NCBI GenBank assembly: GCA_007128555.1
Contig: SKXF01000387.1
Span: 1 to 6,934 of the forward strand
Source: Clostridia bacterium
GTDB lineage: Bacteria; Bacillota_E; SLMV01; PUMD01
Length of the DNA: 6,934 nt
Direction of reading: 5' to 3'
The notes under the pieces were generated by a model. It saw only the letters and a program-made list of their open reading frames with translations. It was not told the DNA's origin and searched no databases. Shown in pieces: positions 1 through 6,934 of the stretch. The position numbers and the translations under genes were made by a program. Position 1 is the first letter of the stretch. The number at the start of each line of letters is the position of its first letter.

Positions 1-630
1 CCCCCTCAAAACCCAGGGAGAAGTGCGCGCTCTTTTAGCCTTCACGACCACTGAACTAACCAGATGGACCTTCCAATCGTGCAAATCCCCCCGGTGAAGC
101 CCAGACAATACCTCCAACCTCATCAGCACACATCTATCTCACAAATTTCAACGGCTTATTCAAAGATCCGACGCTGTAGTACTATGTGATTCCCTCTTAA
201 CGACGCGGGAGCGGGTCGAGATTTTGGCATAGAGAAAAGTCCAATTTACACCACTACCTAAGACTCTAACATTGATTCTGGGGTGAGGTAGGAGATAGGA
301 ACACTCCATGGAAGATCCAACCGATTGCCACTCACGTGCGGAATGTTCGGAGCAACACCACTTAAATGGAGATAATCATTGCTAGCGCTGATGCATGCAA
401 CGAGTTCAAATGTCATGGAGGCTGTTTTTGGGGCTCCGGGGATTCATCTGGTGCGGTTTTGACTGAGCGGTGCTCCCTTCTTTCAATCGGCCATCGCCTG
501 TATTTCATCTTGCCACCAAAATCTTGTCAACCGATATTTCTGAGAGTCTCACCTATGTTATGAAAGCGTTAGCCTCCTGCAATCTACTTCCATAGATTTC
601 GATAGGTGGATCCGTCATAGTAGGGATAGA
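1..630. other. Gene-free leader region upstream of the SLH protein gene
   Basis: This stretch is visibly richer in A and T than the genes that follow. Its only open frame of note, 65 codons at 366-563 (+), has no convincing ribosome binding site, no recognisable motif and a cysteine- and serine-rich composition, so I do not call it. I see no tRNA, riboswitch or CRISPR repeat. One small perfect inverted repeat lies at 581-598 (AATCTA, six-base gap, TAGATT), about 32 bases before the SLH start. A TTGTCA box at 524-529 resembles a -35 element but has no well-spaced -10 partner. The region probably holds the promoter and 5' leader of the SLH gene, but I cannot place them. Confidence 0.5.
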
Positions 631-2634
631 TTGAGACTATTTTCCCGGGAAGGGATGATTCGTTTGATCAGTCGCAGATGGGCTGTACAGGTGATCGGCT
701 TGTTGGCGGCGGTGGCCCTGTTGGTTTCTCAGGGTGTCGGTGGTGCCCTGGCGGCCGAGGTGGACTGGAAACTGGCTGACGTTAACGAACTGCCGGCGGA
801 GGTGGCCAGCTGGGTAGAGGATCGGCATGCTGAGCTGGGCGTCTACGTGCTGCCAGCAGGAAGCATGCGCTATCTACTGGTGGCCTGGGGTGAAAAACCC
901 AGCGGCGGCTATGTACTCAGCATCAAGGATGTACAGGAGGCCTATACGGGCGGCCTTGTAGTGACCGTAGAGCTGACCGCTCCGGCCTGGGATGAACAGG
1001 TGACTGACGCCCTTACCTATCCGCATCAGCTGGTGCAGCTGCCGGCGGGCGACGACACGATCACGGTCAACTTCATCGGCGATCCCTGGTTTGGTGACGC
1101 CCTGGGTGAGCCCGACGATGACGATCCCATCGTGATCATGCAGGTCGATGGTGACCCGATCCCCAATCCTGTCGTCATCTGGGGGCGGGCCCGGGTGTGG
1201 GAGGCCACCTTCACCCTGGTGGTTGAGGATGGCCACTATCACCTGGCCGAGGAGGTCATAACCGTGGCCACCGGTGGACCGGAATGGGCCGAGTTCGCGG
1301 TGGTACTCACCCTGTACGACTACAGTAGCCCGTCGGGCTTGGCCGTTGCCTCGTACGAAGATGCACGAGACGGCAGCATCGTTGAAGTAGCGACGAAACC
1401 GCTGACCTTTGGCGCCGTCTCACGACCCTTTCCCGACGTGCGTCGGCACTGGGCCGAAGCCTCCATCCGCCGGGGCATCTGGGATGGCTTCATCCACGGT
1501 TATCCCGACGGTACTTTCTTGCCTGAGAGCAACGTGAGCCGGGCCGAGTTCATCAAGCTGTTGGTGGCCAGCCAGGTTGGCGATGCCCTGCCTTCCTACG
1601 CCTCCGAGGAACTGCCCTTCCCGGATGTGCGGGATCACTGGGTGGCAGACTACATCGGCTGGGCCCTGGAGCAGGATTGGATTTCGGCCGACGATATCGA
1701 GGGAGCCATGGATCCTGACGACACCATATCACGACAGGAGATGGCCTTCCTTGCTGTCCGGGCGGTCGGATTGATCCCCTCAGAAAATGAACCCGCTTTC
1801 ACCGACGCGGCTGACATTGACCAGCATCTTGTCGGTTACGTTGCGGCCGCCGTGGAGAAGGGCCTGTTGTTTGGCTATCCGGACGATACCTTCCGTCCCG
1901 GAGCGGGTCTGAAGCGTTCTGAGTCCGTTGCCGTGATCTGGAGAGTACTGGCACATGACCGTGATGACACCGTTATGCCCCTCGACTTCATCTTCACCTT
2001 TGACAAGGATGCGGAGGGCTGGACCGGAGATTTCACGGATTTGCCGGTAGAGGAATACGAGGAGAACAGATACGAATTGGAGTTTGAATACTCGGAGTTA
2101 CCCGAGGAGCTTCGGGAGCACGGCAACGCCCTTCGAATCAGTGGCATCAACCGGAGTGATGACCTGTTCATGTATGTGAAGAGGCAGCTGACAAGTGCTG
2201 ATGGGATCGAAGCCCATACGGAGTATCAGATCTTCTACGAGGTCAAGCTTGCCTCGGATGCTCCAGCCGGTGCTTTCGGAGTTGGTGGCCCCCCAGGGGA
2301 GGCCGTATGGGTCAAGGTGGGTGCCTCTGATATTGAACCCCTTCCTCTGCAAATCATCGAGGCGGACATCCCCTTTTACGTGTTGAATGTGGACAAGGGG
2401 CGTCAGAATGAGGACGGAGCCAATGCACTGCGCATTGGGGATGTGGCCAAGGTGGACAATGACGAGTTCGACGTGTATGAACTGAAGACCCTGGACAACA
2501 AGGACGAACCTTTGAGGATCTCGTCCGATGCCGATGGCAACTTGTGGATCTTCGTGGGCACAGACTCGGGCTTCGAGGGAAGGACCACCCTGTATTACAA
2601 TACGATTCAAGTAACCCTGGTGAAAGTAAACTGA
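631..2634 (+). CDS. Exported SLH-domain protein with PrcB_C-like and Gmad2-like N-terminal domains
   Basis: A 667-residue cell-surface protein. Residues about 13-41 form a signal peptide: two arginines, then a hydrophobic run ending A-L-A-A, with cleavage near residue 41 or 42. Residues about 80-137 (GEKPSGGY, then TYPHQLVQLP) look like a PrcB_C domain. Residues about 150-259, with VVIWGRARVWEATF and a GGPEWAEF turn, resemble the Gmad2 immunoglobulin-like domain of sporulation and germination proteins. Three SLH repeats follow at about 265-313, 328-380 and 389-440, each with an FPDV/FTDA start and two with a GYPDxTFxP core; SLH repeats usually bind secondary cell-wall polymers. Residues about 452-667 form a further domain (FTFDKDAEGW, SGINRSDDLFMYVK, GVGGPPGE) whose family I cannot name. 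The start is uncertain: TTG 631 follows AGGGA closely, while ATG 655 and TTG 664 lie at or just after GGGAAGGG (647-654); all three keep the signal peptide. It appears to be a single-gene unit. The surface role is inferred from its domains; no catalytic residues are evident. Confidence 0.88.
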   Translation: MRLFSREGMIRLISRRWAVQVIGLLAAVALLVSQGVGGALAAEVDWKLADVNELPAEVASWVEDRHAELGVYVLPAGSMRYLLVAWGEKPSGGYVLSIKDVQEAYTGGLVVTVELTAPAWDEQVTDALTYPHQLVQLPAGDDTITVNFIGDPWFGDALGEPDDDDPIVIMQVDGDPIPNPVVIWGRARVWEATFTLVVEDGHYHLAEEVITVATGGPEWAEFAVVLTLYDYSSPSGLAVASYEDARDGSIVEVATKPLTFGAVSRPFPDVRRHWAEASIRRGIWDGFIHGYPDGTFLPESNVSRAEFIKLLVASQVGDALPSYASEELPFPDVRDHWVADYIGWALEQDWISADDIEGAMDPDDTISRQEMAFLAVRAVGLIPSENEPAFTDAADIDQHLVGYVAAAVEKGLLFGYPDDTFRPGAGLKRSESVAVIWRVLAHDRDDTVMPLDFIFTFDKDAEGWTGDFTDLPVEEYEENRYELEFEYSELPEELREHGNALRISGINRSDDLFMYVKRQLTSADGIEAHTEYQIFYEVKLASDAPAGAFGVGGPPGEAVWVKVGASDIEPLPLQIIEADIPFYVLNVDKGRQNEDGANALRIGDVAKVDNDEFDVYELKTLDNKDEPLRISSDADGNLWIFVGTDSGFEGRTTLYYNTIQVTLVKVN

Positions 2635-2726
2635 GGTAACGGTTGCCTTGTGTCGGGGCAACAGGATTGGGCAGTCGCAAGAGGTCAGGGATAGCTCGGT
2701 GCAGTACCCTAAGGTTGTCCCTGTGT

Positions 2727-2757
2727 GCAGGCATCCGGGTACCACCTGGATGCCTGC
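2727..2757. terminator. Strong GC-rich hairpin downstream of the SLH gene
   Basis: Ten bases, GCAGGCATCC (2727-2736), are perfectly complementary to 2748-2757. Three further pairs, one a G-T wobble, extend the stem to 13 bp around a 5-base loop (2740-2744). It begins 92 bases after the SLH stop codon. No T-run follows on either strand, so it is not a textbook intrinsic terminator. It could be a 3' mRNA-stabilising structure or a bidirectional barrier. Confidence 0.4.
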
Positions 2758-2887
2758 GATGTGAAGCGCAAGTGACGATAGGGTGTCAGGTCGTGGTGTA
2801 CGTTGGGGTCTGTCCTTCACCGGCTGATGATGAGCAGCCCAGTGGGGGCGGGCCCCTTCAGGTGGATTCGACATGCATCGTGGAGCA

Positions 2888-3029
2888 CTATGATGACGGT
2901 TTTGCAGAGTAACGGGGGTATTTCTTTCTGGCGGCAGAGGATCCCCTGAGGCCGTTGAGGGCATTCTGCAGCCCCTTGGAGGAGGGTGTTGCCGAGGGTT
3001 TCCGCCGTGCAGATCAGCACCTGGCTCAT
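2888..3029 (-). pseudogene. Possible remnant of a small minus-strand coding region
   Basis: From ATG 3029 the minus strand reads MSQVLICTAETLGNTLL with G or C in most third codon positions. At the CTCCTCCAAGGGG tract (about 2972-2983) the coding-like character moves to the +1 frame, reading KGLQNALNGLRGSSAARKKY and ending at TAG 2890-2888. The original frame stays open to 2817 and again looks protein-like near its end (HLKGPAPTGLLIISR). I see no ribosome binding site before 3029, and a terminator lies just upstream at 3039-3068. I do not recognise the product. It could be decayed sequence, sequencing error or chance, so this is only a pointer. Confidence 0.2.
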
Positions 3030-3038
3030 CGACGTGTG

Positions 3039-3068
3039 AAAAAGGGAGGCAGGCTCCGCTCAGCCTGC
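3039..3068 (-). terminator. Rho-independent terminator of the ATPase transcription unit
   Basis: On the minus strand GCAGGCT (3068-3062), a six-base loop GAGCGG and AGCCTGC (3055-3049) form a perfect 7-bp GC-rich stem. It is followed by CTCCC and then TTTTT at 3043-3039. This is a standard intrinsic terminator layout. It would end transcripts that begin upstream of the ATPase, after the broken zinc-ribbon gene. Confidence 0.7.
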
Positions 3069-3281
3069 GCATGATCTCCCTGGACCCCTCGGCATGGATC
3101 CCGTGCGTGCTCCGACAGGTGTGGCAGAACCTCGGTGCGGTACTCCCCGGCATGCAGCACCGTTTCGGTTCCCCCGGGGTCGACAGGGATGTCCAGGGCC
3201 GGGTCGGTGTCCAGGAGTCCTGAGTGGCCGGCAGATGTCGCAGTACCATCCCCTGATCTCGAAGTCCCGGTCCATCAGCAT
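3060..3281 (-). pseudogene. Frameshifted small zinc-ribbon protein gene downstream of the ATPase
   Basis: Coding character passes through three frames here. From ATG 3281 (alternatives GTG 3284 and ATG 3275) the first frame gives MDRDFEIRGWYCDIC. Skipping one base at 3230 continues into GHSGLLDTDPALDIPVDPGG and, further on, HAGEYRTEV. Skipping one base near 3127 continues into CHTCRSTHGIHAEGSREIMRR. The reconstructed product of about 70 residues has two C-x-x-C knuckles roughly 45 residues apart, as in a zinc ribbon. In the middle segment the +1 frame has about 79% GC in third positions, against about 52% for the unshifted frame, whose product is a G/P/R-rich shadow. The start lies within about 5 bases of the ATPase stop, so translation was probably coupled. 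Unshifted, the frame ends at TGA 3062-3060, inside the terminator stem. The gene is either a true pseudogene or intact with two sequencing indels. A metal-binding role is inference from the cysteines and the neighbour. Confidence 0.5.
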
Positions 3282-3285
3282 CACT

Positions 3286-5370
3286 TCATACTTTGGCCCG
3301 CAGGATCCGGGCAGCGTTGAGCACTGCGAGTAGGGCAACGCCCACATCGGCAAACACTGCTCCCCATATGCTCGTCATGCCGGCTGCTCCCAGGGCCAAG
3401 AACGCCGCCTTGAATCCAAGAGCCATCACCACGTTCTGGGTGACGACCCGGCGGGTGACCCTGGCGATGGTGAGAGCCGTCGGGATTCGGTCCAGGCAAT
3501 CGTCCATGATGACGATGTCAGCGGCCTCGATGGTTGCGTCGGATCCCAGCCCGCCCATGGCCACGCCAACGTCGGCCCGGGTTATGACCGGGGCATCATT
3601 GATTCCGTCTCCGGCGAAGAGCACCCTGGATCCCGGGCGTTCTTCCTGCATCCTTTCGAGAATCTTCACCTTGTCAGCGGGGAGGAGTTCGGACCAGTGC
3701 CCCGCCAACTCCAGTTCCCCTGCGGTATTGCGGGCAGCTTCAGCGGTATCACCGGTCAGCATGTAGCTGGAGATGCCCATCTTCTCAAGGGCCCTGATGG
3801 CTCCCGCGGCCGTGGGGCGTATGGCGTCGGCGATGTGCAGGGTCCCAAGGAGTTCTCGGTCCCGGGCCACGTAAACGGTGGATCCGGAGACGGGAGAGGG
3901 AGCGTGGGCGATTCCCTCCTGGTCCATGAGGCGGGTATTCCCCGCGTGAAGGACCCCTTCTTCCAGGCGTGCCTCCACGCCCCGTCCCGGCTGCTCCCGG
4001 TAATGGCTCAGGGCCTCTGGAAGCGGGATCGAGCAGGTGGTCTGCGTTTCGTCGTATTTCTTGCGAATGGCGGAAGCAATGGGGTGTGTTGAATGGGTCT
4101 CCGCCACTGCTGCCGCTGTCAGAACGTCACTCTCCGAGTATCCGGGTTCGGGCCGGATCTCGCGCACGGCGAAGATCCCGTCTGTCACCGTTCCGGTCTT
4201 GTCGAAGATGGCCACAGATACGGAGTTGAGGGCGTCAAGGAAGTTAGCGCCCTTGACCAGTATGCCGCGGCGAGCGGACAGGCCGATTCCAGCAAAATAT
4301 CCCATGGGTATGGAGATTACCAGGGCGCAGGGACAGGATATGACCAGCAGGATGAGGGCCCGGTATCCCCAGACCGCAAAGGACGCGTCGGACGAGACCA
4401 GCGGCGGCACAGTCGCCAGGGCCAGGGCGGAGAAGACCACGGCCGGAGTGTAGTAGCGGGCAAACCGGGTGATGAACTGCTCGGCGGGGGCTTTACGTGT
4501 TGCCGCATCCTCGACCAGTTCCATGATCCTGGCGACGGCGGATCGCTCGTATTCACGCTGAACCCGGATTTCCAGGACCCCGTCTTCGTTTAACATGCCC
4601 GCCAGCACTTCTTCCCCGGCTGTCACCGGCCGGGGTACCGATTCTCCCGTGAGGGCCGAGGTATTGACAGAGGAGCTGCCGGCGGTGACCTCACCGTCCA
4701 GCGGAATGCGTTCGCCGGGGTTGACGACAATGATGGCGCCAGGCTGCACCGTATCCGGGGCAACCAGCTGGATCCCCTGGTCGTCGCGAACGCGAGCGTG
4801 ATCGGGCCGGAGCTCCATCAATGCCTGTACGGAGCGGCGGGACCGTCCCACGGCCAGGTTCTGCAAGTATTCTCCGGCGCGGTAAAACATCATGACCGCG
4901 ACGGCCTCGGGAACTTCTCCAAGGGCTATGGCTCCAAAGGTTGCTATGCTCATCAGGAAATTCTCGTCAAAGATCCTGCCTCGTCCGAGGAGGTTGCGGA
5001 TCGCTTTTCGGATCACTGATTGCCCGACCAGGACGTAGGCTGTCAGCAGCAGCAGGTATTCGACAATGCCCGGCCGGAAGTGGTGAAGGAGCAGCCCGGG
5101 GATGAACAGGGCCAGCCCTACGATCAGGACCTGCGCCTGGTGGCGGAGGGCCTTACCGTCGTCGGGGGCACGGTCTGCAGCCACGAGGCGAATATCCGGT
5201 TTGACCCGGTTTATGGCATTCTGGGCGTCATCGAGCTGGTGAAGGTCCACGTCCACGGTCCGGGTGGCAAAACTCACCACGGAGTCTTCGAGCCCCGAGA
5301 CTTTCTGCAGTTCTTCCTCGATCTGTGATGCGCAATGGGGGCAGTCAAGCCCCTCCAGGATGTAGCGCAC
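3286..5370 (-). CDS. Heavy-metal-translocating P-type ATPase (P1B-2, Zn/Cd/Pb type)
   Basis: A complete 694-residue inner-membrane pump expected to export divalent soft metals (Zn, Cd, Pb) using ATP. An N-terminal heavy-metal-associated domain carries a C-x-x-C site at Cys10 and Cys13 (GLDCPHCAS). Hydrophobic segments lie at about 77-120 and 138-162. The actuator motif TGES is at 241-244. The membrane metal site SCPCAL (C346-P347-C348) precedes the phosphorylation motif DKTGT at 390-394 (phospho-Asp390). The nucleotide-binding His-Pro is at 429-430 and the hinge GDGINDAP at 587-594. Lys654 and Asp675 in the last two membrane helices correspond to the Lys/Asp pair of ZntA, which favours Zn/Cd/Pb over Cu. 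The start is GTG 5370, with GGGGGTGAG about six bases upstream. The length is normal for the ZntA/CadA family. No ArsR- or MerR-type regulator gene adjoins it. A broken zinc-ribbon gene follows almost immediately, then a terminator. Substrate choice among Zn, Cd and Pb cannot be read from sequence alone. Confidence 0.95.
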   Translation of the reverse strand: MRYILEGLDCPHCASQIEEELQKVSGLEDSVVSFATRTVDVDLHQLDDAQNAINRVKPDIRLVAADRAPDDGKALRHQAQVLIVGLALFIPGLLLHHFRPGIVEYLLLLTAYVLVGQSVIRKAIRNLLGRGRIFDENFLMSIATFGAIALGEVPEAVAVMMFYRAGEYLQNLAVGRSRRSVQALMELRPDHARVRDDQGIQLVAPDTVQPGAIIVVNPGERIPLDGEVTAGSSSVNTSALTGESVPRPVTAGEEVLAGMLNEDGVLEIRVQREYERSAVARIMELVEDAATRKAPAEQFITRFARYYTPAVVFSALALATVPPLVSSDASFAVWGYRALILLVISCPCALVISIPMGYFAGIGLSARRGILVKGANFLDALNSVSVAIFDKTGTVTDGIFAVREIRPEPGYSESDVLTAAAVAETHSTHPIASAIRKKYDETQTTCSIPLPEALSHYREQPGRGVEARLEEGVLHAGNTRLMDQEGIAHAPSPVSGSTVYVARDRELLGTLHIADAIRPTAAGAIRALEKMGISSYMLTGDTAEAARNTAGELELAGHWSELLPADKVKILERMQEERPGSRVLFAGDGINDAPVITRADVGVAMGGLGSDATIEAADIVIMDDCLDRIPTALTIARVTRRVVTQNVVMALGFKAAFLALGAAGMTSIWGAVFADVGVALLAVLNAARILRAKV

Positions 5371-5483
5371 GAACCCTCACCCCCTGTTTCAGCTCTGAGA
5401 TGGTTCGGACTTGCCCGGTGCATTGACCCATCGTCGGCGTTCCCGTATACTGGAGATAGTACAAACGCTTGAACAAGTATCGA

Positions 5484-5527
5484 ACTGTTCTGAGTCCAAC
5501 AGTATCGTTCCCATTCCAGACCGTCAA
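5484..5527 (-). promoter_or_regulatory. Probable ATPase promoter with overlapping operator-like dyad
   Basis: On the minus strand TTGACG (5527-5522) is separated by exactly 17 bases from TACTGT (5504-5499), a plausible sigma-A-type promoter with a good -35 and a weak -10. An inverted repeat, ACTGTT at 5484-5489 and AACAGT at 5498-5503 with an 8-base centre, overlaps the -10 box and the expected start point, where a repressor would bind. A second small dyad, CTTG-AA-CAAG, lies at 5468-5477. The untranslated leader would be about 120 bases. Control by a metal sensor encoded elsewhere is inference. Confidence 0.35.
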
Positions 5528-5562
5528 CACCAATTCCAGTCACTTATTCCAGTGATGCGTCG

Positions 5563-5591
5563 TAGACGAGCATTAGGAGCTGTGAGATAAT
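5563..5591 (+). promoter_or_regulatory. Promoter of the glycosyltransferase gene
   Basis: TAGACG (5563-5568, four of six matches to TTGACA) is followed after a 17-base spacer by GATAAT (5586-5591, five of six matches to TATAAT). The -10 is preceded by TGA at 5583-5585, an extended -10 TGn element. It lies 66 bases upstream of the glycosyltransferase start, in the divergent region shared with the ATPase promoter. Confidence 0.45.
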
Positions 5592-5657
5592 GCCCACGTT
5601 CGATTCATGGTCAGCAACAGACACAAAAATCACAATTAGAGTGGGAGGGAGACGCTC

Positions 5658-6371
5658 ATGAGCAAAAATGTAGGTCTAATAATACCGGCATTTGAGGAAG
5701 AGCCAAGGATAGATCCCGTTGTCCGATGTGCCGTGGATTCGGGGTTGTTCTCCAAGATCGCAGTGGTGGATGATGGATCGCGCGACCAGACCCTGGAGGT
5801 TGCCAGGGAGTACCCGGTGCACACGCTTCGACATGTCAGAAACCTGGGTAAAGGAGCGGCCCTGCAGACCGGTTTTGACTATCTCGAGGATCAGGACATC
5901 GTCCTTCTCCTCGATGCAGACCTGGTCGGGGTTACGCCGGGGCATCTTGAGTCGCTGATCAAGCCCCTTTGTGACGCGCCCCACCTGGGAATGACCGTCG
6001 CAAGATTCATTGAGGGCAGGTACGCCGTGGATCTTCAACAGAAGTGGTTTGCGATTCTGAACGGCCAGAGGGCTCTGAGCCAGGAGCTGATACGACGCCT
6101 GCCGAACCTGGCCTGGTCTCGCTTCGGTGTGGAAGTGCTGATGACGCGGTTTGCCCGGGACCTGGGAGTACCTGGGACACAGGTCATGTGGCCCGCTGTT
6201 ACCCACTACACCAAGGAGGAGAAGTTCGGACCCCTGATGGGATTCTACGCTCGCATGAAGATGTATGCGGAGGTGCTGAAGGCTCAAGCCCTGTATCCGC
6301 TGCAAAGAGGGCGGTTCATCCTGGAGGCTGAAGACTGGGATTCCCCTATGGAACTCGATGCGATGGACTGA
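5658..6371 (+). CDS. Family 2 glycosyltransferase (GT-A fold, soluble)
   Basis: A 237-residue enzyme expected to transfer a sugar from a nucleotide-sugar donor to an unidentified acceptor. The N-terminus has the GT2 hallmarks: GLIIPAFEEE at 6-15, the nucleotide-binding VVDDGS at 36-41, NLGKGAALQTG at 62-72, and the metal-binding D-A-D at 86-88 (LLLDADLVG). A later G-Q-R motif at 136-138 and an acidic WSRFGVEVL stretch (Glu159) occupy the usual acceptor and catalytic region. I see no signal peptide or clear transmembrane helix, so it probably works in the cytoplasm or on the membrane's inner face. ATG 5658 has a strong GGGAGGGAG site (5643-5651) about six bases upstream. It has its own promoter and ends at a hairpin facing the convergent selenoprotein gene, so it appears to be a single-gene unit. 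The fold is similar to dolichyl-phosphate-sugar and glucosyl-phosphoglycerate synthases, but I cannot assign donor or acceptor. Confidence 0.9.
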   Translation: MSKNVGLIIPAFEEEPRIDPVVRCAVDSGLFSKIAVVDDGSRDQTLEVAREYPVHTLRHVRNLGKGAALQTGFDYLEDQDIVLLLDADLVGVTPGHLESLIKPLCDAPHLGMTVARFIEGRYAVDLQQKWFAILNGQRALSQELIRRLPNLAWSRFGVEVLMTRFARDLGVPGTQVMWPAVTHYTKEEKFGPLMGFYARMKMYAEVLKAQALYPLQRGRFILEAEDWDSPMELDAMD

Positions 6372-6372
6372 A

Positions 6373-6400
6373 GGGAGAACGGGGGGTGACCCGTTCTCCC
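6373..6400. terminator. Bidirectional terminator-like hairpin between convergent genes
   Basis: GGGAGAACGGG (6373-6383) and CCCGTTCTCCC (6390-6400) form a perfect 11-bp stem around a 6-base loop. It starts two bases after the glycosyltransferase stop and ends eight bases from the stop of the opposing selenoprotein gene. Neither side has a long T-run (CCTCT on plus, TTC on minus). Its position and stability suggest it serves both transcripts. Confidence 0.6.
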
Positions 6401-6407
6401 CCTCTGA

Positions 6408-6641
6408 TCACAGGTCGAGCAGTGCGGTGATCTTTGCCCGGTCAAATCCGACAAGCACTTCGTCACCCACGACGGTGGTCGGGGTGCTCATCGACCCAAG
6501 CTCTCTCAATTCAGCGATGAATTCGGGATTTTGCGTAATGTCGCGTTCCTCGAACTGCACGTTGTTCTGAGATAGAAACTCTACCTCGGCGCCGCAGGGC
6601 GGTCAGCCAGGCTGGGTGTATACGATCAATACGTCTGTCAT
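6408..6641 (-). CDS. Glutaredoxin-like selenoprotein (Uxx-star type), in-frame UGA as selenocysteine
   Basis: A 77-residue thioredoxin-fold redox protein whose codon 13 is TGA (6605-6603). With TGA as selenocysteine (U) it begins MTDVLIVYTQPGUPPCGAEV, giving a U-P-P-C redox centre (U13, C16) right after the first beta strand, where glutaredoxins carry C-x-x-C. The fold signature continues past the TGA: FEERDITQNPEF at 30-41, the cis-proline loop STPT at 52-55, and VLVGFDRAKI at 62-71. The frame stays open to TGA 6410-6408. ATG 6641 has a strong AGGTGA site at 6653-6648, six bases upstream, which would be odd for a 12-codon product. A bSECIS-like hairpin follows the UGA. The likely role is thiol/selenol-disulfide exchange or peroxide reduction in the cytoplasm; partners are unknown. 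From memory, NCBI names this type 'Uxx-star family glutaredoxin-like (seleno)protein'. Automatic annotation would miss or truncate it. The genome should encode SelA, SelB, SelD and tRNA-Sec. Confidence 0.88.
6569..6587 (-). promoter_or_regulatory. Bacterial SECIS-like stem-loop for UGA recoding
   Basis: On the minus strand GAGGTAG (6587-6581) pairs with CTATCTC (6575-6569) in seven consecutive pairs, one of them G-U. They close a five-base loop AGUUU (6580-6576). The stem begins 15 bases after the UGA and the loop lies 22 bases after it, within the spacing described for bacterial SECIS elements (about 16-37). A G sits in the second loop position, matching the conserved guanine required near the start of the apical loop. 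SelB would bind here. A competing short GC hairpin (CCGC-CCT-GCGG) directly follows the UGA. Confidence 0.7.
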
Positions 6642-6647
6642 CGCAAA

Positions 6648-6653
6648 TCACCT
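6648..6653 (-). promoter_or_regulatory. Ribosome binding site of the selenoprotein gene
   Basis: AGGTGA on the minus strand lies six bases before ATG 6641. This near-ideal site fixes the start codon and shows that ribosomes are directed to a frame that reaches a TGA after only 12 codons. That supports read-through rather than a chance open frame. Confidence 0.75.
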
Positions 6654-6847
6654 ATCCCTTTTTTCTAATCTTATCACATTGGTGCAACACCGTTCCTATG
6701 GTTCCCCCATGTTATTGCCAGACATCCGCTGTTTATCACCGTATGAAACCAAGCAAGTTGGATCTTTCTTGCACGTTGAGGACGACTCGGAAAAGGTGAG
6801 GTGATCGGCCAACATGGCGACGATGGAACATGTAGGAGAATCTCCGG

Positions 6848-6934
6848 ATGCTTCTTGTGAGGCCGCGCGGGACAGTTATCGACGGGTGGGCACTGCCGGT
6901 GGACAGTGCACGATGGGTTCCCTGGGGCAGGCGC
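6848..6934 (+). CDS. Possible start of a plus-strand gene cut by the window edge
   Basis: From ATG 6848 the frame is open for 29 codons to the end of the window, reading MLLVRPRGTVIDGWALPVDS and then a tryptophan- and arginine-rich stretch. AGGAGA (6834-6839) lies eight bases upstream, and about two thirds of third codon positions are G or C. The frame is closed just upstream by TAG at 6833-6835. The ribosome binding site sits in a small GGAG-AAT-CTCC hairpin. A competing frame from ATG 6814, with GGTGAGGTGA about nine bases upstream, is also open to the edge (MATMEHVGESPDASCEAARD) but looks less coding-like. I do not recognise either product. Confidence 0.3.
   Translation, partial: MLLVRPRGTVIDGWALPVDSARWVPWGRR

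Follow-up and report, generated by a model that had tools for sequence, protein, structure and literature searches.

The window (the whole 6,934-nucleotide stretch of DNA analysed here) carries near its right-hand end a reverse-strand frame that encodes a complete glutaredoxin-like protein if a single in-frame TGA is read as selenocysteine (Sec). The features discussed below are as follows (coordinates, strand, description):

6641-6408 (-): Sec-containing glutaredoxin-like coding sequence, 77 aa; frame complete if TGA 6605-6603 is Sec; stop codon TGA 6410-6408
6603..6605 (-): Sec codon UGA, residue 13, first position of U-P-P-C; column occupied by Cys or TGA in the homologues read
6648..6653 (-): ribosome-binding site AGGTGA, 6 nt before the ATG; read from the sequence, with identical letters in the sister locus L001
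6569..6587 (-): bacterial SECIS-type hairpin GAGGUAGA-GUU-UCUAUCUC, 8 bp; apical loop starts 24 nt after the UGA
6373..6400 (no strand assigned): 11-bp perfect inverted repeat GGGAGAACGGG / CCCGTTCTCCC between the converging glutaredoxin and glycosyltransferase genes; kept in L001
5658..6371 (+): family-2 glycosyltransferase, convergent with the selenoprotein gene (PF00535, 75.6 bits)
3286..5370 (-): heavy-metal P1B-type ATPase with N-terminal HMA domain (TIGR01525, 531.9 bits; cut-off 346.25)

Translation of 6641-6411 with TGA as U gives the 77 residues MTDVLIVYTQPG-U-PPCGAEVEFLSQNNVQFEERDITQNPEFIAELRELGSMSTPTTVVGDEVLVGFDRAKITALLDL, in which TGA 6605-6603 is the sole interruption of a glutaredoxin-fold frame and an STPT loop is present. 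The Pfam Glutaredoxin model PF00462 matches residues 6-62, and hence across the TGA, at 52.5 bits (gathering cut-off 22.9; C put for U). A preliminary description of this DNA had proposed just such a complete U-P-P-C protein with its STPT loop and ribosome-binding site, and the translation and Pfam match bear it out. It had also stated that open reading frame calling finds nothing at this position and that the locus would be mis-annotated by default; the second part stands, but the mechanical list does contain a 50-aa GTG-started frame (6560-6408) on the 3' side of the TGA, such that default annotation could yield a truncated gene as well as none. The locus is in this respect a clean case of a real gene liable to be dropped or truncated by default annotation. 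A promoter scan found none.

The ATPase is further matched by TIGR01512 (487.8 bits; cut-off 313.5) and PF00403 (35.6). The glycosyltransferase gene sits on the opposite strand between the ATPase and glutaredoxin genes, so these two do not form one transcription unit, and a metal-related role for the glutaredoxin is not implied by the presence of a P-type ATPase on the same strand. The inverted repeat is possibly a terminator for both converging genes; no T run follows it on either strand, and a terminator scan found none. The sole Rfam match, mir-504, fell on this repeat region and was rejected (E 1.7, far below its gathering score). Elsewhere in the window, positions 631-2634 encode a surface protein of S-layer type (PrcB C-terminal, Gmad2 and SLH domains), and positions 1-630 hold no convincing gene among the listed frames (the longest wholly inside being 65 aa).

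Sec and Cys forms among relatives

A scan of genome contigs returned one relative of the locus, L001 (contig PXCI01000214.1, 'MAG: Clostridia bacterium isolate T3Sed10_282', genome G001 below), which is 88.7% identical in DNA over 2,448 aligned columns (257 mismatches) and carries the same TGA. The two glutaredoxin proteins are 97% identical, with one of the 76 non-Sec residues changed, and 15 of the 16 codons that differ are synonymous. This holds on either side of the TGA: two synonymous and no non-synonymous differences on the 5' side (pS 0.21, pN 0), 13 and one on the 3' side (pS 0.28, pN 0.007). Together with the Pfam match across the TGA, the near-identical TGA-bearing relative and its synonymous differences uphold the earlier judgement that a chance event is unlikely. 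A literature search returned no title or abstract start on this locus; the accessible main text of a study of soda lake sediment MAGs (PMC6146748) mentions T3Sed10 once and contains no word beginning 'seleno'.

A homologue search of G001 and 100 relatives gave matches in 61 of the 101 genomes. We aligned 51 rows (the window, L001 and L021-L069; L020 repeats L001 and was left out), of which 48, the window included, were usable once L036 (column 13 outside the match) and L047 and L048 (unmatched once residue 13 was masked) had been dropped. These 48 rows, 33 with TGA and 15 with Cys, underlie the hairpin, register, covariation and tree analyses. TGA occupies the residue-13 column in 33/33 TGA rows (the window plus 32 homologues), and every one of the 15 remaining rows has Cys there, as TGC or TGT; the ratio of 33 to 15 is not a frequency, because 20 loci (L050-L069) were picked for a flagged TGA. 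By our count the search held 49 TGA-flagged matches, of which 32 were read. The preliminary description had looked ahead to homologues that align on both sides of the UGA and carry Cys in its place, and the 15 Cys rows are exactly these.

The nearest relatives, from genomes G004-G008, have Cys at residue 13 and are 60-64% identical. The G005 and G007 loci run M32 peptidase, glutaredoxin (Cys form), family-2 glycosyltransferase, and G007 continues into a P-type ATPase, a point that the G005 contig does not reach; given this shared gene order, Sec and Cys alternate at one locus. A protein database search added five relatives; three are full-length Cys forms (63-66% identity). Two 65-aa database proteins, P0005 and P0006, start with MFCNRTKEFL at the place where a U-M-F-C site would be, and look like selenoproteins truncated at UGA by gene calling. 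Phage records matched in 166 of 50,697 cases, each below 60% identity among the matches listed.

On the best tree of the 48 rows (79 columns) the Sec/Cys label needs eight changes, and six to nine in bootstraps, while well-supported branches force only three; the columns being too few, we claim no direction of change. One long branch belongs to the distant homologue L046 (G091:C259), a Cys glutaredoxin domain that continues in-frame into an apparent thioredoxin-reductase domain (read by eye). A second, diverged TGA-bearing glutaredoxin-like gene, L063, was seen in G009 (C12:7600-8150); its match (7755-7973) stops 131 nt short of the selA match, which starts at 8104.

The machinery for Sec decoding (SelA, SelB, SelD and tRNA-Sec), which the preliminary description had named as a check, is all found in the genome of the sister species, G001, on which this check was made. 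SelA is split across two contig ends (462.8 + 145.9 bits), SelB scores 313.3 bits, or 333.1 with a neighbouring stretch, and SelD, itself with an in-frame TGA, scores 375.2 bits, each over its curated cut-off; tRNA-Sec is likewise over cut-off at 73 bits, and ARAGORN reads its anticodon as tca (UCA). We extended the survey to 24 genomes of our choice, whose completeness is not stated. SelA, SelB and SelD were all over cut-off in 12/12 surveyed genomes with a TGA row (G001 included) and in five of the nine with Cys rows only, so that Cys is not simply the remnant of machinery loss. Among the other Cys-row genomes, G008 has SelA and SelD over cut-off, and G004, G005 and G007 gave none of SelA, SelB or SelD over cut-off, an absence that is provisional. 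G002, G003 and G010 had no glutaredoxin match in the homologue search.

The hairpin downstream of the UGA

The bacterial SECIS model, as given in the portion of PMC13188914 available to us (Fig. 2 legend), has a loop of 3-9 nt with G in its first two positions, an upper stem of 4-16 bp, a spacing of 16-37 nt and an energy of at most -7.5 kcal/mol. The window hairpin has this shape (3-nt GUU loop, 8 bp, +24 spacing), with an energy of -7.3 kcal/mol when bare, just short of the model's -7.5, and -14.1 for the 43-nt segment. Relative to dinucleotide shuffles this energy is weak (z -1.1 to -1.7); codon shuffles gave borderline values (p 0.04 for the window and 0.055 for L001), and p <=0.05 in 9 of the 33 TGA rows. 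Some model-like hairpin at or below -7.5 kcal/mol occurs in 12/33 TGA rows versus 1/15 Cys rows (L039, at another place). An Rfam search up to E 10 gave no SECIS match.

Because the energy z-scores are weak, we relied on register and covariation. With the +24 register defined as a stem of at least 6 bp whose three-base loop starts with GU at precisely this position, the hairpin is present in 19 of the 33 TGA rows (the window and L001, which are near-copies, both among them) and in none of the 15 Cys rows; any other offset between 16 and 37 is found in at most 2/33 TGA rows. The remaining 14 TGA rows would need another SECIS form. Random synonymous recoding of the window peptide seldom reaches 8 bp (151 of 20,000 recodings with its own codon use, 258 of 20,000 with even use). 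Across the TGA rows 204 of 264 pair cells are formed, compared with a shuffle mean of 166 and maximum of 182 and with no more than 157 in slid registers, and each of the eight stem pairs is represented by two to six standard pair types. In the Cys rows the count is 49/120, which slid registers equal or exceed.

The register is stronger evidence for a SECIS element than the energy. Third-position changes between L001 and the window are absent from codons 12-29 (0/18) and occur in 14/59 codons elsewhere (Fisher p 0.03), a silence that is only moderately unusual and at most hints at RNA-level constraint. A fixed-register hairpin with a three-base loop could sharpen SECIS search models.

Explanations for the in-frame TGA

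The conserved frame, the TGA column, the Sec machinery of the sister genome and the recurrent hairpin register make this very probably a real Sec-decoding gene, and we hold with high confidence that it encodes a small dithiol-type glutaredoxin-like selenoprotein with Sec inserted from UGA at residue 13. A glutaredoxin pseudogene created by nonsense mutation would also present an in-frame TGA interrupting the gene, with Cys in its nearest relatives. Such a remnant would hardly share its TGA with a sister species across 11% DNA divergence and with a single change among 76 other residues, nor show purifying selection 3' of the TGA (13 synonymous changes to one), and every TGA row has the codon in the catalytic column; the probability left to a pseudogene is negligible. 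Error in sequencing or assembly deserves equally scant credence. One base separates TGA from TGC or TGT, and L001 is itself a metagenome assembly, but it is a distinct sequence from an independent assembly with the same TGA (which speaks against TGC or TGT at the codon), 31 further homologues have TGA in the same column, and the +24 hairpin is confined to TGA rows. The synonymous pattern on both sides of the TGA in L001 leaves neither a pseudogene nor a lone sequencing error as an explanation.

It is also highly improbable, if slightly less so, that UGA is here a stop, the product being the 50-aa C-terminal piece from GTG 6560, or that it encodes a different amino acid, for example Trp. The GTG frame is indeed in the list, and termination commonly competes with Sec insertion at Sec codons, where such competition is usual. 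Against a stop, the 12 codons 5' of the UGA are conserved too, with no non-synonymous change, and the predicted fold uses a strand at residues 5-9 that is encoded there. Against another residue, TGA is the stop codon of all three neighbouring genes, and the non-TGA rows have Cys throughout.

Related families and proposed redox function

With the gene taken as encoding a selenoprotein, the class to which it belongs has been described, as the preliminary description had supposed. The parts of PMC13188914 and PMC9312934 at hand list UxxC Sec glutaredoxins above those rows that are headed 'predicted'; according to the former, Sec raises the catalytic efficiency of Sec-containing glutaredoxins. From the accessible portions of two earlier surveys, ten Sec glutaredoxin sequences came from the Sargasso Sea (PMC1088965, 2005) and others from Alkaliphilus, Moorella and Geobacter (PMC1794560, 2006); the table of the latter gives three Sec glutaredoxins and, in a column totalling 33, an entry of 3, which we take to count Cys-to-Sec changes. 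Our understanding of selenoproteins is unchanged by this gene.

Within NCBIfam the two top matches, both nearly full length, are GlrX_YruB TIGR02196 (72.3 bits with C for U, 64.6 with X; cut-off 88.55) and Uxx-star NF041212 (54.8 and 46.5 bits; cut-off 66), followed at a distance from its own cut-off by NrdH-redoxin TIGR02194 (49.7 and 42.9 bits; cut-off 85.75). The protein scores below all three cut-offs and is thus unnamed within the known UxxC glutaredoxin selenoproteins. For Uxx-star family 1 (NF041114) the accessible part of PMC13188914 gives the motif UxxT, in contrast to the UxxC of the window protein. NrdH-redoxins likewise have a small glutaredoxin fold without GG-D; they differ from the window protein in that Sec here replaces Cys, and no ribonucleotide reductase is encoded by the three neighbouring genes scanned. 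GG-D is the glutathione motif of glutathione-type glutaredoxins, which in turn are without the C-terminal GFDR-K stretch of the window protein.

It is possible, at a confidence somewhat short of even, that these proteins form an unnamed UxxC glutaredoxin subfamily lying below all NCBIfam cut-offs, many of whose members would use a SECIS subclass (three-base loop starting GU, +24 nt, 6-9 bp stem) and in which Sec and Cys would have been exchanged repeatedly; one or more of these exchanges would have taken place at a single syntenic position, in company with absence of the Sec machinery (G005, G007). If so, the exchange would provide a natural series for asking when Sec is kept. Related genomes, some having the Sec machinery and some not, also offer both the Sec and the Cys form of one locus for testing what Sec adds.

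The AlphaFold2 prediction, from seven sequences and with C in place of U, is a glutaredoxin fold with a mean pLDDT of 84.8 and a pTM of 0.69. The best PDB match by sequence and by structure is the dithiol glutaredoxin cGrx1 (7c10; TM 0.80-0.84), followed by B. cereus BC3987 and, lower, NrdH proteins (4hs1, 4fiw, 4f2i and 1h75 among the fold matches). The cGrx1 protein (PDB 7c10/7c12/7c13), which we take to be from Clostridium oremlandii and natively a selenoprotein (helped by titles in a review's reference list), is a PF00462 glutaredoxin of the same fold and size with Sec first in UxxC, shares the GFDR-K stretch near the C terminus and is 46% identical over the aligned part; it was crystallised as C-P-H-C, compared with U-P-P-C here.

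The hairpin would hold SelB with Sec-tRNA(Sec) at the UGA, leading to Sec insertion at residue 13; Sec13, as the selenolate, would attack a disulfide or other oxidised substrate, Cys16 would resolve the intermediate, and either thioredoxin reductase or a small thiol would return the oxidised protein to its reduced form. The roles of Sec13 as nucleophile and Cys16 as resolving residue would follow from the established dithiol mechanism, and the protein may have the fast thiol-dependent redox role that the preliminary description had suggested.

As electron donor, thioredoxin reductase is weakly favoured as a somewhat better guess, on account of the NrdH/YruB-like C-terminal GF-D-R-A-K stretch, of trxB beside selB in G001, and of the apparent fusion of glutaredoxin to a thioredoxin-reductase domain in L046. 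G004 and G008, which have the Cys form, gave no TIGR01292 match over cut-off and so lend this guess no help. A title in the reference list of that review pairs a Sec glutaredoxin with Sec-MsrA; this pairing is not repeated in G001, where no Sec-MsrA partner was found and neither of the two MsrA genes has an in-frame stop. In G001 trxB immediately precedes selB, with both on one strand (L077, G001:C155, 2850-5728), and the same pair recurs in G006:C86, a unit that may tie thioredoxin reductase to Sec decoding.
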